Assembly: GCF_004519315.1 (NCBI RefSeq)
Contig: NZ_SOZE01000008.1
Span: forward strand, 62,001 to 126,000
From: Mucilaginibacter psychrotolerans
GTDB lineage: Bacteria; Bacteroidota; Bacteroidia; Sphingobacteriales; Sphingobacteriaceae
Length of the DNA stretch: 64,000 nucleotides
Reading direction: 5' to 3'
Of the stretch, positions 1 through 64,000 are shown piece by piece; position 1 is the stretch's first letter; each line of letters begins with the position of its first letter. The position numbers were made by a program, and so were the translations under genes. Below the pieces are notes generated by a model. The model did no database searches. It was not told the DNA's origin and saw only the letters and a list, made by a program, of their open reading frames with translations.

Positions 1-62
1 TTAAATTTGGCTCTATACTAAGAGAGAGGAAATATTTATTTACCAATAAAAACCCTTAACAC

Positions 63-521
63 ATGAATATTTATTTAAAAAAAATCGACTCAACAAATTG
101 GGAAGACTGCATAAATTTGCACGTTGGACCAACACAAACCGGATTTATACTACCGAACGTGAATTCTTTAGCTGAATGGTCAGTTAAACCTGACGCTCAT
201 GCATATGGAATTTTTAATGATGACAAAATTGTAGGTTTTGCCATGTTTCAAAAAGATGATGAAGGTATCTACGACATCCACAGATATATGATTGATTTCG
301 CATACCAAGGCAAAGGAATTGGACTTAAAGCATTAGAAAAATTAGTTGAATTAATAATTTCATTATCCGAAGACATCGACAAAATAAAAATAATGTTTTT
401 AGTGGAAAATTTGACAGCGGAAAAATTGTATAAAAAGGCTGGCTTCATTGATTCTAATAAGACGCTTTACAACGAAAAATGGCGATTCACCGAAAAGATA
501 TTCTATTATTATCGTAAATAA
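63..521 (+). CDS. GNAT-family N-acetyltransferase, BltD/spermine acetyltransferase-like
   Basis: A 152-residue single-domain GNAT protein that would transfer an acetyl group from acetyl-CoA to an amine. The acetyl-CoA pyrophosphate-binding loop QGKGIG is visible at residues 82-87, after the usual beta-strand, and the C-terminal part (AEKLYKKAGF) is the typical GNAT helix-strand. The overall layout resembles Bacillus BltD-type polyamine acetyltransferases, but the substrate is an inference. The gene is more AT-rich than the relaxase region that follows and may be element cargo. It converges on the AlpA-like gene and shares a terminator hairpin with it. Confidence 0.85.
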   Translation: MNIYLKKIDSTNWEDCINLHVGPTQTGFILPNVNSLAEWSVKPDAHAYGIFNDDKIVGFAMFQKDDEGIYDIHRYMIDFAYQGKGIGLKALEKLVELIISLSEDIDKIKIMFLVENLTAEKLYKKAGFIDSNKTLYNEKWRFTEKIFYYYRK

Positions 522-530
522 AAACATGTG

Positions 531-563
531 AGGATGACCTCTTTAAAAGAGGTCATCCTTTTT
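531..563. terminator. Bidirectional hairpin terminator
   Basis: The inverted repeat AGGATGACCT / AGGTCATCCT has a ten-bp stem around a short A/T loop and is followed by a T run on the plus strand. It lies between the convergent acetyltransferase and AlpA-like genes and can serve both. Confidence 0.8.
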
Positions 564-783
564 AATAACATCCCTCTTTAACCATCCTTGCTATTTCATA
601 GGCATCCCATCCATTCAGCTTAGTACTCCGCTTAAACGGTTTCGGATACCGCCCCGCTTTGATACCCCGATAAAACGTGGACCTGCTGATATTTAGTAAC
701 TGCAATACTTCCTCCGTGTTCATGATCTTGGGGATAGTTAGTGTAGCTGGTGTTCCCATGGTTTCGATGGTTTGGTTCATCAT
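562..783 (-). CDS. AlpA-like helix-turn-helix regulator (excisionase-type)
   Basis: A small DNA-binding protein of about 73 residues. The core reads EVLQLLNISRSTFYRGIK, then a basic segment with the W-D-A-Y-E-I end typical of AlpA/excisionase wing-HTH proteins that act on integrase promoters or att sites of mobile elements. I chose the ATG at 783 because AGGAAAG lies a few bases upstream; the frame is open to 840, which would add 19 N-terminal residues. Its position next to the relaxase suggests it controls transfer or excision of the element. The exact target is unknown. Confidence 0.75.
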   Translation of the reverse strand: MMNQTIETMGTPATLTIPKIMNTEEVLQLLNISRSTFYRGIKAGRYPKPFKRSTKLNGWDAYEIARMVKEGCY

Positions 784-932
784 ATATTCTTTCCTCTTAG
801 GTGATTTCATTGTTGTTAATTGCATCGATACAATCCGCATAAGCCTGTATCATGAGGATGCGCTGCCGCATAAAGCTTGAACGGTCGTAAGCCAGGTCTA
901 CGCTAATTCCAACCTTCTCTCCGTACTTAAAT

Positions 933-947
933 CTAAGCTACGCTTAG
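933..947. other. Small perfect inverted repeat upstream of relaxase, candidate oriT part
   Basis: CTAAGC-TAC-GCTTAG forms a six-bp perfect inverted repeat about 150 bp upstream of the MobF relaxase gene, in a stretch (841-1097) with no gene. MobF relaxases usually nick next to an inverted repeat in front of their own gene. No nic consensus is recognisable, so oriT is only inferred. Confidence 0.3.
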
Positions 948-1097
948 GGAAGAAGTCTGATGAAATTCTTATTGACGGCAAACTCTGCTTTAGGAAGCAC
1001 TGCCAGGCTGTGCGCGGTAAAACCAAACCGTTATAGTTTGTTATTGATTATCTGATAATGACGGCGTGTCCGCGCTGTTTCGTTGTATCATCCATTC

Positions 1098-3788
1098 ATG
1101 ATACGTATGATACCAAGCAAGTCGTCGAGACATGCCAAAACCTATTTCTCCGATGCGTTGGAGAAAACGGATTACTATTTAGATAATCAGGAACTGCCCG
1201 GGCGGCTTGTTGGTCGCTTGGCGGATCGGTTGGGCGTTACTGGCCCTGCGACAAAAGATATATTCTTTGCCCTTTGCGAAAATATTAATCCACGTACCGG
1301 GCTGCCGCTTACCAGCCGAACCAAAGGGAACCGAACCGTCGGGTATGATATTAATTTCCATTGCCCCAAATCGGTAAGTGTCGTGCACACGTTGTCTGAT
1401 GATAACCATATCCTTATTGCTTTTGAGCAATCCGTCCGTGAAACGATGCAGGATATTGAAGCGGATGCAAAAACCCGTGTCCGAAAGCGCGGGGCTTGCG
1501 AAGATCGCGATACCAATGAACTGCTCTATGCCTCATTCACCCATCAAACAGCAAGGCCGGTGGACGGACATTTGCCGGACCCGCATTTGCACACCCATTG
1601 CTTTGTGTTTAACGCGACCTGGGATGAAGCCGAACAACAAATTAAAGCTGGCCAGTTTCGCGATATTAACCGTGATATGCCGTATTATCAGGCGCGGTTT
1701 CATAAAACACTTTCGGATAAACTGACGGATTTAGGCTATGGCATACGCCGCACCAATCAATCCTTTGAAATTGAAAACGTGCCGCAAGTGGCCATTGACC
1801 TGTTCAGCAAACGCACCAGCGAGATCGGCCAAATTGCGAAGGACAAGGGTATTACCGATGCCAGGGCATTAGGTGAACTTGGTGCCAAAACCCGCGCTAA
1901 GAAACAAAAAGGTTTATCTATGGATGAACTTAAATTGACGTGGCGAAACCAGTTGCGGGAACTCGCAAAACACTATTCGCACGACGGTACAAAGCCTGTA
2001 CGTTACGGCCCGAAGAAAGGCCCGGATCAATCGGTTGATGCCGATTGTGTGGATTTTGCCATACGGCATTCCTTCGAGCGTGTTTCTGTGATGCAGGATC
2101 GCCGCCTCCTGGCAATAGCGTATAGGCAAGGTATAGGCCAGCGGCATATCTCATTACAAGGTATTGGCGATTGCTTTAATCATGATGGCCGGATTATTCG
2201 CATCACGGAACAATACAAAACGCTTTGCACGACCGAAGCCGTGCTGGCCGAAGAACGGCAGATGGTCGAACTGGCGCGAAAGGGCCAGAACCGCTTTCTG
2301 CCATTATATAACGCCGCACCTAGCTTTGATCCTAAATTGAATGACCAGCAGGCGGCAGCGATTGAGCATCTGCTCACGACCACGCATCAAGTTACTATTG
2401 TGCGCGGGGCGGCAGGCACCGGCAAAACAACGATTATGATGGAAGCCGACAAACATTTCACAGCGGCGGGAAAAAAAATGTTTGTCGTTGCGCCCACGGC
2501 GCAAGCTTCACGTGGCGTATTGGCAGCAGAAGGCTTTGCCGACGCGCAGACGGTGGCAAAACTGTTGCAGGATAAAGAATTGCAAAAAAAGCTGCACAAT
2601 CAAATCCTTTGGGTGGATGAAGCGGGTCTGCTGGGCATCGCAGACACCAGCGCGTTACTGACGATAGCGCATCAACAAGATTGCCGTCTGATATTTGGCG
2701 GGGATACGCGCCAGCATTCAAGTGTGGTACGCGGGGATGCCTTACGTATCCTTGATATGGCCGCAGTACTTAGAACAGCGGAGGTAACGAAAATCCACCG
2801 GCAGAAAAACGTGGATTATCGCGCCGCCGTTGAAGATCTGTCTAAAGGCGATATACACGGCTCTTTTATCAAGCTGACAAGTATCGGGGCAATCAAAGAG
2901 GTTGATCCACTAAAGCCGAATGACCAGCTGATCGAAGATTATCTAAAGGCGGTTAAAAAGCGCAAATCCACCCTGATTGTTTCACCGACCCACGCCCAGG
3001 GCAAAGCGGTCACCGAACAAGTGAGAATAGAACTCAAAGCGGCGGGGCTGATCGGCAAAAAAGAGATCAAGGCGCGCAAACTGGAAAACCTCAACCTGAC
3101 AGAGGCGCAAAAAAGCGACTGGCGCAACTTTGCGGAAGGACAACAAATCCAGTTTAGCCAGAACCTGCCGAAAATTAAACGCGGCAGCCTGTGGTTGGTA
3201 AAAGAAGTCACCCATTGCGGCGTTACCATTAGCAATCACGAACAGGAAGCATATTTACCGCTACTGAAAGCCGATTGCTACGATGTCTATAAAGAAACGG
3301 AGATCGGCCTGGCCAAAGGCGACACCGTGCGGATCACACGCAATGCCTTTGATAAAAGCAACAGGCGCATGGATAACGGCCAGATGCTGACCGTTAGTAA
3401 GGTGGCTAAAAATGGCAATGTCGTATTGATCAGCAAATCAAAAACGACATACATGCTGGATAAAGATTTTGGCCATCTCGATCACGCCTATTGCACCACC
3501 AGCCATTCGAGCCAGGGCAAAACAGTGGATGAAGTTTTTATCTCACAACCGACATCGACATTCACCGCTACTGATGCAAAACAGTTCTATGTTTCGGTTT
3601 CGCGGGGCAAGGATGCCGCTCATATTTATACAGATGATTGCGCGGCTCTCCTGGAACATGCTGCTCAATTGGGCAACCGGCAATCGGCGATTGAATTGGT
3701 TAGCCACCAGTATCAGGACATTGATTATAGGCAGCAGCAGCACAAGGAGGTGTATAAAAAAGACAACCTGAAATTAACTGAACACTAG
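1098..3788 (+). CDS. MobF-family (TrwC/TraA-like) conjugative relaxase-helicase
   Basis: This enzyme would nick the element's oriT, stay covalently bound to the 5' end and unwind the strand for transfer. The N-terminal TrwC relaxase domain (about residues 1-300) has a candidate catalytic Tyr pair (DYYLD, about residues 25-28) and the metal-binding three-His motif ending HLHTH near residue 165. A Walker A motif GAAGTGKT lies near residue 440, followed by a Walker B-like WVDEAG; this is the RecD/TraI-type helicase, with a late SHSSQGKT helicase motif. The frame opens at a TTG at 1083, but the ATG at 1098 is the more likely start. At about 896 residues it is complete. GC content is higher than in the flanking AT-rich cargo genes. 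It implies mobilisation; no mating-pore genes are present in the window. Confidence 0.93.
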   Translation: MIRMIPSKSSRHAKTYFSDALEKTDYYLDNQELPGRLVGRLADRLGVTGPATKDIFFALCENINPRTGLPLTSRTKGNRTVGYDINFHCPKSVSVVHTLSDDNHILIAFEQSVRETMQDIEADAKTRVRKRGACEDRDTNELLYASFTHQTARPVDGHLPDPHLHTHCFVFNATWDEAEQQIKAGQFRDINRDMPYYQARFHKTLSDKLTDLGYGIRRTNQSFEIENVPQVAIDLFSKRTSEIGQIAKDKGITDARALGELGAKTRAKKQKGLSMDELKLTWRNQLRELAKHYSHDGTKPVRYGPKKGPDQSVDADCVDFAIRHSFERVSVMQDRRLLAIAYRQGIGQRHISLQGIGDCFNHDGRIIRITEQYKTLCTTEAVLAEERQMVELARKGQNRFLPLYNAAPSFDPKLNDQQAAAIEHLLTTTHQVTIVRGAAGTGKTTIMMEADKHFTAAGKKMFVVAPTAQASRGVLAAEGFADAQTVAKLLQDKELQKKLHNQILWVDEAGLLGIADTSALLTIAHQQDCRLIFGGDTRQHSSVVRGDALRILDMAAVLRTAEVTKIHRQKNVDYRAAVEDLSKGDIHGSFIKLTSIGAIKEVDPLKPNDQLIEDYLKAVKKRKSTLIVSPTHAQGKAVTEQVRIELKAAGLIGKKEIKARKLENLNLTEAQKSDWRNFAEGQQIQFSQNLPKIKRGSLWLVKEVTHCGVTISNHEQEAYLPLLKADCYDVYKETEIGLAKGDTVRITRNAFDKSNRRMDNGQMLTVSKVAKNGNVVLISKSKTTYMLDKDFGHLDHAYCTTSHSSQGKTVDEVFISQPTSTFTATDAKQFYVSVSRGKDAAHIYTDDCAALLEHAAQLGNRQSAIELVSHQYQDIDYRQQQHKEVYKKDNLKLTEH

Positions 3789-4059
3789 GGCACCAAACCG
3801 ACGATTAAATTTGATGAATAAATCCATAGAAATTAAAATTTTGATTTTCAGTATTTCACAATTAATTTACTGGCAAAAACCTAAATCAATAGCAATAGAT
3901 GGAGAATCATCACAACAATCAGAAAAGGGAGTCTAATAAGATGTTTTGATTTGTTTTATGATGAATCGAAAGCCATCAGGTAGAGGCAAAAGACATTATT
4001 AATTTGGTGCTTTTAAACCTGTTTCCTTGTAATACCATAACTACGTAGTTAGGATGTAG

Positions 4060-5031
4060 TTGAATCAAAGGAATTGTGTGATTACATTTGAAAAACATAT
4101 GATAGCATCGATAACTTACTCATCAGCATTTTTTGAAAAAATAGATGGCATTTTATTCAATGAAGACGTGCCGGTGCCCGTCTTGTATAGAAAACGCCGA
4201 ATAGAGTTTTTTTCTGATTTAAAACAATACAAAAGAACATATAAATATAATTTCATAGCCTTTCCTGTTGATACTATTCCGAACGCGGATCGCATCTATA
4301 TTAATAGCGACTTTATTATTGGATACAAAAAGTATCATGCCATTAGGAACAAATTCAGCAACGAAACTATCGAAAATGAGGTCGAGAAATACGACAAGGA
4401 CTCGGTTGTAGAGTTCATAAGTGACATCATTCACGAAAGAATTAGCAATCTGTCTTTTGAATTTGAGGCAGCATTGAAACACGCAAAGGCTTCTTATATA
4501 TTCGCGGGAATCACGGATAATGTAATTATTATAAGAAATTTATTAAGTCACTACAGAAATGTCTTGAATAGTCCTAATATTCAAATCTCGCATTTTAGCG
4601 GATTATCTTTACCGAAAGTCATTTCGGACGTTATGACTGAAGTCTATATCTACTATCTGTCCGACCGATTGGAAATGATGGAAATTCAAAGTGCCTCGGA
4701 AGTTCTATCTGTCAGCGAGGTTGTTGATGATGGGCTAAGAATAAAATGGAATGGAAGACAGCAGGACTTGGCCGAACTTTTTATTGAGCTTGAGCGAAAG
4801 AATTGGACCACGCGCGGAGAATTATCTATGATTAAAGTATGCACGCTTCTAAGCAAAGTTTTCGACCTTTCCGATACAAAACGAAAACACGCATCTAACA
4901 GTGCCGCCAGTTTGTATCAATTATTCAAAGGCTCTTACCCCGAAGAGAGCAGGGGCGACCGCAGGTACTTCTTCGATGATAAAAAACACAAGAGGCAATT
5001 TGAGAACATAAAAGAATTTAACAAGTCCTAA
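4060..5031 (+). CDS. RteC-like protein of Bacteroidota mobile elements
   Basis: A protein of about 320 residues. The last third, with LRIKWNGRQQDLAELFIEL and then a short helical region ending FDDKKHKRQFENIKEF, resembles the C-terminal domain of RteC regulators of Bacteroides conjugative transposons, which switch on excision genes. The N-terminal two thirds carry no motif I recognise. The start is uncertain: TTG at 4060, GTG at 4078 (AAAGGA just upstream) and ATG at 4099 are all in frame. The 271 bp between the relaxase and this gene are AT-rich and hold nothing I can identify. A divergent function is possible. Confidence 0.5.
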   Translation: MNQRNCVITFEKHMIASITYSSAFFEKIDGILFNEDVPVPVLYRKRRIEFFSDLKQYKRTYKYNFIAFPVDTIPNADRIYINSDFIIGYKKYHAIRNKFSNETIENEVEKYDKDSVVEFISDIIHERISNLSFEFEAALKHAKASYIFAGITDNVIIIRNLLSHYRNVLNSPNIQISHFSGLSLPKVISDVMTEVYIYYLSDRLEMMEIQSASEVLSVSEVVDDGLRIKWNGRQQDLAELFIELERKNWTTRGELSMIKVCTLLSKVFDLSDTKRKHASNSAASLYQLFKGSYPEESRGDRRYFFDDKKHKRQFENIKEFNKS

Positions 5032-5156
5032 AACGCAATTCCAATTCCGTTAAGATTTATAGAATAGCCAGCGCTACTAACCTATCAATTACGGCTTTGG
5101 CGTTTTATCTGGGATGGATAATGCTTAGCCCGGCTGGCGGGCTAAGCGTCTTGGGC

Positions 5157-5528
5157 TTAAAGTTTGTAAGCCGCCTGCTTCAGGACTGTCTCATCGAGTG
5201 TGATTTGCCCGATGTCGCGCGCGGCTTCTGCGTAAACGCTGATTGGATATTCCCCGTTGAAATACAGGTCACGTTCAAGCCTTTGAAATGGGCCTTGCGC
5301 ATCTGTTATTTCCTGGATGCTGACATAGCCGATTTCAGGGAAACCCATCCCCAGATCGCATAAGCCGAAAGCGATATCGGGCTCGTCCGGGCAAAGTTCC
5401 GTCAGTAGCCAGGTGCAAGCCGTGCCGGTGATATATAATCGCACGACAGGATGATGATCCTTGTATTCGCCCATATCTTTTCCGTTCTCTATGAGCTGGT
5501 CGTATTGTGTTTGGGTAAAAAGTTTCAT
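5157..5528 (-). CDS. DUF2958-family protein
   Basis: A 123-residue protein of the DUF2958 family, commonly carried by plasmids and integrative elements near primase and RadC-like genes; no biochemical role is established. Recognisable pieces are the N-terminal LFTQTQYDQLIENG, the central WLLTELCPDEPDIAFGLCDL and the GFPEIGYVS strand, at typical family spacing. The protein is soluble, with no signal peptide. It is the distal gene of the minus-strand series that starts at the integrase. The 180 bp between it and the RadC-like gene contain no gene I can support. Confidence 0.8.
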   Translation of the reverse strand: MKLFTQTQYDQLIENGKDMGEYKDHHPVVRLYITGTACTWLLTELCPDEPDIAFGLCDLGMGFPEIGYVSIQEITDAQGPFQRLERDLYFNGEYPISVYAEAARDIGQITLDETVLKQAAYKL

Positions 5529-5711
5529 TGGTTAGCCTTTCTGTTGAGTTGATGGTTGCAGGAGATGGCCGACCGGAGGCCTAGTGAGCGAACCGGCTGT
5601 AATTTTGGATGGGCGGGTGAATGCCTGAAAGGCAGAGGAAAATTATAGTTGGTGAACGAGCGGCTTCGGTTAATCTCATGCAACGAACTATCGGCTCATT
5701 CGATAGGAAGG

Positions 5712-6197
5712 CTATCCAGGGTGTAACTTTTGGTAACCAATCGGCATCAGGCCCTCATCCGCGAACGAAAAGTAATTATCCGTAGCGAGGATGATATGGT
5801 CGAGTACGGCGATGTCCAAAAGCTTCCCAGCATCGTAGAACTTTTGCGTCATCGCCTTATCCGCATCGCTGGGCCGCGAGTTGCCGGAAGGGTGGTTGTG
5901 CGCAAGGATGATGCTTGACGCATTCGCTTTAAGCGCGGTCGCGAAAACGATTTTGGGATCGGCCGGGCAAAGCGCTGCGCCGCCGCTCGCGATACTAGAA
6001 ACACCGATACAGCTATTGCCTTTCATCAGCAATATCTTGAACTCTTCCACGAGGCCGATGCGGGCATAGTCCCAGGAGAAGGACAAGATGCCATAGGCTT
6101 CCGCTGGGCTGGATACGTTCAGCCTGTCTTTCGGCCTGACGGGGTTGCGGTAGGTGATTTCGATTTCGGTGACCTGGAACAGCGATTGGCTCATCAT
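5712..6197 (-). CDS. RadC-like JAB/MPN-domain protein
   Basis: A protein of about 161 residues built almost entirely of the JAMM metalloprotease-like fold found in RadC proteins. The metal-binding signature is HNHPSGNSRPSDAD, and the upstream strand motif GVSSIASGG is intact. It lacks the N-terminal UPF0758 helix-hairpin-helix part of chromosomal RadC and so matches the short form found on mobile elements, proposed to act in element maintenance or anti-restriction. The frame opens at a TTG at 6206; the ATG at 6197 (or 6194) is preferred. It follows the primase gene by only nine bases, so the two are probably co-transcribed. Confidence 0.88.
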   Translation of the reverse strand: MMSQSLFQVTEIEITYRNPVRPKDRLNVSSPAEAYGILSFSWDYARIGLVEEFKILLMKGNSCIGVSSIASGGAALCPADPKIVFATALKANASSIILAHNHPSGNSRPSDADKAMTQKFYDAGKLLDIAVLDHIILATDNYFSFADEGLMPIGYQKLHPG

Positions 6198-6206
6198 CGC
6201 TGCCAA

Positions 6207-7106
6207 CTACAAAGAAAGGTTGAGCTGATGCATATGCCATGCGTTCACATCTTTATGCGGCATATATAAATCATTCATCGGCACATGCTGCAGTTCGGCT
6301 TCAGTCTGGAAAAATTCTGCCAGCACCCTTGTCGCTTCCCTGCCCATGTTGTCGTTATCCATCCACGTCATCGCGGTTTTGTAACCGTAATTGCGGATAT
6401 ACCCTGTGGCATGGGGGATCATGCTGATTGAATTCAGGATAATGGCATCGTCCTGCAGCACGTCTTCCTTGCGGATGATGGCCGAAAGGTAATCCATGAA
6501 TCCTTCGAACAAATGGACGCGCTCGGGCTTCGCCACGGAGCCGCGAATAAAGGTGATGGTTTTAGGTGCGGTACAGCTTTTGAAAAAAGAATTGCGCAAC
6601 TCGTAACCGCCATCCTCGTTCTTCATCCCCAGCGCATAGATGCGGGTGTTTTTTACCGAGTGCTTTACGTAGACTTCTACCAGGTATTTCTCCGCGACAG
6701 AAAGCGGGATGCCGCGATGCTCCAGGTAGCGGATAAGGAAAAGGTCTTCTATTTTATTGACCCTGGTAACGACCCATTTCGGTTTTTCATCCAATGCGAC
6801 AGGTTTCACGGTATAAGCGGATGGATTGAAGGTCATGTTACCGAGCCAGCGCAAAGCGTCCGATACGTTGCTGTCCTTGCCCTGACATTTGAGCCACAAG
6901 CAGGCGAATGCAACCGTATCGCCGCCTTTGCCTTCCCCGAAATCATACCACTTGTTCATGTGCTTGCTGACATGGAAACTGGCGGTTTTTTCGTTGCGGA
7001 AAGGGGAGAGGTATTTTGCCTCTTTTTTGTTTTCAGATGCGGGTTCGATACGCAAGGCATCCAGGATTGCAGTCATAGAAATGGCTTTCGCCTGTTCGAT
7101 GTTCAT
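6207..7106 (-). CDS. Toprim-domain DNA primase of mobile element
   Basis: A 299-residue primase-like protein. Residues about 30-75 form a degenerate CHC2 zinc-binding region: the SPFRNEKTASF and FGEGKGGD motifs are kept, but the zinc-ligand cysteines of cellular DnaG are mostly missing. A toprim fold follows, with the acidic Glu in LFEGFMDYL near residue 200 and the DxD-like DNDNMGREA further on. Such short primases accompany integrases in Bacteroidota mobilisable elements and prime the complementary strand after transfer. It lies between the HTH and RadC-like genes on the same strand. Confidence 0.85.
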   Translation of the reverse strand: MNIEQAKAISMTAILDALRIEPASENKKEAKYLSPFRNEKTASFHVSKHMNKWYDFGEGKGGDTVAFACLWLKCQGKDSNVSDALRWLGNMTFNPSAYTVKPVALDEKPKWVVTRVNKIEDLFLIRYLEHRGIPLSVAEKYLVEVYVKHSVKNTRIYALGMKNEDGGYELRNSFFKSCTAPKTITFIRGSVAKPERVHLFEGFMDYLSAIIRKEDVLQDDAIILNSISMIPHATGYIRNYGYKTAMTWMDNDNMGREATRVLAEFFQTEAELQHVPMNDLYMPHKDVNAWHMHQLNLSL

Positions 7107-7187
7107 CGGGCGTTCCTTATAAAAATAATCAGGTTGTTAGGTAAGGGAGGGATAAGGGAGGATTGGTTACACCTCCTTATCCCGGAT

Positions 7188-7382
7188 TTATTTGATCAAC
7201 CGGTCTTCAAGAAATCTGTCCAGGTCGGATCTGTGATAGCGAATGGCGCGACCAATCTTGAAATATTTTAAGTTGTAACGTTTCTTGCAGGCCCATGTGG
7301 CCAGCGTATTAGGCGCATAATTGATATAGGCCGCTGCCTCTTTGCGGTTCATGATTTCTTTCGGTTTTGGTTTAGTCGGCAT
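7188..7382 (-). CDS. Small helix-turn-helix (excisionase-like) protein
   Basis: A 64-residue protein starting MPTKPKPKEI, followed by MNRKEAAAYINYAPNTLATW and a KIGRAIRYHRSDLDRFL wing. This is the MerR-like excisionase fold (helix_turn_helix_17 type) that binds att or origin DNA. The longer open frame (to 7565) has no plausible N-terminal domain, so I use the ATG at 7382. It sits between integrase and primase, the usual place for a recombination-directionality factor. A 15-bp motif at 7499 in its upstream region is repeated upstream of the integrase, hinting at shared control. Confidence 0.8.
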   Translation of the reverse strand: MPTKPKPKEIMNRKEAAAYINYAPNTLATWACKKRYNLKYFKIGRAIRYHRSDLDRFLEDRLIK

Positions 7383-7498
7383 TATATTCTCCGTTAAAGT
7401 GATAACAGTCCCGAGCGATTCATCGAATGACAGGAAACGGGGAATGTTATAAAATAAAACGCCGTCCAAAATCAAAAAAAGTTGGCGCATCAATAAAG

Positions 7499-7513
7499 AA
7501 CAACAAACATCAA
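7499..7513. repeat. 15-bp repeat AACAACAAACATCAA upstream of the xis-like gene
   Basis: AACAACAAACATCAA occurs here, about 115 bp upstream of the small HTH gene, and again at 8946-8960, about 130 bp upstream of the integrase, in the same orientation. It could be an operator or recombinase/excisionase site; the role is inferred only from position. Confidence 0.5.
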
Positions 7514-7607
7514 TTTGCAAAAATACAATCGTATTCATGTGCAATAGCATTATACGATGTTCCATTGCTTGCCATCCCGAAGCTGGTCATCGCAAATTTC
7601 AAAACCG

Positions 7608-8816
7608 TCATGAATGATTATTCATCGCCACACTGTTTTCGGAAATACGAAACATCGCATCAGTAGCCTTTTCAACCGCTGCCCGGACCGGGTCAAGATG
7701 CAGCCTTGCATAAATCAAAGTTGCCTCCGGTGAACGGTGTCCTAACGATTTTCCGATGATTTGCAAACTTGCCCCGGTAATCGCCTGATAGCTTCCTAAT
7801 GTCCGGCGCAGATCATGCATCCGAAAGTTTTCTATTTCAGCTGTTTCCAATAATTTTTTCCAGCTATGTGCGGGGCAGGCAATATGACCCGTTTTGCTTT
7901 TCTTGCTTGGAAATACCCATTTTGGTTTCTTAGCAGATTGTCCGCATTCCACTAAAGCCTTTTGCCAGCGTTCGTTTAAGATTTCCATGGCTTGCGGCGT
8001 TAAAGGGATAATTATTGGATCGCCGTTCTTGGTGTTAGGGATATGCCATTCCTGCTGGTGCCAGCGAATATCCGCCCATCGCATTGCCGTTACTTTCGAT
8101 TTGCGAGATCCTGTAAGGAGTAACAACCAGGTATAATGCCGTATAGTAGTTTCTTCTTCATTCAGTGCTGCGAAAAACCTCGGCAGTTCCTCCGGCTGCA
8201 TGAACCGGTCGCGCGAAACTTCCTTGAATTCCTGAATACCCTCGGCAGGATTTTTCCCTTGCCATCCCCATTCAATGGCCTTGTTAAAGATAGCCCGCAA
8301 CCGGGCAACTGCATTATTGGCTGCATAGGTTCCGTTATGTTGACCGATACGGACATGCGTTCGTTGCACCTCATTCTTTGATATGGCAGAAATCTTTTTG
8401 TGAAGGAAATGGCTGAAATGGTTTTGGATAACATCCTCGTCTTGCTTCCAGGTCTCTTTGTGCTGTTTGCTGTAACGTGACATGTATTCATCAAATAGTT
8501 TCTGGAAGGTCATTTCATCGCGGATGTTGCGCTTTTCCTGTTGCGGGTTTTTGCCGGAAGCAATCTGGCCTTTTAAGACCGAGGCAGCCTTGCGGGCATT
8601 TTCAACGCTTATATCCGGGAAACTTCCCAGGAAAAGGCGCTCGGGTCGCCCGTCAATTTTCTTATACAGGTAAAACGATTTCGTGCCACTGGCCCGGACA
8701 TCAAGAATCAGGCCTTTTTCACGGGTATCCCGATAATAGATACGGCTGCCGGAATCAGGTAATTTTAAGGCTATTAAAGCAGGCTTGGTGAAATTGAAAG
8801 TCTTGGCAGAGGTCAT
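7608..8816 (-). CDS. Tyrosine-type site-specific integrase, P4/DUF4102 family
   Basis: A 402-residue integrase that would insert and excise the element by strand exchange at att sites. Residues 1-100 form the N-terminal DUF4102 arm-binding domain (GLILDVRASGTKSFYL), 100-195 the SAM-like core-binding domain, and 205-390 the catalytic domain. Visible catalytic residues are Arg238 in TGSRKS, His334 and Arg337 in HDLRRT, His360 in LGHRS and the nucleophile Tyr369 in LIYARL. The common TGxRxxE Glu is replaced by Lys241, a tolerated position. The start at 8816 faces a 440-bp non-coding region with repeated putative binding sites. Confidence 0.95.
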   Translation of the reverse strand: MTSAKTFNFTKPALIALKLPDSGSRIYYRDTREKGLILDVRASGTKSFYLYKKIDGRPERLFLGSFPDISVENARKAASVLKGQIASGKNPQQEKRNIRDEMTFQKLFDEYMSRYSKQHKETWKQDEDVIQNHFSHFLHKKISAISKNEVQRTHVRIGQHNGTYAANNAVARLRAIFNKAIEWGWQGKNPAEGIQEFKEVSRDRFMQPEELPRFFAALNEEETTIRHYTWLLLLTGSRKSKVTAMRWADIRWHQQEWHIPNTKNGDPIIIPLTPQAMEILNERWQKALVECGQSAKKPKWVFPSKKSKTGHIACPAHSWKKLLETAEIENFRMHDLRRTLGSYQAITGASLQIIGKSLGHRSPEATLIYARLHLDPVRAAVEKATDAMFRISENSVAMNNHS

Positions 8817-8847
8817 GAAAACACATTCTTTCCGGTGCGCCCCAGCC

Positions 8848-8867
8848 GTGCTACTGTGGTGCTACCT
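8848..8867. repeat. Putative integrase arm/core site, copy 1
   Basis: GTGCTACTGTGGTGCTACCT contains GTGCTAC twice at 11-bp spacing. It lies 31 bp upstream of the integrase start. A near-identical copy (one mismatch) is at 9081-9100. Confidence 0.6.
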
Positions 8868-8945
8868 TACAGGTCAAAAACAATGCATTTCGATATATCT
8901 CACAAACGGTATCTAAGGGTTTAAATGTTTGTTTTATCTAACATA

Positions 8946-8960
8946 AACAACAAACATCAA
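8946..8960. repeat. 15-bp repeat AACAACAAACATCAA upstream of integrase
   Basis: Identical in sequence and orientation to 7499-7513. It lies between the two GTGCTAC-type repeats, in the non-coding region in front of the integrase. Confidence 0.5.
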
Positions 8961-9080
8961 CACCCGGCAAATACCACCCTTTCTCACTCAGGATGAGGGC
9001 GGAATGAGACCAGACACCGACAAAATCTTTATAGATGTCAATTATCTAAATGCACACACATTCATATTGATTTGAACAAA

Positions 9081-9100
9081 GTGCTACTATGGTGCTACCT
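9081..9100. repeat. Putative integrase arm/core site, copy 2
   Basis: GTGCTACTATGGTGCTACCT is the second copy of the 8848-8867 motif, 233 bp away in direct orientation. The interval 8817-9255 contains no gene; with these sites it is the likely attachment region of the element. Confidence 0.6.
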
Positions 9101-9255
9101 GCCAAATCAATTATAGTCTACCAAACATGCCTGAAAGAATCAAGTCAATTTGTTAGTTATAGTGTGTTGTAGAGTGTGTGCAATATGCTAGACAGGCAAG
9201 ATTACTTTTACCTTGTTATCCTGAATTTTTTTCAAAAAGTCGTCTATAGGACTTC

Positions 9256-10878
9256 TCATCGTACCCAGTTTTTATAAGCTTCTTTTTCAATACTTTCGAT
9301 GAGTCGTCTAACATATTCGAGATCTGCCAACTTGGTCCGTCTGTTAAGTAATGTATTAAGTGTTGTTGAGATTCTGGTATTGTCACTACGATCTCGGCTT
9401 GTAAACGTGTTATCAAATCGTCTGCGTAACTGTTCAAACTCTCTTGCAAGTTCGATTTCTTCAAGTCTAGCCCATTCTGGTAGATTTTCTTCTTCTCGGC
9501 AAATTCGTTCAATCTCTCCGTCACTTTGTTGTCGAGAGTCGATTTCAAGTTGTTCAAATTCTTTTGGTAAATCATCCTTTCGGCGTTGTATGCCTGAAGT
9601 TCCTGCGATTGCTCGGCCAATACTTTCTGCAATTCTATCTGTAAGTCCTGATAATTCAATAAGGCGCTCGCTAAATTCGAGTTCTGTGTCTCGTACGTGC
9701 TCGCTAATTGCTCGTTCTTCTCGTTCAATCGCAAATTGAGTTTCTTTTGTAGCATTATTAGCTGCGTGTTCAAGTCGAGTAAATTCTTCTCTTTGCTCTG
9801 TAAGAGTTCGGACATCGTTTTCAAGTTCAGCAACCTTATCTCGATATCGCGTTTCCAAGTCTGTTTTGTCTTCTGAAAATCCGTTTCGTTTTTCGTCAAG
9901 CTCCAATTGGCTGATTGCAATTCGTTCCAGTTCGTCTTTAGAATGTCTTTCAACGTCTTCTCGTATTGCTGCCTCAAGATCAATCCGTTGTTTTCGATAA
10001 GTTTCAACAGTTCGGCGCTCGTCTCGCAAGCGACTTGTAACTCTCGACTCAATTTCGCGGTATTGTTCTGATTGATAGCATTTATTAATAGATCGTATGA
10101 GGTTCGCAATTTGGTTTCGTCTGCACGTGACAGATTCTGTGTGAAGCCGTTTCTCGAACTCATCAATTGGTTCACTTCTTCCAGAATTGCCGCCGGAAGG
10201 GCGTAAGTAGTTTGTGAATTGTTGTTCATTTGTATAGACCCATTTTGAACGCCCTGATTGAAAGAGCGATTGAAAAATAGCTTCCCGGGAATCCTCTGGG
10301 AGTGTGATTTGCAGCGTATTTATTCGAAGTCTCCGTAAGTTGGCTTTATCGGCTTCTGATATTGAAAATTTCTTTACGATTTGTACGAGTAAGATGGGTT
10401 GTTGATCTTGAAAGAGAACAACGTCCGGTTGAAACAACATGATACAGTTATCCAGGAGCAACTCTGAACCTATCGCGACAAGGCCTGATGCATCCTCGAA
10501 AAAAAGTAAATTCCTTTTAACGGTTGTGGCATAAACGAAATCCGAAGATTTCAACGTCATTGGCGGGTCGTCAAAATTATTAGGGTTGAATTTGTAAATC
10601 GCCGGCACCTTAATCCTTTTTTCTAAAACTAAAGAATCAATTGCAATATGCTTACGGTATTGATGATCCGAAAAAGTACATTTATTGTTCTGCTTAACGT
10701 ACTTAGCGTCATGCCGAAAAAAGTCAGTTACATGCGTCTTATGCTTGACTGCTTGCATATCTCTACCGCATCCAAGACAAGTATAGCCACGACCGCTAAC
10801 TGCTTCCGAAATATGAACTTCGGCAGCATCGATAACCCTCATGGCATAAAAGTGATTTTCTCCCAGGTTTTCTGACAT
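9256..10878 (-). CDS. CoiA-like Zn-finger/nuclease-fold protein with long coiled coil
   Basis: A 540-residue protein I do not recognise as a named family. Residues 30-80 look like the CoiA-type zinc element: C34-x2-C37, F54-R-H56, C67, and YRKH at 74-77. Residues 149-195 resemble the PD-(D/E)xK core (PDVVLFQDQQPI, then LVQIVKKF), but Gln166 stands where Glu is expected, so activity is doubtful. From about residue 225 to the end it is almost entirely charged coiled coil rich in Arg and Glu. It is the last gene of a four-gene operon. The codon pattern supports this frame: the overlapping +1 frame, also open for 337 codons, would need all Asn/Lys/Glu/Asp codons to avoid a preceding T. The function is unknown; DNA-end sensing or defence is a guess from its architecture. 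Confidence 0.75.
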   Translation of the reverse strand: MSENLGENHFYAMRVIDAAEVHISEAVSGRGYTCLGCGRDMQAVKHKTHVTDFFRHDAKYVKQNNKCTFSDHQYRKHIAIDSLVLEKRIKVPAIYKFNPNNFDDPPMTLKSSDFVYATTVKRNLLFFEDASGLVAIGSELLLDNCIMLFQPDVVLFQDQQPILLVQIVKKFSISEADKANLRRLRINTLQITLPEDSREAIFQSLFQSGRSKWVYTNEQQFTNYLRPSGGNSGRSEPIDEFEKRLHTESVTCRRNQIANLIRSINKCYQSEQYREIESRVTSRLRDERRTVETYRKQRIDLEAAIREDVERHSKDELERIAISQLELDEKRNGFSEDKTDLETRYRDKVAELENDVRTLTEQREEFTRLEHAANNATKETQFAIEREERAISEHVRDTELEFSERLIELSGLTDRIAESIGRAIAGTSGIQRRKDDLPKEFEQLEIDSRQQSDGEIERICREEENLPEWARLEEIELAREFEQLRRRFDNTFTSRDRSDNTRISTTLNTLLNRRTKLADLEYVRRLIESIEKEAYKNWVR

Positions 10879-10902
10879 CGATAGTTAGGCTGTAAGGATA
10901 AA

Positions 10903-11124
10903 TCAAATTTCACGTTCACGCGATTGTTCACGTCCTTTCTGCGAAACTTCACGTATGCGTTCCAGTTCGTATTGCCTTGCCCCGGCAGCCATACCCTTAA
11001 AGCGTTCGCCCTCCGCTTTGGCAGATAGCATTTGCTGTGCAACTTCTGGCATTTCCCGTTTCAGTTTATACATCTGATTAAAGCCTTTTATATATTCCGG
11101 CGATGGGTCTTGTTCTTCTTCCAT
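10903..11124 (-). CDS. Small hypothetical protein
   Basis: A 73-residue, highly charged, helical protein beginning MEEEQDPSPEYIKGFNQMYK. The EYIKGFN segment resembles short Bacteroidota hypothetical proteins found near phage and element genes. It has no signal peptide or membrane segment. It starts six bases after the stop of the membrane-anchored gene and ends 24 bases before the 540-residue gene, so it is very likely part of that operon. Its function is unknown; an adaptor or regulator of the large coiled-coil protein would fit. Confidence 0.65.
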   Translation of the reverse strand: MEEEQDPSPEYIKGFNQMYKLKREMPEVAQQMLSAKAEGERFKGMAAGARQYELERIREVSQKGREQSREREI

Positions 11125-11130
11125 ATAAAC

Positions 11131-11535
11131 TTAATCTTTTTTGTAGCGTAGCAAAAATATATTTTCGTCAATCGGTTCCAGTTCCAGCTCTTTTCTAAGT
11201 TCGGCCCTTAAGTCGTTTACTAGATCATTAATATCGATTGTTCCGCCTTTTTGAATATCATACGCCAGTTTCTTTGCAAGCTCGATTTGTCGCTTGGTTC
11301 CGAATAACTGTAATTCAACTAATGGAAGTTCAAGTTTTCGCACTGTTTCCTCTGAATATTCCCGGTGGACGATATCGTAGGCAAGGATTTTATACGTATC
11401 AATCAGATGCTTGCTAATAATCTCTCGCCGCTTTAGTGTCTTATCCCGTTTGCTGCTGAAATAATGTGCAGCTATCCAACCTATAACAGCAATCGCTACC
11501 GTAATAATGGTTTTTATAATATCAGAAATATCCAT
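11131..11535 (-). CDS. Small membrane-anchored hypothetical protein
   Basis: A 134-residue protein with one N-terminal hydrophobic helix (about residues 7-27, including TVAIAVIGWIAAHYF) followed by a basic stretch SSKRDKTLKRRE, which by the positive-inside rule places the rest in the cytoplasm. The remainder is a helical charged domain ending in a short basic tail. I recognise no family. It begins two bases after the HTH gene stop. In the operon it could tether the complex to the membrane, but that is inference. Confidence 0.7.
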   Translation of the reverse strand: MDISDIIKTIITVAIAVIGWIAAHYFSSKRDKTLKRREIISKHLIDTYKILAYDIVHREYSEETVRKLELPLVELQLFGTKRQIELAKKLAYDIQKGGTIDINDLVNDLRAELRKELELEPIDENIFLLRYKKD

Positions 11536-11537
11536 GC

Positions 11538-11813
11538 TTAAAATGTCTCATAAGTGAAATCTTCAATAAAATCGCGGATGCTGTCAGCATCGTATAGTAT
11601 GATTTTTTTCTCGGGCTGGCTGTATCGGATTTTTCCTTCGTCACGAAATTTCTGCAACGTAGTTTTGCTGGTAATGCGTAGCATGCGCATGGCTTCCTCG
11701 CCGGACACCCATTTGTCGCCTTGTGTTTGTTTAGGTTTTTTGCTGTCTATATAAGCTTCAAGTTTATCAATCATCGCGTAAAACGCGCGATCTTCAAAGC
11801 ATATCACTTCCAT
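11538..11813 (-). CDS. Helix-turn-helix protein (DUF3853/MerR-excisionase type)
   Basis: A 91-residue protein. The N-terminal 30 residues form a helix (AFYAMIDKLEAYIDSK), then a recognisable HTH: WVSGEEAMRMLRITSKTTLQ, FRDEGKIRYSQPEKK and a YDADSIRDFIEDF end. Proteins of this form are frequent in Bacteroidota conjugative elements and islands as DNA-binding regulators. It is the first gene of the four-gene minus-strand operon and the likely transcriptional regulator. The upstream region (11814-12049) has no other gene and must hold the operon promoter. Confidence 0.8.
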   Translation of the reverse strand: MEVICFEDRAFYAMIDKLEAYIDSKKPKQTQGDKWVSGEEAMRMLRITSKTTLQKFRDEGKIRYSQPEKKIILYDADSIRDFIEDFTYETF

Positions 11814-12049
11814 CGGTTCAGGATTTTTTATGAAGGTAAAAACTTTAAACGATATTCCAAAGTGCTTACCGCCAAGCCATCAGGAACAAAAAGAAAAAAG
11901 ATTATAAAAAAAAGCGGCGTTTTCTTACCTTTGCGCTCCACGCACCGAAAGGCGCACCGTTAACAAAACCGTTAACAAGTTTGACAACTGAAAAAAGCCA
12001 CTTACGGCACAAATCGTAAAAAGCTGATTATCAGTATAAATAACCACCC

Positions 12050-12123
12050 GGCGGGGTAGCTCAGATGGTTAGAGCGTAGGATTCATAACCCTAAGGTCGG
12101 CAGTTCGATCCTGCTCCCCGCTA
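12050..12123 (+). tRNA. tRNA-Met (anticodon CAT)
   Basis: A 74-nt cloverleaf: acceptor GGCGGGG pairs with CCCCGCT (one G-T), the D-arm is GCTC/GAGC, the anticodon loop is TTCATAA with anticodon CAT, and the T-arm is GGCAG-TTCGATC-CTGCT. The discriminator is A and CCA is not fully encoded. The anticodon stem has an A-C mismatch next to the loop. CAT could also be read as tRNA-Ile2 if the C is lysidinylated. The 3' end is duplicated at 12458. Confidence 0.93.
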
Positions 12124-12134
12124 CATTAGCAGAA

Positions 12135-12157
12135 GGCCCCTTGAAAAAGGGGCTTTT
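12135..12157 (+). terminator. Terminator after tRNA-Met
   Basis: GCCCC-TTGAAAAA-GGGGC followed by TTTT gives a five-bp GC stem and U tract just after the tRNA. A second copy follows the duplicated tRNA tail near 12496-12517. Confidence 0.75.
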
Positions 12158-12160
12158 CTC

Positions 12161-12439
12161 GTTATTACCATTTACGCGCTATACTCGCCAACTTTCAACC
12201 AAATTTACATCGGTAGTACATCCGATATGGCTAACCGATTCCTTTCTCATAACGAGTTAGCCACTAAAGGGCATACGATAAAATATCGCCCATGGGTGAT
12301 TGCTCATATCGAAGAGTATCCAACAAAAGCCGAAGCGGTGAAACGCGAAAAACAACTTAAAACTGCTAATGGAAGGCAGTTTATACGGGGCATCGTTAAA
12401 TCAAAATTTGATAGCTCAGATGTTTTGCGCGCAGGTTAA
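12161..12439 (+). pseudogene. GIY-YIG nuclease gene, copy 1, lacking a normal start
   Basis: The open frame reads ITIYALYSPTFNQIYIGSTS, which is the complete GIY-YIG N-terminal motif, then continues through ATG 12227 into WVIAHIEEYPTKAEAVKRE and GRQFIRGIVKSKF, the usual family end. The frame is open back into the tRNA but has no ATG, GTG or TTG before the internal ATG at 12227, which would cut off the catalytic motif. So the gene is either started at a rare codon (ATT at 12164) or inactive. Intact members start Met-x-Thr-Val-Tyr at this point; the second copy still has ATGs here. Confidence 0.7.
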
Positions 12440-12457
12440 TATCCGCTGGTAAGCGGA

Positions 12458-12527
12458 CGGCAGTTCGATCCTGCTCCCCGCTACATTGGCAGAAGACCCC
12501 TTGAAAAAGGGGCTTTTCTTGTTATTA
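12458..12527 (+). repeat. Duplicated tRNA-Met 3' end plus terminator
   Basis: These 70 bp repeat 12098-12167 with only a few mismatches at an offset of exactly 360 bp. They include the T-arm, acceptor 3' side and terminator hairpin but no D-arm or anticodon, so this is not a functional tRNA. The unit that was copied is tRNA tail, terminator and nuclease gene start. Confidence 0.9.
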
Positions 12528-12532
12528 TGATT

Positions 12533-12577
12533 ATGTTTACCGTTTAAGCGGTATACTCGCCAATGTTCAAAACCTAT
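12533..12577 (+). pseudogene. GIY-YIG nuclease copy 2, 5' fragment
   Basis: ATG TTT ACC GTT TAA GCG GTA TAC TCG CCA is the start of the same nuclease frame (M-F-T-V-stop-A-V-Y-S-P) with a nonsense TAA where a Tyr codon is expected. The similarity continues through TTC AAA ACC TAT and stops at 12577, where the AT-rich acyltransferase segment begins. The matching 3' part is at 13787-13878. Confidence 0.65.
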
Positions 12578-13664
12578 GGGCAATAATGAAATAAAGAGTT
12601 TAACAGGTGTACGCGGCTTGGCTGCTGTTTATGTAATTATTTTCCATTGGTATGGGGTGTTTTTTCATAAAAAACCGCAGCCGATTAACGATTATTTATC
12701 GGTTTTTATTGGTCATGGTTATCTATCGGTCGATTTATTTTTTGTGCTAAGTGGCTTTTTATTAAGTTTAACATCATCGGCCAACTTTAATAATCATCTA
12801 TTTAAAAATGATTATAAAGCGTTTATGTATAAGCGATTTTCCAGGATATTTCCCTTATATATCGTTGTAACGCTATTATATTTTCTTCTTTTTCATTCCC
12901 GTGATTTTGAAAGCCTCATTGTAAATTTAACTTTATTACAGGGGATATTTCATTTTTCAAACGACTCCCTGATTTTACCAGGGTGGTCATTAACAAACGA
13001 ATGGGTTGTTTATTTTTTCTTTCCGGTAGCGTTTTATTTTATAGGGAAAATTAGGAACAAAGCCTGGATACTACTAATGGCGTCAATTATCATATTTATA
13101 GCGATAAGCACTTTTAGAAGTGCTTTTTTAAACTGGGGTAATTATTATTATTTATATAAAAATCACGGTTTTTATCCGGTAATTTCATTCACCCGTGGTC
13201 CGGCTAGCTTTTTACGAACTATTGCAGCATATCTATTAGGTATTTTTGCCTATTTGAGTTTCGAAAGAATAAAACAACAAGTTGTGTTGGTAAAATACTT
13301 AGCCATTCCGCTATTTGCTTTACTTTTTTTTAAAAGGACGGACATTTTGATCATTCTTTCGATGCCCTTTTTTATCGTTTATATAACAGAAAGAAATATG
13401 GTCAATCGGTTTTTATCCAGTAAAGCTGTTTACTTTTTAGGCCTAATATCCTATTCGTTATATGTAAATCACTTTTTGTTTATTGAAACCTTTGATAAGG
13501 TATTAAAAATACTGGGCATTAACCTTAATAACTATCTGATTGTCAGCTTTTTATACGTAGCTATAGGAACATTAGTGTTTAGTGCAATCACTTATTATGC
13601 AATTGAAATGCCAGCTGCAAGGTATTTAAAAAAAATGCGCGAACGCTTTTATGTAAGCAATTAG
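12576..13664 (+). CDS. Acyltransferase 3 family membrane protein
   Basis: A 362-residue integral membrane protein with about ten hydrophobic segments that would transfer acyl groups to an extracytoplasmic glycan or lipid carrier. The N-terminus SLTGVRGLAAVYVIIFHW carries the Arg and the family His (residue 24), and SVDLFFVLSGFLLS is the second signature. The C-terminus is a basic loop (MPAARYLKKMRERF). The gene is strikingly AT-rich compared with its neighbours, which suggests recent transfer. Its ATG overlaps the left junction of the inserted segment that splits a GIY-YIG gene. The acceptor is unknown. Confidence 0.9.
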   Translation: MGNNEIKSLTGVRGLAAVYVIIFHWYGVFFHKKPQPINDYLSVFIGHGYLSVDLFFVLSGFLLSLTSSANFNNHLFKNDYKAFMYKRFSRIFPLYIVVTLLYFLLFHSRDFESLIVNLTLLQGIFHFSNDSLILPGWSLTNEWVVYFFFPVAFYFIGKIRNKAWILLMASIIIFIAISTFRSAFLNWGNYYYLYKNHGFYPVISFTRGPASFLRTIAAYLLGIFAYLSFERIKQQVVLVKYLAIPLFALLFFKRTDILIILSMPFFIVYITERNMVNRFLSSKAVYFLGLISYSLYVNHFLFIETFDKVLKILGINLNNYLIVSFLYVAIGTLVFSAITYYAIEMPAARYLKKMRERFYVSN

Positions 13665-13786
13665 GGTATCGCAATTAACAGTATATGGTGAATGTGTTAG
13701 GGAAGTAAAGTTTGCTATTTCGGGAACCACAAACTGACACAAGTATCTGCACAGGGTAATTGAACGGGGCTAATTGATGCCTTTCT

Positions 13787-13878
13787 TATATTGGGTTCAA
13801 CGTAGGTACAACTTGAAACTTCTTCGGCAGGCCTTCATACGGCGCATCATCAAATCAAAATTCGATAGCCCCAATTAA
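13787..13878 (+). pseudogene. GIY-YIG nuclease copy 2, decayed 3' fragment
   Basis: TAT ATT GGG then TCAACG (with one extra T) reads Y-I-G-S-T, matching the second half of the catalytic motif. After an internal deletion the frame reads RQAFIRRIIKSKFDSPN-stop, closely matching the end of copy 1 (GRQFIRGIVKSKFDSSD). Together with 12533-12577 it forms one nuclease gene split by about 1.2 kb. Confidence 0.65.
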
Positions 13879-14210
13879 GCGGAAAATGATCTGAAGAAAC
13901 CATTTTTGACTCGTATCTGCCTTTTTCGCCTGATGCAAGAATTTCCGCACTTTAATTGCCACAGCGGTCGGTCATAGGTGGTTAGTACAAACACACTGAC
14001 TTTGGTACTAAAGGGAAGATCTGATGTTATTGTATTTTCGAGCCTGTTTTTTTGTCAATTTTGGGGTTAAGCACAACGCTCCCAAAGCGGTTTAACGCAG
14101 ATTGTCTACGGAATACCGAAAGCGTCGATACAAATCGGGTTAGTATCGACTCTCTTTTTTTTTACGGGTTTTATGTTACTCATTTGTGCCTTTAAAGAGC
14201 ATCATAGCAT
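13879..14210. other. Intergenic region before efflux operon
   Basis: There is no gene I can support in these 332 bp. They contain a T-rich run near 14150 and should hold the promoter of the TolC-MacA-MacB operon, but no clear Bacteroidota -33/-7 pair is visible. Confidence 0.5.
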
Positions 14211-15506
14211 ATGACCAAAAAGGCATTTTTTTTATTTTTCATCTGCCAGATCGGCTGGGTGGCAGCGTTTTCCCAGGACAGCCTGAGCGTTGTAAAATGG
14301 GACCTGCAGACCTGCCTGGATTATGCCAAGAAAAACAATATTCAAGTGAACAGTGCCCGACTAAGCCAGCAAACCAGCCAACAGGAACTGATACTTTCCA
14401 GGGGGGCTGCGCTACCAAATTTATATGGCTCTGCCACTCAGTATATCAACCACTACCATAATGACGCGGTTTATGGGTCTGGTAACTACGGACTGACTTC
14501 GTCCTGGACCCTTTATCAGGGCGGTTATATTAAAAGCGATATCCAGCAAAAGAATGTAGAGGTGGAGCGGGCAAACCTGAGTATCCTGCAACAGGTTAAT
14601 GACTTAACCCTGCAAATCACCCAGTATTACCTCAATATTTTACTGGATAAGGAAACCATCATTTACCAGCAAAATGTAGTTGCTACTTCACAGGCACAGG
14701 TAGATCGGGCCAAAAAACGGCTTGATGCCGGCAGCATTGCGCAAAAGGACGTTGCCCAGCTCTTAGCACAACTGGCGAACGATAAGTACACACTGGTTAC
14801 TGCCGAAAATGCGCAACGGCAAGACCTGATCAGTCTGAAACAACTCCTTCAGCTGAGTGCTACAAGCTTTGATGTGATCACACCTGATACTATCATTTCT
14901 AAAAAAGCGGTAGATAATCTACTGAACGTACAACAAACTGCGCTAAAAGATCGACCGGAGGTAAAAAGTGGCGAATTGTATGTTCGATCGGCCGAATTTG
15001 GGCTTCAAAAGGCCAATTCTGGCTACCTGCCAACCCTTACCGCCTCGGGCTTTGCCGGCAGCAGCTACCAGGGCGCGGGGAGTGGTTATTTTACCCAGTT
15101 GAACAACGGCTTTAACCAGCAGGTGGGCCTTAGCCTGTCGATACCCATTTTTACCCGCAAGATTAACCAGGTGAACCGGGCACAAGCAAAGATCAACATC
15201 GATCAGGCTAAACTCTCGTTAAAAGATACCAAAACAACCCTTACACTTACTATCGAAAAGGCGTACATCAATGTCGTCAATTCGCAAAATCAATATGACG
15301 CGGCAGCCGAGGCCTTTAAATACAATCAGGAAACTTACCGCGTTGCCAATGAGCAATTAAAAGTGGGTGTTGTCAATATGGTTGACTTTCTACAGCAAAA
15401 AAACCTGTATACGCAGGCCCTACAGCAATATATTCAGGCTAAGTATAATGCAGCGCTTACGATAGAGATCTACGAATTCTACAAAGGCACCCCCGTTAAA
15501 CTTTAA
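14211..15506 (+). CDS. TolC-family outer-membrane efflux protein
   Basis: A 431-residue outer-membrane channel of a tripartite exporter. The signal peptide is MTKKAFFLFFICQIG ending near AFSQ. The mature part begins WDLQTCLDYAKKNNIQ, the standard start of the outer-membrane efflux repeat, and has two long coiled-coil halves (about residues 35-215 and 240-425). Typical pieces are LDAGSIAQKDVAQ and LKVGVVNMVDFLQQKN. It is the first gene of a four-gene operon with a membrane-fusion protein and a MacB-type ABC transporter, 15 bases ahead of the next gene. Confidence 0.93.
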   Translation: MTKKAFFLFFICQIGWVAAFSQDSLSVVKWDLQTCLDYAKKNNIQVNSARLSQQTSQQELILSRGAALPNLYGSATQYINHYHNDAVYGSGNYGLTSSWTLYQGGYIKSDIQQKNVEVERANLSILQQVNDLTLQITQYYLNILLDKETIIYQQNVVATSQAQVDRAKKRLDAGSIAQKDVAQLLAQLANDKYTLVTAENAQRQDLISLKQLLQLSATSFDVITPDTIISKKAVDNLLNVQQTALKDRPEVKSGELYVRSAEFGLQKANSGYLPTLTASGFAGSSYQGAGSGYFTQLNNGFNQQVGLSLSIPIFTRKINQVNRAQAKINIDQAKLSLKDTKTTLTLTIEKAYINVVNSQNQYDAAAEAFKYNQETYRVANEQLKVGVVNMVDFLQQKNLYTQALQQYIQAKYNAALTIEIYEFYKGTPVKL

Positions 15507-15521
15507 CCGCGCACAATCATT

Positions 15522-16721
15522 ATGAAAAAAAATACAAAAAGAACGCTCATTATCGCAGCCATTATTATAGTGTTTGGCGGTATTTGGTTCATTACGACAA
15601 AAAAGAAAGAAAAACCGGTAGTATTGCCCACAGAGGTGCCCGCTTATGGTTATATTGCTGAAACCGTCACAGCAACCGGAACTATTCAACCGGTTGATAC
15701 TGTAGCGGTAGGTACCCAGGTGTCGGGCATCGTTAAAGTGATCAACGCGGATTTTAACTCCAAGGTAAAAAAGGGCCAGTTATTGGCGCAACTGGATAAA
15801 TCGCTACTGCAGGCAACGGTCGATCAGGCCAGCGCTACCTTGCGCACTCAGCGAAGCCAGCTGGTTTATAACCAGAATTTCTATAACAGGCAGCAACTGT
15901 TGTACAGTAGCGGCTCTATCAGTAAGCAGGACTATGAATCGGCTCTGAATAATTTTAATTCATCTAAAGCAGCGGTCGATAATGCTTCGGCTGCGCTCCG
16001 TTCAGCTGAAAAAAACCTGTCCTATACAGATATTTATTCGCCGGTAGATGGTGTGGTGCTTTCGCGCAGTGTCAGCTTAGGCCAAACCGTTGCGGCGGCA
16101 TTTAGTACACCAACGCTTTTTGTGATTGCTAAAGATATTTCAAAAATGCAGGTACAGGCAGATGTGGATGAGGCCGATATCGGCAATGTGAAGATTGGTA
16201 ACCGCGTCAGCTTCACGGTTGATGCCTATATAGATGATGTTTTTAAAGGAACAGTATTTGACGTTCGCCTGCACCCGAAAACCACCTCAAATGTGGTGAC
16301 CTATACAACCATCATCTATGCTCCAAACGATAGCCTGATGCTGAAACCCGGGATGACCGCCAATATCAATGTTTATACCAAAGAGGTCAAAAACGCGCTG
16401 ATGGTCAGTTCCAAGTCTCTGAATTTTGCGCCCGATTCTTCGTTAAAGAAACAATTTACTTTAAAACCAATGCCGGTAGCTAATACCGGTAATGCTGCCA
16501 AAGGGGTGGGTAAACCGGGGAGCGTATGGCTTAAAAAAGGAAAGGACCTGATACAAACACCGGTTCGCTACGGCCTCGATGATAATACCCACGCCGAGAT
16601 CCTTTCGGGGTTATCTGTAAAAGATACCGTTGTGTCCTCGCTGCCTGTACCGTTGCAGGCCGAAGCCGGTACATCTATCCTGCCGAGCCCGGGCGGTAAT
16701 GATAAAAACAAAAAGCCGTAA
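15522..16721 (+). CDS. MacA-like periplasmic adaptor (HlyD/RND membrane-fusion family)
   Basis: A 399-residue adaptor joining the MacB-like transporter to the TolC-like channel. One N-terminal membrane helix (IIAAIIIVFGGIWFI) is followed by the first lipoyl half with TVTATGTIQPVDTVAVGTQVSG, a helical hairpin (about residues 90-170), the second lipoyl half (YSPVDGVVLSRSVSLGQTV), then beta-barrel and membrane-proximal domains. The stop overlaps the start of the ATPase gene by one base (16721), so translation is probably coupled. The C-terminus is proline/glycine-rich and basic. Confidence 0.93.
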   Translation: MKKNTKRTLIIAAIIIVFGGIWFITTKKKEKPVVLPTEVPAYGYIAETVTATGTIQPVDTVAVGTQVSGIVKVINADFNSKVKKGQLLAQLDKSLLQATVDQASATLRTQRSQLVYNQNFYNRQQLLYSSGSISKQDYESALNNFNSSKAAVDNASAALRSAEKNLSYTDIYSPVDGVVLSRSVSLGQTVAAAFSTPTLFVIAKDISKMQVQADVDEADIGNVKIGNRVSFTVDAYIDDVFKGTVFDVRLHPKTTSNVVTYTTIIYAPNDSLMLKPGMTANINVYTKEVKNALMVSSKSLNFAPDSSLKKQFTLKPMPVANTGNAAKGVGKPGSVWLKKGKDLIQTPVRYGLDDNTHAEILSGLSVKDTVVSSLPVPLQAEAGTSILPSPGGNDKNKKP

Positions 16722-17473
16722 TGAAAAAGATCTTAGAGTTACATGATATAATGCGGGAATTCCAGATGGGGTCAGAAACTGTGCGGGCGTTGAAAGGTGT
16801 AAGCTTTGATGTATTTGCCGGTGAGTTTGTAACCATCATGGGTAGCAGCGGCTCGGGCAAAACAACCTTATTGAATACCCTGGGCTGCCTTGATAAACCA
16901 AGCAGCGGAACTTACCTGCTAGATGGCGTATCTGTGCGCGAACAGAGCCGGGATCAACTGGCCAAACTTCGGAATCAAAAGATCGGTTTTGTATTTCAGG
17001 CCTATAATCTGCTTCCGCGTACTACTGCCCTGGAAAATGTGGAGTTACCTCTATTTTATAACCCAACAGTAACGGCAGCAGAGCGTCGGGAACGGGCCGC
17101 CGCCGCCCTGCAAGCTGTAAAACTGGGCGACCGGATAAATCACATGCCCAATGAAATGTCGGGCGGCCAACAGCAGCGTGTGGCCATTGCCCGTGCACTG
17201 GTGAACGAGCCGGTGATGATATTAGCCGATGAAGCTACCGGTAACCTGGATACACGCACGTCTTATGAAATTATGGCTTTGATGCAGGACTTGAATCAAA
17301 ACCAAGGCAAAACTATTGTTTTTGTGACGCACGAACCGGATATCGCAGCTTTCAGCAGCCGTACGATCACGCTAAGGGATGGCCGCGTGGTGAAAGATCA
17401 AGTAAACCAGCAGGTACGTTCAGCAAAAGAGATGCTGGCCGCCTTACCAGAAACCGAAGATTACCACGTATGA
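16721..17473 (+). CDS. MacB/LolD-type ABC transporter ATP-binding protein
   Basis: A 250-residue nucleotide-binding subunit. It shows Walker [11 protein letters not shown]-loop [20 protein letters not shown], signature MSGGQQQR, Walker [14 protein letters not shown] and the His-switch FVTHEPD, all intact. It powers the permease encoded next, whose start overlaps its stop by four bases. As in MacB and LolD systems, ATP hydrolysis drives conformational change in the periplasmic domain rather than transport through the membrane. Confidence 0.95.
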
Positions 17474-18690
17474 AAGTTTTAAATCTGATCAGGCTCGCGC
17501 TATTGGCTCTGCAACGCAATAAGCTCAGGGCCGTACTAACCATGCTCGGTATAATTATTGGTGTGGCCGCTGTAATTACTATCGGTGCTATAGGCGCTGG
17601 CTCAACCGCAAGTATACATAGTTCGCTGTCTAGCATGGGGTCAAACTTAGTTATGGTGATGCCTAATAGCAACGCACCTGGCGGCGCGCGTTTACAGGGG
17701 GCTAACGTAGAAACGCTGACCGAAAAAGATTTTGTCGCCTTACAAAAGGAATCTACTTATATTAATGCCATATCACCTTCATCCCAATCAAAAGGACAGG
17801 CGATCAATGGTTCGCTTAACTGGCCTACCACCATTGAAGGTGTAAGCGAGGGGTATCTAGCCATCAAAAATATATCGCTCAAAGACGGTAAAATGTTTTC
17901 AAACCGGGATGTACACACTTACGGAAAAGTTTGCCTGCTGGGTCAAACCGTGGTAGATAATGTATTTCCAAAAGGAGTCGATCCGGTCGGTAAGATCATT
18001 CGCTTTAATAAAATTCCATTCCAGGTTATCGGCATACTAAACAAAAAAGGGCAAAATACATTCGGACAGGATCAGGATGATATCATCCTGGCACCTTATA
18101 CCACCGTTCAGAAACGGGTCATCGCATCCATTTACTTCGGCAGTTTTAATGCCTCGGCCAAATCTGAAAACCTTTCACAGGCCGCCGCCGATGAAATGGA
18201 AAAGATCCTTCGTAAAACGCACCGGCTCCGCCCTAACCAGGATAATGATTTTACAGTGCGCACACAGGCCGAGCTGATCCAAACCCTCAGCTCAATCACC
18301 ACATTGCTTACCGCGTTATTGACCGCCATAGCAGCCATATCGCTTGTCATCGGGGGAATTGGTATCATGAATATTATGTATGTTTCTGTAACGGAACGAA
18401 CCAAAGAGATTGGCTTGCGCATGGCGATTGGGGCACGCGGCAGGGATATCCTTAGCCAGTTTTTAACAGAGGCTATTATCATCAGCGTTACCGGCGGTCT
18501 CATCGGTATCCTGATAGGCGAGACGCTGGCTTTTGTCATCGCCAACGCGCTAAAATGGGAGCCTGTTATCGATAAAGCATCAATCATTGAAGCATTCGGT
18601 TTTTGTACGCTTATCGGGGTTTTCTTTGGCTACTACCCGGCACTGAAAGCTTCCCGGCTTGACCCTATAGAAGCTTTGCGATATGAATAA
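17470..18690 (+). CDS. MacB-like ABC transporter permease (FtsX family)
   Basis: A 406-residue permease with the type VII ABC layout: one N-terminal membrane helix (MLGIIIGVAAVITIGAIG), a large periplasmic MacB_PCD domain (about residues 50-250), then three helices in the last 130 residues, including the FtsX signature VTERTKEIGLRMAIGA. Together with the two upstream genes it forms a MacAB-TolC-type pump for a drug, peptide or lipopeptide; the cargo cannot be read from the sequence. In contrast to E. coli MacB the ATPase is a separate polypeptide. Confidence 0.94.
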   Translation: MKVLNLIRLALLALQRNKLRAVLTMLGIIIGVAAVITIGAIGAGSTASIHSSLSSMGSNLVMVMPNSNAPGGARLQGANVETLTEKDFVALQKESTYINAISPSSQSKGQAINGSLNWPTTIEGVSEGYLAIKNISLKDGKMFSNRDVHTYGKVCLLGQTVVDNVFPKGVDPVGKIIRFNKIPFQVIGILNKKGQNTFGQDQDDIILAPYTTVQKRVIASIYFGSFNASAKSENLSQAAADEMEKILRKTHRLRPNQDNDFTVRTQAELIQTLSSITTLLTALLTAIAAISLVIGGIGIMNIMYVSVTERTKEIGLRMAIGARGRDILSQFLTEAIIISVTGGLIGILIGETLAFVIANALKWEPVIDKASIIEAFGFCTLIGVFFGYYPALKASRLDPIEALRYE

Positions 18691-18718
18691 ATCAAATATT
18701 ACCAATAAACCTAAAGCC

Positions 18719-19072
18719 ATGAAAATTAAAAAACTGACTCTCGCGCTAATGGCTATGGCCATTGTAACTGTAGCTTATGCGGCCACCGATATTAGCGGCC
18801 ATTGGAAAGGTTCCATCAATAATGAAATTGAGGTTGCCTATGATTTTAAAGTTGACGGACAAAAGCTAAGCGGCAGTACCAAGGGACCTGACGGCAACAC
18901 CATTCAATTAACCGATGGCTGGTTCAAGGACGACAGCCTGGCGTTCACCCTCCCCATCATGGATCAGCAGTTTAAAATGACCGGTAAGGTAAAAAGCACT
19001 GACCAGATCGTGCTCTACATGAAGGGCGGCCCGATGGGCGATATGAGTTATGTGATTAAAAAGGCAAAATAA
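18719..19072 (+). CDS. Small exported protein, lipocalin-like repeat
   Basis: A 117-residue secreted protein: signal peptide MKIKKLTLALMAMAIV ending near AYAA, then DISGHWKGSINNEIEV and an all-beta pattern of alternating strands (LSGSTKGPDGNTIQLTDG, FKMTGKVKSTDQIVLY). It resembles the small beta-barrel proteins Bacteroidota place near hydrolases or transporters, but no function is established. The frame is open from an ATG at 18683, which overlaps the permease stop; the ATG at 18719 is preferred because it starts the signal peptide. It ends one base from the convergent response regulator gene. Confidence 0.75.
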   Translation: MKIKKLTLALMAMAIVTVAYAATDISGHWKGSINNEIEVAYDFKVDGQKLSGSTKGPDGNTIQLTDGWFKDDSLAFTLPIMDQQFKMTGKVKSTDQIVLYMKGGPMGDMSYVIKKAK

Positions 19073-19073
19073 T

Positions 19074-19802
19074 TCAGGAACCAGGCAGGCGCCAGCTTTT
19101 CATAAAATTGCCGAACACCTCCCGGTAAGGTTCTGTAACCGGGATGGTAGTTTGGCCAACCTGCACGGATGCTTTGGTTATGGCGGTTACTTTATTTTTG
19201 GCCACGATGAACGAGCGGTGCAGTCGCACAAAATGGGTAGTGGGTAGTTTTTGTTCCACCACTTTTAAGGTCATCAGCGTCATCACCGGCTTGGCGTGGT
19301 CTTCCAAATAGATCTTGATGTAGTCAGCCATGCTTTCTACGTAGAGGATCTGTGCCATATCGATGCGTACCTGTTGGTAATTAGCATATACGTGCAGGTA
19401 CTGCGGCTCGTGTTCCTGTTCCAGTAATTTAAAATATTCCAGTGCACGGTTAGCTGCGCGTGTAAAATCAGCGAAATTGAAAGGTTTTAACAAGTAATCC
19501 AGAGCGGCTAGCTTGTGCCCTTCCAGCGCGTACTGGTCAAAAGCGGTGGTAAAAACAAAGCGTACCAACCGGCGGGTGTCACTACGGTTAATCCTTCCGG
19601 CAAACTCCAGGCCGTTCAGGTCAGCCATCTTAATGTCTAAAAAAACAAGCTGTATTTCGGGGTGTTCATCCAGAACGGTCAGTGCCTTTATGGCGCTGGC
19701 GCATTTATCAACCAGTTTTAAAAATGGGGTTTTGGCCACGTAAGCGGCGATCATCTCTAAAGCCACCGGCTCATCATCAACGGCGATACAGTTAATGGTC
19801 AT
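19074..19802 (-). CDS. LytTR-family response regulator
   Basis: A 242-residue transcription regulator. The receiver domain occupies residues 1-120, with acidic pocket DD (9-10), phosphoacceptor Asp56 in VFLDIKMADL, a conserved Thr in FTTAFD and Lys in LLKPF. The LytTR DNA-binding domain covers about 140-235, with VESMADYIKIYL, the FVRLHRSFIV motif and a VPVTEPYREVF-like end. It overlaps the upstream sensor kinase by four bases. Closeness to the efflux operon suggests it may control it; this is inference. Confidence 0.94.
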   Translation of the reverse strand: MTINCIAVDDEPVALEMIAAYVAKTPFLKLVDKCASAIKALTVLDEHPEIQLVFLDIKMADLNGLEFAGRINRSDTRRLVRFVFTTAFDQYALEGHKLAALDYLLKPFNFADFTRAANRALEYFKLLEQEHEPQYLHVYANYQQVRIDMAQILYVESMADYIKIYLEDHAKPVMTLMTLKVVEQKLPTTHFVRLHRSFIVAKNKVTAITKASVQVGQTTIPVTEPYREVFGNFMKSWRLPGS

Positions 19803-20866
19803 GAAAGTGATATTTGAAGTTCGACTCTGAATTCCTCAAGCTCGTGATCTTCCTTAACAGTGAGTTTGTATTTGTCCGGGTAAATCAGTTCCAGGCGCCG
19901 CCGCGTATTGGCCAGGCCAATACCGCTACTCTCGTCCGTTTCGTTTGCCGGTTCCGCAAATAAAGTATTACGTACCTCAAAGCGCAAAGCTCCATGAGAT
20001 AATTGCGCTGATATGTAAATGTGGCTCGGCTGCACCGTGCTGATGCCATGCTTAAAGGCATTTTCCACAAACGGGAGCAATAACATCGGCGAAAGCGGGG
20101 CGTTAATCGGGCTTTTTGGTCGGTTGAAAACAACCTGCACATGTTCCGGCAGGCGCAATTGCATTAACTGGCGATAACTATCGATAAGGTGAAGCTCTTT
20201 TTCGAGGGTGGTTGATTGCTGACGGGTATCATATAAAACATAACGCATCATGTGAGATAGCGTGTAAATAGCTTCACGGGCCCGGTCAGTATCTATCTCG
20301 GTGAGCCCGTAAATAGTATGCAATACGTTGAAAAAGAAATGCGGGTTGATCTGCGACCTCAAAACCGCCAGTTCGCCCGCGATGCGGTCATTCTCAAGTG
20401 CTTTTTCCTTCAATTGATCTGCCTGTATTTTCCGGGTAACAGATATGATAATGGCAATCCCGATGACGATCATCGTAATGATCATAATACTGAGGTCGCC
20501 AACAGGTGTATTTCGACTGTCCGCAGGTCCTTTAGGAGCAAATTTATGGATCAAGCCAGGAAGGTCCATTAATTTATCAGCCTGGTGGTTTAACAACGCA
20601 GCGGTGATACAGATCAGGAAAACGAGCAGCGCAAAGGTCCCCCCACGGTTGTTATAAAGCAGTTTTGGAATAAGTATCCTTAGATGGAGGTAAAATACAC
20701 CTACCAGGGCGGCATATAAAGCTAATTGCTTGATCCAGATTTGTATGGGTAGCGAAGAAGTTATGGTAAGGGGGATGCAGGTAAAAACCATTAAGCCCAG
20801 TAACACCGCAAAGTGTACAGAGAAGATTAGGGCACGCAAACGCGTAAGGATAGTCCGGGATACCAC
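19799..20866 (-). CDS. LytS/YehU-type sensor histidine kinase
   Basis: A 355-residue membrane kinase with four hydrophobic segments in residues 10-145, no extracytoplasmic sensor domain, a short coiled coil and the His_kinase domain with SQINPHFFFNVLHTIY, where His176 is the phosphorylation site. The ATP-binding half shows PLSPMLLLPFVENAFKHG and GIGLANTRRRLELIY. It phosphorylates the LytTR regulator encoded directly downstream with four-base overlap. It belongs to the large Bacteroidota family of small membrane-bound histidine kinases paired with LytTR regulators. Confidence 0.94.
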   Translation of the reverse strand: MVSRTILTRLRALIFSVHFAVLLGLMVFTCIPLTITSSLPIQIWIKQLALYAALVGVFYLHLRILIPKLLYNNRGGTFALLVFLICITAALLNHQADKLMDLPGLIHKFAPKGPADSRNTPVGDLSIMIITMIVIGIAIIISVTRKIQADQLKEKALENDRIAGELAVLRSQINPHFFFNVLHTIYGLTEIDTDRAREAIYTLSHMMRYVLYDTRQQSTTLEKELHLIDSYRQLMQLRLPEHVQVVFNRPKSPINAPLSPMLLLPFVENAFKHGISTVQPSHIYISAQLSHGALRFEVRNTLFAEPANETDESSGIGLANTRRRLELIYPDKYKLTVKEDHELEEFRVELQISLS

Positions 20867-20998
20867 ATTACAAAGTACCGCCTTTTATTTTCAAAAGCAA
20901 AGTATCTCTAATTACGCGCTTGGGGTTTCTATAGGAACATATTGCCTTTCTATCGATACTCCTTTTTTAAGCGGTTCTTAATCCCTTATTTGCATCAG

Positions 20999-21244
20999 AT
21001 GACTTATAGACAAACCAGTAGAGAGCAGGCCAGGGAATTACAGGCCAGGCGCCACATATGGCGGGCTTTTTTCGTTCTGGAGGACCCTATAGATCCGGAT
21101 TCCTTCATCTCGCAATTGAGAAAATCCGATTTGACAATCGAGCGCAGCCAGGTTTACGATACGTTCGCTTTACTAATTGAATATGGTTTTGCTGATCGCA
21201 GCCGTAACGAAAGTACAGACATGACTTTCTATAAATGCCGCTGA
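20999..21244 (+). CDS. Truncated Fur-like winged-helix protein
   Basis: An 81-residue protein starting MTYRQTSREQARELQARR. RRHIWRAFFVLEDPIDPDSF and then IERSQVYDTFALLIEYGFAD match the N-terminal winged-helix DNA-binding half of Fur/PerR proteins (the classic TVYRTL region). The dimerisation and metal-binding half, about 60 residues, is absent, so it cannot sense metal in the usual way. The open frame continues upstream to 20942, but the ATG at 20999 gives the better family start. It could be a stand-alone DNA-binding protein or a remnant. Confidence 0.6.
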   Translation: MTYRQTSREQARELQARRHIWRAFFVLEDPIDPDSFISQLRKSDLTIERSQVYDTFALLIEYGFADRSRNESTDMTFYKCR

Positions 21245-21656
21245 TACAGCGAGTGTTTTGACGAGTAACAAGATAAGATGTGAAAATTTCGCTTTCCCAT
21301 CTGAAGAACTTTTAATTTTTAACATTAAATGCCGGGAACCTCCCGTTAGTTCAAGCTTGATTGAGCAACTTCTATCATTAAGCACTATGTGGTACCCGAT
21401 ACCCCATGATAAGCAAAATGTTTATTTTCATATGCCGTGATTAATCAATTGAAAGCCCCACTTGTCTATGACTGAATAAAGGTACTAAGCAACCATAATA
21501 TTTGCGAATTCTCGATTAGTTTATCAATTCGGCTTCAAATCTTCCACAAATTGGGTGGGAAATCTTTTACTTTCGACTGCGCTGGCAGGAGGCCATTCGA
21601 AAGAGTGACCTTCTTTGTTTTCAGTGCACTTTTGTCGCTCAACGCTGGCAAAGTAT
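21245..21656. other. Intergenic stretch without recognisable gene
   Basis: 412 bp. A 60-codon frame at 21258-21440 has no family resemblance, and I see no RNA, repeat or promoter here that I can support. Confidence 0.5.
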
Positions 21657-22337
21657 TTAATTTATCATTTTTCGGCGACCAATCACAATTAAGAGCTCTT
21701 GTGCCGAACGATGATCACCATCATTATCCGCAAGTTCCAGATAGTACCTTGCTTTTTCAATTGAGCGCTCAACAACATCGCCTTCTAAATACATTTTGCC
21801 TATCAAAAAATTAGCTTCGTTGATATCGTATTCTGTATTGTAGCCTTTATTCACTGCGTTAAAAAATTCCAACGCTTTAACTTTGTCTTTTTCTATGCCA
21901 ATACCGTAATAATAACACAGGCCGATTGTGAGTTCTGATTGGTTTCCCTTCGAGTAAAGTTCAAAGGCCTTTCCAAAGTTTTGTTTGTTTCTGTATTCAA
22001 GTCCTAAATTGTATGCTGCGGTACCCGAACCAGCATCCATAGCTTTTTCGTAAAGCTGCATGGCCAAATTAACATCCTTTTCACAATATTTATACTCTCC
22101 ATCGCACAGATAGTTAGCGTACCTTTCAATGCCTTGTATATCGCCACTTTGGTATGATTTTTTGGTCCAGTTAAATGCTAGTTGTTTATCAATTTTAACA
22201 ATTATTGCATCGTTAATTGTTAAACCGTCTTCATAGTAAGAAGAAACTTCGTTTTGCGCTTCACTGTCTCCATTTTCAGCTTTCGCTAACAGTGAATTCC
22301 AATCATCAATATTTTTTATTTCAATTCTGTCGGTCAT
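21657..22337 (-). CDS. Sel1-repeat protein
   Basis: A 226-residue helical-repeat protein. Copies of the 36-residue Sel1-like unit can be seen: AENGDSEAQNEVSSYYEDG, AMDAGSGTAAYNLGLEYRN, LTIGLCYYYGIGIEKDKVKA and FLIGKMYLEGDVVERSIEKA, each with the G-x-A/Y-x-L and YY-x-G-x-G spacing. Such proteins mediate protein-protein contacts and often act in signalling or with type VI effectors; the partner here is unknown. No signal peptide, so probably cytosolic. Confidence 0.85.
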   Translation of the reverse strand: MTDRIEIKNIDDWNSLLAKAENGDSEAQNEVSSYYEDGLTINDAIIVKIDKQLAFNWTKKSYQSGDIQGIERYANYLCDGEYKYCEKDVNLAMQLYEKAMDAGSGTAAYNLGLEYRNKQNFGKAFELYSKGNQSELTIGLCYYYGIGIEKDKVKALEFFNAVNKGYNTEYDINEANFLIGKMYLEGDVVERSIEKARYYLELADNDGDHRSAQELLIVIGRRKMIN

Positions 22338-22407
22338 GATTTTCTTTTAGATGTCCCGTTTCAATTTCAAGCATAATATGCCAGCCTATCGTTGGTTTTA
22401 TAATTAC

Positions 22408-22437
22408 AAGGTCGGCAGTTAGATTTACTCCCGCCAC
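22408..22437 (+). repeat. Degenerate tRNA 3'-end remnant
   Basis: AAGGTCGGCAGTTAGATTTA followed by CTCCCGCCAC aligns with the tRNA-Met tail at 12094-12122 (AAGGTCGGCAGTTCGATCCT then GCTCCCCGC). The T-loop is damaged and there is no 5' half. It resembles the leftover of a tRNA-associated insertion. Confidence 0.5.
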
Positions 22438-22443
22438 TTAACA

Positions 22444-22486
22444 AAAAACGCGATGAAAATGCCACTGCTGGTTTTCATCGCGTTTT
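22444..22486 (-). terminator. Terminator of the ECF sigma factor gene
   Basis: AAAACGCGATGAAAA is repeated as its inverse, TTTTCATCGCGTTTT, around a 13-nt loop. The symmetric stem with A/T flanks could end transcripts on the minus strand from the sigma factor gene. Confidence 0.7.
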
Positions 22487-22510
22487 ATCGTTTCGCCAAA
22501 TGGCTAATCC

Positions 22511-23095
22511 CTAATTCTTCAAACTCAGCTCTTTGGTTTGCATCATTTTGCGGAGGTTGTTAAGGGCGTAGCGCATACGGCCGAGGGCGGTATTGATGCT
22601 TACGTCGGTAACGTCGGCAATTTCTTTGAAGCTCATATCGCCAAAGTGGCGCATAATCAGCACTTCTTTCTGTTCGGATGGCAGCAGCTGTATCAACGAT
22701 TTTAAATCTTTATGGGTTTGCTCGCGCACCAGGCGGTCTTCAGCGCTTTCATCATAATTGCCCAGCACCTCGAATATATCGAAGTCGTCGCCGTTGCTAA
22801 CCATTGGCGCACGTTTTTCGCGGCGGAAATGGTCAATCACCAGGTTATGGCCAATACGGGTTACCCACGGCAAAAACTTGCCCTCCTCGTTGTATTTGCC
22901 GGCTTTTAGCGTATTAATAACTTTTATGAACGTATCCTGGAAAATATCTTCGGCAAGCGCCTCGTCTTTTACGAGCAAGTATATAGAAGTATAAATTTTG
23001 GCTTGGTATCTGCGGATGAGCTCTACAAGTCCTGCTTCGTCACCGCCGACATAGAGATGGATTAAATCCTGATCACTTTTCAATTGAAAATCCAT
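22511..23095 (-). CDS. ECF-type RNA polymerase sigma factor (sigma-70 family)
   Basis: A 194-residue ECF sigma factor. Region 2 covers about residues 20-95 (DEALAEDIFQDTFIKVI, WVTRIGHNLVIDHFRRE), a low-complexity acidic linker follows (about 100-120), and region 4 covers 130-185 (LPSEQKEVLIMRHFGDMSFK, then a HTH IADVTDVSINTALGRMRYAL). No anti-sigma factor gene is next to it; the following gene is uvrA in the opposite direction. This matches the stand-alone ECF sigma common in Sphingobacteriaceae. The regulon is unknown. Confidence 0.94.
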   Translation of the reverse strand: MDFQLKSDQDLIHLYVGGDEAGLVELIRRYQAKIYTSIYLLVKDEALAEDIFQDTFIKVINTLKAGKYNEEGKFLPWVTRIGHNLVIDHFRREKRAPMVSNGDDFDIFEVLGNYDESAEDRLVREQTHKDLKSLIQLLPSEQKEVLIMRHFGDMSFKEIADVTDVSINTALGRMRYALNNLRKMMQTKELSLKN

Positions 23096-23478
23096 AGAAA
23101 CTACTAATAAACTAAATTAAAATCTTTATCGTTATTTATTGAGTAGAGTTGTATCTATAGCGTTTCTTTTAGGGGTTGAAAAATGTTACCCTCAAATATA
23201 ATAATCTTAAAAATAAAAACAAATATTTTTTGAGGGGGTGCCATGTCATGTCATCATCATTTTACGTACATGTCAGCCCATTGCAAGTATTCGCCCAAAC
23301 GCTACAATATCTCTATATTGATGTAAACCCATTTGGAAAAAGCTAAATATTTTAGGATTTTTGCGGCTCCAAGCGTTTACAGTCTTTAGACTATGGTATA
23401 TAGCGAAAGTTTAACACCATATTAAATATAAAACGTTTATTTCCACGGTATATCCACCATGGACATTTTAAACAAGCA
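23096..23478. other. Divergent promoter region with inverted repeat
   Basis: 383 bp between the divergent sigma factor and uvrA genes. It contains CCCTCAAA-TAT near 23190 and its inverse ATA-TTTTTTGAGGG near 23225, an imperfect stem around an AT-rich loop. I see no clear SOS box, so damage control of uvrA is not shown. Confidence 0.45.
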
Positions 23479-26442
23479 ATGATCGAAGAAGCCGAAAAAG
23501 ACCCGCAAAAACATATCATCATAAAAGGGGCCAGGGTGCACAACCTTAAGAATATGGATGTGGCCATCCCCAAGAACAAGCTGGTGGTTATTACCGGCAT
23601 GTCGGGGTCAGGCAAATCGTCGTTGGCGTTTGATACCCTTTACGCCGAGGGGCAGCGCAGGTATGTAGAAAGCCTGAGCAGTTATGCACGTCAGTTTTTG
23701 GGCCGCATGAACAAGCCCGACGTAGATTATATCAAAGGCATAGCACCTGCCATAGCCATTGAGCAAAAAGTAATTACCAGCAACCCACGCTCTACAGTGG
23801 GCACCAGTACCGAGATATACGACTACCTTAAGCTGCTTTTTTCGCGCATAGGCAAAACTATTTCGCCGGTATCTGGCGGCGTGGTAAAAAAAGATAGCGT
23901 TACCGATGTGATCAACTTTATCATGGGCTTGCCTACAGATACCCAGGTAACCATCCTTTGCCCGCTGCATCCGCATAATAACCGCAGCCTTAAAGAGGAG
24001 CTGGCGGTACTGATGCAGAAAGGTTTTATCCGTGTAGAGTACAATGGTCAACTGAACCGAATAGAGAGCATGCTGGAAGATGAAAGCATCGATAATAAAG
24101 CATTCGAGGAAAAAACGGAAAGCGTAAAGCCGAAAGGCAAAAGTAAAAAAGCAGCGGCTGAAGCAGAACCGGAAAGCGCGCCACTTGCGGCGAATGATTC
24201 GTTGCGGATAGTTATAGACCGTATTACCAAAAACGACGAGGACGAAACCATCAGCCGCCTTGGCGACAGTATCCAAACCGCTTTTTTTGAAGGTAAGGGT
24301 GATTGTTTTGTACGTTATGATGCCCCACCCAAACCCTCTCCGCTGGTTAGCGGAAGGGCTTTAGAATTAAACATTTCCCCGGCCGGGGGAGATTTAGAGG
24401 GGGCTGTGGAACGCTTCTTTTGCGACCGCTTTGAGCTGGACGGCATGCGTTTCGAAGAACCATCGGCAAATTTCTTCAGTTTCAACAACCCTTACGGCGC
24501 CTGCAAGCGTTGCGAAGGCTACGGCAAGGTTATCGGTATAGATGAGGACCTGGTTATCCCCGATAAAAGCAAAACCGTTTACGAGGGAGCCATTGCGCCA
24601 TGGCGTGGCGAAAAAATGCGCGAGTGGAACGACAGGCTGGTGAAAAGTTCCATAAAATTCGATTTCCCCATCCACCGCCAATACAACCAACTTAGCCCGG
24701 AGCAGCAACAGCTGCTATGGAGCGGTAACCAATACTTCCGCGGGTTGGACGACTTTTTTAAGGAGATGGAGGAGCAAACGTACAAGATACAGTACCGGGT
24801 TTTGCTATCGCGATACCGGGGCAAAACCACTTGCCCCGAATGCAAAGGCAGCCGCCTGCGCAAGGATGCATCGTATGTAAAAATCGACGGTAAATCTATT
24901 ACCGATATCGTACTGATGCCTTTAGATACCGCGCTGGCATTCTTCAGTAGCCTTAACCTTAGCCCTACCGATGTTAAGATAGGCAAACGCCTGCTGCTGG
25001 AAATTAACAACCGCCTGCAATTTTTAAATGATGTGGGTCTCAGCTATCTCACCCTTAACCGCCTTTCCAACACCCTATCGGGTGGCGAATCTCAGCGCAT
25101 CAACCTGGCAACTTCGTTGGGTAGCAGCCTGGTAGGTTCGGTTTATGTGTTAGATGAACCCAGCATAGGCCTGCACCCGCGCGATACCCAGCGCCTTATC
25201 GGCGTATTAAAGTCGCTACGCGATGTGGGCAACACGGTTTTAGTAGTGGAGCACGAGGAAGAGATAATGAAAGCGGCCGATCATATTATCGATATCGGCC
25301 CTGAAGCCGGCACGCATGGCGGTAATCTTATCTTCACGGGGACTTATGAGCAAATCATTGTAGATGATAATAGCCTTACCGGTAAGTACCTGAGTGGCCG
25401 CGAGTCAATCGCAATCCCTTCTCATCGCCGCAAATGGAACGATTATATAGAGATTAAAGGTGCACGCGAAAACAACCTGAACCATGTGGACGCGAAGTTT
25501 CCACTTGGTGTGCTTACTGTGGTGACAGGCGTATCCGGTTCGGGTAAAACCAGTTTGGTAAAACGCGTACTTGCTCCTGCACTGCAAAAGGCATTGGGTA
25601 ACTACAATGGTGAGCAAACCGGCAGTTTCGACGGCCTCGACGGTGATATCGCAAAAATAGAACAGGTAGAACTGGTGGACCAAAACCCAATTGGTCGTTC
25701 ATCCCGCTCAAACCCGGTTACTTATGTAAAAGCCTGGGACGAGATACGTAACCTTTATGCGGCACTGCCAGTGGCCAAGGCCGCCGGGCTGAAACCATCC
25801 GCGTTCTCCTTCAATGTAGAAGGTGGCCGTTGCGATGTTTGCCAGGGCGAAGGAGAAGTGAAGATTGAAATGCAGTTTATGGCTGATATCTTTTTAACGT
25901 GCGAGGCCTGCGGCGGTAAACGATTTAAACAGCATATACTGGATGTTACTTATAATGAAAAGAATGTATCCGAAGTATTAGAGTTAACTATTGATGAGGC
26001 GCTGGAGTTCTTCGGCAAAGAGCCTAAGATACTGGCCAAGATAAAACCATTGGTTGATGTCGGTCTGGGTTATGTGCAATTAGGCCAATCGAGCAACACG
26101 CTATCTGGCGGCGAGGCGCAGCGTATCAAGCTGGCGTCGTTCCTGGTAAAAGGCAATAACACGCATAAAACGCTCTTTATATTTGATGAACCAACCACCG
26201 GCCTACACTTTGCGGATATTAAAAAGCTGCTGAAATCATTTGATGCATTGCTGGATCATGGCAACACCATCATTGTGATAGAACATAATATGGACGTGAT
26301 AAAATGTGCCGATTGGGTGATAGACATTGGCCCGGGCGGCGGCAACCGTGGCGGTAATGTGGTATTCGAGGGCGTGCCCGAAGATTTGATCAAACAGGAA
26401 GATAGCTTTACCGGAGCGTTTCTGAAAGAGAGATTTGAGTAG
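23479..26442 (+). CDS. uvrA: Excinuclease ABC subunit A
   Basis: The 987-residue damage-recognition ATPase of nucleotide excision repair. It has two ABC cassettes, each split by zinc-binding inserts: Walker A GMSGSGKSS (about residue 38) and GVSGSGKTS (about 685), signatures LSGGESQR and LSGGEAQR, and zinc motifs CKRCEGYGK and CDVCQGEGE with CEACGGKR. It is longer than typical UvrA (about 940-950). Extra length lies at residues 215-310, in a charged Lys/Ala-rich stretch and a segment that looks repeat-derived (see repeat at 24320). It binds UvrB (not in the window). The ATG at 23479 is the natural start; an ATG at 23459 is out of frame. Confidence 0.98.
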   Translation: MIEEAEKDPQKHIIIKGARVHNLKNMDVAIPKNKLVVITGMSGSGKSSLAFDTLYAEGQRRYVESLSSYARQFLGRMNKPDVDYIKGIAPAIAIEQKVITSNPRSTVGTSTEIYDYLKLLFSRIGKTISPVSGGVVKKDSVTDVINFIMGLPTDTQVTILCPLHPHNNRSLKEELAVLMQKGFIRVEYNGQLNRIESMLEDESIDNKAFEEKTESVKPKGKSKKAAAEAEPESAPLAANDSLRIVIDRITKNDEDETISRLGDSIQTAFFEGKGDCFVRYDAPPKPSPLVSGRALELNISPAGGDLEGAVERFFCDRFELDGMRFEEPSANFFSFNNPYGACKRCEGYGKVIGIDEDLVIPDKSKTVYEGAIAPWRGEKMREWNDRLVKSSIKFDFPIHRQYNQLSPEQQQLLWSGNQYFRGLDDFFKEMEEQTYKIQYRVLLSRYRGKTTCPECKGSRLRKDASYVKIDGKSITDIVLMPLDTALAFFSSLNLSPTDVKIGKRLLLEINNRLQFLNDVGLSYLTLNRLSNTLSGGESQRINLATSLGSSLVGSVYVLDEPSIGLHPRDTQRLIGVLKSLRDVGNTVLVVEHEEEIMKAADHIIDIGPEAGTHGGNLIFTGTYEQIIVDDNSLTGKYLSGRESIAIPSHRRKWNDYIEIKGARENNLNHVDAKFPLGVLTVVTGVSGSGKTSLVKRVLAPALQKALGNYNGEQTGSFDGLDGDIAKIEQVELVDQNPIGRSSRSNPVTYVKAWDEIRNLYAALPVAKAAGLKPSAFSFNVEGGRCDVCQGEGEVKIEMQFMADIFLTCEACGGKRFKQHILDVTYNEKNVSEVLELTIDEALEFFGKEPKILAKIKPLVDVGLGYVQLGQSSNTLSGGEAQRIKLASFLVKGNNTHKTLFIFDEPTTGLHFADIKKLLKSFDALLDHGNTIIVIEHNMDVIKCADWVIDIGPGGGNRGGNVVFEGVPEDLIKQEDSFTGAFLKERFE
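24320..24405. repeat. In-frame palindromic repeat inside uvrA
   Basis: Two adjacent palindromes: CCCTCTCCGCT-GGTT-AGCGGAAGGG, then TCCCCGGCCGGGGGA flanked by TTAGAGGGGGCT. They encode about residues 281-309 (A-P-P-K-P-S-P ... A-G-G-D-L-E-G), right before the zinc region where other UvrA proteins have no such segment. The layout and G/C-rich palindromes resemble the short dispersed repeats of Sphingobacteriaceae. Confidence 0.6.
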
Positions 26443-26477
26443 CCCCCTATGCTCCCTGAAGGTGTAGCATAATAAAG

Positions 26478-26507
26478 ATAGCGATGGGTGAATCCTATCG
26501 CTATTTT
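26478..26507 (+). terminator. Terminator of uvrA
   Basis: ATAGCGAT, loop, ATCGCTAT, then a T-rich tail, about 35 bases after the uvrA stop. Confidence 0.7.
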
Positions 26508-26571
26508 TATTATAGGTAGTTGCTATCTATTAATTTTAAGACGACCAAGTAGAAGGTTTTGCGTTGCGTCG

Positions 26572-27522
26572 TTAGGTATTAAACTGCGGATTATCGAGCA
26601 CCAGTAGGGCCAGCACATCTTCTTTATCTTTCCCTAGTTGTACAACCAGTTCGTCCAGCGATGCAAAATGGATATCGTGACGTACGAAATGAAGAAACTC
26701 CATGCGGAGCTGTTTATTATATATTTCCTGATTGAAATCGAAGATATTCACCTCAATGTTGCGTGTCATGCCGTTAACGGTGGGGCGGTGGCCTATATAG
26801 GCCATGCCGTTGTAGTCTTTTCCTTCTACATTTACGCGCACAGCATAGATGCCATCCGATGGGATAAGCTTGTACTGCTCCTCCAGCATCAGGTTGGCGG
26901 TAGGGTAGCCCAGTTGCCTGCCCAATTGGTCGCCACGTATAACCTTGCCGGTGATGAAGAAAGGGTAGCCCAGGCATTCGTTAGCGATATCGATCTCCCC
27001 ATCGAGCAGGGCAGTGCGAATGCGGGTGGAACTGATGGCTACATCGTTGATGTCCTGCTCCGGTATTTCCAATACTTCGAAACCGTATTCGGGCGCAAGG
27101 CGCAGCAAGTCTTCGAGGCCACCTTTGCGGTCTTTACCGAAGCGGTGATCGTAACCTATGACGATTGTTTTGGTGCCAATTTTCTTCACCAGCACATCGC
27201 GGATGTACTCCTCGGCACTTTGGTTGCTGAAATCCCTGGAAAAAGGGGTGATAATCAAATGGTCTACCCCCAGCTGCTCCATCAGCGAAGCTTTTTCGGC
27301 AATAGTGGTGATGAGCTTGATATTTTCATCCTCGGGGTGCAGTATCATCCGCGGATGCGGGAAAAAAGTAAGGATAACTGTTTCGCCGCCCGATGCTGCG
27401 GCGAGTTCTTTTAAGCGCGATATTATTTTGCGATGCCCGATATGCACGCCATCAAAGGTGCCGATAGTAACTACGGCATTTTTTACTGGAACGAACTCAT
27501 CGATGTGGTGGTAAATCTTCAT
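26572..27522 (-). CDS. ribF: Bifunctional riboflavin kinase/FAD synthetase
   Basis: A 316-residue enzyme making FMN and FAD from riboflavin and ATP. The N-terminal FAD synthetase has TIGTFDGVHIGHRK (nucleotidyltransferase motif, about residues 20-33), ILTFFPHPR and IGYDHRFGKDRKGG. The C-terminal flavokinase has GKVIRGDQLGRQLGYPTANL and YNGMAYIGHRPTV. Length and order are normal. It follows truB on the same strand; both genes are often neighbours in Bacteroidota. Confidence 0.97.
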   Translation of the reverse strand: MKIYHHIDEFVPVKNAVVTIGTFDGVHIGHRKIISRLKELAAASGGETVILTFFPHPRMILHPEDENIKLITTIAEKASLMEQLGVDHLIITPFSRDFSNQSAEEYIRDVLVKKIGTKTIVIGYDHRFGKDRKGGLEDLLRLAPEYGFEVLEIPEQDINDVAISSTRIRTALLDGEIDIANECLGYPFFITGKVIRGDQLGRQLGYPTANLMLEEQYKLIPSDGIYAVRVNVEGKDYNGMAYIGHRPTVNGMTRNIEVNIFDFNQEIYNKQLRMEFLHFVRHDIHFASLDELVVQLGKDKEDVLALLVLDNPQFNT

Positions 27523-27588
27523 AGTAGTGTTAGCGCAAATGTAATGGCATTAAGCCTATACGAGAAACGTTTTTGTTATCACTCAAAA

Positions 27589-28326
27589 TTAATGACCCGC
27601 AATTGATGCATCACTTGCTTGCACGCTTTTTAAATCTCGTATGCTAGTCACCAATTCCATCACTTCGTGCGCATCTTCTATACGGTAATTACCGCTACGG
27701 GTGCGGCGCAGGCGCGATAAATAGGCCCCATTGTTAAGGGCGGCGCCAAAATCATTCGCCAGCGAGCGGATGTAAGTGCCCTTGCTGCATACTACCCTAA
27801 AATCTACCTCGGGCAATTCTATACGCGTTATCTCGAATTCGCTAATGGTAACGTTGCGCAGGCGCAGTTCTACTTCCTCACCGCGGCGGGCCTTTTCGTA
27901 CAGGCGTTCCCCATCTATTTTTATAGCCGAATGGGCTGGCGGATATTGCTGAATATCGCCGGTAAACTGCGCTGTGGCAGCTTTTATCTGTTCTACGGTA
28001 AGGTTCGTGGTATCGAATTTCGCCTCCGGCTCGCTCTCCAGGTCATAGGTAGGGGTGGTTGCGCCAAGCACCATGGTGCCGGTATATTCTTTTTCTTCGG
28101 CCTGGAAGGTGTCTATCTGCTTGGTCATTTTGCCGGTGCAGATAATGAGCAGGCCGGTAGCCAATGGGTCCAGCGTCCCTGCGTGGCCCACCTTTAGCTT
28201 TAAGGGCTTAAAAGCGTTGCGCAGTTTGCCTACCACATCAAAGCTGGTCCATTTGTAGGGCTTGTTTACCAGCAAAAGCTGGCCATCGGCAAATTGCTGT
28301 ATGTTGTTGAAAGAAGTAGTACTCAA
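27589..28326 (-). CDS. truB: tRNA pseudouridine-55 synthase
   Basis: A 245-residue enzyme converting U55 of tRNA to pseudouridine. The catalytic Asp lies in VGHAGTLDPLATGLLI near residue 53. LLLVNKPYKWTSFDVV is the N-terminal signature and KGTYIRSLANDFG the C-terminal one. It is the short form without a PUA domain, usual in Bacteroidota. No ATG lies upstream of the conserved region; translation must begin at the TTG at 28326. It sits 66 bases upstream of ribF. Confidence 0.96.
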   Translation of the reverse strand: MSTTSFNNIQQFADGQLLLVNKPYKWTSFDVVGKLRNAFKPLKLKVGHAGTLDPLATGLLIICTGKMTKQIDTFQAEEKEYTGTMVLGATTPTYDLESEPEAKFDTTNLTVEQIKAATAQFTGDIQQYPPAHSAIKIDGERLYEKARRGEEVELRLRNVTISEFEITRIELPEVDFRVVCSKGTYIRSLANDFGAALNNGAYLSRLRRTRSGNYRIEDAHEVMELVTSIRDLKSVQASDASIAGH

Positions 28327-28354
28327 TGTAAGGATTTAAGCGGCAAAGGTAAGC

Positions 28355-28455
28355 GTCTGAACTCGAATTTTAAGGAATTTTGAGAATAGTCAGCATTTGA
28401 AAAGCATATCACCCTTTCTGTGCATTCAATAAATTCGTTTAATTCGAGTTCAGAC
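28355..28455. repeat. Dispersed inverted-repeat element
   Basis: GTCTGAACTCGAATT at 28355-28369 is perfectly inverted as AATTCGAGTTCAGAC at 28441-28455, with imperfect similarity continuing inwards. It lies between truB and uppP, outside coding sequence, and has no ORF. Confidence 0.7.
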
Positions 28456-28458
28456 AAA

Positions 28459-28492
28459 AAAATAGCGATGGCTTTTTGGCGCATCGCTATCA
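28459..28492 (-). terminator. Terminator of uppP
   Basis: On the minus strand ATAGCGATGC, loop, CATCGCTATT is followed by a run of T. It lies just downstream of the uppP stop at 28514. It partly touches the end of the inverted-repeat element. Confidence 0.75.
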
Positions 28493-28513
28493 ATAAATAT
28501 TTTTAAGAGAGCT

Positions 28514-29311
28514 TTATATCACTTGCAGGTCGTGTTTGGTAAGTATCAGGATAATGATAATCCCGCCTACCAGAATACGGTACCAGCCAAATAATTGGAA
28601 GCCGCGTTTCTCCAGGAAAGAGATGAATGTTTTGATAGCCAACAAAGCCACTATAAATGCAATCACATTGCCAATGGCCAGTAGCTTAATTTCTTCGCCG
28701 GTGAAAACATGGCCGTCGTGGATAAAATCGAATAACTTTTTGGCCGTTGCGGCAAACATAGTAGGTACGGCCAAAAAGAACGAGAATTCGGCAGCTGCCT
28801 TACGGCTCAGTTTTTGCGACATACCGCCTACAATAGTAGCAGCAGAGCGCGACGTTCCGGGTATCATAGATAGGCATTGGAAGAAACCGATTTTGAGGGC
28901 AGTCAAATAGCTTATCTCTTTTTCTTCTTTAACATCGGGCTGGTTAAACCATTTATCAACAAACAGCAAGATGATACCGCCGATAAATAAGGTTATACCT
29001 ACGGTTAGCGCGCTCTCCATCAAGGCATCTATTTTTTTGCTGAACAACAAGCCGAACACAGCAGCCGGCAAGAAAGCTACGAACAGTTTATAATAAAAAT
29101 CGAGGGTTTGAAAAAAGCGTTTCCAGTACAACACCACAACCGAAAGTATGGCGCCTAACTGTATGGCCACTGTAAACAACTTGATAAAATCGTTGCTTTG
29201 GATGCCCATTATAGAAGAGGCAATAATCATATGCCCGGTAGACGATATAGGCAGAAACTCAGTAATGCCTTCAACTATTGCTAATACAATTACGTGTAGA
29301 AGATCGTTCAT
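28514..29311 (-). CDS. uppP: Undecaprenyl-diphosphatase (BacA family)
   Basis: A 265-residue integral membrane enzyme recycling undecaprenyl pyrophosphate to the monophosphate used in cell-wall synthesis. Signature I is [16 protein letters not shown] near residue 14, with catalytic Glu and Ser/His. Signature II is PGTSRSAAT near residue 155, containing the active Arg. About eight membrane helices are visible. The start overlaps the end of the DUF3098 gene by four bases, so the two are co-translated. Confidence 0.96.
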
Positions 29312-29586
29312 GCTTTAGCGCTTGGTTTTTTTAGAATTGCGTAAAAGCCCAAACCAAAGCCTGCCAGCACTACCACCGGGGCAACAACTATTTTTGTTGT
29401 GCTGTAAATGTCTGTGGTACCGCTCATCAGCACGAAACCGAAGGCCACAACAGCAATGCTGATAATAAGCCAAAGATAATTCTCTTTACTGAACACGAAT
29501 TGTGCCTGTGGGGCGTTGCTTACCGGCTGTGTTTTTGCCGAAGCGGTTGTTTTAACCGGGCCAGCCGGTTTTGATACTTGTGCCAT
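29308..29586 (-). CDS. DUF3098-family membrane protein
   Basis: A 92-residue protein with two hydrophobic helices, [20 protein letters not shown] and [20 protein letters not shown], preceded by a flexible Ala/Thr/Pro-rich N-terminus. This is the DUF3098 family, which in Bacteroidota lies between ftsX and uppP. Its role is unknown; position suggests cell envelope or division. Confidence 0.88.
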
Positions 29587-29666
29587 TTTTTATTTAGTGA
29601 ATTATTGAATGAGTGATTTATTGATTTAGCTGCACCAATGAAAAATTGATCCAGTGAACCAATAAC

Positions 29667-30545
29667 CTACCTATATAAATCGTATATTTTTAAACGCAGG
29701 AATTTGTTTACCGCAAGGTAAGTGCTCATGGCCGACATGATAACGCCAATGCCAATAACACTCAGGAACACGATGCCGAACTCGGTATAGTTGCGCAGGA
29801 TAACCAAATCGGGTATTTGCTGGTAAGCCAGGTAAAGCGTGCCGATGAGTATCAATATAGCGATCAGACCGCCTAAGAGGCCATGCCAGATACCATACAG
29901 CAAAAATGGCTTGCGGATGAAACCTTTTGTTGCGCCCACCAACTGCATCGATTTAATCAGGAACCTTTGCGAATAGATGGCCAGCCTGATGGTGTTGTTG
30001 ATCAACGCCACCGATAGTACCACGAATATGCCGGCGAAGGCCAGTATCACCAGGATGATAGATTTTAAGTTCTGGTTCATTTGGTCAACTAAGCTTTGCT
30101 GGTATTTTACATCTTTCACCAAAGGGTTCTTCAGCAGTTCGGCCTTGAATTTTTCGATGCCGGCATTATTGGCGTAATCGGCCTTGAGGTACACATCAAG
30201 AGATTGCGAAAGCGGGTTGTAGCCCAGGAATTTCACGAAGTCTTCACCTAGGTCCTTCCGTAGGTTACGCGCGGCAAGTTCCTTGCTTACGTACTGGGTT
30301 TGTTTTACAATGGGGTTGCCTTCCAGTAGTTTCTGAAACTGTAGCACATCGGTTTCGTGCGCGGCATCGTCCATAAAAATATTTACTACAATGTTCTCTT
30401 TCACGTAGCGCGAGAGGTTGTTGGCATTCACTAATATCAGCCCCAGCAGCCCTATCATCAATAAAACCATGGCAATACCAAAAACGGTAGATATATATAT
30501 CGTTTTGGTTTTCCTGGCCGATGCGCTTGTTTCGAATTCTTCCAT
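29667..30545 (-). CDS. ftsX: Cell division protein FtsX
   Basis: A 292-residue permease-like protein with four membrane helices: one near residue 25 (GIAMVLLMIGLLGLILVN), then a periplasmic domain with MDDAAHETDVLQFQKLLEGN and DFVKFLGYNPLSQSLDVYLK, then three helices in the last 130 residues. FtsX partners the FtsE ATPase (not in the window) to control peptidoglycan hydrolases at the septum. Its first gene position in the run ftsX-DUF3098-uppP fits the Bacteroidota order. Confidence 0.93.
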   Translation of the reverse strand: MEEFETSASARKTKTIYISTVFGIAMVLLMIGLLGLILVNANNLSRYVKENIVVNIFMDDAAHETDVLQFQKLLEGNPIVKQTQYVSKELAARNLRKDLGEDFVKFLGYNPLSQSLDVYLKADYANNAGIEKFKAELLKNPLVKDVKYQQSLVDQMNQNLKSIILVILAFAGIFVVLSVALINNTIRLAIYSQRFLIKSMQLVGATKGFIRKPFLLYGIWHGLLGGLIAILILIGTLYLAYQQIPDLVILRNYTEFGIVFLSVIGIGVIMSAMSTYLAVNKFLRLKIYDLYR

Positions 30546-30745
30546 ATTTTTAGATATGAGATGTAAGATTTTAACTATGAGACTAAGAAAGCCTAGCTCA
30601 CAGCTATCACCGTAGTTTGCGAAAATAGCAAACCTGCCCTAAAGGTAAAAGTTTATGCGGGATAATTAACAATTATTAACTACACGACCCAAAAGGAGAG
30701 AAAAAGAACAGGATTAAGGGATTGAAAGATTGAACAGGATTTTTT

Positions 30746-30829
30746 TCTGAACCTTGATTAGTAGGATTAAAGGATTGCCATGACTCTTTTCATCATGAAA
30801 TCCCCTAATCAGGTAAATCATGGTTCAGA
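30746..30829. repeat. Imperfect inverted-repeat element in ftsX upstream region
   Basis: TCTGAACCTTGATTAGTAGG and the rest of its left arm match the inverse of the right arm ending GGTAAATCATGGTTCAGA, about 30-nt arms. It lies in the 407-bp gap 30546-30952 with an adjacent GATTAAGGGATTGAA-type sequence. No gene is visible in this gap. Confidence 0.65.
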
Positions 30830-30952
30830 AACTATCAACGAAATCTTAAAATCATTTAAACGGCGTAGCCCTCTCTTGAGTACCTTTTTAAAATAAATCA
30901 TAAACGAAAAATCAGCGGTCAACAAAATTAGGTAACCTGGTGTTATCCTTAC

Positions 30953-31204
30953 ATGACGACACCCGCAAACGACCATAATAAACCATCTCCGGCAGATACG
31001 CCTACCGAAAGGCCTGCCGACGAAGGACACAAAAGCGTAGTAAAAAACCGCGATAAGCAATACCATGCCGACGAGCCCGAACAGCAGGACGTTGCTAAAA
31101 AACATGAGAATGAGGAGCAACCGGTTACCCCGATAAAGAAGGCCCCGAAAGACGATCAACCCGATGCATCTGACGATGACGCCCGTGGTTTGGAATCTAA
31201 GTAA
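30953..31204 (+). CDS. Small hydrophilic, probably disordered protein
   Basis: An 83-residue protein rich in Asp, Glu, Lys, Pro and Ala (MTTPANDHNKPSPADTPTER, PKDDQPDASDDDARGLESK) with no hydrophobic segment. It looks intrinsically disordered. The frame has an ATG after a plausible leader and ends two bases before the convergent ABC exporter stop. I recognise no family; a stress-related hydrophilic protein would be a guess. Confidence 0.55.
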   Translation: MTTPANDHNKPSPADTPTERPADEGHKSVVKNRDKQYHADEPEQQDVAKKHENEEQPVTPIKKAPKDDQPDASDDDARGLESK

Positions 31205-31206
31205 AG

Positions 31207-33078
31207 TTAAACCGGCTTAGCTATCCCCGCCGAATTGAATTGCAGATCGTAAAGCTTGCGGTAGTATCCGTTCTCAATCTTCAGCAGTTCCTGGTGGGTG
31301 CCACTTTCCATTATCTCGCCATGGTCTAGCACGATGATTTTGTCGGCATTTTGTATGGTGGAAAGACGGTGCGCTATCACAATGGCCGTGCGCCCCTGCA
31401 TCAGTTTATTGATGGCGTTTTGTATCAGCAATTCCGTCTCAGTATCAACAGATGAAGTTGCTTCATCCAAAACCAATATAGTGGGGTTATAAACCAATGC
31501 GCGGATGAACGAAATTAATTGCGCCTGCCCCGCCGAGAGGGTTGCACCGCGTTCCATTACATTGTAGTCATACCCGCCGGGCAGGCGTTCTATAAATTCA
31601 TGCGCGCCTACGTCTTTTGCGGCAGCGATGATCTCTTCGCGGCTTATCTGCTTATTGTTCAGGCTAATGTTATTGCCAATGGTATCCGTAAACAAAAATA
31701 CATCCTGTATTACGGTTGCAATTTTGGAGCGTAGATAGTCTACCTTATAATCTTTAATATCTACGCCATCTACTGTTACGCGGCCTTTGCCTATCTCATA
31801 AAAACGGTTGAGGATATTGATGGTAGATGATTTTCCTGCGCCTGTTGCACCTACTAACGCCAGCGTTTCGCCGGGTTTAATGTGAAAGTTGATGTTTTTG
31901 AGTACCCAGTTTTCGTCGTTATACGCAAACCAAACATCCTTGAATTCGATATCGCCCTGCAATGCCGGAGGTGCAAGCTTGCCGTTATCGGCGGCTACCT
32001 CGTCGGTATCCAGCACTTTGAAAATTCTGTCGGCACCTACCATACCCATTTGCAGGGTATTGAATTTATCGGCCAGCTGACGTATAGGGCGGAAGAGTAT
32101 GTTCAGCAGCGCAATAAAAGCGGTTATCTTGCCTATGGTTACCCCTTTTGGGTCGGCCGAGAGCATACTTATCTGCTGGTCGGTCAATATCCGTTTGCAG
32201 CCGTACCAAACCAACAGTGCCATACAAATGGCAAACAAAATCTCCACTACTGGGAAAAAGATAGAGTAGTACCAATTAGAGCGGATGTTGGCATCGCGGT
32301 ATTTTTGGTTTACCGAGCGGAACTTGCGCATCTCCTGCTCCTCACGGGCGAAGTATTGGATAATGCTGATACCGCTGATGTGCTCGGCCAAAAAGGTGTT
32401 GAGCTGTGCTACTTGCGTGCGCACTTCCTGGAAGGATGATTTGATGGCCTCCTTAAACACGTAAGTGGATGCAAAAAGGAAGGGCATAGGAATAAGCGTG
32501 ATGAGCGCCAATTTCCAGTCCTCAACCAGCATGTAGCCAATTACAGCAATCACCAGCAGCATATCGCCCATGATAGAGATAAGCCCTTCGGAGAAGATAT
32601 CGGCAATGGTTTCCAGATCGGATACCGTACGGGTAATGAGCATGCCAATTGGCGTGCGGTCGAAATATTTTAATCTCAGGCTGGTGATGTGGTTGAATAC
32701 ATCGATACGTAGATCGCGGATGACGGATTGGCCCAGGGAGTTGGTGAGATACGTTTGGTAATACTGCGCCACGGTTTGGATGATGAGTTGGCCCACCATC
32801 AGCTCCACCATAAAAACCAGCCCCTGGTAGTTGTTGGTGAGGATATATTTATCGAGTGTGCGCTGGATAAGTATGGGCTGAATAAGCGCGACCACCGCCA
32901 AAAAAACAGTAAGGAAGCCTGCCAGTACGAACACACCTATATACGGTTTTACGTAACGCATCACGCGCTTGAGTAAATGCCAATCGAAGGCTTTGCCGGT
33001 AATGGCAGGTGCCGAGCCCCCCCCACCCCCTGCAGGGGGAGCTTTTTGAACGTCTTTCTTATCTTGGTTTTTACTCAT
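31207..33078 (-). CDS. ABC exporter, fused permease-ATPase (MsbA-like)
   Basis: A 623-residue half-transporter with a six-helix ABC membrane domain (about residues 40-340) and a nucleotide-binding domain (about 370-610). Walker A is GATGAGKSS, Walker B ILVLDEATSSVD, and the signature is LSAGQAQL rather than the classic LSGGQ. Cargo is unknown; lipid or multidrug export is typical. Residues 11-22 (A-P-P-A-G-G-G-G-G-S) come from a G/C palindrome that looks like an inserted repeat. The truA start overlaps its neighbour by four bases. Confidence 0.93.
   Translation of the reverse strand: MSKNQDKKDVQKAPPAGGGGGSAPAITGKAFDWHLLKRVMRYVKPYIGVFVLAGFLTVFLAVVALIQPILIQRTLDKYILTNNYQGLVFMVELMVGQLIIQTVAQYYQTYLTNSLGQSVIRDLRIDVFNHITSLRLKYFDRTPIGMLITRTVSDLETIADIFSEGLISIMGDMLLVIAVIGYMLVEDWKLALITLIPMPFLFASTYVFKEAIKSSFQEVRTQVAQLNTFLAEHISGISIIQYFAREEQEMRKFRSVNQKYRDANIRSNWYYSIFFPVVEILFAICMALLVWYGCKRILTDQQISMLSADPKGVTIGKITAFIALLNILFRPIRQLADKFNTLQMGMVGADRIFKVLDTDEVAADNGKLAPPALQGDIEFKDVWFAYNDENWVLKNINFHIKPGETLALVGATGAGKSSTINILNRFYEIGKGRVTVDGVDIKDYKVDYLRSKIATVIQDVFLFTDTIGNNISLNNKQISREEIIAAAKDVGAHEFIERLPGGYDYNVMERGATLSAGQAQLISFIRALVYNPTILVLDEATSSVDTETELLIQNAINKLMQGRTAIVIAHRLSTIQNADKIIVLDHGEIMESGTHQELLKIENGYYRKLYDLQFNSAGIAKPV
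33014..33047. repeat. In-frame GC palindrome in the ABC exporter N-terminus
   Basis: AGCTCCCCCTGCAGGGGGTG read on the minus strand, continuing into a G tract, forms a CCCCCTGCAGGGGG palindrome. It encodes Lys-Ala-Pro-Pro-Ala-Gly5-Ser near residue 11. The same style of palindrome is found within uvrA. Confidence 0.55.
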
Positions 33079-33860
33079 TGCTTATCAAACTTTTGTTCGC
33101 TCTTCAGTGGCTTGGGCGCATACTTCACTTCTGTTAAATAGAGTCCGCAAGCCGGCACGCTGGCACCGGCTTTACTGCGGTTCATACTTTCGATGATATC
33201 GCGGATGCCCTCCGGCGGTATCTCGGCGCGGCCAACCATGATCAGCGTGCCTACTATGGCTCTTACCATGTTACGTAAAAAGCGGTCGGCAGATATTTTG
33301 AACACGATGCCTTTTTCGGTATGCTCCCATACTGCTTTTACAATTTTACAATTATTGGTTTTAACCTGCGTATTAGATTTGCTGAAACAGCTAAAATCTG
33401 TGTATTCCATGACGATTGCTGCCGCCTGGTTCATCAAATCCAGGTCGGGCCTGTCGCGCAGTAGCCAGGAATAGCCATGCCGGAAAGGGTCTTTCTCAAA
33501 ATGGATGTGGTACTCGTAGCTCCGCAGCGTTGCATCGAAACGGGCATGCGCTTCGGGAGCTACCGGGATAATATTTTTTATAGCGATATCGTAGGGGAGG
33601 AGGGAGTTGAGGCTTCTTTTGTCCATGGTCCATGGTCTATAGTCCATTGACTGAAGATCAAAATGCGCAAAATATTCCTTTGCATGTACGCCGGTATCTG
33701 TGCGACCGCAACCAGTGGTTTCTATGGGCTGGCGCAATAGGGTGGATAGGGCTTTGTTAAGCAATTCCTGTACGCTTACGGCATTTTGCTGCACCTGCCA
33801 GCCGTGGTATTTGGTACCATCGTAAGCCAGTTCGATAAAATAACGCTGAGTATTTGCCAC
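33075..33860 (-). CDS. truA: tRNA pseudouridine(38-40) synthase
   Basis: A 261-residue tRNA modification enzyme for positions 38-40 in the anticodon arm. The catalytic Asp is in TTGCGRTDTGVHAKEYFA near residue 57, and LNSLLPYDIAI, SYEYHIHFEKDPF and RFLRNMVRAIVGTLI are family motifs. Residues 69-80 (QSMDYRPWTMDK) do not match the family and correspond to a dispersed repeat. Start ATG at 33860. It is transcribed ahead of the ABC exporter, overlapping it by four bases. Confidence 0.96.
   Translation of the reverse strand: MANTQRYFIELAYDGTKYHGWQVQQNAVSVQELLNKALSTLLRQPIETTGCGRTDTGVHAKEYFAHFDLQSMDYRPWTMDKRSLNSLLPYDIAIKNIIPVAPEAHARFDATLRSYEYHIHFEKDPFRHGYSWLLRDRPDLDLMNQAAAIVMEYTDFSCFSKSNTQVKTNNCKIVKAVWEHTEKGIVFKISADRFLRNMVRAIVGTLIMVGRAEIPPEGIRDIIESMNRSKAGASVPACGLYLTEVKYAPKPLKSEQKFDKQ
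33621..33656. repeat. In-frame copy of the ATGGACTATGG repeat in truA
   Basis: GTCCATGGTCCATGGTCTAT and the following AGTCCATTGACTGAAG match the intergenic repeats at 37108, 37189 and 38825 (for example GGTCTATTGACTAAAG). It encodes part of the truA loop at residues 69-80. Confidence 0.65.
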
Positions 33861-33907
33861 GGAGCAAAGGTAATAAACTACTGTTACGTAGGCAGTGCCC
33901 GAAAAGA

Positions 33908-34183
33908 TTAACTGCTGTGGATGTTGTTGCTAAAAATCAATTTGTTCCGATAGGCAATGTAGATGGCAACCGCGATTGTAATAATAATACTAAGCATATT
34001 TACCGTAGTCCAATAAACCAGGTTGGCGTCTGGTGAATTTGTTATTAATAAAAAGGGGGTACCCACCAAAGGGAGGGAGATTAATACACCTAAGCCAATA
34101 AATCCCCAGGCTATAGGTTTGCGCTTAAGCTTATAGCCCAGATAGGCATACACAAGAAAGACGATGATTGCTATTAACCCCAT
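33908..34183 (-). CDS. Small membrane protein, unknown
   Basis: A 91-residue protein with three hydrophobic helices: LIAIIVFLVYAYLGYKLKR, AWGFIGLGVLISLPLVGTPF and TVNMLSIIITIAVAIYIAY. No family is recognised and there is no signal peptide. It is transcribed away from DUF4293 and stands alone before truA, with 47 bases to the next gene. Its short length and simple helices make a small integral membrane protein the safest description. Confidence 0.6.
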   Translation of the reverse strand: MGLIAIIVFLVYAYLGYKLKRKPIAWGFIGLGVLISLPLVGTPFLLITNSPDANLVYWTTVNMLSIIITIAVAIYIAYRNKLIFSNNIHSS

Positions 34184-34267
34184 TTTGAAATTTTCAGATA
34201 AAAATACATCTTTATTTCATCTTTGCGGTGGCAGTAACAAATAGGCATTATCAATTGTGAAAACAAT

Positions 34268-34275
34268 TATCTTTG
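34268..34275 (+). promoter_or_regulatory. Possible Bacteroidota -7 box for DUF4293 gene
   Basis: TATCTTTG fits the Bacteroidota -7 consensus TAnnTTTG exactly and lies 20 bases before the ATG at 34295. A matching -33 TTG at the usual distance is not clear, so this is tentative. Confidence 0.35.
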
Positions 34276-34294
34276 CTGATCTTAAATTATAAAA

Positions 34295-34780
34295 ATGCTA
34301 CAACGAATACAAAGTATATACCTCCTGGCGGCCTCTATTGTGATGTTCGGGCTGTTTGTTTTCCCGCTGGCAAAAGACGTATCCGTTGCTCCCGGTGTAC
34401 TTGACGGGCCAATGCTGACTATTTCAGTAACTGGTGTACAAACACGAGGCGGTTTCAGCGACTATAAGCAAACGGAGACCTTTGCAGCGCTGCCAATCGT
34501 TACCGTAATCGCGGCACTGGTTCCCCTGGTTATCATATTCCTTTATAAGAACCGCAAACAGCAGATCGCTTTATGTTACAGTGCTATTTTGGTGTTCATT
34601 GGCTACAGTTTCTGGATGGCGCAAACCGTAAAGAAGGTGGTTGGCGAAATTACCCTCGAATACAGAAACATGGGGATTGGCTTGTTCCTTACCTCGCTCA
34701 GCATTATCCTGATCATCTTTGCCTTTAAGGCCATACAACGCGACGAGAAGCTCGTAAAATCGGCGGATAGGCTAAGATAA
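34295..34780 (+). CDS. DUF4293-family membrane protein
   Basis: A 161-residue protein with four hydrophobic helices: SIYLLAASIVMFGLFVFPLA, ALPIVTVIAALVPLVIIFLY, IALCYSAILVFIGYSFWMA and LFLTSLSIILIIFAFKAI. MLQRIQSIYLLAASI at the start is the usual DUF4293 beginning. The family is confined to Bacteroidota and of unknown function. The stop is followed, on the other strand, by a possible antitoxin gene. Confidence 0.9.
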   Translation: MLQRIQSIYLLAASIVMFGLFVFPLAKDVSVAPGVLDGPMLTISVTGVQTRGGFSDYKQTETFAALPIVTVIAALVPLVIIFLYKNRKQQIALCYSAILVFIGYSFWMAQTVKKVVGEITLEYRNMGIGLFLTSLSIILIIFAFKAIQRDEKLVKSADRLR

Positions 34781-34815
34781 TTTCGGATTTTAGTGTCTTA
34801 AGGATTTAACTGGCC

Positions 34816-35067
34816 TTAATCAAGCCCGTGTTTTGTGCGGATATTATCCATAACCTCATTAATAGGCGTGCCTAAGCCGGCGTCCGCTTGCGCCATTGAG
34901 GCTTTAAGTTGCTGTTTTTGAAACTCCGGTAAAGAATCCCATTCGTCATCATTACTATCCTGATTGCAGAGATAGTCGGTTATCAACTTATTAAGTTCTT
35001 TCAATTGTTGATGGTTAGCTTGTTCTATCTTGTGAAATATTTCAAACCGTAATATATCTGCATCCAT
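34816..35067 (-). CDS. Antitoxin-like small protein, orphan
   Basis: An 83-residue acidic protein. The last 40 residues, W-D-S-L-P then QKQQLKASMAQADAGLGTPI and MDNIRTKHGLD, have the W...Q...G..t...V...i...G pattern of RelE-partner antitoxins of Bacteroidota. No toxin gene of the RelE/ParE type is next to it; the downstream side is DUF4293 and the upstream side recA. Orphan antitoxin or regulatory protein. The recA terminator separates it from recA. Confidence 0.6.
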   Translation of the reverse strand: MDADILRFEIFHKIEQANHQQLKELNKLITDYLCNQDSNDDEWDSLPEFQKQQLKASMAQADAGLGTPINEVMDNIRTKHGLD

Positions 35068-35113
35068 AATCTACCGTAAAAATCAAATTGAAAATCTTGT
35101 CCTTATAATTCTA

Positions 35114-35153
35114 TAAACGACGAAAGCCTCCCAATCGGAAGGCTTTCGTCGTT
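35114..35153 (-). terminator. recA terminator
   Basis: AAACGACGAAAGCCT is perfectly inverted as AGGCTTTCGTCGTTT around a ten-nt loop, giving a 15-bp stem with T-rich ends. It follows the recA stop at 35197. Confidence 0.85.
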
Positions 35154-35196
35154 TATACAGGTGCAATCACACGTTTTTTAATCGGTGCGATCCCAA

Positions 35197-36204
35197 TTAT
35201 GCTTCCGCAAGGCTATCGCCGGTTACAGTGGCTTTTATCTTCTTTTCCAGTTCGTCCATCAACTCGGGGTTATCCAATATCAATTGTTTAACAGCATCGC
35301 GGCCTTGGCCCAGGCGGGTATCGCCATAGCTAAACCATGAACCTGCTTTTTTGATGATATTGTACTCTACGCCCAGGTCGATGATTTCGCCGGCTTTGGA
35401 GATACCTTCACCAAACATAATATCAAACTCGGCTATACGGAATGGTGGAGCCACTTTATTCTTAACGATTTTTACCTTAACGCGGTTACCCGATACCTCG
35501 TCGCTGTCTTTTATCTGCGATATACGGCGCACATCCAAACGTACCGAAGCGTAGAACTTCAAAGCGTTACCGCCTGTCGTGGTTTCCGGGTTACCGAACA
35601 TTACGCCAATTTTATCGCGCAACTGGTTGATGAATATACAGCAGCAACCGGTTTTGCTAATGGTACCAGTCAGCTTACGTAAGGCTTGCGACATTAAACG
35701 TGCATGGAGGCCCATCTTCGAGTCGCCCATTTCACCTTCAATTTCGGCCTTTGGTACTAACGCCGCAACAGAGTCGATAACCAGGATATCGATAGCGCCC
35801 GAGCGGATGAGGTTATCGGCAATTTCCAATGCCTGCTCGCCGTTATCCGGCTGAGAGATGAGCAGGTTCTCTACGTCCACACCCAATTTCTTGGCATAAA
35901 ACCTGTCGAAAGCATGCTCCGCATCTATAAATGCAGCAATGCCGCCTTTTTTCTGCGATTCGGCAATGGCATGTATGGCAAGTGTTGTTTTACCCGATGA
36001 TTCCGGGCCGTAGATTTCTATCACCCGGCCTTTTGGTAAACCGCCTACGCCTAAGGCAATATCCAGGCCTATGGAGCCGGTTGATATTACTTCTGTCGGC
36101 TCTATGGCTTGCTCGCCCAGCTTCATGATCGTACCTTTTCCGTATGATTTTTCCAGCTTATCTAAGGTAAGCTGTAGTGCCTTCATTTTATCTGTATTGC
36201 TCAT
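35197..36204 (-). CDS. recA: Recombinase A
   Basis: The 335-residue strand-exchange protein of homologous recombination, also the LexA-type coprotease in SOS. Walker A is GPESSGKTT near residue 66, [25 protein letters not shown] (L1 region) and [20 protein letters not shown] (L2 region) are conserved. The ATP-binding and DNA-binding loops are complete, and the C-terminus ends in the usual acidic tail. I see no LexA box in the upstream 137 bp. It is a monocistronic unit with its own terminator. Confidence 0.98.
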
Positions 36205-36341
36205 CTCTTTTTTTTTCGTGGAACAAATATAAAAAGTGTTTTCGGTATTTGCTAATAATTTTAGTAAATATTTATTATTATTTCTGCTTCAATGAAGCGT
36301 GTGGTACTGCCGCATGAATTTACCCCAAGGCATCCGTCCTA

Positions 36342-37100
36342 TCAAATATCTTTATCAACACTGCGCTTCTTCAATTCCTTGCTTATGGCGTTCAGGGCTT
36401 TCTTCTTTTTAGCATCCTTTACCTTTTTCAATTTCAGGGCTTCGGCTTTCAATAGCGCGGTTTCGGTATTGTGTTGCGCATAGTATTTGCAGAACCAGGT
36501 TAGGGGGCAAATGTCGCATTTCGGGCTGCGGGCCACGCATATATACCGCCCATGCAATATCAGCCAGTGATGTGCTATGGCCAGTGTGTTTTCGGGCAGG
36601 TTTTTTACCAGTTGCTTTTCCACTGCCAGGGGCGTGCTGGCACGCACTAATCCCAGGCGGTTAGCCACCCTAAACACGTGCGTATCCACCGCAATTGCCG
36701 GCGCATCGAACACTACCGAGGCGATTACATTAGCCGTTTTGCGGCCTACGCCCGGCATCATCTGCAATTCGTCCAGCCCCGAAGGTACCACGCCGCCGAA
36801 ATTTTCCATCAGTATCTTGCCCATGCCAGCCAGGTGTTTGGCTTTGTTATTAGGATAGCTTACGCTGCGGATGTAGGTGAAAATCTCGTCGGCATCCGAA
36901 GCAGCTAGCGAGGCGGCATCGGGGAAGCGTTCGAAAAGTTTTGGTGTTACCTGGTTAATGCGCTTATCGGTACATTGGGCAGATAAAATTACAGCCACCA
37001 GTAGTTGGTAAGGGTTTTCGTAATGCAGTTCGGTAACCGCATCGGGCTGGTTCTTTGAAAAGTATTCTACAAAATGGCGGTAGCGTTCGGTTTTTAACAT
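36342..37100 (-). CDS. nth: Endonuclease III
   Basis: A 252-residue bifunctional glycosylase/AP lyase removing oxidised pyrimidines. The HhH motif with catalytic Lys is in PGVGRKTANVIASV near residue 125, followed by the catalytic Asp in VDTHVFRVANRLGLV. The 4Fe-4S cluster motif is C-x6-C-x2-C-x5-C (CVARSPKCDICPLTWFCKYY), near residue 195. A Lys-rich tail of 30 residues after the cluster (KLKKVKDAKKKKALNAISKE) is an extension over the E. coli enzyme. An imperfect short repeat lies upstream. Confidence 0.96.
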   Translation of the reverse strand: MLKTERYRHFVEYFSKNQPDAVTELHYENPYQLLVAVILSAQCTDKRINQVTPKLFERFPDAASLAASDADEIFTYIRSVSYPNNKAKHLAGMGKILMENFGGVVPSGLDELQMMPGVGRKTANVIASVVFDAPAIAVDTHVFRVANRLGLVRASTPLAVEKQLVKNLPENTLAIAHHWLILHGRYICVARSPKCDICPLTWFCKYYAQHNTETALLKAEALKLKKVKDAKKKKALNAISKELKKRSVDKDI

Positions 37101-37107
37101 GGTTTTT

Positions 37108-37221
37108 TAGTCCATGGTCGATTGTCTATAGACCATAGTTTTACATTACAATAATCCCTATTTAACGGGATATATGGAAATGAATATTGCCATGGACTAT
37201 CGACTATGGACCATGGACTTA
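37108..37221. repeat. Pair of inverted ATGGACTATGG-type repeats
   Basis: TAGTCCATGGTCGATTGTCT at 37108 and its inverse, GCCATGGACTATCGACTATG at 37189, form a facing pair in the gap upstream of nth. The family also occurs at 38825-38931 and inside truA. Confidence 0.75.
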
Positions 37222-37302
37222 AACTAGAAAGGTTCATAAATCCAACCATCGGCCTTGCCAATAAGTAGGATTCATGAACCAGTGTCGGGGGGGGGGCGGT
37301 GC

Positions 37303-37500
37303 TTAGCGCAAGCTCTTTGAATAATCAAGGATGTGGTGGATGGTTTGCAGCTTTGGCTTCTTTTTAAGAAGGTTCAGCTCGGCATGGATAGAGTGATAGA
37401 ATATCACTGAGTCCGCGTCCAGATTTTCCATTGTTCCTGATTCTTTCATCTGAGCTTTGTTAGTGACCGCGTAAAAATTTGTTGTAAAGGTTTCACCCAT
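37303..37500 (-). CDS. Small hypothetical protein
   Basis: A 65-residue soluble protein beginning MGETFTTNFYAVTNK and ending TIHHILDYSKSLR; no family is recognised. A run of ten G (C on the coding strand) lies at 37287-37296, just outside the stop. The coding potential is modest: no recognisable RBS and no neighbour on the same strand. Confidence 0.4.
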   Translation of the reverse strand: MGETFTTNFYAVTNKAQMKESGTMENLDADSVIFYHSIHAELNLLKKKPKLQTIHHILDYSKSLR

Positions 37501-37765
37501 AAGCTATCTGTTTTTTTATTTAGAAAGATAACGATTGTTAAACACGATTATTTTATAAAGATGAAAATTAAATGAAATTTTTTTCGTCTTCTTAACCTCC
37601 TGATAATGTTTGGCTAAAGCGACACTCATTGTGTTGGTCCGACGCAGGTAAATCCGGCTCCATTACCGGTCGCATCGCCACATAAAAAAGTACATGCAAA
37701 GGCCTTTGTGCTATTCGCGATAGCATATTTTTATTTAGCTTTAAGGCAAAATCAGCTTCCCCATC

Positions 37766-38824
37766 ATGAAATTAAGAACCCTTATCCTTTCAGCGGTAAT
37801 TATTGTTGCTGCATGCGTATCTGCCTGTGTTAGTCCCGCTGCGAAACCCTACGAGACCCCGGCTTTAGGTGATTATTTTAAAGACACCACCTCGGGCGTT
37901 AAAACCGGCGGCGTTGAAATGGTAACTATCAATACACCCAAAGGCAAGTTTAGGGTATGGACTAAAAAACTGGGTAACAGCCCCACCATGAAATTGCTGC
38001 TGCTGAACGGCGGCCCGGGTGCCACGCACGAATATTTCGAATGCATGGAAAGCTTTTTGCCGGCAAAAGGCATAGAACTAATTTATTACGATCAGTTGGG
38101 TTGCGGCAACTCCGATAACCCGAAAGATACCTCCATGTGGGATCTGCCCCGCTATGTGGAAGAGGTGGAGCAGGTGCGCCAGGCTCTGCATTTGGATAAG
38201 GATAATTTTTATCTGCTTGGCCACTCCTGGGGCGGCATTTTAGCTACCGAATATGCGCTGAAGTACCAGGCACATCTCAAAGGCCTGATCATCTCTAACA
38301 TGATGGTGAGCTGCCCCGATTACGGCAAATATTCTGAAGTGCTGGCTAAACAAATGGACCCGAAAGTATTGTCCCAGATACGCGATATCGAAGCCAAAAG
38401 AGATTTTGCCAACCCTAATTATATGGGTTTACTACAACCCAATTTTTACGAAAAACACATCCTGCGGATGCCAAGTGCCGAATGGCCCGAGCCGGTGACC
38501 CGTTCGCTAGGCAAAACCAATCAATCCTTATACGTAACCATGCAGGGCCCAAGCGAATTCGGCATTGCAGGCAAACTGACTACCTGGGACCGCAAAAAAG
38601 AGATAAAGGGCTTAGCTGTACCAACCTTAAGCATCGGTGGCGAATACGATACCATGGACCCGAAACACATGGCCTGGATAGCCACACAGGTGCAGAACGG
38701 CAGTTACCTTTATTGCAAGAACGGCAGCCACATGAGCATGTACGACGACCAGCAGACCTATATGCGTGGTTTATCCAGATTCATCACCGGCGTAAACAAC
38801 GGCTTGAAGAAGGTGGAGCTGTAG
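37766..38824 (+). CDS. Proline iminopeptidase-like alpha/beta hydrolase, lipoprotein
   Basis: A 352-residue alpha/beta hydrolase of the S33 family. The signal sequence MKLRTLILSAVIIVAACVSA has a lipobox-type cysteine (about residue 17 or 21), so it is probably lipid-anchored. LLLLNGGPGATHEYFE is the oxyanion-hole HGGPG-type motif, the nucleophile Ser lies in LLGHSWGGILA near residue 153, Asp in GEYDTMDPKH and His in KNGSHMSMYD. It would remove N-terminal proline or similar residues from peptides in the periplasm. Confidence 0.9.
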   Translation: MKLRTLILSAVIIVAACVSACVSPAAKPYETPALGDYFKDTTSGVKTGGVEMVTINTPKGKFRVWTKKLGNSPTMKLLLLNGGPGATHEYFECMESFLPAKGIELIYYDQLGCGNSDNPKDTSMWDLPRYVEEVEQVRQALHLDKDNFYLLGHSWGGILATEYALKYQAHLKGLIISNMMVSCPDYGKYSEVLAKQMDPKVLSQIRDIEAKRDFANPNYMGLLQPNFYEKHILRMPSAEWPEPVTRSLGKTNQSLYVTMQGPSEFGIAGKLTTWDRKKEIKGLAVPTLSIGGEYDTMDPKHMAWIATQVQNGSYLYCKNGSHMSMYDDQQTYMRGLSRFITGVNNGLKKVEL

Positions 38825-38931
38825 AGAGTCCATAGTCGATAGTCCATGGACCATGGTAGATTGTCGCTGGTTCGATAAACCATAGTCCATAGCAGTTTTT
38901 ATTTTTGCTATGGACTATGGTCTATTGACTA
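38825..38931. repeat. ATGGACTATGG-type repeat cluster
   Basis: GAGTCCATAGTCGATAGTCC, GGACCATGGTAGATTG and, further on, GCTATGGACTATGGTCTATT all sit between the peptidase and hexosaminidase stops. They form nested inverted copies of the family seen at 37108 and in truA. A plausible effect is a bidirectional terminator-like structure. Confidence 0.75.
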
Positions 38932-41487
38932 AAGTACAGGTTTCTGCTCGAAAGCAGGCCCCTCGGCAGTGTTACCACCACGCCCCTTGTCATCGAATGC
39001 GCGGAATTTTACGGTTCCTTTCGCGTCGATAGGATTGGTGTAAACCTTGCTTTTAGCCGTTGGTTCGCTACCATCAGTGGTGTAGCGGATGGTTAAGCCC
39101 GGGTATTGGATACTGCTTTGGTATTTGCCGTCCTGAACAATTACACCTGGCTTAGGTATCCTGAAGCTGTAGCCGCCGTTGTAATAAGCCAAACGCGGCA
39201 GTTCGCGTTTGCCCAATATATTCAGGAATTTGCTCCAATCCTGGTTATACAGTTCCCTTGCTTTGGCGGTATCTCGTTCCATGGCCCATGCCGGGTCTTT
39301 CGCCCAGGCGCGTTCGGCCAAACCGATTAGTTTTGGGAAGATCATGTAATCCATCCGGTCGGCGGTTTTAACGGTTTCTGTCCATAAGGCACCTTGCAGG
39401 CCTATAATGTTGCCCTTGCCATAATCGGTAAGGCGCTGTTTGCCTACAAACAGATTGCGGTTTATAGGAATGCCGTTTTTATCTACATCGGCATTTTTAA
39501 AGTAATCGTAGGGGATAAAAGAGAAGAACTTATCGATGCCCAAAAACGCGCCCCAGTAGTAACCCGGCTCGTCGAAGGACTTGTAGTTAGCCATATCGAA
39601 GTACAGGTTGGTAACGCAGGTAAGCACTACCTTGTAGCCGCCGTTAGCCAGCTTATAGGCCAGGTCTTCCTGCCCGTCGCCCAGTACGTTGTTCCAAACA
39701 TCTACCTGCATACCCTCGCCCACAAATTGGGGGTTGGGTACGTAGGTGCCCTGCCCGTCTACCAGGGTTTTGCGCAGGGCCATTTCTTCCCAGCCGGAGA
39801 GTTTGATGTTGCGTTTTTTGAGGATATCGTTTACGCGGCCGTAGAAGTAGTACCACAGGTCGCCGGTACTTTGTATCTCTGGGTGGGTAGCTTTCAGGGC
39901 AAGGTAGGCGGGCGATTTTTCCCAAACGTGGGCGGGCACTTCATCACCGCCAAAGTGGATGGCAGGCAGAGGAGCGTTGGCATCTTTGTAGATGTTCACC
40001 AAATCGCCTACTACGGTTTCAATATAGGTATAGGTTGCCGGTAGCGATACGTCTATTACATTATCGTTCCAGTACTGAACCGAGCGGTAATCGGATTTAT
40101 CGTTCAAATCGCGCAGTAGGTAACGTTCTGCGCCAGGTTTATCGCCGGCAGCCAGCAAACGCTCGTAACGCACATCCATCGCTTTGATAGACGCGCGGGC
40201 GTGACCGGGGGTTTCTATCTCAGGAATTACGGTCACATGGCGCTCGGTGGCGTATTTCAGTATCTCGATATAATCGGCCCGGGTATAAAAGCCGGTACCG
40301 GCGGTATTGCTAAAATCGGGACCAGAGCCATGCGAGGCGGGGAGGTTGGTTTTGCTATCCAGCGTGTGGCCGCGCTTAGAGCCGATGGCCGTCAGTTCGG
40401 GCAGCGAGGGTATCTCTATGCGCCAGCCCTCATCATCGGTAAGGTGCAGGTGCAGGGTGTTTAGCTTATACACGGCCATCAGGTTGATTAGCTTCAAAAC
40501 CTGCTGCTTGCTTTGGAAGTTACGTGCTACATCCAGCATTACGGCACGGTATGGGAAACGCGGTGCATCGCTCACCTCCAGGCAGGGCACGGTAATAGCG
40601 GCTTGTGGCTTTACCCATGGCGCTGCGCTGATAGCGGTTTTGAATGACTGGATGCCGTAGAACAAACCGGCGGGTGCAGCGGCGGTAATAGTCATGCCAT
40701 CGGGTGTTATGCTGAGCTTGTATGCTTCGGCACCCAGGCTGGCATCCTTTTTAAAGCTGATTTTTTGGGTGGTTGACGTGCCCTTCAGTTTGCTGCCCAG
40801 CAGTTTTTCTATGCCGGTTATAAAGTAGCGTTTCTCGTTGTCGAAGAGTGGGTCGCTGATGATGCTGACCGCATTGGTGATGATGAAACTGCCCGCATTT
40901 TCCTGATAGCCTACCGGTGTAGGGATTATCTTTTGCAAATCGGCGGCGGGGATATCCAGTATGGTTTTGTTTTGGTTGTAGATAATTTCGGGGGTAATGA
41001 GACCCTGGTAAGTAGGGTTGAAGGGAGCCACCGTGAACCCGCCGAGTGCGTACCCTTTTGCAGGATCGGTATCCCAAACCAGGTAGGGGCCTTCTATGGC
41101 ATCAGTAAAATTCACCACCGGCGATTCGCAAACGTATTCTATGCGACCGGTTTCGCCGGGTTTTATCTCCGCGAATTTAGCGTTGGGGGTGATGCTGTAC
41201 AGGTCGCCGTTTACCTGGGCAATGGTGGCGTTGCCGCTGGCAGCCTCGGGCAGGAAATTACGCGAGGAGTTGAAGTAGAACTTCCATCCGCCTGCGGGCA
41301 AGCTGGTTTTGCCTTTGTTGGTGATTACAATGGCCGTAAGCGCTTGCTGCTTGTTCTTGAAGTTATTATCTACCACCTGCCATCTGATATATAAATCTTT
41401 GGCGTTGAACTTCGGCTCATCGCCGACAGCGGCTAAAGCATGTAGATGGGCAGCAGCAACAAGCAGCAGGATAATAATACGGCGCAT
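38929..41487 (-). CDS. Beta-N-acetylhexosaminidase, GH20
   Basis: An 852-residue exported glycosidase cleaving terminal GlcNAc or GalNAc from chitin, peptidoglycan or glycoprotein fragments. Domains in order: signal peptide (RRIIILLLVAAAHLHALAA), an N-terminal CHB_HEX-type domain (about 25-165), GH20b (about 185-300), the GH20 catalytic barrel (about 315-700) with the Asp-Glu pair in IHFGGDEVPAHVW, and a C-terminal CHB_HEX_C domain (about 770-845). The active Trp WNNVLGDGQED region is intact. It probably feeds the amino-sugar pathway. Confidence 0.94.
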   Translation of the reverse strand: MRRIIILLLVAAAHLHALAAVGDEPKFNAKDLYIRWQVVDNNFKNKQQALTAIVITNKGKTSLPAGGWKFYFNSSRNFLPEAASGNATIAQVNGDLYSITPNAKFAEIKPGETGRIEYVCESPVVNFTDAIEGPYLVWDTDPAKGYALGGFTVAPFNPTYQGLITPEIIYNQNKTILDIPAADLQKIIPTPVGYQENAGSFIITNAVSIISDPLFDNEKRYFITGIEKLLGSKLKGTSTTQKISFKKDASLGAEAYKLSITPDGMTITAAAPAGLFYGIQSFKTAISAAPWVKPQAAITVPCLEVSDAPRFPYRAVMLDVARNFQSKQQVLKLINLMAVYKLNTLHLHLTDDEGWRIEIPSLPELTAIGSKRGHTLDSKTNLPASHGSGPDFSNTAGTGFYTRADYIEILKYATERHVTVIPEIETPGHARASIKAMDVRYERLLAAGDKPGAERYLLRDLNDKSDYRSVQYWNDNVIDVSLPATYTYIETVVGDLVNIYKDANAPLPAIHFGGDEVPAHVWEKSPAYLALKATHPEIQSTGDLWYYFYGRVNDILKKRNIKLSGWEEMALRKTLVDGQGTYVPNPQFVGEGMQVDVWNNVLGDGQEDLAYKLANGGYKVVLTCVTNLYFDMANYKSFDEPGYYWGAFLGIDKFFSFIPYDYFKNADVDKNGIPINRNLFVGKQRLTDYGKGNIIGLQGALWTETVKTADRMDYMIFPKLIGLAERAWAKDPAWAMERDTAKARELYNQDWSKFLNILGKRELPRLAYYNGGYSFRIPKPGVIVQDGKYQSSIQYPGLTIRYTTDGSEPTAKSKVYTNPIDAKGTVKFRAFDDKGRGGNTAEGPAFEQKPVL

Positions 41488-41570
41488 ATTTTTAATTATA
41501 TGAGGTTGAGAACCGTAAATATAATCAAAATATCGATTTACGATGTTTGCTTAACTTTTTAAAATATTTT

Positions 41571-42494
41571 TTAAAGTGCGAATTTGATCCATCCCGAGCC
41601 CTCATTGCCGAAGATGAATTGTTTGGGGTGCAGTATCTCGGCCAGTATCTCTACCGAATCTACAATACGTGTACCGGGGCGGTTAAAGTATTGGTTGCCA
41701 TCGGCTATGTAGATGCGGTTGTTTTTTACCGCCTTTAAATCGGCAAAGCCGGGTTGCTGTAGCAGGATATCGATCTCGCGCATGGTACGCTCGATCGAAA
41801 ATCCGCAGGGCATCAGGATGATTACGTCCGGGTCGGCAGTTTGTATATCGGTCCAATTTACATACGGAGAGTGTTTACCTTGCTGCGCTAATACGGGTAC
41901 GCCGCCGGCAATAGTCACCAGTTCGGGCACCCAATTACCCGATACCATCATCGGCTCCAGCCATTCTATACAGGCCACGGAAGGTTTGTTTTCCAGGAAT
42001 TTCAACTTATGGCGGATGATATCTACCCGTTCCTGCAAATCCTCCACTAATCGCTCACCGACTTCGATAGCATCCAGCGCTGTGGCTACGGTACCGATGT
42101 CGTGAAAGATATCCTCCAGGCTATTCGGTTGCAGCGAAAGGATACGGGCGGGTTTATCCAGGTAATCTGTTAAGGCCTGCTCCACTTCGGGCAGGGAAAC
42201 GGCGCATACTTCGCATTGCGCCTGAGTAATCACTACATCGGGCTGCAATTCTTTAATTACTTCGCGTTTTACGGTGTACACAGATAATGCATCCGCCAGC
42301 AGTTCTTTTACTTTGGTATCTATAGCGGCACTGCTCATGCCATCGGGGAAGTTGGCTTCAGAGCATACGGGCAGGGCTTTTACGGTTTCAGGGTAGTCGC
42401 ATTCGTGCGAGCGGCCCACCAGGCTGCTTTCGAGGCCGAGGGCGCATACGATTTCGGTAGCGGCAGGTAACAGGGAAACTATTTTATGAGCCAT
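41571..42494 (-). CDS. BtuF/FepB-like substrate-binding protein
   Basis: A 307-residue periplasmic-binding-fold protein of the type that binds vitamin B12 or iron siderophores. It starts directly with MAHKIVSLLPAATEIVCALG, without a detectable signal peptide, which is unusual for a periplasmic protein. VVITQAQCEVCAVSLPEVEQ and AIEVGERLVEDLQERVDIIR are the linker helix, and VNWTDIQTADPDVIILMPCG the typical C-terminal half. No ABC permease or ATPase is adjacent. Some such proteins are cytoplasmic or corrinoid-related; this start may also be misplaced. Confidence 0.85.
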   Translation of the reverse strand: MAHKIVSLLPAATEIVCALGLESSLVGRSHECDYPETVKALPVCSEANFPDGMSSAAIDTKVKELLADALSVYTVKREVIKELQPDVVITQAQCEVCAVSLPEVEQALTDYLDKPARILSLQPNSLEDIFHDIGTVATALDAIEVGERLVEDLQERVDIIRHKLKFLENKPSVACIEWLEPMMVSGNWVPELVTIAGGVPVLAQQGKHSPYVNWTDIQTADPDVIILMPCGFSIERTMREIDILLQQPGFADLKAVKNNRIYIADGNQYFNRPGTRIVDSVEILAEILHPKQFIFGNEGSGWIKFAL

Positions 42495-42872
42495 TCTTTT
42501 CAGTTTGCACTTGGCAGTCTTCAGTTTACAGGAAACTGCCTTGCCAATATTTAAGCTGCAAATATGCGAAATTTATGCATGGCCGACCAGCACTTGCCCA
42601 GCGGCTTTTTACGGGTGTTCCACTTTTTTGCGTGGAACACTTATTTTTAAATTTATATTGATTGTCAGTGTTTTACATTTTTTTCTGGAACACTTTGGAA
42701 CGCCCCTGTTGTTTAAGTAACGGATGTAATTGTCTTATATACAATATTTTGACTAAAATTGAAAAATTAATGCGGGTGTTCCGCTGTAAAACGCTTGTGT
42801 AAAGCTATTGCAGGATTTTACGGCCCTCGCCACCGGCTGCAAATGCCTGCTTAATTACTATCTTTACCGCCG
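42495..42872. promoter_or_regulatory. Intergenic region with GTGTTCC/GGAACAC palindromes
   Basis: 378 bp with no gene. GTGTTCCAC-N8-GTGGAACAC is a perfect nine-bp palindrome at 42615-42640, followed by TGGAACACTTTGGAACGCC near 42686 and GGTGTTCCGC near 42775. These three related motifs on a minus/plus arrangement look like an operator array or terminator for the divergently flanked genes. Confidence 0.5.
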
Positions 42873-43499
42873 ATGATATTCCTAACCTTACTTGCCGGGG
42901 TAATAGCCAACTTTATAGGTTATATACCGCCGGGCAATATCAACCTTACGCTGGTACAGATCACCATAAACCGCGGCCTTAAGGAGGCGATGAAGTTTAT
43001 CATTGCTTTCTCCTGCGTAGAATTTCTGTTCACTTATGTGGTAATGCTGGGCGCCAAATGGCTGTCGGAAGAGGTGCGCCTGGATACCATTATCGATTGG
43101 ATAATGACGGTGTTATTCGGTACGCTGGCTGTAATTACCTGGCTCAACCGCAACAAGCCGCCCAAAACCACCTACTCGCAGCACGCCAGCATCAAATACG
43201 GCATATTGCTGGGCTTTATAAACCCCATGCAAATCCCCTTCTGGATGGTGACCGGCACCTACCTCATCACCCACGAATGGATAGACGATAAACCACTCGA
43301 CCTCGTTTTCTTCAGCATCGGCTCGGCTGCAGGTGCTTTCATTGCGCTGTTCCTGTACGCCCGCTTTGCCCGCTTCCTGCAACGGAAATTTGAACTAAGT
43401 ACCAAAATTATCGATACGGCCATTGCCATCCTGTTCTTCGGCTTTGCGCTGTACCATGTATTTAAGCAGATTTATCTGGTTTTTTTTAAGCATCATTAA
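42873..43499 (+). CDS. LysE-family amino acid exporter
   Basis: A 208-residue membrane protein with six hydrophobic segments. The N-terminus LLAGVIANFIGYIPPGNINL corresponds to the LysE/RhtB signature (PGPNN-like, here PPGN) and GFINPMQIPFWMVTGTYLI to the second. It would export a basic or other amino acid, energised by proton motive force. Start ATG at 42873 preceded by the palindrome-rich region. The next gene starts 20 bases after its stop. Confidence 0.85.
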   Translation: MIFLTLLAGVIANFIGYIPPGNINLTLVQITINRGLKEAMKFIIAFSCVEFLFTYVVMLGAKWLSEEVRLDTIIDWIMTVLFGTLAVITWLNRNKPPKTTYSQHASIKYGILLGFINPMQIPFWMVTGTYLITHEWIDDKPLDLVFFSIGSAAGAFIALFLYARFARFLQRKFELSTKIIDTAIAILFFGFALYHVFKQIYLVFFKHH

Positions 43500-43518
43500 G
43501 CTTATCGAGGGATGTGAT

Positions 43519-43932
43519 ATGAAAGCAGGATTTTTTTTAATAATCGCTATCATCTTGTTAGGGTGCAATTTTAAAAGCACTAATACCCCAATTAAAAACC
43601 CTAATTTGATTACACCCCGTGACAGTATTCTCTTAGGGGGGTGGACAACCTGCGAAAGTAAATCAGGTGACATGATGATTACCAGAAACTCATGCATCAA
43701 GTGGCTTTTTCAAGCAAACCATTGCGGTTTTGTGGGCTTGGAAAACGCCACCTTACACTTCGATTGGCGTGTGGCCGGCGATACGCTTTATATCAGGAAC
43801 AAAATTGGAAATCTGTTTATTGAGAATGGCAAATATTCGGTCAAAGTACGCAAGAATGGTAATGACAGGATTGTTATAATTTCAGATACCACGCAGCGTC
43901 AAGAATATCTTCTTAGCGGCCCACCAAAATAG
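43519..43932 (+). CDS. Small lipoprotein, unknown
   Basis: A 137-residue protein: signal MKAGFFLIIAIILLGC with lipobox ILLGC at residue 16, then a flexible stretch and a beta-rich domain (ENATLHFDWRVAGDTLYIRN, GNDRIVIISDTTQRQ). The frame is open upstream from 43423 inside the LysE gene, but the ATG at 43519 is the right start. No family is recognised; the fold resembles lipocalin-like lipid-anchored proteins. Confidence 0.7.
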   Translation: MKAGFFLIIAIILLGCNFKSTNTPIKNPNLITPRDSILLGGWTTCESKSGDMMITRNSCIKWLFQANHCGFVGLENATLHFDWRVAGDTLYIRNKIGNLFIENGKYSVKVRKNGNDRIVIISDTTQRQEYLLSGPPK

Positions 43933-43941
43933 TTACTCTTC

Positions 43942-45003
43942 TTACTCTCCCTTCACAGCGCCGGTCTTTCTCCCCACATTCCATATCTTCTCCGCTTTGC
44001 GGCCAACCAGCCAGAAGGATAGGGCCAGGATGGAAAAGAACAGCGTTTTATTGGTGCCATCCCAAAAGTACTCGAAGTATTTGGTGTACAGGAAGATGAT
44101 GAGGAACGTAATGCCGAACTCCCGCGCTATGGCATCTTTGTTTTTTAGGCCGTATAGCAGAAAGCCTCCGGCTACTACAGCCGAAATAATGCCCCAGTAA
44201 AACAGGTTGAGCTGCTTTATGCGCCACCAGGTATCCAGGCTGCCGTAATTACCGAATATGCTGAACAGCCAAAGCGACATAAACAGGTACAGCATACCCA
44301 CCACATAGGTAAGTTCCCAAAAAAAGGCGAACCATTTTTGATTTTTGAGGATATGGCAGGCAGCAACCAGCAACAAGCCGAATAAGATGAAACGCAGCGG
44401 GTAATTCATGCCCAAGAAGTAGAGTGCCCAATTGGTTTGGTAACCCGTTTCGGTACCGAACCAGCTGCCGAGCGATACCAGCGCGAACAGCCAAATGAGC
44501 CGGGATTTCATGTGCCAGGCTAAAAAACCGTACACCAATACCGAAACCAGGAACAGCAACGAGTAGTGCCCCGAACCGTTATCGAAGGTTTTACCCAGGT
44601 AGGCTATGCAGCATGCAGTAGCAAAAACGCCCATGAAGATAATAGCCTCGTTGCTGAACACCGTTTGAGGGTACAGCTTTTCGCGGCGGCGACCGAGATA
44701 AAACAAGCCAACGGCAGCCAAAGCCGAAAGGATGCTGATAACGATATCCGGCGTATCATACAGCTTTTTAAGCCAGTTGATAACAGCATCATCCACAATT
44801 AGCGAACCAACGGCTACCGCGCCGCACAGCAAGGCCACCCAAAACGAGTATTTGGCCAGCCGCATCCAGTCGAACCCCTTTATTTCATAGGAATCGCGCA
44901 GTTGAGCAGCCTGTTCAGCATTTATTAAGTTGTCTTTTTCCCAGTGGGAGATGGTGCTGTTTAAAAATTCGCTTTCTTGTTTATCGAGGTTGAGTTTGGG
45001 CAT
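43942..45003 (-). CDS. DUF2157-family membrane protein
   Basis: A 353-residue protein: soluble helical N-terminus (about 1-45) with NLINAEQAAQLRDSYEIKG, then about ten hydrophobic helices alternating with short loops. This is the DUF2157 family; function is unknown. The Lys/Gly-rich C-terminal tail ends GRKTGAVKGE. Converges on the small lipoprotein gene with nine bases between stops. Confidence 0.85.
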   Translation of the reverse strand: MPKLNLDKQESEFLNSTISHWEKDNLINAEQAAQLRDSYEIKGFDWMRLAKYSFWVALLCGAVAVGSLIVDDAVINWLKKLYDTPDIVISILSALAAVGLFYLGRRREKLYPQTVFSNEAIIFMGVFATACCIAYLGKTFDNGSGHYSLLFLVSVLVYGFLAWHMKSRLIWLFALVSLGSWFGTETGYQTNWALYFLGMNYPLRFILFGLLLVAACHILKNQKWFAFFWELTYVVGMLYLFMSLWLFSIFGNYGSLDTWWRIKQLNLFYWGIISAVVAGGFLLYGLKNKDAIAREFGITFLIIFLYTKYFEYFWDGTNKTLFFSILALSFWLVGRKAEKIWNVGRKTGAVKGE

Positions 45004-45090
45004 AATGTACAGATGTGGCGCATCGCCCTAGGGCAAAAAAATCAGTTTAGAGATGTGTTATAAACCTGTGTCTAAAAAATCGCTCAGGAT

Positions 45091-45179
45091 AAAATTGGCT
45101 TTGTGTTCTTTGTGTTTCTTCCTTTGTGGTAAAAATTAAACACAAAGGGCACTAAGGTTTTGCACAAAGTTCACAAAGA
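45091..45179. repeat. Dispersed CACAAAG repeat, copy 1
   Basis: GGCTTTGTGTTCTTTGTG and then CCTTTGTGGTAAAAATTA, ending CACAAAGTTCACAAAG, form a long imperfect inverted repeat of the kind found between Bacteroidota genes. A related copy is at 47432-47530, so the two flank the TonB receptor gene. Confidence 0.8.
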
Positions 45180-45302
45180 TATATTGACCAAATTTTTATT
45201 TTTGCTTTTGACAGAGTCTCTTGGTTAATATTTTAAAGGTAAGGGATATTTTTTGCTTTTAGATAATACGCGGCGGTGGATTTTAAAAGTAAACGAAAGC
45301 CC

Positions 45303-47372
45303 TCATAAACTAATCCCCAATCCCGCATAATAACTCCTCGGTGCCGATGGGTTATAATAGCGACTGCCTATAGCATTCAAATCGTTGCCGAGGCTGTATT
45401 TTTCGTTCAGCAGGTTATCGGCTCCCGCGTAAATTTCCAGGCGTGTTTTGCCGATGGGGTGCTGCCACGATGCTTTGGCTTGTAGCAGGTTGTACTTGCC
45501 CGCGTAAACGGTATTTCCATCGGTAAGCGGTATTTTGGCGGTATAGTTGTGTTGTACGAATAACGAAAATCCCTGTGGGAACAAGGCTTGCAGGGACGAC
45601 ACCAGCACCTCGCCCGGTACACCCGTTAGCTTATTGCCCGAGTAATTGTTGCCCGCCACATTATAATCCCTGAATTTGAAACGGCTGATGCTTACAGAAG
45701 TATTGAACTGCAGGCCACGCAGGAACCGCACATTGTTTTGGCGGATGAGCCACCAGGTAAAGGCCAGTTCGGCACCCGGTTGCTTGGTGCCCCCGGCGTT
45801 GAGGTAGTACTCGGTTTCGTCGGGATTAAGCTGGCGCACAATGGCGTTGTTGATGCGGTAATAAAACACCGAGGCATCCAGCAGCAGGCTTTCATTGTGA
45901 TTGCGTAGGCGGAACCCCGTTTCATAGTTCCAGCCGAATTGTGCCTGCAAGCCGGTATTGACGATATTGTTGGTGGGGCGTACCTCGGCAGTGGTTGGGG
46001 TAGAGTAGCCGCGACTAACCGATGCACGCCAGATAAAATCGTTGGTGATCTTGTAGCTCAGCGCCAGCCTCGGCATCAATTGCGGACTAAAATCACGGTC
46101 GGTAAAAGCTGCCTCGTTCAGCGGTGCGGTGTTCCTGAATGCGTAGTGGTAGTAGTTGAGGCTGAGCGCCGCTTCGGCATGCAGGCGTTTGTAGATATCT
46201 GCTGCGTAGCGCGCAAAAAAGAAATGCTGATTGGTGTTGATCTTATCAATCTTCTGCACATTGCCCTTTACGCCCTTGTTGTTATCGTAATTGCTGATGA
46301 GCGAATTGGTTTGCTGCCATTCCAGTCCAAGGTTAAGCTTGCCCTTATAATTCTCGCTGGCTTTACCCGCAAACTCAAAATAGCTGCGCAGGCCGTAGGT
46401 ATCCTCGTTGCGCTGCTCGTAATTGGTAATGAAGGGGTTGGCAAAATCTACATGGTTGCCAAATACGGCCAGTACATTGCGTATGCCCGGTGCCAGCAGT
46501 GCATCATTGGTGATGCCGCCTAACAGTATTTTGGTATTGATGCGTATCTTTTGGTCGATAGCGCTGGGTAGCGTTTTGGTGGCCAGCCTCGCCGAGCGCG
46601 GGTCGGCCTGCATTTGGGCCATGGTGAGGCCGCCGGGTGTTTGGTAGTCGAGGTCGGAGTACAGCACCGTGCTGCGCAATTCGCTGGTTTTGGCATATTG
46701 CCAGGCATAGCCACCCTGCAGGTAGCTACGGTGCATGCGGCTGTTTTGGCGGTAACCATCGTAGTTTTGGTAAGATTGATTGAGGTTGAAACGGGAATTG
46801 TTGCTCATCTGCTGCAATGACACTTTCTGATGGAACAAACCGTACGAGCCACCGTTGATGCCTGCCGAAAGATAACTGCTATCGGTTTTATTTGCCGGGT
46901 TCAGCAGTACCACGCCGCCGCTGTTGGCGCCAAAGAGGCTGCCATCGGGGCCTTTCAATATCTCTATGTGGCGGATGTTGGCGATATCGATCGTATTCAG
47001 GTAGGTATTGCCGCCTGCATCGGTTAGCGGTATCTCGTCAAAATAAACCTTTACATCGCGCACGCCAAATGGCGAACGCAGCAGGCTGCCCCTGATAGAT
47101 AATCGGTAACTACCCGGCGAGCGTTCCTCGGCCCTTACACCAGGCACGGTATTCAGGGCGGTAACAAAGGAATTATCGGGCTGTAGTTTTAGCTGCTTTG
47201 CGCTTAATACGCTTACCGAAGCGGGTACGCTCAACACGGGTTGCTCGCTCAGGTATCCTTTTACGGTAACAGTTTGCAATTGCCTGGTGGTATCGGCTTT
47301 GGGTTTGGTTTGAGCGATGGCGTGGACAGCTAATAGCGAAAAGACAATTACGGCAGAGTAGATTTTCTTCAT
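45303..47372 (-). CDS. TonB-dependent outer-membrane receptor
   Basis: A 689-residue receptor: signal peptide MKKIYSAVIVFSLLAVHAIA, plug domain (about residues 40-160) with TVKGYLSEQPVLSVPASVSV and the IEILKGPDGSLFGANSGGV segment, then a 22-strand barrel ending NPSAPRSYYAGLGISL. No N-terminal signalling extension and no SusD partner, so iron/cobalamin or other small ligand rather than a glycan uptake system is likely. The frame starts at a codon at 47387, but the ATG at 47372 begins the signal peptide. Confidence 0.93.
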   Translation of the reverse strand: MKKIYSAVIVFSLLAVHAIAQTKPKADTTRQLQTVTVKGYLSEQPVLSVPASVSVLSAKQLKLQPDNSFVTALNTVPGVRAEERSPGSYRLSIRGSLLRSPFGVRDVKVYFDEIPLTDAGGNTYLNTIDIANIRHIEILKGPDGSLFGANSGGVVLLNPANKTDSSYLSAGINGGSYGLFHQKVSLQQMSNNSRFNLNQSYQNYDGYRQNSRMHRSYLQGGYAWQYAKTSELRSTVLYSDLDYQTPGGLTMAQMQADPRSARLATKTLPSAIDQKIRINTKILLGGITNDALLAPGIRNVLAVFGNHVDFANPFITNYEQRNEDTYGLRSYFEFAGKASENYKGKLNLGLEWQQTNSLISNYDNNKGVKGNVQKIDKINTNQHFFFARYAADIYKRLHAEAALSLNYYHYAFRNTAPLNEAAFTDRDFSPQLMPRLALSYKITNDFIWRASVSRGYSTPTTAEVRPTNNIVNTGLQAQFGWNYETGFRLRNHNESLLLDASVFYYRINNAIVRQLNPDETEYYLNAGGTKQPGAELAFTWWLIRQNNVRFLRGLQFNTSVSISRFKFRDYNVAGNNYSGNKLTGVPGEVLVSSLQALFPQGFSLFVQHNYTAKIPLTDGNTVYAGKYNLLQAKASWQHPIGKTRLEIYAGADNLLNEKYSLGNDLNAIGSRYYNPSAPRSYYAGLGISL

Positions 47373-47431
47373 ATCGATGCAAAACAAAAATGAGGCAGTA
47401 GCATAAACCGGTTAGTAAAAACCATTCAAAA

Positions 47432-47530
47432 ATAAAACTTGGCTTTGTGCTCCCTGTGGTCCTCCCTCTGTGTACTCTGTGGTAAAATTAACCACAAAGA
47501 GCACTAAGATCTTTCACAAAGGTCACAAAG
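47432..47530. repeat. Dispersed CACAAAG repeat, copy 2
   Basis: GGCTTTGTGCTCCCTGTGGT through GGTAAAATTAACCACAAAG to TTTCACAAAGGTCACAAAG. Related to copy 1 at 45091 in the same orientation. Confidence 0.8.
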
Positions 47531-47614
47531 TTATGTCCTTCGCCAATTTTATTTTGTTGTGCAGGTGGTTTTTTTTTTGATACAGCGTCATCCGTCAGCA
47601 ACAATTACAAATTT

Positions 47615-48931
47615 TTACTTTACGGCTACGCGCCATATTTTATTGCCGCTGTCGTCGGCTACCAGCAGCGAGCCATCGCGGGCTGCCATTACGGCAACGG
47701 GGCGACCGTAAACTTCCTGTTTTACGCTGTCGGCTATAAACCCGGTCAGGAAATCTTCCATTTTGGCACCGGGCTTGTTATTGGCAAAGGGCACAAAAGT
47801 TACCTTATAGCCCGATAGTTTAGCGCGGTTCCAGGATCCATGCTGACCGATGAATGCACCGCCTTTGTATTTAGCGGGGAATTTATCGCCATTGTAAAAT
47901 GTGAGGCCGAGGGATGCGGTATGCGCACCGAGGGCAAAATCGGGCGTGAGGGTTTTCTTCACCATATCGGGCCGTTTTACTTCGGGGCGAGGGTCCTCGT
48001 GCTGGCCAAAGTAAGCCCAGGGCCAGCCGTAAAAGCCGCCTTGTTTTACGCTGCTCAGGTAATCGGGCACCAGTTCATCGCCCAGTTCGTCGCGCTCGTT
48101 TACCACGGTGTACAGGGTGCCCGTGCCGGGTTGCAGGGCCATACCCACCGGGTTGCGCAAGCCCGCACCGTAAATGGTCTCGCCGCTACCATCGGGGTTA
48201 ATCAACAGAATGTTGGCGCGACGGCGCTCGTTTTCCATACCGTGCTCGGCTATGTTGGTGCCAGAGCCAACCGATACGAAGATTTTATCGCCTGCGGCGT
48301 TGGCCAGCAGGTTGCGCGTCCAATGGTTGTTGTAGCCACCTGCGGGCAGGGACAGTATCATTTTACCGGGATCGGTTATTTTTGTTTGCCCGGCTTTATA
48401 AGGATATTGCCATAGGCCATCGGTATTGGCTACATAAAAGGAATTGCCCATAATGAGCATGCCATAGGGCTGGTTCAGCTTATCCAGAAAAACGGTTTTG
48501 GTTTCGGGGATGCCGTCGCCGTTGGCATCGCGCAGCAGGGTAATTCTGTTGGCGCTTTTATTGAGGTTTTGCGAACCGGCTGCGCCGATGATTTTGGCCC
48601 CCAGTTTTTTGATGCCTTTTAATTCGGTGTTCGCTTCGGAAACCAATATATCGCCATTAGGCGCTAGGTAGATATTGCGCGGGTTGGCCAGGCTATCGGC
48701 AAAAAGGCTTACGCTAAAGCCTGTAGGCGCTATGGGCGTCTTGCCCTTTGGCCAGCCAATAACCTTGCAGTAATTGCGTGCGGATTTTGTTTGGAAAGGG
48801 GCGGGGAGGGCAACCGTTTGGCTATCGGGAGTTTGCAGGGTATCCTGTTTGCTTAAGTCGGCCTTTTTATTTTGCGAGCATGCCGATAAAGCAACAGCCA
48901 GCAGTAGGGTTGGTATTAATTTAATTTTCAT
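47615..48931 (-). CDS. PQQ-dependent sugar dehydrogenase-like lipoprotein (sorbosone dehydrogenase family)
   Basis: A 438-residue six-bladed beta-propeller enzyme: signal IPTLLLAVALSACSQ with lipobox ALSAC near residue 18, then GFSVSLFADSLANPRNIYLA, LVSEANTELKGIKK, GLRNPVGMALQPGTGTLY, and near the end GSWNRAKLSGYKVTFVPF. These are typical of the soluble glucose/sorbosone dehydrogenase family, which oxidises aldoses with PQQ and calcium. No PQQ-synthesis genes are nearby. It would act in the periplasm or outer membrane. Confidence 0.9.
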   Translation of the reverse strand: MKIKLIPTLLLAVALSACSQNKKADLSKQDTLQTPDSQTVALPAPFQTKSARNYCKVIGWPKGKTPIAPTGFSVSLFADSLANPRNIYLAPNGDILVSEANTELKGIKKLGAKIIGAAGSQNLNKSANRITLLRDANGDGIPETKTVFLDKLNQPYGMLIMGNSFYVANTDGLWQYPYKAGQTKITDPGKMILSLPAGGYNNHWTRNLLANAAGDKIFVSVGSGTNIAEHGMENERRRANILLINPDGSGETIYGAGLRNPVGMALQPGTGTLYTVVNERDELGDELVPDYLSSVKQGGFYGWPWAYFGQHEDPRPEVKRPDMVKKTLTPDFALGAHTASLGLTFYNGDKFPAKYKGGAFIGQHGSWNRAKLSGYKVTFVPFANNKPGAKMEDFLTGFIADSVKQEVYGRPVAVMAARDGSLLVADDSGNKIWRVAVK

Positions 48932-49089
48932 TTTATATCGTATCCGGTAAATTAATTAACCTTTTAGCCGGATGCATTGTTTTGGTGATTTATGTTTTGC
49001 ATAATGTTATCCAATATTGATAATAAACATGCATCCTATCTTAAAAAGTTTATTTTTGGCGAATTAACTGTTTGTATAACAGTGTACCC

Positions 49090-51051
49090 ATGCGACCAAT
49101 AAAGCTACCTATTTTTATTTTCCTGTTTAGTGTCCTCAGCATCTTACAGGTGCATGCCCAGGTGTGTAAAGGCAGTTTGGGAGACCCGGTTATCAACCAG
49201 GATTTTGGATCGGGCAATGGACCCGGCGCACCGCTTGGCACCCTCGTAACCAGTTATAACTACACGGCCGATAGCTGCCCCAATGATGGCAGTTATTCTA
49301 TCGGCAGCCGTACCAGCGGCTGCTTCAGCGGATCCTGGCATACAATTACTAAAGACCATACGGGTAACGCCAACGGCTATATGATGATCATCAATGCATC
49401 AAATAATCCCGGGCAGTTTTTTCAGCAGCTCACACCCGTGGGTGCGCTGTGCCAGAATACCACTTACGAGTTTTCGGCCTGGATATTGAACCTCATCCTG
49501 CCATCATCCTGCAATGGGCAATCATCAAGGCCAAATATTACATTTATCATCGAAACACCTGATGGTGTTGTTTTACCAACCTCGGATCCTAATACCGGTG
49601 ATATTTTACCAACAAACCTGCCCGATCAATGGATTCAGAAAAGAACTTTTTTCACTACGCCGCCGGGAGTTACGCAGGTAGTATTGAAAATGATAAATAA
49701 TGCGCCCGGTGGTTGCGGTAACGATTTGCTATTGGATGATATCACCTTCAGGGCCTGCGGGCCGGTGGTGCAGGCGGGTTTTGCAGGCTCGACATCAGTT
49801 ACTACCCAAAATGTTTGTGAAAAGCAGCCCGCAGTTTTTGATATCAGTGCTACACCAGAAGAGGGTTACACCAGTGCGGCTTTCCAATGGCAGCGTAATT
49901 TTAACGATGGCAAGGGCTGGGTGGATACTGTTGGCGCAACCGAAAAATCCCTACATATCGTGTTTCCCAATAGCCAGGTGGGCGATTATATGTACCGCAT
50001 GGGCGTGGCCGAAAGCAGCAACATATCGTCGTTAAACTGCCGTGTGTACTCAAACCCGGTTACCATAACGGTTAGCAAATATCCGGTGGTGCCCGCCATA
50101 CCGCCAACAGAAGTTTGTGAGGGCGAGACACTAACCTTAACGGCCACAGGCGGCGTACTCTACAGCTGGACGGGCCCCAACCTGCCCGCCACCAGCCAGA
50201 ACCAATTGGTTATCAGAAATGTAACGGCGGCCAATGCCGGGAAGTATCAGGTAACGGTTACCTCGGCGCAGGGCTGCGAAACCATCCGCTTTGCAGATGT
50301 TACCGTAAAACCAAAACCTGTGATTACGGTGAGCCAGACCGCTACGATATGCCGGTCGGCAAGTACGGTAATTACCGCCAATGCCCCGGGCGCGGCAAGT
50401 TATAGCTGGGCACCTGCAACAGGCCTGTCTGATGCCAATGTGGCAAGCCCCATTGCCAGTCCCGATGCTACTACCGTTTACACCGTAACCGTTACCGGCG
50501 CCAATGGTTGCAGCAATACCGAGCAGGTCACCGTAAAAGTAGTAGACCGGCCCACTGCCGATGCGGGGAAGGACAAGAAGATTTTCCAGGGGCAATCTGT
50601 AAAACTGGATGGCAGCAGTACTGGTGAGGTGCTAAGCTATAGCTGGTCACCCACCGATTATTTGGACGACCCGAACTCGGCAACGCCAACGGCATCGCCC
50701 ATGGAAGATATTACCTACACGCTTACCGTAACATCATTAAATAATTGCTTCACCGCGCAGGACGAGGTTTTTGTGCGCGTGTATAAGAAAGTTGTTATTC
50801 CCAACACTTTCTCGCCCAATAACGATGGCACCAACGATATCTGGAACATCGAGGCGCTTGAAACTTACGCGCAAAGCACTATCAAAATATTTAACAAGAA
50901 CGGGCAGCAGGTTTATGCCAGCACCGGCTACGCCAAACCATGGAACGGCACGCTTAACGGCAAACTGCTCCCTGGCGGTACGTACTACTACGTTATCGAC
51001 CTGAAGAACGACTCGCCGCTGCTATCGGGCTGGGTGCTGTTGGTGCGGTAA
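49090..51051 (+). CDS. T9SS-secreted multi-domain surface protein with gliding C-terminal domain
   Basis: A 653-residue exported protein: signal peptide RPIKLPIFIFLFSVLSILQ, a beta-sandwich with a DLLLDDITFRACG end (about 20-235), then three Ig/PKD-like repeats including SYSWAPATGLSDANVASPI and KKIFQGQSVKLDGSSTGEVL (about 240-575), and a C-terminal CHU_C/gliding motility domain with VIPNTFSPNNDGTNDIWNIE and LPGGTYYYVIDL that directs type IX secretion. A first start codon TTG at 49072 is less likely than ATG 49090. It would be attached to or released from the cell surface. Confidence 0.93.
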   Translation: MRPIKLPIFIFLFSVLSILQVHAQVCKGSLGDPVINQDFGSGNGPGAPLGTLVTSYNYTADSCPNDGSYSIGSRTSGCFSGSWHTITKDHTGNANGYMMIINASNNPGQFFQQLTPVGALCQNTTYEFSAWILNLILPSSCNGQSSRPNITFIIETPDGVVLPTSDPNTGDILPTNLPDQWIQKRTFFTTPPGVTQVVLKMINNAPGGCGNDLLLDDITFRACGPVVQAGFAGSTSVTTQNVCEKQPAVFDISATPEEGYTSAAFQWQRNFNDGKGWVDTVGATEKSLHIVFPNSQVGDYMYRMGVAESSNISSLNCRVYSNPVTITVSKYPVVPAIPPTEVCEGETLTLTATGGVLYSWTGPNLPATSQNQLVIRNVTAANAGKYQVTVTSAQGCETIRFADVTVKPKPVITVSQTATICRSASTVITANAPGAASYSWAPATGLSDANVASPIASPDATTVYTVTVTGANGCSNTEQVTVKVVDRPTADAGKDKKIFQGQSVKLDGSSTGEVLSYSWSPTDYLDDPNSATPTASPMEDITYTLTVTSLNNCFTAQDEVFVRVYKKVVIPNTFSPNNDGTNDIWNIEALETYAQSTIKIFNKNGQQVYASTGYAKPWNGTLNGKLLPGGTYYYVIDLKNDSPLLSGWVLLVR

Positions 51052-51068
51052 GAGGCTTTGCAGGCCAA

Positions 51069-51590
51069 TTAAAACTTAATAAACTTATCTATCTGTTCGT
51101 CGGTAAATTTAAGGGTATCGGGCAAATGCAGGTTGCCCTCGGCATTCAGCTCGGTCTTGATAGCGGGAATATGTAGTTTAAGCGGCATTACGTGCAGATG
51201 CATGTAGTTACATATGCCGGTAAAATGATCTATACCCCTTATGTTGCCGTACTTTCCCGAGGCCAGGCCAACCAGCGCGGCTTTCTTCTCATAAAAACTT
51301 GCCTGGAAATCGCAGGCATCCATAAATACTTTTAGCACGCCGGGGAAACTGCCGTTATACTCGGGTATCACAAAGAGGAACTTATCGGTATCGGTAATCA
51401 GTTGCTGTATCCCGGCAAATTCCTGGCTGCGTTTGCCGTAAAGATCGGTGCTGATGAAGGTTGCAGGTAGGTCTGTTAGGGCCAATAGGTTGGCCTGAAC
51501 GCCTTTTTCGGCCATGCGCTTTTGGTAGTATAGGGCCAGTTTATGCGTGAAGCTATTGGGGCGGTTGGTGCCGGATACAATGGTGATCAT
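51069..51590 (-). CDS. NADPH-dependent FMN reductase-like protein
   Basis: A 173-residue flavodoxin-fold oxidoreductase. It starts MITIVSGTNRPNSFTHKLA, the FMN phosphate-binding loop, continues VIPEYNGSFPGVLKVFMDAC, the classic NAD(P)H-dependent FMN reductase motif PEYNxSxPG, and ends DEQIDKFIKF. It reduces flavin, quinone or azo substrates with NAD(P)H. Converges on the T9SS surface protein with 17 bases between stops. Confidence 0.9.
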   Translation of the reverse strand: MITIVSGTNRPNSFTHKLALYYQKRMAEKGVQANLLALTDLPATFISTDLYGKRSQEFAGIQQLITDTDKFLFVIPEYNGSFPGVLKVFMDACDFQASFYEKKAALVGLASGKYGNIRGIDHFTGICNYMHLHVMPLKLHIPAIKTELNAEGNLHLPDTLKFTDEQIDKFIKF

Positions 51591-52061
51591 GTGGGTTTAT
51601 TGAATTTTTTAACTTGTGATTTAGCGCGTAACAGTATTATCGTACATCGTGGAATATCGTGGCTTCGCGGTTAGCCAAAAGCACTAAATAACTCATCTAT
51701 CTATGAGGAGCAAAGTAACGCCCTATAAATCACTAAATCAATATCTGCCCGGTGAGTAGAGTAATGAATTAGCGAATTATTGCATAAGGATGTTGCCGAA
51801 TCAGCCGTGTGCCGGTATAACAGCAATTGCCAATTTGCTAATTCAATAAATCAAAAATTTCTTAAATCAATAATTCATTAATTCAATAACTCAACTATTC
51901 CCCAATTACCCCCTAATTTGTTTGTAAGTTGACAAATGCTGTGGAATTCTCAATTGTTTTAATGCGTATCTTTATCGCGGATAAAAAACACGGCAAACCA
52001 AAAAATTTCTGCTGTGTTTTTACGTTCAAATAAACCGCTTAATTAATTTTGGATATATATA
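51591..52061. promoter_or_regulatory. parA upstream region with AATTCATTAAT-type repeats
   Basis: 471 bp with no gene. The part 51745-51900 is full of degenerate direct copies of AATTCATTAATTCAATAA-like sequence, related to a short stretch at 29590-29640. A possible -7 box TATCTTTA lies at about 51968. I see no parS consensus here. Confidence 0.5.
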
Positions 52062-52865
52062 ATGGGTAAGATAATAGCTTTGGCCAATCAGAAAGGCGGC
52101 GTTGGTAAAACAACGTCATCTATAAACCTGGCAGCGAGTTTAGCAGTACTTGATTACAAAACCTTGCTGCTCGATGCCGATCCGCAGGCCAATTCCACAT
52201 CAGGTATAGGTTTCGATCCGCGTAATATCAAAAACAGCATCTACGAGTGTATCATCAATGATATCGACCCGCACGAAGCTATCCAGAAAACAGATACCCC
52301 CAATCTGGATCTGCTGCCCGCGCACATCGACCTGGTGGGTGCCGAGATTGAGATGATTAACCTCGCCAATCGCGAGTTTAAGATGAAAGCCGTGTTGGAG
52401 AGCATCCGCAATGAATACGATTTCATCATTATAGATTGTTCGCCATCGTTGGGTTTAATTACCATTAACGCCCTTACCGCTGCCGATTCTGTCATCATCC
52501 CGGTACAATGCGAGTACTTTGCATTGGAGGGTTTGGGCAAATTGCTTAACACCATCAAAATCGTTCAAACACGTTTGAACACTTCTCTGCAGATAGAAGG
52601 TATTTTATTAACCATGTACGATGTGCGTTTGCGCTTATCTAACCAGGTGGTTGATGAGGTAAAAACCCACTTTGAGGATATGGTTTTCGAAACCATTATA
52701 CAGCGTAATACCCGCCTGAGCGAGGCGCCGAGCTTCGGGGTATCGGTAATTATGCACGATGCTAACTGTAAAGGCGCCGTAAATTACCTTAACCTGGCCC
52801 GCGAGATCATCCGCAAAAATGGCCTGGTGAAAGACGAAGAACTGGCTACTACCGTAACTGCATAA
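52062..52865 (+). CDS. parA: Chromosome-partitioning ATPase ParA
   Basis: A 267-residue Walker-type ATPase that moves ParB-parS complexes along the nucleoid. The deviant Walker A NQKGGVGKTTSSINLA is at residues 9-24; DADPQANSTSG is motif A', FIIIDCSPSLG the Walker B and PVQCEYFALEGL the following motif. It overlaps no neighbour but parB begins five bases after its stop, so they form an operon with DUF5683, dapB and lepB. Confidence 0.97.
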   Translation: MGKIIALANQKGGVGKTTSSINLAASLAVLDYKTLLLDADPQANSTSGIGFDPRNIKNSIYECIINDIDPHEAIQKTDTPNLDLLPAHIDLVGAEIEMINLANREFKMKAVLESIRNEYDFIIIDCSPSLGLITINALTAADSVIIPVQCEYFALEGLGKLLNTIKIVQTRLNTSLQIEGILLTMYDVRLRLSNQVVDEVKTHFEDMVFETIIQRNTRLSEAPSFGVSVIMHDANCKGAVNYLNLAREIIRKNGLVKDEELATTVTA

Positions 52866-52870
52866 GCCCT

Positions 52871-53791
52871 ATGAGTGTAGAGAAAAGAAACGCCCTGGGT
52901 AAGGGCCTAAGCGCGCTATTGAACGATTCGCCGAGCGTAAACACAGGCACAAGCACCGGCAGGCAAACAACGCCCGGCGGGCCCGTATCAGAAACGCAAA
53001 GCCTGGGCAACATAGGCGAAGTGAAGATAAGCGAGATAGAGGTAAATCCCTTTCAGCCCCGTACCGAATTTGACGACCAGGCCCTTGCCGACCTGAGTGC
53101 TTCCATCAAACTGCAGGGCCTTATACAGCCTATCACCGTTAGGCGCATCAACGCGCATAGCTACCAGCTAATATCGGGCGAGCGTAGGCTGCGTGCCAGC
53201 AAACTGGCCGGGCTTACACAGATACCCGCCTACATCCGCAGCGCCAACGACCAGCAGATGCTGGAGATGGCCCTGATAGAGAACATCCAGCGCGAAGACC
53301 TGAACGCCATTGAGGTGGCCCTGAGTTTTCAGCGGATGATAGACGAGCTTAAACTGAAACAAGAAGAACTGGGCGACCGCGTAAGCAAAAACCGCAGCAC
53401 GGTAACCAATTACCTGCGTTTGCTTAAATTGCCGCCAACCATACAAATATCCCTGCGCGATGGCGAGATAAGCATGGGCCATGCCAAAGCCTTATTGGCT
53501 GTTGACGATGCCACCACGCAACTCTTTATACACCAGCAGATTGTAAAGCAGGGCCTATCTGTTCGCCGTGCCGAAGAGATGGCGCGCGATATACAGCAGG
53601 CACCCAATAAGCGCGAAGGCAAACAGCCCGAGCCGCTGCCTTTCCAGATGCAAAAGATACAGGACGAACTGGCTTCTAAATTCAGCACCAGGGTTAAGCT
53701 AAAAGTTAACACCCAGGGCAATGGATCCATAGAAATCCCGTTCCTATCAGAAGACGACCTGGGGCGCATACTGGAAATGCTGGACTGGTAA
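52871..53791 (+). CDS. parB: Chromosome-partitioning protein ParB
   Basis: A 306-residue DNA-binding CTPase. Sequence: N-terminal KRNALGKGLSALLNDSP, the ParB/Srx domain with VNPFQPRTEFDDQALADLSA and GERRLRASKLAGL (CTP site) near residues 60-115, an HTH with EELGDRVSKNRSTVTNYLRL near 160-180, and the C-terminal dimer domain with FSTRVKLKVNTQGNGSIEI. It binds parS sites near the origin, none of which is seen in this window. Co-transcribed with parA. Confidence 0.97.
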   Translation: MSVEKRNALGKGLSALLNDSPSVNTGTSTGRQTTPGGPVSETQSLGNIGEVKISEIEVNPFQPRTEFDDQALADLSASIKLQGLIQPITVRRINAHSYQLISGERRLRASKLAGLTQIPAYIRSANDQQMLEMALIENIQREDLNAIEVALSFQRMIDELKLKQEELGDRVSKNRSTVTNYLRLLKLPPTIQISLRDGEISMGHAKALLAVDDATTQLFIHQQIVKQGLSVRRAEEMARDIQQAPNKREGKQPEPLPFQMQKIQDELASKFSTRVKLKVNTQGNGSIEIPFLSEDDLGRILEMLDW

Positions 53792-53794
53792 CTT

Positions 53795-54496
53795 ATGCTG
53801 AAACAAACTTTCGTATTCTTGCTTTTTTTAAGTTTTGCGGGCTTGTGCCATGCGCAAACTGTCGATACGGTGGTTAGGGCGAAGGATGCCGTGAAAGTTG
53901 TCAAACGCGATACTGTTGCGCGTGGCTCCTTCGCGCCCAAAATAAAAAAGGAAAAGGTTTACCACCCCGATAGTACGCACATACCCAGCCTGGCGGTAAA
54001 ACGTTCGCTCCTGGTACCCGGTTGGGGGCAGGTATATAACAAAAAATACTGGAAAGTGCCGCTGATATATGGCGGCCTTGGCCTTTTGGGCGCTGCCGTA
54101 ATTTACAACCAACAGTATTTTAAGCAGTTTTTGGCCCTGGCCAAACTGAACAAAGTGGGGACCGGCCAAATACCTGCCGAAACCAGTCCCCTGTACCCGC
54201 TGTATGTTAAATACAAAGTGGAATACGAACTGTATAGCCGATACGATTACCAAACCCTTGCCGATGCATCTGACGGTTACCTGCGCAACCGCGACCTCAG
54301 CATATTGGGTCTGCTGGCCGTTTGGGGCGTACAGGCTATAGATGCATATATCGATGCCAAATTCATCAACTCTTATACCGTAGATAACAACCTCTCTATG
54401 CGGGTTACCCCGGGTTTCATCAACCAGCCTGTTTTTGCATCAAATTTTAATGGTGCGTATATTCCGGGTATAAAAATTACCTTTACGCTTAAATAA
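53795..54496 (+). CDS. DUF5683 membrane protein
   Basis: A 233-residue protein with an N-terminal signal (FVFLLFLSFAGLCHA), KRSLLVPGWGQVYNKKYWKV, a Pro-Gly-x-Gly-Gln-x-Y-N-K-x-Y-W motif typical of DUF5683 (TM2-like), and a membrane segment PLIYGGLGLLGAAVIY. The family is Bacteroidota-specific and usually sits after parB, as here (three bases after its stop). Role unknown; possibly envelope biogenesis. Confidence 0.88.
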   Translation: MLKQTFVFLLFLSFAGLCHAQTVDTVVRAKDAVKVVKRDTVARGSFAPKIKKEKVYHPDSTHIPSLAVKRSLLVPGWGQVYNKKYWKVPLIYGGLGLLGAAVIYNQQYFKQFLALAKLNKVGTGQIPAETSPLYPLYVKYKVEYELYSRYDYQTLADASDGYLRNRDLSILGLLAVWGVQAIDAYIDAKFINSYTVDNNLSMRVTPGFINQPVFASNFNGAYIPGIKITFTLK

Positions 54497-54518
54497 TAAG
54501 CTGCAATAAGATATCAGG

Positions 54519-55265
54519 ATGAAAATCGCATTATTAGGGTACGGTAAAATGGGCAAAATTATCGAAAGCATAGCCCTCAGCCGCCAACACCAAATCGTAC
54601 TTAAAATAGATAAAGACAACCAGCACGAGCTTACCGTAGAGAACCTGCAACAAGCCGATGTGGCTATTGAGTTCAGCACGCCAGGAACGGTTCTGGATAA
54701 TATAAACCTTTGCCTGGAAGCGGGCGTGCCCATAGTAGTAGGCACTACAGGCTGGCACAATATGCTGGCTTCGGTACAGCAAAAATGCCAGGATGCCGGG
54801 GGCACCGTGCTATATGGTACCAACTTTAGCGTTGGGGTGAATATCTTTTTCCATGTAAATAAGCTGCTGGCCAAAATCATGAATAACTACCCGTACTATG
54901 ATGTGCAGGTAGAAGAGATACACCACGTGCAGAAACTCGATTCGCCCAGTGGTACGGCTATCACCATCGCCGAAGGCATACTGGATAACCTGGATGCGAA
55001 AAAGGAATGGGTGAATATCCTCACTGGTGGCCCAACGCCCGAGGAAAGCGCGGTAACAGCCGACCAGCTACTGATAGAGAGCCACCGCATTGATAGCGTA
55101 CCCGGCACCCACACCGTAATTTACGACTCGGAAGTAGATACCATCGAATTCAAACACACCGCGCACAACCGTAATGGATTTGCGCTGGGCGCTGTTTTAG
55201 CCGCAGAATGGGTGCAGGATAAGCAAGGTTTTTACTCGGTAGAGGATATGTTTAATTTTCAATAA
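54519..55265 (+). CDS. dapB: 4-hydroxy-tetrahydrodipicolinate reductase
   Basis: A 248-residue NAD(P)H-dependent enzyme of the diaminopimelate/lysine pathway. MKIALLGYGKMGKIIE is the Rossmann Gly-rich loop, VAIEFSTPGTVLDNINLCLE, VGTTGW and the catalytic VQVEEIHHVQKLDSPSGTA region (about residues 130-150, with active HH and K) are intact. The last motif AHNRNGFALGAVLAA is the C-terminal fingerprint. Provides meso-DAP for peptidoglycan. Part of the parA-lepB run. Confidence 0.97.
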   Translation: MKIALLGYGKMGKIIESIALSRQHQIVLKIDKDNQHELTVENLQQADVAIEFSTPGTVLDNINLCLEAGVPIVVGTTGWHNMLASVQQKCQDAGGTVLYGTNFSVGVNIFFHVNKLLAKIMNNYPYYDVQVEEIHHVQKLDSPSGTAITIAEGILDNLDAKKEWVNILTGGPTPEESAVTADQLLIESHRIDSVPGTHTVIYDSEVDTIEFKHTAHNRNGFALGAVLAAEWVQDKQGFYSVEDMFNFQ

Positions 55266-55297
55266 ATAGCAGATAGCTTAGTCCCAATATTAAAAAA

Positions 55298-56425
55298 ATG
55301 AACTGGAAATTCTGGAACAAGAATAAAACGGCCAAAAAGAAAAAAAGCGCAGCTCGAGAATGGGGCGATGCCATTTTATTTGCCGTTATAGCCGCCACCG
55401 TTATTCGAACGCTTTTTATAGAGGCATACACTATCCCTACTCCTTCGATGGAGCGCTCGCTGCTGGTAGGCGATTTCCTTTTTGTAAGCAAGGTTAACTA
55501 CGGTGCACGCACACCTATGACACCCGTATCCTTCCCTTTTGCGCACCATACTATGCCGCTGCTGGGTACAAAAGCCTATTGGGACGGCCTCGAACTGCCT
55601 TACTACCGCCTGCCCGGTCTGGCCGAGGTGAAGAAAGGTGACGTAGTGGTATTCAATTACCCTATGGAAGCTGATGCGCCCTTTAACCGCCCGGTAGATA
55701 AACGCGAAAACTACATTAAACGCTGCCAGGGTGCGCCCGGCGATACCATTGCCTTGCTGCATGCGCAGGTGTATGTAAACGGTAAAGCCATGCCTAACCC
55801 TCCGGGTGAGCAAACCGATTATACCATCGTAAATAACGGTACCGACCTTAACCCCGAGATAACCGACGAGCTGAAGATAACCCAATACGAAAACGGTGCC
55901 GGCCCAACAATGACTAAGGAGTCTGCCGATAAAGTACGGACCTTTTCAAACATCAAATCGATCACGGCCAACATCAAACAACCCGGTGCTGCCGACCCAA
56001 CTAACCCCGTGTTCCCGGCTGCAACGCCGCAATACAAGCTGCACCCGGGCGACAAAGATTTTAACTGGAACGTAGATAATTTCGGTCCTATCATCATCCC
56101 TAAAAAAGGATGGACCGTAAAGCTGGATAGCCTAACCCTACCGGTTTATGGTCGCGCCATCGAAGTTTACGAAGGTAACAAGCTGGAGATACAAAACGGC
56201 GAGATAAAGATAAACGGCCAAAAAGCCACCACCTACACCTTCAAGATGAACTACTACTGGATGATGGGCGATAACCGCCACGATTCTGCCGATTCGCGTT
56301 TCTGGGGTTTTGTACCCGAGGACCACATTGTGGGCAAGGCACTGTTCATCTGGATGAGTTGGGACGATAACGCCTCCTTTCTCGGTAAGATCCGCTGGAG
56401 CAGGCTGTTTAGGGGGATTGAATAA
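55298..56425 (+). CDS. lepB: Signal peptidase I
   Basis: A 375-residue S26 peptidase that removes signal peptides at the outer face of the inner membrane. An N-terminal membrane helix (GDAILFAVIAATVIRTLFI) precedes the catalytic Ser in IPTPSMERSLLVGDF; the general-base Lys is in NYIKRCQGAPGD, and the box E motif GDNRHDSADSRFWGFVPEDH is present. An insertion between residues 170 and 290 makes it longer than the E. coli enzyme, common in Bacteroidota. The hairpin just after the stop ends the run that starts at parA. Confidence 0.97.
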   Translation: MNWKFWNKNKTAKKKKSAAREWGDAILFAVIAATVIRTLFIEAYTIPTPSMERSLLVGDFLFVSKVNYGARTPMTPVSFPFAHHTMPLLGTKAYWDGLELPYYRLPGLAEVKKGDVVVFNYPMEADAPFNRPVDKRENYIKRCQGAPGDTIALLHAQVYVNGKAMPNPPGEQTDYTIVNNGTDLNPEITDELKITQYENGAGPTMTKESADKVRTFSNIKSITANIKQPGAADPTNPVFPAATPQYKLHPGDKDFNWNVDNFGPIIIPKKGWTVKLDSLTLPVYGRAIEVYEGNKLEIQNGEIKINGQKATTYTFKMNYYWMMGDNRHDSADSRFWGFVPEDHIVGKALFIWMSWDDNASFLGKIRWSRLFRGIE

Positions 56426-56432
56426 GAAATCT

Positions 56433-56470
56433 TAAACGACAATGCCGGCGAAAGCCGGCGTTGTCGTTTA
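56433..56470 (+). terminator. lepB terminator
   Basis: AAACGACAATGCCGGC-GAAA-GCCGGCGTTGTCGTTT: a 16-bp near-perfect stem with tetraloop, beginning eight bases after the lepB stop. Confidence 0.88.
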
Positions 56471-56486
56471 AAGCCATCGTCTTTTT

Positions 56487-56593
56487 CCACCGCGTCATTG
56501 CGAGGAACGAAGCAATCTCTAAGAAGGACAAGCGGCATGCAAAGCCGCCCTGCTTAACGGGAGATTGCTTCGTGCCTCGCAATGACGCGGTGG
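56487..56593. repeat. Long inverted-repeat element (GTCATTGCGAGG family)
   Basis: Left arm CCACCGCGTCATTGCGAGGA begins at 56487 and continues to AATCTC; the right arm GAGATTGCTTCGTGCCTCGC continues ATGACGCGGTGG to 56593. The arms are nearly perfect inverses of about 33 nt. This sequence type is a widely dispersed intergenic repeat in bacteria. Confidence 0.88.
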
Positions 56594-56621
56594 TTAGGAA
56601 TTAAGTGTAGGGTTAGGCTTG

Positions 56622-57620
56622 CTACTCCCCAATAAATTTCAGCCCCACCTGCTTTCTTGCTTCATCAATCATCCCGATCATCCCGCGCGACATGGCGTAA
56701 GGTATTATGGGGCTCTCTACCTCGCCCGCGCGAAGTAGCTCGGCAAAGTGGGCTATCTCGTAGTTGAGGCCGCCATCGGTAAAGGGTTCATCAAGCACCA
56801 CCGTTCGGCCATCGAGGTAGTTGATGGTAGCTTTGGCGGGATTCCACCAGTTTTTGTGGATGGTGACATTGCCCAGGGTGCCGCAAATCAAAGCATCGCC
56901 CTTGCCGTGCAGATCGAACCCACAGTACACTTGGGCGTAGCCATGCTGGTGCCTGCTCTGGAATATGCTGAACATATCAATCTGCGTATCATCTATATAC
57001 CCCATGGCCTGTATTTCTTTCGCTTCGCCAAGCCAGGCAATAGCCAGGTAAGCCTCGTAAATGGCAATGCCCATCAGGCTGCCGCCGGCGAGTTCGTAAC
57101 TAAAATTGGGGTGGCTGGGGTCTATATCCGCCACAGAAGAGCCTGCGCGCACATACGCCACGCGACCTATCGGGTCCTTTGCAACATATTCCGTCAGTTT
57201 ACGGTACAGCGGGAAGAAGGGCGGTTTCATACCTTCCATAAACAAAAGTTTCTTTTCGCGTGCTACGGCAAGCACTTCATCCAGTTCGGGCAGGTTAAGG
57301 GTGGCGGGCTTCTCACAAAGAACGGGTTTACCGGCATTCAGGGCTTTGATGCAGTATTCGGCATGGCTATTTGGTAGGGTGGCAATGTACACAGCATCGA
57401 TATCGCTGGCCAGCAAATCCTCAACGCTGGTGCAAGCCAGGCCGCCGTATTGGGCAACAAAGGCATCCACCGTCTCCGCCCTGCGCGACCATGAAGCCGA
57501 CAGTACATTATCCGGCAACGAGTTTAATCCAAGCATAAAACGGTGCGCAATGCGCCCGCAGCCAATGATACCCCATTTGATGGGTGAGTGGTTTGAGGTG
57601 AGTGGTGAGTGGCTGGTCAT
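56622..57620 (-). CDS. Gfo/Idh/MocA-family oxidoreductase
   Basis: A 332-residue NAD(P)-dependent dehydrogenase. The Rossmann loop KWGIIGCGRIAHRFMLGL begins at about residue 14; CEKPATLNLPELDEVL has the catalytic EKP Lys near residue 96; the C-terminal domain is GFDLHGKGDALICGTLG and onwards. The first 13 residues (M-T-S-H-S-P-L-T-S-N-H-S-P) come from an ACTCACC repeat that also supplies the start codon at 57620; the alternative start is a TTG at 57632. Substrate, probably a sugar or trans-dihydrodiol, is unknown. Confidence 0.92.
   Translation of the reverse strand: MTSHSPLTSNHSPIKWGIIGCGRIAHRFMLGLNSLPDNVLSASWSRRAETVDAFVAQYGGLACTSVEDLLASDIDAVYIATLPNSHAEYCIKALNAGKPVLCEKPATLNLPELDEVLAVAREKKLLFMEGMKPPFFPLYRKLTEYVAKDPIGRVAYVRAGSSVADIDPSHPNFSYELAGGSLMGIAIYEAYLAIAWLGEAKEIQAMGYIDDTQIDMFSIFQSRHQHGYAQVYCGFDLHGKGDALICGTLGNVTIHKNWWNPAKATINYLDGRTVVLDEPFTDGGLNYEIAHFAELLRAGEVESPIIPYAMSRGMIGMIDEARKQVGLKFIGE
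57581..57620. repeat. ACTCACC repeat at the oxidoreductase start
   Basis: Minus strand reads ACCAGCCACTCACCACTCAC then CTCAAACCACTCACCC. A related stretch, CATTCACCACTCACTAAAA, occurs in the gap at about 57738. It encodes the non-conserved N-terminus of the oxidoreductase. Confidence 0.6.
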
Positions 57621-57653
57621 ACTTAACTTCAAAAATGCGATTTCCTTTTCAAT

Positions 57654-57694
57654 AAAAAAGCCCTAAGCTGATGTTTGGTCAACTTAGGGCTTTT
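57654..57694 (-). terminator. Terminator of the 57757-58818 lipoprotein gene
   Basis: AAAAGCCCTAAG, loop, CTTAGGGCTTTT: 12-bp perfect stem flanked by A/T runs, so usable from both strands. It lies just beyond the lipoprotein gene stop at 57757. Confidence 0.85.
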
Positions 57695-57756
57695 GTGTAT
57701 AGTCAAAAGAGTGTACTATTAACCACTCTCTACTCTCCATTCACCACTCACTAAAA

Positions 57757-58818
57757 CTACTGGTACTGTATATAAATAGGATACGGTTTGTAATTATTTA
57801 ATACCTCCGTTGGAGTAAGTAGGTGGAATGGTTTTTTCTTGATGTCGTTTTTATAAAACAATTTAAAACCGGTGAATTGCACCGGTTCGCGGTCGATAAA
57901 GTAGCGGTAGGTGCCGGTTTTCAGGTCAGGTTCGCCCCAGCCATCCATATCCATTACTACCTGTACCTCGGGGCGCAATTTGATGTTTTTGTAATTGGTC
58001 ACCATTTTTTTGGTGAAGCGGTGTACAACCAGGATTTTTGGCGGCAGGCCGTTCTTTTTTACGATTTTGGCCAGGTAATCAGATACGAAGTTGATATCTG
58101 CAGCATCGTAAGTGCCAATTTTTTTACCGGGCTTGCTGCCGTCTTTCATAGAAAACTCAGGGTCCATGCCAAAGTGTACTTGTGGCATTTTCAGGTATGG
58201 CTCAAACAAAGGCAGTTCCTGCTGTATAGTGCTTAACGATACCTGCACATCCAAAAACACCAATGCATGTGCCGATTTTGCCATGGCCAACACGCTGTCT
58301 ATTTGTTTAAACGGCATACGGTAACGGTATTTGCCATCTTTACCGGCTGCGCCTTGTGCCACAACGGCAATGTAATGCAGTGCAGGTTGCACAGGTGTTT
58401 TAGGATCGGCTTTTTCCCATGCCTTTACTTCGCCTTTTAGTTTGGCCAGCATTTCTTTTGGCGGCAATTCGCCAAGGATGCCCATCTTTTTTGAGTATAG
58501 GTTGCCGTAAAAAGCGACAACGCGTTTAAATGGCAAAATAGCGCCGCCTAGTGGCGTGGGTTGGTTTTTAACCGGCCACCTGCCGCTGGTATCACCATGG
58601 GCGTTAAATTTCAGCAACGAATCGTACAATGCTTTATCTGTTGGCGGGTAGCTCGATTTTACTACGCTCAGCGTATCGGGGCTGTCAGTAGTTTTTTTGG
58701 CTGTAGTATCGCCTTTTTTATCGGTTGCCTTTCCGCCACCGCCGGAAGTACAATTAGTGAAGAATACAGCCGTGCACAACACGAACAGGACAGGGAAGAA
58801 CAGTTTTCTTAATTTCAT
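57757..58818 (-). CDS. Lipoprotein of unknown function
   Basis: A 353-residue protein with an N-terminal hydrophobic signal (FFPVLFVLCTAVFFTNC) whose Cys at residue 23 matches a lipobox, followed by a Gly/Lys/Thr-rich linker up to about residue 50. The rest is a soluble alpha/beta domain: GGAILPFKRVVAFYGNLYSK, PALHYIAVVAQG, VFLDVQVSLSTIQQELPLFE, HFGMDPEFSM and PPKILVVHRFTKKMV. The strand-helix order resembles a glycosidase-like TIM barrel, but no family signature is certain. Cell-envelope location. Confidence 0.75.
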   Translation of the reverse strand: MKLRKLFFPVLFVLCTAVFFTNCTSGGGGKATDKKGDTTAKKTTDSPDTLSVVKSSYPPTDKALYDSLLKFNAHGDTSGRWPVKNQPTPLGGAILPFKRVVAFYGNLYSKKMGILGELPPKEMLAKLKGEVKAWEKADPKTPVQPALHYIAVVAQGAAGKDGKYRYRMPFKQIDSVLAMAKSAHALVFLDVQVSLSTIQQELPLFEPYLKMPQVHFGMDPEFSMKDGSKPGKKIGTYDAADINFVSDYLAKIVKKNGLPPKILVVHRFTKKMVTNYKNIKLRPEVQVVMDMDGWGEPDLKTGTYRYFIDREPVQFTGFKLFYKNDIKKKPFHLLTPTEVLNNYKPYPIYIQYQ

Positions 58819-58915
58819 AGATATAGTAAAGTATGTACGTTGAGCGGCTTGCGGGGGATAATAATTTAATATTTAGATAAAAATAATTCGCGTAAAGATA
58901 TAGATTCAGGGGCTA

Positions 58916-59803
58916 TCAGGCCATATTTTTATAAAATTTACCAAATACGCCCAGGGGTAATTTAGGGCCTGCGGTAGCCTGCAGATAAAGCTCGCCTATT
59001 TCTAAATTTTCAACTTTGGGGAAAGCCTTCCTGATCAGGTTCTCGATGATTACAGAAGAAAAGCCGAGCGAATAGGTATTGAGGATGAGGAAATGTTCTT
59101 CAGGATCCAGCAGTTGGATAACATCGGTCATCATTTCGTTGATGCTATCTTCCAGCTTCCATTTTTCGCCATTGGGGCCATTACCATAAGCCGGCGGATC
59201 AAGGATAATGCCGTTATAGGTTTTGCCGCGTTTTAGCTCGCGTTTCACAAATTTTAGCGCATCCTCCACCATCCAGCGGATATCTTTTATGCCCGATAGT
59301 TCCTGGTTTTCGTTGGCCCAGCTAACCACCTGCTTTATCGAGTCTACGTGGGTGGTATCGGCACCGGCTGCCTTGGCTATCAACGATGCGCCGCCCGTGT
59401 AGGCGAACAGGTTGAGTACTTTGGGCGTTGGGGTTTTGAATTTTTTGATATTATCAGATATAAAATCCCAGTTTACGGCCTGTTCGGGGAAAATTCCGAG
59501 GTGCTTAAACGAGGTTAAACCCAGTCGGAACTTGATGGCTACATCATTATTTTTATATTCGATGTGCCAGCGGTCGGGTGTTTTAGGGTCTTTCTTTACC
59601 CAGTCGCCCGCAGTGGCAGATCGGCCTTTGAATTTAATATGGTGTATTTTTTGCCATTGATCGGCACTTAGGGTTTTGCTCCAAACGGCCTGCGGTTCGG
59701 GCCGTATGAGTACGATATTGCCAAACCGTTCCAGTTTTTCAAAGTCGCCGCAATCAATCAGCTCGTAATCTTTCCAGTGGGTTGGTGTAAGGAGTTGGAT
59801 CAT
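58916..59803 (-). CDS. Class I SAM-dependent rRNA methyltransferase (RlmI/RlmK-like)
   Basis: A 295-residue methyltransferase. The SAM-binding motif I is VLNLFAYTGGASLIAKAAGA near residue 135, with acidic VDSIKQVVSW in motif II and catalytic motif IV as IILDPPAYGNGPNGEKW near residue 200. The C-terminal end LQATAGPKLPLGVFGKFYKN is typical of the RlmI-type 5-methylcytosine group; the PUA domain of E. coli RlmI is absent. Probably methylates 23S rRNA. Confidence 0.85.
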   Translation of the reverse strand: MIQLLTPTHWKDYELIDCGDFEKLERFGNIVLIRPEPQAVWSKTLSADQWQKIHHIKFKGRSATAGDWVKKDPKTPDRWHIEYKNNDVAIKFRLGLTSFKHLGIFPEQAVNWDFISDNIKKFKTPTPKVLNLFAYTGGASLIAKAAGADTTHVDSIKQVVSWANENQELSGIKDIRWMVEDALKFVKRELKRGKTYNGIILDPPAYGNGPNGEKWKLEDSINEMMTDVIQLLDPEEHFLILNTYSLGFSSVIIENLIRKAFPKVENLEIGELYLQATAGPKLPLGVFGKFYKNMA

Positions 59804-59814
59804 TATTCAGTTTG

Positions 59815-59983
59815 CAGTTTTTTTTCAGTTTGCAGTTGCCGGTTGGCAGTTTGCAGTTATTAAGCCGGTTCTTTATCAATAAACAACTTGCGTTGCTGAT
59901 AAAGTCTGCAAATATAAGTATTACAAATTAATGCGAGTGCCACATGCAAACTGCCCACTGCAAACCGCCATCTGCCAACTGCT
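59815..59983. repeat. CAGTTTGCAGTTGGCAG repeat pair
   Basis: TTCAGTTTGCAGTTGCCGGT at about 59826 and its inverse GCAAACTGCCCACTGCAAAC at about 59945 form a facing pair in the gap between the methyltransferase and mlaF. A related copy starts at about 42500. No gene is visible. Confidence 0.7.
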
Positions 59984-60736
59984 CTACAGTTTCTCCTTCG
60001 CCGCCTGCATAAATTTACTGGCGAATACAAATTCGTTCAGTTCTTTATTATCGGTATGAGCAATTTCTTTGTTGCTGCCTTCCCACCATTTCTGGCCCTG
60101 GTGCAAAAAGATGATATGGTCGCCTATACCCATTACCGAGTTCATATCGTGCGTAACAATAATGGTGGTCATGTTATATTCGGCGGTCAGGTCGTTGATC
60201 AGGTCATCTATAACGATGGAAGTTTTTGGGTCGAGGCCCGAGTTTGGCTCATCTACGAACAAATATTTTGGCTGCATGGATAAAGCACGGGCAATACCCA
60301 CCCGTTTTTTCATCCCGCCCGATAGCTCTGCAGGGTAAAGTTTGTTTTTATCTTTCAGGTTCACCCGCTCCAGGCAAAAGTTGGCGCGGTCAAGCTTTTC
60401 AGCATGCGACTGGTTGGTGAAAAGGTTGAGCGGGAACATGATGTTTTCCTCCACTGACATAGAATCGAAAAGAGCCGAGTTCTGGAAAAGCATACCTATC
60501 TGCGTACGGATGGGAACGCGCTGGGTAAAATCCATATCGGTAAAATTCTCTTCTTCAAAAAAAACATCGCCTTTAGTAGGTTCGTGCAGGCCTACGATGC
60601 ATTTTAGCAACGTGGTTTTCCCCGAGCCCGAACCGCCTATGATGAGGTTGTTTTTGCCCGTTTTAAAAGTGGCGCTGATGCCTTTAAGTACGTCGTTATC
60701 GCCAAAGGTTTTGTAGATGTCTTTTATCTCGATCAT
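59984..60736 (-). CDS. MlaF-like ABC ATPase of phospholipid/organic-solvent transport
   Basis: A 250-residue ATPase starting MIEIKDIYKTFGDNDVLKGI. Walker A is GGSGSGKTT near residue 38, signature LSGGMKKR, Walker B YLFVDEPNSGLD and switch His in IIVTHDMN. The open frame continues 42 codons upstream to 60862 inside the permease gene, but ATG 60736 overlaps the permease stop by four bases and gives the expected length. With MlaE it would move lipids between the membranes to keep outer-membrane asymmetry. Confidence 0.92.
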   Translation of the reverse strand: MIEIKDIYKTFGDNDVLKGISATFKTGKNNLIIGGSGSGKTTLLKCIVGLHEPTKGDVFFEEENFTDMDFTQRVPIRTQIGMLFQNSALFDSMSVEENIMFPLNLFTNQSHAEKLDRANFCLERVNLKDKNKLYPAELSGGMKKRVGIARALSMQPKYLFVDEPNSGLDPKTSIVIDDLINDLTAEYNMTTIIVTHDMNSVMGIGDHIIFLHQGQKWWEGSNKEIAHTDNKELNEFVFASKFMQAAKEKL

Positions 60737-61464
60737 AACATTAAACGGGTGATAACCAAATCGGCAAATAATATCATTACACAACTGAACACCACGCCAC
60801 GCGTAGCCGATTGCCCCACCTCTAGTGCGCCGCCCGAGGTGTAAAAACCCTGGTAGGCACAAATAGATGCGATGATGAAGCCAAATGCGCAGGCCTTAAC
60901 CAGCGCTACCTGAATGGTAAGCGGCATAAAACCATCGCGCAGACCCATGATGTAGTCAGCCGGCGTTACTTCACCGCCGAAAAGGCAGGCTATCCAACCA
61001 CCGGTCATACCCAATACTATAGATACGATAACCAGCATGGGTACCATGGTAACACAAGCGATTATCTTGGGGGCAATGAGGTAGCCCGGCGCGTTTACGC
61101 CCATAATTTCCAGTGCGTCTATCTGCTCGGTAACGCGCATAGTGCCAATTTGCGATGCAATACTACTGCCCACACGGCCCGCCAAAACCAATGCCGATAT
61201 GGTGGGACTGAATTCCAGTATGGTAGAATCGCGGGCTATTTTGCCGGCAGTGCTTAATGGCACCAAAGGGCTGGATAGCTGGAAAGCTACCTGTATAGTG
61301 GTAGCTGCACCAATAAATAAAGAAATGATGCTGATGATACCCAGCGAACCGATACCAACCGACACCATCTCGCGCATCACTTCGGCCCAGTACACACTAA
61401 ACTTTTCGGGCCGCTTAAAGCTGAGGCGAAGCAGCAGCATATATTTTCCTAAACTATAAAACAT
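60733..61464 (-). CDS. MlaE-like permease
   Basis: A 243-residue membrane protein with five or six hydrophobic helices (SLGIISIISLFIGAATTIQVAF, VALVKACAFGFIIASICAYQ). The segment FSPTISALVLAGRVGSSIAS is the MlaE family signature, and the EQIDALEIMGVNAPGYLI stretch follows. Partner of the ATPase that overlaps its stop by four bases. MlaD and the periplasmic components are not in the window. Confidence 0.94.
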   Translation of the reverse strand: MFYSLGKYMLLLRLSFKRPEKFSVYWAEVMREMVSVGIGSLGIISIISLFIGAATTIQVAFQLSSPLVPLSTAGKIARDSTILEFSPTISALVLAGRVGSSIASQIGTMRVTEQIDALEIMGVNAPGYLIAPKIIACVTMVPMLVIVSIVLGMTGGWIACLFGGEVTPADYIMGLRDGFMPLTIQVALVKACAFGFIIASICAYQGFYTSGGALEVGQSATRGVVFSCVMILFADLVITRLML

Positions 61465-61583
61465 GGTAAATGCAAAATGTGGTTAAAAATACATTTTTTA
61501 ATTTTAAGCTTTACGACCTGTTATAATTGAGTTACTTTTAATAAGAAAATTACCTGGCAATTGCCAAAACAATAACACCTACC

Positions 61584-62291
61584 ATGAGCAAAAACGCATT
61601 AATAACCGGAGCAACAAAGGGCATGGGCCGTGCCGTAGCCATAGCTTTCGCTAAACAAGGAATAAACCTGTCAATTTGTTCGCGAAAAGAGCAGGAATTA
61701 TTAGATTTTAAAGCCGAGATACTACAAATAGCCCCCCAAATAAGTGTACATACCCTGGTTGCCGATGTGAGTAAACGCGATGAAGTGAAAAAATTTGCCG
61801 CATTCACCGAGAAAAACATGGGTTTCGTCGACATTTTGGTGAATAACGTGGGTATGTACAAGCACAGTTTTATACTTGATGATAGCGACGATTCCTTTCA
61901 AAAACAGATAGATACCAACCTGATGCCGGCCTACGAACTGTACCGTTTCTTCGGTAAAAGCATGGTTTCTGTCGGTAAAGGGCATATATTCAATATATGC
62001 TCTATTGCAGCTATAAACCCTGTGGTAGAGGCGGGGGTATATAGCGTAACAAAGTATGCGTTACTAGGTCTTAATAAGGTAATGAAACTCGAAATGCAGC
62101 CACACGGAGTAAAAGTAACAGCAATAATCCCGGGCTCAACATTAACAGATTCGTGGGCCGGGATGACGGTTGATAAAAACAGGATGGTAATGCCGGAAGA
62201 TATAGCAGAAGCCATTGTTACGATTTACAACATGAGTACAGGCGCTAACGTAGATGAGATGATCGTTACACCAAAATTTGGACAGATCTGA
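61584..62291 (+). CDS. Short-chain dehydrogenase/reductase
   Basis: A 235-residue classic SDR. The cofactor motif TGATKGMGRAVAIAFAKQG (T-G-x3-G-x-G) is at residues 8-26, NNVGMYKH is the NNAG-like motif, catalytic Ser is in ICSIAAINPVVE, and YSVTKYALLG contains the Tyr-x3-Lys pair near residue 152. The IPGSTLTDSW loop follows. It is close to 3-oxoacyl-ACP reductase-type SDRs; substrate unknown. It starts 120 bases downstream of the divergent mlaE gene. Confidence 0.93.
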   Translation: MSKNALITGATKGMGRAVAIAFAKQGINLSICSRKEQELLDFKAEILQIAPQISVHTLVADVSKRDEVKKFAAFTEKNMGFVDILVNNVGMYKHSFILDDSDDSFQKQIDTNLMPAYELYRFFGKSMVSVGKGHIFNICSIAAINPVVEAGVYSVTKYALLGLNKVMKLEMQPHGVKVTAIIPGSTLTDSWAGMTVDKNRMVMPEDIAEAIVTIYNMSTGANVDEMIVTPKFGQI

Positions 62292-62321
62292 TTATTTAAA
62301 CGCAATTAAAAACTAAACAAA

Positions 62322-62933
62322 ATGGAAAAGAAACTTTATAGGAACGAATACGGCAAGATGATAGGCGGTGTTTGTTCGGGCATTGCAGATTACTTAGGCA
62401 TCGACCCTACTATCGTTCGCCTCGTATTCGTGGTATTATTTGTTACACATGGTGCAGGCTTTTTAATGTATATTATCTTATTGGTAGTGTTGCCAAAAAA
62501 CAACTCGTTTGTTAACCCTAACTTTAGGCCGGGGGTAGATGATAAAGATTACCAGGTGCCACCAACACAGCCCTTCGGTCAGCCCTTTAACCAACCGTTC
62601 GGCTTCCCGCCGGTAGCGCCAAAAAAATCGTCTAATGCAGGTATGATATTCGGTGCAGTACTCATCGTATTGGGTACCATATTTTTAGCCGATGAGTTGA
62701 ATTTTATCCCCGACTGGGATTTTGACAAGCTTTGGCCACTGATTATTGTTGGCGCAGGTGCTGCATTAATATTTGCCGGTAAAAAGAAAGAACCGTGGGA
62801 AAAGCATGATTGGAACGCAACTTCTGCTACAACCGCAACCGAAGTGACTGAAGACGATAAACCCAAAGCTTCTGCTTTTGATTTGAGCAAAAAAACCGAC
62901 GAACCATCAACCGATAACCCTACAACTATATAA
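62322..62933 (+). CDS. PspC-domain membrane protein
   Basis: A 203-residue protein: PspC domain at residues 1-60 (KKLYRNEYGKMIGGVCSGIA, YLGIDPTIVRLVFVVLFV), a helix AGFLMYIILLVVLP, a proline/phenylalanine-rich linker, then two more hydrophobic stretches (AGMIFGAVLIVLGTIFLA, LWPLIIVGAGAALIFAGKK) and a charged tail. Homologues respond to envelope stress. It is followed by a LiaF-like gene three bases after its stop, forming an operon. Confidence 0.9.
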   Translation: MEKKLYRNEYGKMIGGVCSGIADYLGIDPTIVRLVFVVLFVTHGAGFLMYIILLVVLPKNNSFVNPNFRPGVDDKDYQVPPTQPFGQPFNQPFGFPPVAPKKSSNAGMIFGAVLIVLGTIFLADELNFIPDWDFDKLWPLIIVGAGAALIFAGKKKEPWEKHDWNATSATTATEVTEDDKPKASAFDLSKKTDEPSTDNPTTI

Positions 62934-62935
62934 TC

Positions 62936-63913
62936 ATGAAAAGCAATAAAATAATGCCGGGCGTAGTCCTGGTTTTAATAGGAGCCCTTTTTTTGTTGGA
63001 TAACTTCCATGTGATCAACTTCAGATGGGAGAATATCATCTCGCTTTGGCCGGTATTTTTGATCATGGGCGGCGTAAACCTGCTGTTATCAAACAACCCG
63101 GCCCCGTGGGCTACAGCAACAAAGATAGGCGTAGTGGTAATTTGTTTTTGTCTGCTGGCTTTTGTGCCAAATAATCACCGCTACTTTTGGAACCACCATA
63201 ATGGCAACTGGAACTTTAGCGACGACGACGATGATAACGATGACAACGATACCACTTCATCGCATGGCGTATTAAAAATTGAAGGTGCCACCACCTACAG
63301 CGAGCCATACGTTGCATCAATCAAATCGGCCCATTTAAACATCAGCGGCGGCGCATCAGAGTACACCATAAAAGATACCACCGGCGAATTGTTCAATGCA
63401 GTAACCAAGGAGTTTTATAACAAATACGATTACACTCACAGCCAGGACAGCGGCGTATTTACAGCCAACCTGAAGATGAGGGACCAAAAAGGCAAAGATT
63501 TCCATTGGGATAGTGATAAGATGAACTCGGCGGTAATTAAACTGAATACTGCGCCGGAATGGGATATTAACGTAAAAACCGGTGCCAGTGCGCTTGATTT
63601 TGATTTGAGCAAATTCAAGGTACGCAACCTCATCATCAATGGCGGTGCAGCTTCTTTCGAAGTGAAGATGGGCCAACCCCTTGTAAATACTAATATTGAG
63701 GTATCTACCGGTGTATCGGGTGTTACCATCCAGATACCAGAGGATGCTGCCTGCAGCATCACTACCAGCTCGGGCCTGTCATCTAACGATTTTGAAGGTT
63801 TTGATGATAAAGGCAACAGCCACTACGAAACCCCTGGCTTTAATGCCGCCAAGAACAAGATGTACATCAAACTGAAAGGTGGCCTGTCGGGCTTCGAGGT
63901 GAAGAGGTACTAA
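62936..63913 (+). CDS. LiaF-like transmembrane/DUF5668 protein
   Basis: A 325-residue protein: N-terminal LiaI-LiaF-like membrane region with IMPGVVLVLIGALFLLDNFH, WPVFLIMGGVNLLLSN and WATATKIGVVVICFCLLAFV; an Asp-rich linker (SDDDDDNDDNDTTSS); then a beta-helix-like C-terminal domain with alternating strands (IKSAHLNISGGASEYTIK, LIINGGAASFEVKMGQPL, EVSTGVSGVTIQI), as in the LiaF/cell-wall-active antibiotic response family. Co-transcribed with the PspC gene; likely an envelope-stress sensor. The 87 bases to the end of the window hold no gene. Confidence 0.9.
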   Translation: MKSNKIMPGVVLVLIGALFLLDNFHVINFRWENIISLWPVFLIMGGVNLLLSNNPAPWATATKIGVVVICFCLLAFVPNNHRYFWNHHNGNWNFSDDDDDNDDNDTTSSHGVLKIEGATTYSEPYVASIKSAHLNISGGASEYTIKDTTGELFNAVTKEFYNKYDYTHSQDSGVFTANLKMRDQKGKDFHWDSDKMNSAVIKLNTAPEWDINVKTGASALDFDLSKFKVRNLIINGGAASFEVKMGQPLVNTNIEVSTGVSGVTIQIPEDAACSITTSSGLSSNDFEGFDDKGNSHYETPGFNAAKNKMYIKLKGGLSGFEVKRY

Positions 63914-64000
63914 TTTATATGAAGGGCCGGGAGGGTATAGGTACAAATGTTTAATTTTGACAGATATGCAAGCTCCCGGCCTTAACAACCCTACAACTAC

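What the first reader, a model, noticed from the sequence alone, without database searches (positions are those of the whole stretch)
9256..11813. Four-gene operon of unrecognised proteins next to an integrase
On the minus strand a HTH protein, a single-pass membrane protein, a 73-residue charged protein and a 540-residue protein are packed with 2, 6 and 24 bases between genes. The last has a CoiA-like zinc element, a damaged PD-(D/E)xK-like core (Gln where Glu is expected) and about 300 residues of coiled coil. The set sits directly beside the integrase attachment region and before a tRNA, a typical place for defence or transfer-control cargo. No part of it matches a system I know.
Basis: partly seen in the sequence, partly recalled or inferred. 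Interest (0 to 1): 0.65.

Follow-up and report, generated by a model that had tools for sequence, protein, structure and literature searches.

The report
Two coiled-coil proteins, one DNA stretch
The 540-residue protein shares about 970 bases of its gene with a second, unannotated protein read one base over on the same strand; the double-coded pair is conserved across the Bacteroidota, often beside anti-phage defence genes, and overlaps this long on one strand were thought not to exist in bacteria.

Summary
The coiled-coil half of the 540-residue protein (A, 9256-10878 -) is also read in the +1 frame as a 337-residue protein (B, 9216-10229 -); 974 bases are shared. All 39 relatives from a GTDB genome scan that keep A's coiled coil encode B, always in +1, across at least ten Bacteroidota families. 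Over 40 loci the B frame holds 0 stops against 282 expected, and the A frame 0 against 578 with B held fixed. Codon-position divergence flips exactly at B's start codon, which is ATG in 41 of 44 loci, with A at -3 in 40, in a local minimum of mRNA structure. Both frames are real genes. A is a CoiA-like zinc + PD-(D/E)xK nuclease with a coiled coil; this window's copy has lost the catalytic residues. B is predicted to be one long helix. The cassette often follows restriction-modification, CBASS, Lamassu, AbiL or HerA genes. The upstream HTH, membrane and 73-residue genes are not conserved with it. Best reading: A and B pair through their coiled coils in a nuclease-based defence module. The double coding is near certain; the mechanism is inferred.

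The parts
9256..10878 (-). Gene A, 540 aa: CoiA-like zinc element, REase-fold domain, then about 300 residues of coiled coil
10678..10779 (-). A residues 34-67: putative zinc ligands C34, C37, H56, C67, invariant in 35 family members
10363..10428 (-). A residues 151-172: PD-(D/E)xK core; P151-D152 kept, catalytic E166 is Q and T170-H171-K172 is KFS in this copy
9216..10229 (-). Gene B, 337 aa, +1 frame relative to A, ATG start; predicted N-terminal helices, one helix of about 250 residues, short C-terminal helices; unannotated
10227..10229 (-). B start codon ATG, made from A codons AAT-GAA just after A's W-x-Y motif; ATG in 41 of 44 distinct loci, A at -3 in 40 of 44
9256..10229 (-). Dual-coding stretch, 974 bases, read in two frames of one strand
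10903..11124 (-). 73-aa charged protein; local neighbour, not conserved with A/B
11131..11535 (-). 134-aa single-pass membrane protein; local neighbour, not conserved with A/B
11538..11813 (-). 91-aa HTH_17 protein (excisionase/regulator type); local neighbour, not conserved with A/B
7608..8816 (-). Tyrosine integrase of the carrier island
12038..12088 (+). Right copy of the 51-base direct repeat (5' half of tRNA-Met) that flanks the ~30.5 kb island; left copy at C101:43581-43631, 18.4 kb left of the window

Best explanation
The locus is a mobile cassette of two proteins written in two frames of the same DNA strand. A carries a CoiA-like zinc element and a PD-(D/E)xK nuclease domain followed by a long coiled coil. 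B is a separate protein, started at an internal ATG at the end of the nuclease domain and read in +1 to about 40 bases past A's stop; it is a long helical rod. Shown by computation: both frames are under purifying selection, are conserved across at least ten Bacteroidota families, and B has the marks of its own start site. Inferred: the A and B rods pair with each other. Where A has Arg (AGA/CGA) B has Asp/Glu, where A has Glu B has Lys/Asn/Arg/Ser, and hydrophobic positions coincide, so an in-register heteromeric coiled coil is plausible, with B holding or gating the nuclease. Inferred: the module cuts foreign DNA as part of, or alongside, the defence systems it sits behind. In this window's copy the nuclease site is probably dead, so this copy would act, if at all, by binding.
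For: Both frames real: 0 B-frame stops vs 282 expected over 40 loci, with the +2 control at 1605 vs 1515; 0 A-frame stops vs 578 with B fixed; third/first codon-position divergence about 3.3 upstream of B's start and about 0.8 after it, chi-square P 2e-59; B profile hits at E 1e-15 to 1e-102 in 39 loci, always +1. Own start: ATG 41/44, A at -3 in 40/44, a B-frame stop 2-5 codons upstream in 8 of 40 loci, mRNA structure minimum at the start, z 12.6, and weaker structure than a synonymous null there, t 4.5. B as coiled coil beyond A's demands: heptad power above null in 39/40 loci, Leu in 40/40. Charge correlation -0.47 and hydrophobic +0.41 at the same codon. A is a nuclease-like protein: CoiA_N in 9/35 members, many REase-fold entries at Z 4.3-6.0 over residues 67-222, phage competence and PD-(D/E)XK proteins by Foldseek. 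Defence neighbours.
Against: No transcript, ribosome-profiling or protein evidence is at hand. A:B pairing is untested; the charge mirror follows from codon choice and is no stronger than the synonymous null. The defence link is by neighbourhood, against a control of one window only. This window's A lacks the catalytic Glu and THK. Some loci have no recognised defence gene beside them.
Confidence: 0.5

Rival explanations
1. B is an inhibitor (antidote) of a toxic nuclease A. The overlap makes the two inseparable during transfer, as in a toxin-antitoxin pair.
For: B is found only with A in 295 genomes, apart from four weak coiled-coil matches; the cassette is mobile, on plasmids and islands.
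Against: Toxicity was never tested; in this window A looks catalytically dead yet B's frame is still open.
Confidence: 0.22
2. The pair serves DNA transfer or uptake (competence- or conjugation-like processing by a CoiA-type nuclease), not defence.
For: A's N-terminal part belongs with CoiA proteins; several copies lie on plasmids or in mobilisable islands.
Against: Neighbours are repeatedly type I/IIG restriction, Lamassu, HerA, CBASS cyclase, AbiL and Gabija-like genes, not uptake genes.
Confidence: 0.15
3. The product is a frameshift fusion: ribosomes read A's nuclease domain and shift into the B frame, so B is not a separate protein.
For: B begins exactly where the nuclease domain ends; in about half of the loci the B frame is open 14-37 codons upstream of its ATG.
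Against: In 8 of 40 loci a B-frame stop lies 2-5 codons before the conserved ATG; ATG with A at -3 and low mRNA structure fit initiation.
Confidence: 0.05
4. Compositional artefact: a Glu/Arg-rich coiled coil happens to lack stops in +1.
For: Coiled-coil codons do have fewer +1 than +2 stops.
Against: Synonymous permutation, codon-position flip at B's start, start-codon conservation and B's own profile conservation. A coiled-coil CoiA relative from Glaciecola has no such frame.
Confidence: 0.01

Closest known systems
CoiA-like competence nucleases (Pfam CoiA_N PF25164; PD-(D/E)XK clan, PMC1913061)
   Same: Cys/His putative zinc element followed by a REase-fold domain with PD...E
   Different: Here a C-terminal coiled coil of about 300 residues carries a second gene in +1; distant CoiA relatives (L061-L064, L017-L020) have no second gene; this copy lacks the catalytic Glu
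E. coli defence system with a CoiA domain (PMC9519451)
   Same: A CoiA domain in a validated anti-phage system
   Different: The sections read describe no +1 dual-coding partner; whether that protein is a relative of A was not tested
Overlapping genes born by overprinting in bacteria (e.g. pop, 603 bp antisense to ompA, PMC7103648)
   Same: Two proteins from one stretch of DNA
   Different: pop is antisense; here about 970 bases, same strand, conserved down to about 26% median identity of B. A survey of 715 same-strand overlaps over 60 bp found none real (PMC2478687)
CoCoNuTs (coiled-coil nuclease tandems, PMC11090510)
   Same: Coiled coils joined to nucleases in a defence setting
   Different: By the abstract they are a branch of McrBC-type IV systems; no GTPase domain was found in A, and the abstract names no dual-coded gene

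Membership tests
CoiA family | CoiA_N domain (PF25164) | tested here: inconclusive
   9 of 35 family members match, best E 4.9e-8; the window's own A does not, only DUF7828 below cut-off
CoiA family | Conserved Cys/His (zinc) set | tested here: met
   C34, C37, H56, C67 in 35 of 35; metal binding itself not testable
PD-(D/E)xK nucleases | REase-like fold | tested here: met
   Residues 67-222 align to DrdV, 9y1l, 3ijm, Bax1, Hjc and SPARDA chains at Z 4.3-6.0; middling Z, but many independent REase entries agree
PD-(D/E)xK nucleases | Catalytic acidic residues and Lys, family level | tested here: met
   D152 35/35, E166 34/35, K172 31/35
PD-(D/E)xK nucleases | Catalytic residues in this window's copy | tested here: not met
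   Q166, K170, F171, S172
Known anti-phage defence systems (PADLOC-DB 2.0.0) | Match of A or B to a defence model | tested here: not met
   Only weak matches at E>0.01
Overlapping (dual-coding) gene pair | Purifying selection in both frames | tested here: met
Overlapping (dual-coding) gene pair | Translation of both products | not testable with these tools
   No ribosome profiling or proteomics here; start-site signals only
Toxin-antitoxin pair | Toxicity of one product and neutralisation by the other | not testable with these tools
   No experiment

The most novel reading that the evidence does not exclude
A phylum-wide defence module whose two subunits form a hetero-coiled-coil from the two reading frames of one DNA stretch: the second frame is a charge-mirrored, heptad-matched partner of the first, so the gene encodes its own binding partner.
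Probability: 0.35. Interest if true: 0.95.

Novelty: new variant of a known kind. Interest (0 to 1): 0.88.

Why it matters
Long same-strand overlaps in bacteria are removed by annotation programs and have been judged artefacts (715 co-directional overlaps over 60 bp examined, none real; PMC2478687). Here is one of about 970 bases, conserved with both products across at least ten families, with a clear selection signature. It makes a long-standing question (can cellular genomes keep large dual-coding genes, and why) directly testable with one silent mutation. It also points to an unrecognised nuclease module in defence islands whose partner protein is missing from databases.

Tried and rejected
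The four-gene operon as a conserved system: rejected, no homologues of the upstream three in other flanks. Pfam, PHROGs, PADLOC and NCBIfam for A, B and neighbours: only HTH_17 is significant; DUF7828 is sub-threshold and the other A hits are coiled-coil noise. PDB profile searches with A and B return only coiled coils by composition. Foldseek PDB on the whole A model gives nothing at E<=0.001. Phage records and IMG/VR gave no relatives. The ten-member alignment was too diverse to scan with. Weak phylum hits L009-L011 are unrelated or plain CoiA relatives without B. The 3'-tRNA repeats right of the tRNA do not bound the A/B island; the 5'-tRNA repeat does. No two-chain structure prediction was possible.

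Full report
Observation. The HTH protein matches HTH_17. The 540-residue protein (A) has the described zinc-like residues, damaged nuclease core and coiled coil.

What was missed. A second ORF of 337 codons (B, 9216-10229, minus strand, ATG) covers the whole coiled-coil half of A in the +1 frame. The B frame is open for 367 codons, from 10319. In the window alone, permuting synonymous codons of A gives 9.1 +- 1.7 stops in that frame against 0 observed (0 of 5000 permutations). The +2 frame is full of stops, as expected (41 against 38).

Relatives. A search of 395 genomes of the class found three other carriers at 27-35% identity, and all three keep the +1 ORF. Plasmid records gave five more, all with both frames. 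A scan of GTDB genomes gave 44 loci; 39 have A with its coiled coil, and all 39 encode B in +1 with profile E-values from 1e-15 to 1e-102. The other five are a contig-end fragment (L058) and four short CoiA relatives without the coiled coil. Hosts include Flavobacteriaceae, Cyclobacteriaceae, Hymenobacteraceae, Cytophagaceae/Spirosomataceae, Flectobacillaceae, Paludibacteraceae, Prolixibacteraceae, Sphingobacteriaceae, Lewinellaceae and Saprospiraceae. More distant CoiA proteins on proteobacterial plasmids have no B, including one with a coiled coil (Glaciecola, L020), so B was probably overprinted on A within the Bacteroidota (inference). In the plasmid records the annotation gives one frame only, usually A; in Hymenobacter DG25B it gives B.

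Selection in both frames. Over 40 distinct loci the B frame has 0 stops against 282 expected with A fixed; the +2 control has 1605 against 1515. With B fixed, the A frame has 0 stops against 578 expected. In nine close pairs the ratio of third- to first-position differences is about 3.3 in the single-coding part and about 0.8 in the overlap; the change falls at B's start codon (chi-square P 2e-59; sites are not fully independent). Pairwise identity has a median of 43% for A's N-terminal part and 26% for B. Two loci (L013, L038) look as if one indel had swapped both frames at once. L036 has an in-frame stop in A with B intact; L049 and L060 are short in both. These may be decay or sequencing error.

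How B is started. B's start is ATG in 41 of 44 distinct loci, GTG in 2, and ATC in one with an ATG six codons on. It lies just after A's conserved W-x-Y-N. In 8 of 40 loci a B-frame stop sits 2-5 codons upstream, which argues against a frameshift fusion. A is at -3 in 40 of 44, a positive start determinant reported for Bacteroidota, which lack Shine-Dalgarno sites (PMC6847099); part of this is forced by A's Asn codon. Predicted mRNA structure is weakest around the start: -2.6 against -5.3 kcal/mol elsewhere, paired z 12.6. It is weaker than in synonymous recodings of A there (t 4.5), but not at sites upstream of the overlap.

What the proteins are. A residues 34-67 carry C, C, H, C, invariant in 35 members. 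D152 is invariant, E166 is present in 34 of 35 and K172 in 31 of 35; this window's copy has Q166 and KFS in place of THK. Nine of 35 members match CoiA_N. Residues 67-222 of the model align to many REase-fold chains at Z 4.3-6.0. Foldseek against viral models finds a phage competence protein and PD-(D/E)XK proteins. B is predicted as one helix of about 250 residues with short helices at both ends. Given A's protein, B has more heptad periodicity than synonymous recodings in 39 of 40 loci and more Leu in 40 of 40. Arg codons in the overlap are 88% AGA/CGA against 51% in the N-terminal part, so that A's Arg reads as Asp/Glu in B; the charge correlation at the same codon is -0.47 and the hydrophobic one +0.41. 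This makes an in-register A:B coiled coil plausible, but the correlation follows from codon choice and does not prove pairing.

Setting. In this genome the pair lies in a ~30.5 kb island bounded by a 51-base repeat of the 5' half of tRNA-Met, with two tyrosine integrases and mobilisation-type genes, at the island's right end between integrase and att site (the left integrase and the mobilisation genes were assigned by eye). Elsewhere A/B is frequently the next gene, same strand, after a defence gene or operon: type IIG restriction enzymes (L034, L045, L048; L040 by clustering), type I restriction (L041, L044), LmuB (L035), HerA (L036), a CBASS cyclase (L014), AbiL-type (L015), AbiU/MzaE-like (L049); a GajA-like gene follows it in L021. 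PADLOC models matched by 64 upstream neighbours: 316; by 40 proteins of this window: 13, mostly generic. This is a rough control, since related models count several times. The HTH, membrane and 73-aa genes of this window have no counterpart in those flanks.

Comparison with the literature. A survey of 968 overlaps over 60 bp found not one real co-directional case (PMC2478687). The long bacterial overlaps met in the library searched are mostly antisense. A CoiA-domain defence system is known in E. coli (PMC9519451). The library holds open-licence papers only, so an earlier report elsewhere is not excluded.

Verdict. The double coding is near certain (about 0.97). A nuclease-rod pair acting in defence is the best reading (0.5); an antidote role for B (0.22) and a DNA-transfer role (0.15) remain. 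This window's own A is probably not catalytic.

Noticed in passing
C101:43581-74088 (window -18419 to 12088): A ~30.5 kb island in tRNA-Met with two tyrosine integrases, two apparent relaxase/mobilisation sets, a SIR2-like gene (C101:58620-60650), RadC and a toprim primase; the window holds only its right part.
   Followed up: partly
window 12098-12528: The 3' end of tRNA-Met and its downstream hairpin are duplicated 360 bp apart with a truncated GIY-YIG nuclease fragment between; looks like a remnant of another insertion.
   Followed up: partly
L013:7430 region; L038:7150 region: Single indels seem to have swapped the two frames in Spirosoma sp. KNUC1025 and Lutibacter citreus, so that A's start runs into B's C-terminal part.
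   Followed up: partly
L016:6542-7588: In Hymenobacter sp. DG25B the record annotates B and leaves out A, the reverse of the other plasmid records.
   Followed up: yes
L034:3835-5193, L040:4467-5867: An uncharacterised protein family (453/467 aa) sits between type IIG restriction enzymes and A/B in two Flavobacterium loci.
   Followed up: no
L002:2589-3950: A JAB plus E1/ThiF-like protein lies directly upstream of A in a Cyclobacteriaceae genome, of the kind seen in ubiquitin-like defence operons (assigned by eye).
   Followed up: no
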